9,288 nucleotides of DNA. Origin: Acidobacteriota bacterium (lineage in GTDB: Bacteria; Acidobacteriota; Terriglobia; UBA7540). The position numbers were made by a program, and so were the translations under genes. Position 1 is the first letter of the stretch. Every line of letters begins with the position of its first letter. Under the pieces are notes generated by a model. It made no database searches. It had not been told where the DNA came from and was given only the letters and a program-made list of their open reading frames with translations. The stretch is taken from contig PLWR01000421.1 of the NCBI GenBank assembly GCA_003165615.1, positions 1 through 9,288 of the forward strand, in the 5' to 3' direction. Below are positions 1 through 9,288 of this stretch, piece by piece.

Positions 1-97
1 TTGACGAGACCTGAGGGGGGAAACCTGAGAGTGCGGTGAGGTTAGGTCAGAGTTCATCCACAGGAGGGGAAGCTTAATTGCGAGATGGGGCCTGAAT

Positions 98-784
98 TCA
101 ATTCTTCTGATTAGATTTCCAATGGACGTATTCCTTCGTGCTTGCATACCAGTTCTCCAAGGCACTCAGGAAGCACTTTCGCGCTAGCTCAGGGTTTTTC
201 GCCTTAATGCCTTCCAGGACGGGGAGGTGGGATTGGGCGTCTTGGATCAGATCGATTGCTTCCCCCGAGTGAATCCTCATGGCGGAAAATGCATAAACCG
301 GAACGAGAACGCGCCGAAGGGCTGATTCCAAATACTCGTTGTCCGCGATGGCCCAGATCTTCATGTGGAAAGCGAAATCGGCCTGCAGAAATTGCTCCCC
401 TTTCTTCGCTCGAGCTATTTTCAACAATTCCTCATAGGCTTTTTCCAAGTCCTTGGTTTGGGCCGGCGTTGCCAGGCATGCGGCTTGTTCCACCGCGAAG
501 CCTTCCAGGACTTTGCGCACCGCGAAAATCTTCTCCCCGGCGTCGGGAGTCAGCGTGGTGATGTAAGTCGCAGTGTTGGGCTTCTTGGTCACAAAGCCAT
601 CGGCCTCAAGGGCGACGAGAGCTTCGCGCACTGCGGTTAGACTTGTCCCGAATTGACTCGCCAGGCGGCGCTCCACGATCTTTTCACCCTCCCGGAGCGT
701 CCCGTTGAGGATGGCTTCCTCAATCCGGTCTGCGATCATTCGGCGCAGGGTTACAGACCCGAAGGGCTTGAATACTATGGGCAT
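98..784 (-). CDS. GntR-family transcriptional regulator, FCD (FadR) subfamily
   Basis: A 228-residue DNA-binding regulator. Residues about 10-78 form the GntR winged helix; the recognition-helix text LTAVREALVALEADGFV is typical. Residues about 85-220 form the all-helical FCD ligand domain, which in characterised members binds carboxylic or sugar acids, often through a metal. D136 and H140 (DFAFH) and H186 (SHLPVLEGI) match three of the usual metal ligands, but the fourth position, normally His, is A208. The chosen start (784) is preceded by GGAGG with six bases between. The upstream in-frame ATG at 826 lies inside a palindrome and lacks such a site. The gene is the last in its direction, 587 bases beyond the GxGYxYP gene, and a palindrome in its leader suggests autoregulation. 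It probably controls the neighbouring catabolic genes; this is inference. Family assignment is firm, effector unknown. Confidence 0.93.
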   Translation of the reverse strand: MPIVFKPFGSVTLRRMIADRIEEAILNGTLREGEKIVERRLASQFGTSLTAVREALVALEADGFVTKKPNTATYITTLTPDAGEKIFAVRKVLEGFAVEQAACLATPAQTKDLEKAYEELLKIARAKKGEQFLQADFAFHMKIWAIADNEYLESALRRVLVPVYAFSAMRIHSGEAIDLIQDAQSHLPVLEGIKAKNPELARKCFLSALENWYASTKEYVHWKSNQKN

Positions 785-790
785 TTCTTG

Positions 791-795
791 CCTCC
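791..795 (-). promoter_or_regulatory. Ribosome binding site of the GntR gene
   Basis: The minus strand reads GGAGG, then six bases, then ATG at 784. This strong Shine-Dalgarno match decides the start in favour of residue MPIVFKPF rather than the longer in-frame reading that begins at 826. Confidence 0.8.
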
Positions 796-811
796 AAAGG
801 CCGAGCGTCAA

Positions 812-834
812 AAACCGGCATGGCATACCGGTTT
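812..834. promoter_or_regulatory. Palindromic operator candidate in the GntR leader
   Basis: The arms AAACCGG (812-818) and CCGGTTT (828-834) are exact inverted complements. The inner bases ATG (820-822) and CAT (824-826) also pair, leaving one mismatched pair (819/827) around a central base at 823. It lies 28 bases upstream of the GntR start codon. GntR/FCD proteins bind short palindromes as dimers and often repress their own gene, so this is the best candidate autoregulatory site. The minus strand of the site contains GGTATGC, also found at 7191-7205. Confidence 0.6.
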
Positions 835-885
835 CTTAATTTGCCTCTTGCGATCAGGTTCGTCTCCACAGCATGCACCCATCTG

Positions 886-908
886 GGCTGTGCGGCAGTA
901 GCGCAGCC
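886..908 (+). other. Hairpin-forming inverted repeat
   Basis: GGCTGTGC (886-893) and GCGCAGCC (901-908) can form an eight-pair stem with a seven-base loop, one pair being G-U when read as plus-strand RNA. No T-run follows on either side, so it is not a standard intrinsic terminator. It lies in the GntR leader about 100 bases upstream of the start, and its role is unknown. Confidence 0.4.
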
Positions 909-1351
909 GGAGATTCCATAAACTAATCGCATTGAACCGGTATTTCCATCAATAACTTCCAGTTTGCTTGTTAACATACCGCTGGCCGCTGCTAAATGCA
1001 ATTAATAGTGTGGGTTGGAGCGCAAAGTGTTTGTATGGGCGACTCGGCCCCGGCGAAGGGCGGGCGGTGATTGACTTGCTGATACCTTCCATTGCCGAGG
1101 AGAGGAACTAGCCTTCAGTGCAGGAGGCGATTCGCCATGGAACCTGCTGGATGGTGCGCATAAGCTTTCCAGCGCAGCGGCCCAAATGCCAGCGAGGCTC
1201 GAGCAGTTGCATATCGCCGGAAGTCCTGGACAAATCGGAAAAGCGATCAAGTCGAAAACTGGCCCAATAGCCCAGCCAGCGCGGGTCTTTCTGTTGCGCT
1301 GCACCAAGCCGCTCGATCATCGGACGCTGGCGAACATATCCAAGTATGGAG

Positions 1352-1366
1352 GCATGGCAGCCATGC
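1352..1366. repeat. Tight inverted repeat just after the GxGYxYP stop codon
   Basis: GCATGGC and GCCATGC flank a single A, five bases beyond the TGA at 1372-1374 on the minus strand. No T-tract follows, so termination would need Rho or would be weak. A stem this close to a stop codon could protect the 3' end of the mRNA. The nine bases GGCATGGCA (1351-1359) also occur in the GntR operator candidate (817-825), perhaps by chance. Confidence 0.45.
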
Positions 1367-1371
1367 GTGGC

Positions 1372-3108
1372 TCATTTCTGCTGATACAACAGCACCAACT
1401 GGTCCGGCCGGACAGCGACGTATTCCGGTCCCAGACCGTCGGCGATGTTCGCTGCCATTTCCAGGTCGGTCAGCCAATTGCTCAGGAAGACGTGTAGGAA
1501 GGCGGGCCGTTCGTGCGGGGTCCAGCGTTTGATTTCGTTGATCATGAAAAACTCTGCGTCCCGCCGGGCGGAAGGGGTCCAGTTGTAGCCGGATGGCGGC
1601 CCGCTGTTGATTGATCGGAAAACGGGGGTGCCCGCAACCACGGTATCCGTGTTTTCCGGGGTGGTGACGTGTGTGCGGCCATAATTGGCGAAGATGCCCT
1701 TGATTCCCGGGATTCCCGCCAGCAGCGCCAGCCGTTCCGGCGACATTTCCGCCAGAGTTGACATCACCGTGGCATCCAGCCGGGCGCGGTAAATGCCGGA
1801 AATCCGGACGAAGTCACGCCAGATTTGTTCCCGCTGCTCGGGCGGGTAATTGTTGGCATAGACGTCCTCATGGATGTAACCCACACCCGAAAGGGCATTC
1901 ACAAAACAGTCGCCGGGCTTCGCGTGCTTGAAGAAATAATCCACGATGTCAGGCTGCCCGTCGAGGGCGGCAGGATTCATCTGCCAGCCAATGGGCACGC
2001 GGCCATGTGTCCGGTCCGTGAAGAGCTTGCGGTAGTAGTGGCGCTGAAAGTTCCACCCGTCGCCATCAGAGCGCGTGAAGCAGAAATAGACTTTGTCGGG
2101 CTGAAGTCTTACGGGGGGAATCGCCTGGTGAACTTTGGCCGACGTTCCCGAATGAACCGAAAGATTCCCCACCGTGGGAGAGTATCCATCGTAGCCTGAG
2201 CAGAGCTCGAACTTGCCACACTCGCTTAACAGGCGGACGCCCTCCCACTCGGCAATACCCCCCTGAGGCTCGTCGCCGCTCCCCGGCCAGCCGAAGCAGG
2301 GGATGTTGGCCGGCCACTTCATGAGGATTTCACGTGCGAACTCCTTTTCCTCCACCGGCGAGGCTTGCGGTTGCTTCGCGACGTCCTGGGGGCCGGATAT
2401 CCAAAGGATGGGAATCTTGAATTCCAGCAGATAGTCGCGCAGGGCCACCTCATGCGGGTCGAGGATGGCCAGGGACCGGCGGGAAAGTTGGTCGCCGATC
2501 TTCTCAAACGCCCACTGGTAGGCATCCAGGTCCTTTTTCCAATTCATGAAACCGAGATCCATGCCCATATTCCATGAATCCGGCAAATGCCCCATGGGCA
2601 GGTCGAATTGGTTGGCGACGTGAGGCGTTGCCACCAACCCGGCATGCACACTGGCCAGCATCGTGGCCACGTTGATGCTGGCGGGGATGGCGGGATCCGT
2701 CACGAAAACCACTTTGGCTTCCGGAAGGAAGAGTCCAAATACGTCAGCGATCTCCAGCCACTTCACTTCGTCCACGTCGCCGCGCTCGCGCAACCAGTCC
2801 AGCCACAGTTCGTCGTAGTAATCGTGCACCAGATAGAGGCGAGGCTGCGACCTGTTCACCAGGCCTTGCAGGCAGGTTAGCGTGAGCCGCATGTCCCAGT
2901 TGAATGAGGTTAGCTCCTCCATTCGGAAAGCGTAGAGCTTGCGAGCGGGAGGCGCGGATTTGGGACAGACCGTTAATTCGGGCGCTGTCTCAGCCAAGCC
3001 GGGCGCCGCCACCAGCAGGCTCCCCAGCGTCGCTGCGGAGGCTTGCATGAATCCCCTCCGCGTGATCGACATCCTGTTTAAGAACTGCAACTCATGAGGG
3101 TCATTCAT
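1372..3108 (-). CDS. Tat-exported GxGYxYP-family protein (putative glycoside hydrolase)
   Basis: A 578-residue protein of the GxGYxYP family, a group annotated as putative glycoside hydrolases but with little biochemistry. The N-terminus has a twin-arginine signal: RR at residues 17-18 in ITRRGFM, a hydrophobic stretch at 22-38, and likely cleavage after GLA (39). Export to the periplasm or outside is therefore expected. Residues about 55-240 look like the family's N-terminal domain. The C-terminal catalytic-type domain follows, with an SDGDGWNF stretch at 347-354 and the signature at 408-413, here GVGYIH instead of the consensus G-x-G-Y-x-Y. The chosen start has AAAGG eight bases upstream; the internal ATG at residue 13 has AGG directly abutting it and is less likely. 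The gene has its own upstream promoter candidate. It probably acts on extracellular glycans for the locus, but the substrate is unknown. Confidence 0.82.
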   Translation of the reverse strand: MNDPHELQFLNRMSITRRGFMQASAATLGSLLVAAPGLAETAPELTVCPKSAPPARKLYAFRMEELTSFNWDMRLTLTCLQGLVNRSQPRLYLVHDYYDELWLDWLRERGDVDEVKWLEIADVFGLFLPEAKVVFVTDPAIPASINVATMLASVHAGLVATPHVANQFDLPMGHLPDSWNMGMDLGFMNWKKDLDAYQWAFEKIGDQLSRRSLAILDPHEVALRDYLLEFKIPILWISGPQDVAKQPQASPVEEKEFAREILMKWPANIPCFGWPGSGDEPQGGIAEWEGVRLLSECGKFELCSGYDGYSPTVGNLSVHSGTSAKVHQAIPPVRLQPDKVYFCFTRSDGDGWNFQRHYYRKLFTDRTHGRVPIGWQMNPAALDGQPDIVDYFFKHAKPGDCFVNALSGVGYIHEDVYANNYPPEQREQIWRDFVRISGIYRARLDATVMSTLAEMSPERLALLAGIPGIKGIFANYGRTHVTTPENTDTVVAGTPVFRSINSGPPSGYNWTPSARRDAEFFMINEIKRWTPHERPAFLHVFLSNWLTDLEMAANIADGLGPEYVAVRPDQLVLLYQQK

Positions 3109-3124
3109 GGTTTCGACCTTTCAC

Positions 3125-3137
3125 ATCATGCGATGAT
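3125..3137. promoter_or_regulatory. Short palindrome in the 5' leader of the GxGYxYP gene
   Basis: ATCAT and ATGAT are inverted complements separated by GCG, lying between the predicted transcription start and the ribosome binding site. The position suits a repressor operator. The sequence differs from the palindrome in front of the GntR gene, so a different regulator, perhaps the one lost at 3241-3396, may have used it. Confidence 0.35.
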
Positions 3138-3159
3138 CGAGCATAACCGAGATTGCTGG

Positions 3160-3187
3160 ATGTTAAGGGTTAGATAGGGTTTGTCAA
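3160..3187 (-). promoter_or_regulatory. Sigma70-type promoter candidate for the GxGYxYP gene
   Basis: The minus strand reads TTGACA (3182-3187, perfect -35), a 16-base spacer, then TAACAT (3160-3165, four of six matches to TATAAT). Transcription would start near 3152, giving a leader of about 44 bases. It lies between the gene and the GntR remnant, so the GxGYxYP gene is probably a separate transcription unit from the operon upstream. Confidence 0.55.
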
Positions 3188-3240
3188 GCGGAACTTTATT
3201 AATTTGTGGCGAGGCTTGAGTTGCCAGAATGCGCCGGGAC

Positions 3241-3396
3241 TCATTTCTCCCGATCGGATTTTGAGAGAACGTACGCCTCGGTGCGCGCGTACCATTCGTC
3301 AAGTGCGCTCAGGAATCGCTCCCGTGCCAGCCCGGGGTCCTTCGCCTTAATGGCTTCCAGAACGGGAAGGTGAGCTTGGTGGCGGGATACTGTAAG
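3241..3396 (-). pseudogene. 3' remnant of a second GntR/FCD regulator
   Basis: Reading the minus strand to a TGA at 3241-3243 gives about 50 residues that align with the C-terminus of the intact regulator at 98-784. The fragment contains HLPVLEAIKAKDPGLARERF and FLSALDEWY; the intact protein has HLPVLEGIKAKNPELARKCF and FLSALENWY. About 27 of 43 positions are identical by hand count, and the two end at nearly the same point. Similarity stops near 3396 and a TAG follows in frame at 3409-3411. No winged helix remains upstream before the oxidoreductase stop codon. It is therefore the tail of a deleted paralogue, not a gene with a frameshift. Like the intact copy, it has Ala where most FCD proteins have the last metal-binding His. 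Confidence 0.85.
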
Positions 3397-3575
3397 CGCC
3401 AAGCGAAGCTAGCGGCAATCCCCGGCGCCGAGGCCGCAACTGCCGCAAGGACTGGCCTTCTGGGTGCTGTCTTAGTCGTTTGGAGCCGACTCTTCACTTG
3501 CCCCGATTCAGCTTGGGCATAGCGGGTGGAGTGCGCACACCTTCACGCAAATCACACTCCGCGAATTGTCGGTTG

Positions 3576-3596
3576 AAAAACCCAGGCTCCCGGACG
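3576..3596 (-). terminator. Weak intrinsic terminator candidate after the oxidoreductase gene
   Basis: Shortly after the TAG at 3602 the minus strand reads TCCGG, loop GAGC, CTGG, then GGTTTTTC. The stem is only four to five pairs, including one G-U, but it is followed by five T. It would close the four-gene operon that starts near 7119. The short stem keeps confidence low. Confidence 0.3.
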
Positions 3597-3601
3597 GATT
3601 T

Positions 3602-4645
3602 CTAGACGACCTCAACCGCCTTGGCGGTCTTTGCTGACTCGTAGCAGGCGGAGAGGATATTCTGGCTTCGCAAGCCAACTTCGCCGCTGATCGTGGTTGG
3701 GCGCCCATCCAAGATAGCCTGACTGAACTCCTCGATTTCCGCGCGGTAAATATTCACCGGCTCCGGGGTAATTTCCAGACCTCGCGCCGCCGCGCGAGCC
3801 TGTTGGGTGTCATACCCTCTGTCGCCTTCCTGTAGGCAAGCAACCATTTCCCCGGCGCTCGCCTGTGAAATCGTCCCTTTGGCCAGAATGCTGCCACGCG
3901 AGCCGTAAAGCTCAAGGACGTTCTTGCTGCTTTCGTCGGGAATGCAAAAGAACGCGTCGACGGTTGCCAGGGCACCATTGACGAAGAAGAGTGTCACTAC
4001 CGCGCTATCTTCAGACGCATACGGGTGGACTGTCCGGTTGGTAAAGCAGCTGACTTTCTTCACCACGCCGAAGAACATCTCCAGCAAATCGATGCAGTGG
4101 CCACCCATGTCAATGAGCGAACCGCCGCCGCCTTGGGCCGGGTCCTGCCGCCAGGCGCCTTCCACCGGCGGATACCAGCACGAAAGCTGGGCGCGGCCGT
4201 AGACCGGCTGGCCAAGCTTCCCCTCCTGAATGAGCTTCAGTGCCTTCTGATTCTGCGATTGAAAACGCATCATGAAGCCGCAGCCGAGCTGCACACCGGC
4301 ACGCTGGCAGGCGGCGATCATCTCTTTGCCCTCATTCACCGTCATCCCCAGGGGCTTCTCACACAAAACGTGCTTCCGGGCCTGGGCGCACCGCAGCGTC
4401 TGTTCGTGATGCTTGTTGGCCGGCGTAGCCACGTAGACAGCGTCAATCCCCGCTTCGAGCAGGTCATCGATGCCGCCCAAGGCTTTGGCTTTGAATTGCT
4501 GGGCCACCTCGTTGTTGAGTTTGGAATTGATGTCGAAGACCGCGATCAGTTCCGCATTCCTGCCGAGAATGATTCCTTCGGGAATGGTTCGGCGGCGGGC
4601 AATTCCGCCGGAGCCGATGACTCCCCACCTGATCTTGTTCGCCAT
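3602..4645 (-). CDS. Gfo/Idh/MocA-family NAD(P)-dependent oxidoreductase
   Basis: A 347-residue cytosolic dehydrogenase of usual family length. Residues 1-120 form a Rossmann domain with the dinucleotide loop WGVIGSGGIA (7-16) and the conserved E96-K97-P98. The C-terminal domain carries the family's G-G-G-x-L-x-D-M-G-x-H motif at 173-183; D179 and H183 are the usual catalytic or substrate-binding residues. Members oxidise or reduce sugars, inositols and related polyols, or catalyse NAD-dependent glycoside hydrolysis; the substrate cannot be told here. The start is supported by AGGAG six bases upstream. It begins 12 bases after the stop of the ceramidase-like gene, so the two are almost certainly co-transcribed, and it may act on the sugar released by that pathway. 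Confidence 0.93.
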   Translation of the reverse strand: MANKIRWGVIGSGGIARRRTIPEGIILGRNAELIAVFDINSKLNNEVAQQFKAKALGGIDDLLEAGIDAVYVATPANKHHEQTLRCAQARKHVLCEKPLGMTVNEGKEMIAACQRAGVQLGCGFMMRFQSQNQKALKLIQEGKLGQPVYGRAQLSCWYPPVEGAWRQDPAQGGGGSLIDMGGHCIDLLEMFFGVVKKVSCFTNRTVHPYASEDSAVVTLFFVNGALATVDAFFCIPDESSKNVLELYGSRGSILAKGTISQASAGEMVACLQEGDRGYDTQQARAAARGLEITPEPVNIYRAEIEEFSQAILDGRPTTISGEVGLRSQNILSACYESAKTAKAVEVV

Positions 4646-4657
4646 GATCCGCTCCTC

Positions 4658-5989
4658 TCATCTGGGGAAAAGTCCGTTGAGCTGCCGCAGGGCGGAAGCT
4701 GTGAGTTCGTCCCCCGCGCCCTCTTCGTAATATGTTGATCCCGTTGTAGGTTCGTAGCCGCCCTGCTCGAAGGCCTCCCGCGTCGGCAGATACCCGATCG
4801 CGTCGTTGGTAAGTTCAACGACAAGAGTGTGCTTCGCGGGCGACTGCTTCTTGATTTGCAGGCCAAACTCACAGAATATTTCACCCGGCAACGTCACGAT
4901 CCCGAGATCGCCGATGCGAAGGGCGTTGACTTCCACGAAATCGTCGGCTTCCTGATTCTGGTACATCTGCAACCACGTCAGCGCATAATGCTCATCGGGA
5001 AGGCCATCCACTTGGCCGCAGGCCGGGTGCTCTTTCGCTTTCCGCAGTACCTCTTCCGACCACAGGCGTTGGTCTTCGCTGATTTTCAGCCGCTTCAGTC
5101 GAACCTTCTCACGGGAAAGAGCTATGCCGTTTCCTTCCACCGGCACGGCGCGCGTCCTGGCTTCGCAGGCCGCGACGCCCAGCATGTAACCCACGCGCTG
5201 GGCCATCTCGAAACCGCGACCCTGCGTCCTGTCCGCATAATTGAGGTGAACGATGTTCCCGCAGCAGCCGTTGAAAAAGGCGGTGATGAAATCGTCGCCC
5301 GTCAGCCGCGCGAGACTCTCGGCCAAATAGCCAGGGTAGTCAGCGGAATAAAGCCAGTTGTCGCCCGCCAGAATCGCCGGGTGCAGGGCGAAATTCACCA
5401 GAGCAGCCGCGGGTTTTCCGTCCTGATCAATCGAAAGCGTGGTCATTTGCGGGTCAATCGGCCCCAGCGGTTCGATGACAAACTCCGGGTCTAGTCCTTC
5501 CCAACACATGTGCGTTTTGCCGTCCTTGCAGCGCAACCGACGGTTGAAGGAGACCCGGTTCTCCTCGGTCGTGCCGAAGGTAAGCCGCGACGGTTTGAGC
5601 TGCTGGTTAGCCAGGACTGCGGCGTTGGCGGCTTTGGTCAAGAAGCGTTCGATGGCCGCGTCGTCGGACTTGGGGAGCGAACCCAGACTCATCGCCGCAG
5701 GTCCGCTGTGGGTGTGGGTGGCAGCAATGATAATGTTTTCAGGACGGAGATCGGTCTGAGAAGCAATAAAGCGGCGCATAAGCGAGGCATTGTTTCGATC
5801 GATCATACAAATGTCGAGCGACAACAACGCGACCTTGGTGCCGGCCGAATCCTGAAACACCAGCGCACGAGAATACAAGGGATCGTGAATGCCCCGCGCT
5901 CCGTAATCGTCACGGAAGTTTCCCATCAGGGGAAGGCCCAGCGCCGGTGTGTAGTCCACACGAGCCACCCCAATTTTCAAGCTCAGCAT
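4658..5989 (-). CDS. Neutral/alkaline ceramidase-family hydrolase, short cytosolic form
   Basis: A 443-residue protein matching the N-terminal catalytic domain of neutral/alkaline (non-lysosomal) ceramidases, zinc-dependent amidases. Visible signatures are ATHTHSGPAA (H92, H94), NFALHPAIL (H203) with SADYPG just after, FNGCCGN (239-245), LPGEIF (E370), and a Tyr-rich C-terminus (Y400, Y412). In the Pseudomonas aeruginosa enzyme two His, one Glu and one Tyr bind zinc; H92, H203 and E370 fit three of these. It lacks the signal peptide and the C-terminal immunoglobulin-like domain of true ceramidases, so it is probably cytosolic with another amide or ester substrate. The start at 5989 has GGGGGAG six bases upstream and opens with the family-typical KIGVARVDYTP. 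The frame extends to an ATG at 6163, but that 58-residue extension looks non-coding. It follows the cysteine-rich pair and precedes the oxidoreductase. Confidence 0.85.
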   Translation of the reverse strand: MLSLKIGVARVDYTPALGLPLMGNFRDDYGARGIHDPLYSRALVFQDSAGTKVALLSLDICMIDRNNASLMRRFIASQTDLRPENIIIAATHTHSGPAAMSLGSLPKSDDAAIERFLTKAANAAVLANQQLKPSRLTFGTTEENRVSFNRRLRCKDGKTHMCWEGLDPEFVIEPLGPIDPQMTTLSIDQDGKPAAALVNFALHPAILAGDNWLYSADYPGYLAESLARLTGDDFITAFFNGCCGNIVHLNYADRTQGRGFEMAQRVGYMLGVAACEARTRAVPVEGNGIALSREKVRLKRLKISEDQRLWSEEVLRKAKEHPACGQVDGLPDEHYALTWLQMYQNQEADDFVEVNALRIGDLGIVTLPGEIFCEFGLQIKKQSPAKHTLVVELTNDAIGYLPTREAFEQGGYEPTTGSTYYEEGAGDELTASALRQLNGLFPR

Positions 5990-6185
5990 AGTGCTCTCCC
6001 CCTTGAAAGACTGGCGGGGCCGGGCCCAGACTTTGAGTGCGCCCGGTGTCTTGGCCGTCCTTGCAGCGATTGCGCTGCTCGATCGTCCTTGCCGCTTGCT
6101 CACCGCCAAGTTGTGCCAATCAGCAAGAAAGGCGGCTGAAAAGCTCTCCCGGAATCTCACCACCGGCGGGTTGACTCCGCGCGTG

Positions 6186-6635
6186 TCACCGTTGCCAGGT
6201 TTGAGGCTTTTTCTCGATGGTCAGGTTACACCGGGCCTCTTTACAGGTGCTGAGATCGATGTTGTATTTGAAACCCAAAGGCTCCAAGGCGCGACGATAC
6301 AGTACATCGCAGTGCTCGCAGTAGTGCTCGTACGCCTCGATGTGTTTAGTCTCGTTCAGCATTCCCATGCTGGGGCAATGTCGCATCTCGATTTCGAACT
6401 TCCCGTTTTCCTCGTCAAGCGTCATACGAAAGTCAGCCGCCTCTTCCGTCAGCGTATGACTCCAGTATTCAAAACAGCCGGCCAGTCCCTTCGATGCTGC
6501 CAAGTCACGCAGATTGGTGAGGAACTCGTCCGAGAGGCTCTCCCAAAACTTGACCACCGCATCCTTCCCACCCTTGGCGTGCAGAAACTTGAAAAGCTCG
6601 CTATACGCAGGAATGAATTCCGTGCAGGAAATCAT
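6186..6635 (-). CDS. Small cysteine-rich protein, second of a paralogous pair (possible ATC-hydrolase-like fold)
   Basis: A 149-residue soluble protein with no signal peptide or membrane segment. The N-terminal half is helical; the C-terminal half holds the sequence RHCPSM (C87), then YCEHCD (C106, C109), then C131 and C136. The pattern G-x-x-A, ...GL...W...TEE...F, then CP, then YC, then C-x(n)-C is shared with the protein encoded just upstream, so the two are paralogues. The layout recalls the L-2-amino-thiazoline-4-carboxylic acid hydrolase-like family, though this is a recollection of pattern, not a search result. The start at 6635 has AAGGAG seven bases upstream and lies four bases after the upstream stop. 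Longer in-frame ATGs (to 6776) overlap the upstream gene and are rejected. The tight coupling suggests a hetero-oligomer with its neighbour. The paired cysteines could bind metal or form a redox centre. Confidence 0.72.
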   Translation of the reverse strand: MISCTEFIPAYSELFKFLHAKGGKDAVVKFWESLSDEFLTNLRDLAASKGLAGCFEYWSHTLTEEAADFRMTLDEENGKFEIEMRHCPSMGMLNETKHIEAYEHYCEHCDVLYRRALEPLGFKYNIDLSTCKEARCNLTIEKKPQTWQR

Positions 6636-6639
6636 CCGT

Positions 6640-7119
6640 TTACTCCTTCCTTTTCCAAAACTTCTGAACGCAGCGGCCCTCCCCGGGCTCGTACTGGGTG
6701 AAGCAAGCGTGGCCGGCTTCGCCACAGATCGTTTCATTGACGACCACCGTCGTCTCACAATAGCGCGGGGTGACAAGCTGATGGATCTTCTTCAAGTGCG
6801 CAATGGCGGGACATTCATGGACAGTCAAGACCAAGGCGCCGTCCTTGTATTCCAGGGTGAACTTGCCGCCCTCTTTCGTGAAGATCTCGTTCCAATGTTT
6901 TTCCAGCGCCGTTAATCCCTCGTTTTTCAGGAGCTGGCTCAACGGTGCATAATAACTTCGCCCGACCGCCCTCAGGTACTCTGCGGTGGCCTCCGGACCG
7001 AAATGGTCATCCAAGTACTTGATGCCATAACACAGTGCCCCATGAAAGTCCTGGTGCAGATACTCGTGATCGGTCGCCTTGCAATCCAGGACCCGGAGCT
7101 CCTTCTTGGAATCAACCAT
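6640..7119 (-). CDS. Small cysteine-rich protein, first of a paralogous pair (possible ATC-hydrolase-like fold)
   Basis: A 159-residue soluble protein and the likely first gene of the operon. Helical N-terminus (FHGALCYGIKYLDDHFGPEA) with C30; then HECPAI (C103), RYCETT (C121), and C132, C139 and C150 near the end. It aligns by eye along its length with the next gene product, sharing the A/G-rich helix, the GL...W...T-x-E-x(3)-F stretch, the CP motif and the YC motif. This is the same tentative family call (ATC-hydrolase-like) with the same doubt. The ATG at 7119 has GGGAAGGA just upstream and is preferred; a GTG five codons earlier (7134) has only a distant GAAGG. A promoter and operator candidate lies 60-85 bases upstream. 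Function unknown; the operon suggests a role in handling the substrate or product of the ceramidase-like hydrolase. Confidence 0.74.
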   Translation of the reverse strand: MVDSKKELRVLDCKATDHEYLHQDFHGALCYGIKYLDDHFGPEATAEYLRAVGRSYYAPLSQLLKNEGLTALEKHWNEIFTKEGGKFTLEYKDGALVLTVHECPAIAHLKKIHQLVTPRYCETTVVVNETICGEAGHACFTQYEPGEGRCVQKFWKRKE

Positions 7120-7175
7120 AAGTCCTTCCCTCACATGTGATCATCAGCCTTCTCTGTACGAGAACGAGGGACTGT

Positions 7176-7203
7176 ATTGAATTGGTTTGAGCTTGCATAC
7201 CAA
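7176..7203 (-). promoter_or_regulatory. Promoter candidate of the four-gene operon
   Basis: The minus strand reads TTGGTA (7198-7203), a 16-base spacer, then TTCAAT (7176-7181); each hexamer has four of six consensus matches. It is the best pair I see upstream of the first operon gene, and the -35 overlaps the inverted repeat at 7191-7205. Alternatives nearby cannot be excluded. Confidence 0.3.
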
Positions 7204-7205
7204 GC
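7191..7205. promoter_or_regulatory. GntR-type operator candidate upstream of the operon
   Basis: GCTTG and CAAGC flank CATAC; the minus strand reads CTTGGTATGCAAG. This resembles the TTGGTATACCAA sites of the FCD regulators UxuR/ExuR in enterobacteria (known from that family) and shares GGTATGC with the palindrome in front of the local GntR gene. It is placed to block the promoter candidate it overlaps. Binding by the local regulator is inference. Confidence 0.4.
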
Positions 7206-7252
7206 AATATATCGCGATCTCCAGTGATTTGCGGTGACGGCGGTCTTCGTCT

Positions 7253-7501
7253 TCAATCAGGCTGGCTCTTCACCCATTCCGGCGCCAACTGTGCCTGCAA
7301 TGTCCACGACCCTCTAATCTTGTCTCCGGCTTCACCTCCGGCGCCAACCACCCAGCCGTCGAGGCAGAAGAATTTTGTGTCGGCAAGACCATGAGGTAAG
7401 TCCCCATTCTGGCGAAAAGCCCCCGAGGCCCATTCGTATTCATAGACTTCCTTCTCAAAAGTTGTAATGTATCCGGCAACCAGAAGTATACTGCATAAGC
7501 T
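7253..7501 (-). pseudogene. Start-less 82-codon coding remnant, unknown family
   Basis: The minus strand is open from a TAA at 7502-7504 to a TGA at 7253-7255, with no ATG, GTG or plausible ribosome site at its head. The translation has the balanced, globular composition of real protein, for example YEYEWASGAFRQNGDL, KFFCLDGWVVGAGGEAGDKI and QAQLAPEWVKSQPD near the end. It is unlike the Arg/Pro/Ser-rich shadows of the other frames. I do not recognise the family. It is best read as the 3' end of a gene whose front was lost, or less likely as a small gene with an unusual start. It lies upstream of the operon on the same strand. Confidence 0.5.
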
Positions 7502-7631
7502 TTACGGATATTACCAAGGTAGCGTCGTCGCCCGGGCGGGATATGTCGGCAGTATGCCAGCGCTATGAGAAGGTGCGTTATCCCGCCAATTCCTGGACAC
7601 ATGCAGAATTCTACCCCAAGAGAACGAACTG

Positions 7632-7952
7632 ATGAAACAGACCATTCTGTACGGTGCGGGGGACCTTCGGATTGAGGATGTTCCTTTGGAGGCGAGTTCA
7701 TTGCAGCGCAACCAGGTCTATGTGGAAACTGAAGTCTCGGCCCTTTGCACGGGAACTGACTTGGGGAATTACCTGGGAGACTCGGGGTATGTTCCCGATG
7801 CGCCTCGTTACCCAAGATGGGTTGGCGCGGCTTCCCACGCTGTTTATGCGTGTCTTTCCGATTTCGAAACGCGATTCACTACATCCGGTATCAATCCGGC
7901 CCAAGTCAGGCAATTCAGTCAGCAAACGACCGTCAAAATTGTTAGCCCATAA
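7632..7952 (+). pseudogene. Truncated zinc-type alcohol dehydrogenase (MDR) N-terminus
   Basis: Residues 1-65 match the start of medium-chain zinc-binding dehydrogenases: MKQTILYGAGDLRIEDVPLE, then VYVETEVSALCTGTDLGNYL, in which the Cys is the usual catalytic zinc ligand, then VPDAPRYPRWVG. After Gly65 (about 7826) the family text stops. The next 41 residues to the TAA at 7950 do not fit, and no other plus frame clearly resumes the enzyme. Family members run to about 330-350 residues, so the cofactor domain is missing. A deletion or insertion near 7826 fits better than a simple frameshift. The ATG at 7632 has only a weak purine stretch upstream (AAGAGAAC). It is probably non-functional; a sequence error or chimeric assembly is possible. 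Confidence 0.75.
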
Positions 7953-7998
7953 GAGCAAATAAACTCCTTCGGGTTCGTGCGGAAGTCTCGAACGGAGA

Positions 7999-8012
7999 GT
8001 GGTACCTGGCAC
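7999..8012. repeat. REP-like GTGGTACCTGGCAC element
   Basis: The imperfect palindrome resembles the GGTGCCTGGCACC-type intergenic repeats common in several environmental phyla, from memory of such genomes. A single copy is seen in this window, so its status as a dispersed repeat cannot be confirmed here. Confidence 0.25.
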
Positions 8013-8027
8013 AGAATTAGCGGTCAC

Positions 8028-8045
8028 GCCGAGGGAGGCTCCGGC
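8028..8045 (+). promoter_or_regulatory. Hairpin presenting GGAGG before the MFS start
   Basis: GCCGAG (8028-8033) can pair with CTCCGGC (8039-8045, one bulged C), leaving GGAGG (8034-8038) as the loop. In linear form this Shine-Dalgarno sequence is 14 bases from the ATG at 8053, too far for normal use. Folding would shorten the effective distance. Whether it serves as the ribosome site is uncertain. Confidence 0.3.
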
Positions 8046-8052
8046 AAACCTC

Positions 8053-9288
8053 ATGCCGTCAACTCTTGGGCAAGGCAGCGACACACGGGAACCGTCCGGC
8101 GCAGCTTCGAGCTGGGTACTGGTCTGGGTCCTCACCGTCATCGCGATGCTCAACTATGCGGTTCGAACGTCCATCACCGCTGTTTTCCCGTTGTTGAGGA
8201 CCGACTTGGGGTTCACGGATGCGGGCTTAGGCGCCATCGGATCGTTTTTCCTTTGGAGCTACGCCCTAATGTCCCCTTTGGCTGGGCATTTAGGCGACCG
8301 GTTCGATAGGGGCCGAATCGTTCTGTGGACCCTCATTGGGTGGAGCATCGTAACCGCTGCGTCGGGCCTGGTGACTACGCGATGGGAACTTCTGGGAATG
8401 CGGGTTTTATTAGGCCTTGTCGAATCGTTATTTCTCCCCGCGGCGATGGCCTTGGTCGCTGAGTATCATCCTGCCAGAACAATCGGGACGGCGCTGGGGT
8501 TTCTGGGCGTCGGACAGTGCATCGGAGTGATTGGGGGCGCCACCTTCCAAGGTTTTCTCGCCGATCATTACGGTTGGAGACCTTCCCTGTGGGTGCTCGG
8601 ATTCGTTGGTCTTTTGTTTGCCATTCCCACTTATTTCATCGTACCGATGAAAAAGCGCAGGGCCGCGGAAGGAAATGCCGAACCCCTGGCGCACACTCCC
8701 CATCCCGGGTTGTCTTTTGTTGAAGCATCTCTTCAGTTGCTGAGGATCCCTTCGTTCCTGATCTTGACGGCCGCCGGGGCACTGACCTCAATCGGGGTCT
8801 GGATCTTTCTCAACTGGCTTCCCCTCTATTTTAAGGAAGCCTTTGCCATGTCTCTGGCCGGCGCGGGGTTCTTTGGCGCGTCGTTCGTGAACGGCAGTGC
8901 TGCCGTAGGCCAGGTGTTAGGCGGGATGGTTTCGGACCGGGTGGCACGCAAAGGCGCAGAACAACGTATGCTATTACAAGGCATTCTGATCTTTGCCGCT
9001 GCGCCTACCCTTTTGGCGTTCGTCGGTACGAGGGGCCTGCTCGTCATCGTCGTGGCGCTTACGCTGAATTCCGCATTTCGAACCGCTGCGGACATCAATA
9101 TGCAGCCTTTGCTGTGCGATTTAGCGGGTAACGACAAGCTCTCCACCGCTTTCGGTATTACCAACATGGTGAATTGTTTGTCGGGAGGATTGGGTATCTT
9201 TGTGGCCGGCTTGCTGAAATCGAGCCGAGGGCTCTCGGTGGTCTTTTCCGGGATCGTGGGCATTCTGATCATCGACGCGCTGATGTTG
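8053..9288 (+). CDS. MFS transporter, anion/sugar-acid symporter type (3' end outside window)
   Basis: An open frame of 412 codons without a stop runs off the window, so only a few residues are likely missing. The protein is an inner-membrane permease with about 12 hydrophobic segments in two halves. The first spans about residues 20-37 (WVLVWVLTVIAMLNYAV). MFS motif A lies between segments 2 and 3 at 78-88 (GHLGDRFDRGR), and a charged central loop at about 199-225 joins the halves. NYAVRTSITAVFPLL after TM1 and HYGWRPSLWVLG before TM6 resemble the anion:cation symporter group (hexuronate, galactonate and phthalate type), which would suit an FCD regulator. The ATG at 8053 leaves a short hydrophilic tail before TM1. 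No ATG lies upstream in frame; GTG 7999 is possible but has no spaced ribosome site. The substrate is unassigned. Confidence 0.88.
   Translation, partial: MPSTLGQGSDTREPSGAASSWVLVWVLTVIAMLNYAVRTSITAVFPLLRTDLGFTDAGLGAIGSFFLWSYALMSPLAGHLGDRFDRGRIVLWTLIGWSIVTAASGLVTTRWELLGMRVLLGLVESLFLPAAMALVAEYHPARTIGTALGFLGVGQCIGVIGGATFQGFLADHYGWRPSLWVLGFVGLLFAIPTYFIVPMKKRRAAEGNAEPLAHTPHPGLSFVEASLQLLRIPSFLILTAAGALTSIGVWIFLNWLPLYFKEAFAMSLAGAGFFGASFVNGSAAVGQVLGGMVSDRVARKGAEQRMLLQGILIFAAAPTLLAFVGTRGLLVIVVALTLNSAFRTAADINMQPLLCDLAGNDKLSTAFGITNMVNCLSGGLGIFVAGLLKSSRGLSVVFSGIVGILIIDALML

Follow-up and report, generated by a model that had tools for sequence, protein, structure and literature searches.

In a 9,288-nucleotide stretch of DNA from an Acidobacteriota bacterium (the window), two adjacent genes encode small proteins, here called A and B, which by sequence are diverged paralogues, share one fold class, carry invariant residues and, in about half of the loci compared, are linked in an operon to a gene for a DHDPS-family aldolase/lyase. 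This aldolase/lyase, missed by an earlier reading made from the letters of the window alone (the sequence-only reading), is the main conserved partner of A and B; its gene is absent from the window, where the local partner is a ceramidase-family amidohydrolase. The two proteins represent a large unnamed family, and literature searches listed nothing on the pair.

Table 1. Features of the window and residues of proteins A and B
Feature	Position	Strand	Length	Remarks
Protein A	7119..6640	minus	159 aa	Open reading frame
Protein B	6635..6186	minus	149 aa	Open reading frame
A/B junction	6636..6652	minus		A stop codon, 4-bp spacer and B ribosome-binding site (AAGGAG)
Neutral/alkaline-ceramidase-family hydrolase (PF04734)	4658..5989	minus		Conserved minor partner of A/B
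Gfo/Idh/MocA oxidoreductase	3602..4645	minus		Next in local operon; elsewhere no conserved partner of A/B
Protein A residues				HxxxH (H22, H26), E83, C103-P104, H108, C121, C132, C139, C150
Protein B residues				C4, C54, C87-P88-S89, Y105-C106-x-H108-C109, C131, C136

Both open reading frames were confirmed at these coordinates, with the spacing that the sequence-only reading had given, and the ribosome-binding site of B overlaps the last codons of A. That reading also placed the pair at the head of an operon, which holds loosely: with the start of the ceramidase-family gene revised from GTG 6163 to the likely Met 5989, this gene begins ~196 bp after B, and the Gfo/Idh/MocA gene follows it after 12 bp.

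Comparison of A with B by BLASTP gave 24% identity over 93 aa (E 6e-9, a single pair), comparison of the A alignment with the B alignment by hhalign gave a probability of 96.5 (E 8.5e-10, 141 columns), and profile cross-matches between A and B were found at many loci. With single-sequence queries, we identified 170 database relatives of A and 1615 of B, which together with strong column conservation indicates that both are more than chance open reading frames; a profile query with A retrieved 812 relatives. No Pfam or NCBIfam model matches A or B above its cut-off, and none of the relatives has a precomputed Pfam domain among the matches listed. Matches to the NCBIfam models RGCVC and DVU_1557 fell far under the cut-offs and were rejected.

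A scan of GTDB species genomes identified 135 relatives of A, and 80 of these loci were retained for comparison. By script, 78 of the 80 have B behind A on the same strand; the B of L070 contains an internal stop and is truncated where the contig ends, and L059 stops at A, making it untestable for B. With L070 included and L059 left out, B follows A in 79 of 79 testable loci, and the two genes overlap by 4 bases in 62 of the 78. Across 49 whole genomes there were 58 strong matches to B (E below 1e-50) and 56 to A (E below 1e-45), and 56 of the 58 strong B matches adjoin a strong A. The remaining two are a B at a contig start (G049:C198) and a B that lacks an A and whose adjoining open reading frames resemble, by eye, UROD and NagA (G045:C55). 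Counted among the 56 is G002:C155, with a 247-aa open reading frame, GDSL hydrolase-like by eye, between A and B. A single strong pair was found in 47 of the 49 genomes, and two in G044. The planctomycete GWF2_42_9 (G002) has seven strong pairs and a fragment (L004, L007, L009-L012 and others). The pairing of diverged copies that the sequence-only reading had described is thus borne out by the pairwise, profile and neighbourhood comparisons, and since the pair is a conserved unit across loci and whole genomes, the hetero-oligomer that it had suggested is likely. The A-A and B-B identities of 62 loci are correlated (r = 0.51, with 0 of 2000 permutations as high), a correlation that shared ancestry alone could also produce.

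By record title, hosts of the pair include Planctomycetes, Lentisphaerae, Kiritimatiellota, Armatimonadetes, Chloroflexi, Acidobacteriota, Clostridia and others. MAG records account for 78 of the 80 loci and the other 2 are labelled ‘uncultured bacterium’, so work on cultured strains would miss the pair. Its distribution is patchy: in the phylum to which G028 belongs (this genome contains the Acidobacteriales locus L048), 396 genomes yielded 3 matches, namely G028 itself, G111 and G418. In G111, a diverged A'-B' pair (L087 896-1947, minus strand) adjoins a BNR protein; CP and YC..C motifs occur in both A' and B', and A' is without HxxxH, which hints at a broader family of A/B-like pairs. An open reading frame at a contig end (L092, G026:C282, 1235-1513, plus strand) matches both the A and B profiles weakly and is perhaps a third type of paralogue.

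AlphaFold2 models of A and B (pLDDT 91 and 93) comprise one domain each, with helices packed against a four-stranded antiparallel sheet as in Bet3-like proteins. Their structural matches belong to the TRAPP-Bet3/BcsD/V4R-sensor/H-NOX fold, and the top matches of both are in the V4R/TRAPP-Bet3 superfamily (Bet3, TPC6/Trs33, and the PoxR and MopR sensor domains), for which passages of PMC2253512 describe glycine pairs in helices 2 and 5. The sequence-only reading was right about a shared helical N-half and a C-half with CP and YC motifs, as seen in both the models and the column conservation. Neither Pfam profiles nor the models show an HTH, DNA-binding or output domain in A or B. The likeness to V4R/TRAPP-Bet3 is one of fold, and Bet3-family paralogues also dimerise, forming homo- or heterodimers (passages of PMC2253512); in contrast, among the neighbours listed for A and B there is no hint of membrane traffic or of transcription domains. 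No V4R (PF02830) or TRAPP Pfam model matches window A or B at E <= 1, and a search of 20 of the 49 genomes for the V4R family gave one match, on a different contig from the pair. Searches of PDB sequences with the A and B alignments yielded no kin (best E 0.12 and 0.26).

Other named families close to A and B are PF14196 (ATC_hydrolase, the L-2-amino-thiazoline-4-carboxylate hydrolase family) and BcsD (PF03500, cellulose synthase subunit D). Part of PMC5847659 groups H-NOX, V4R and ATC hydrolase domains together and notes a three-Cys cluster. Against the PF14196 cut-off of 28.1 bits, window B scores 17.8 bits and window A has no match at E <= 1; weak matches occur in 17 of 96 B members (best E 0.0013) and 20 of 101 A members (best E 0.0006). 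The match in genome G418 (L088) is a PF14196 protein, which the A profile matches at E 1.1e-5, and hhalign against four PF14196 members gave probabilities of 40.5% for the A alignment (E 2.9e-4) and 0.8% for the B alignment (E 0.068). The CP-type, central and C-terminal Cys are similarly spaced in PF14196 and in A and B, whereas A and B form a paralogous pair, B has extra conserved Cys (4, 54 and 109), and the HxxxH motif of A is apparently not conserved in the four aligned PF14196 members. Membership in PF14196 was rejected at the Pfam cut-off, and the family is retained as remote kin, the sequence links being weak; in this sense of distant homology, the lead that the sequence-only reading had offered was a good one. 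For BcsD, window A scores 22.4 bits, just below the cut-off of 23, with a similar fold; window B has no match, and of the 101 A members, 10 reach E <= 0.1. The 25 families listed in each of the neighbour censuses, which covered direct upstream genes, direct downstream genes and 94 of 170 further neighbours plus 9 exemplars, include no bcs gene.

Of the 101 A sequences, all have Y20, H22, F25, H26, E83 and P104, while C103 is present in 95, H108 in 93 and C132 in 92. C121 and C150 occur together in 44 of these sequences, including window A, are both missing from 52, and C150 occurs alone in 5. All 96 B sequences have C54, C87 and C106, and 95 have C4, C109 and C136, the remaining one being a gap in each case. 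The spacings of C103/C121/C150 in A (18 and 29) and of C87/C106/C136 in B (19 and 30) resemble those of the three all-Cys columns in the four PF14196 proteins (20 and 29 in L081), so that the PF14196-type pattern C-x(~19)-C-x(~28)-C is present throughout B and in part of the A family; in the hhalign alignment, the central Cys pairs with C109 of B, not C106. By analogy, the invariant site of B (C87, C106 and/or C109, and C136) is most likely occupied by a metal ion or an Fe-S cluster, which makes the Cys metal or redox site of the sequence-only reading likely for B.

We compared the neighbourhoods of 50 of the 80 loci, from 49 genomes (L004 and L007 are in the same genome), counting same-strand genes within 3.5 kb as BLAST/Louvain clusters against expectations from the gene densities of the same 49 genomes (Pfam counts). 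A DHDPS-family pyruvate aldolase/lyase is near A and B in 25 of the 50 loci, compared to 0.19 expected. Of all 80 loci, 33 have a DHDPS cluster member as the gene immediately upstream, and 42 have one no more than 3.5 kb away. In a census of direct upstream genes (one for each of 72 loci plus two fusion ORFs, 74 in total; E 1e-5), 30 belong to the DHDPS family and 4 to the ceramidase family. A Tyr and a Lys, which we take to be catalytic, are kept in 41 of 41 full-length DHDPS copies (>250 aa). In three loci that lack a DHDPS cluster member, an HpcH/HpaI-type one is present, close to A in L006 and ~4 kb upstream in L030 and L060. Direct downstream genes (one for each of 62 loci) are mixed, including 6 SDR and 3 amidohydrolase genes; SDR genes are direct upstream neighbours in 3 of 74 cases. 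Among the matches listed, no enolase-type (PF13378) or IlvD/EDD (PF00920) dehydratase lies within 10 kb of a pair, the nearest seen being at ~11 kb (G002:C69) and 15 kb (G035:C120), and both families were rejected as local partners. In three Clostridia loci (L038, L044 and L058) a very long ORF lies directly upstream of A, and three upstream ORFs match FGAM synthase (PurL), which by their length are those of these loci.

Ceramidase-family genes occur within 3.5 kb in 6 of the 50 loci vs. 0.23 expected (the gene in L020 being barely within the limit), and whole stretches contain a ceramidase-family gene or fusion in 16 of the 50 loci vs. 1.05 expected. In two Bacteroidales loci (L066 and L080, 42% identical) A is fused to a ceramidase-family domain, probably through one event; in L066 this domain has lost its HxH motif and the A domain is kept. 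Conversely, Gfo/Idh/MocA genes are within 3.5 kb in 1 of the 50 loci vs. at least 1.7 expected, and BNR_2 genes in 6 of 50 vs. 0.49 expected, two observed counts that may be low because they come from clusters and the expectations from Pfam. The main conserved partner of the pair is thus DHDPS; of the ceramidase-Gfo/Idh/MocA link claimed by the sequence-only reading, the ceramidase family is a real but minor component, and Gfo/Idh/MocA was rejected as a conserved partner. Six loci (L016, L020, L036, L046, L052 and L068) contain, whole or in part and in varying order, a recurrent cassette of GntR, ceramidase family, DegT aminotransferase, zinc alcohol dehydrogenase, (SDR), DHDPS, A, B and NagA-like deacetylase; DegT genes are present in all six, and a NagA-like gene follows B in L016, L020 and L036, with NCBIfam support in the latter two. 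An N-acylated sugar may thus still be involved, on the strength of the NagA-like, DegT and ceramidase-family genes. Because of the BNR, NanA-like and NagA-like genes we considered nonulosonate (sialic-acid-like) catabolism, which is possible and inseparable from that of other sugar acids.

We propose that A and B pair as a heterodimer, each subunit being a diverged version of a TRAPP-Bet3/V4R/ATC-hydrolase-type domain. The invariant Cys site of B would hold the metal ion or the Fe-S cluster, with A supplying its invariant His/Glu set (H22, H26, E83 and usually H108). Such a heterodimer would be a two-subunit enzyme in the breakdown of sugar acids or N-acyl amino sugars, and its step would coincide with or immediately precede the release of pyruvate by the DHDPS-type (sometimes HpaI-type) aldolase; candidate reactions are a dehydration and the hydrolytic opening of a ring, either of which would give a 2-keto-3-deoxy acid. 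As a whole, the proposal of a TRAPP/V4R-fold heterodimer with a Cys metal site in B, working as an enzyme at or just before the aldolase, is tentative, its chances being slightly less than even; the precise reaction is far less secure. A more specific form, in which the pair is a heterodimeric Cys-metal (or Fe-S) lyase/hydrolase making the 2-keto-3-deoxy substrate of a dedicated DHDPS-type aldolase in a non-canonical sugar-acid/amino-sugar route across many uncultured phyla, is somewhat doubtful. The TRAPP/V4R fold is known mainly from sensing and tethering; if the pair is an enzyme, the fold gains a heterodimeric catalytic version, and the pair flags a catabolic route overlooked by annotation. 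Its conserved operon partner makes the question of the substrate directly testable.

The main rival is a ligand or redox sensor, that is, a V4R/MopR/H-NOX/SufR-like heterodimer without a DNA-binding domain that would signal the state of the pathway in trans. Sensors are common in this fold class (PoxR, MopR, DmpR and H-NOX are among the structural matches). JGI labels the relatives P0007, P0009, P0129 and P0145 ‘predicted ArsR family transcriptional regulator’, a name that may derive from a resemblance to COG2345/SufR and is probably a misannotation, since window A and B are without a DNA-binding domain. For V4R domains, binding of hydrophobic ligands and signalling in cis or in trans have been suggested (PMC2253512), and part of PMC6034842 describes a SufR homologue, Rv1460, with three required Cys (C203, C216 and C244), the second spacing of which is similar to that in A and B (28 vs. 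29-30). SufR, however, has a DNA-binding domain N-terminal to its three-Cys domain, whereas neither A nor B shows a DNA-binding or output domain. The location of the pair within catabolic operons, often right behind the aldolase gene, likewise argues against a sensor, as do the invariant His/Glu of A and the six nearly invariant Cys of B, and we regard this role as unlikely.

Alternatively, A and B could have a role in structure or assembly, as BcsD or TRAPP do, and hold the aldolase or the ceramidase-family enzyme in a complex. The near-threshold BcsD score of A, the dimerisation of Bet3-family paralogues (passages of PMC2253512), and the A-ceramidase fusions, with the A domain kept in L066 where HxH is lost, are all consistent with such a role, which is nevertheless quite improbable, as the invariant Cys/His/Glu sets fit chemistry better than scaffolding and the partners differ from locus to locus. 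A very unlikely reading is that of a redox or metal-delivery partner of the linked dehydrogenases or of the zinc-type ceramidase-family hydrolase: B is Cys-rich, and SDR and ADH dehydrogenases and the ceramidase family recur nearby, but DHDPS, the commonest partner, requires neither redox nor metal, and SDR genes are infrequent as direct neighbours on either side. The sequence-only reading itself, with the pair as hetero-oligomeric core of a ceramidase and Gfo/Idh/MocA pathway for an N-acylated or amide-linked sugar, has a similarly slim chance, since the ceramidase enrichment and the DegT and NagA-like genes that speak for it are set against the absence of Gfo/Idh/MocA enrichment and against DHDPS-type genes near far more pairs than ceramidase-family genes.

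Four other features were observed in the window. A Tat-signal protein with all four GxGYxYP putative glycoside hydrolase domains (1372-3108, minus strand) is encoded ~490 bp past the Gfo/Idh/MocA gene, a GntR/FCD regulator (98-826, minus strand) lies downstream of the cluster, and an MFS transporter gene (7999-9288, plus strand), divergent from A and B, runs off the end of the window. Over its first 58 residues, the ORF at 7632-7952 (plus strand) is similar to the N-terminal part of the zinc alcohol dehydrogenase of A/B cassettes (33% identity to that of L052, E 3e-4, in a single comparison), and as it diverges after residue 58, it looks like the remnant of a dehydrogenase gene.
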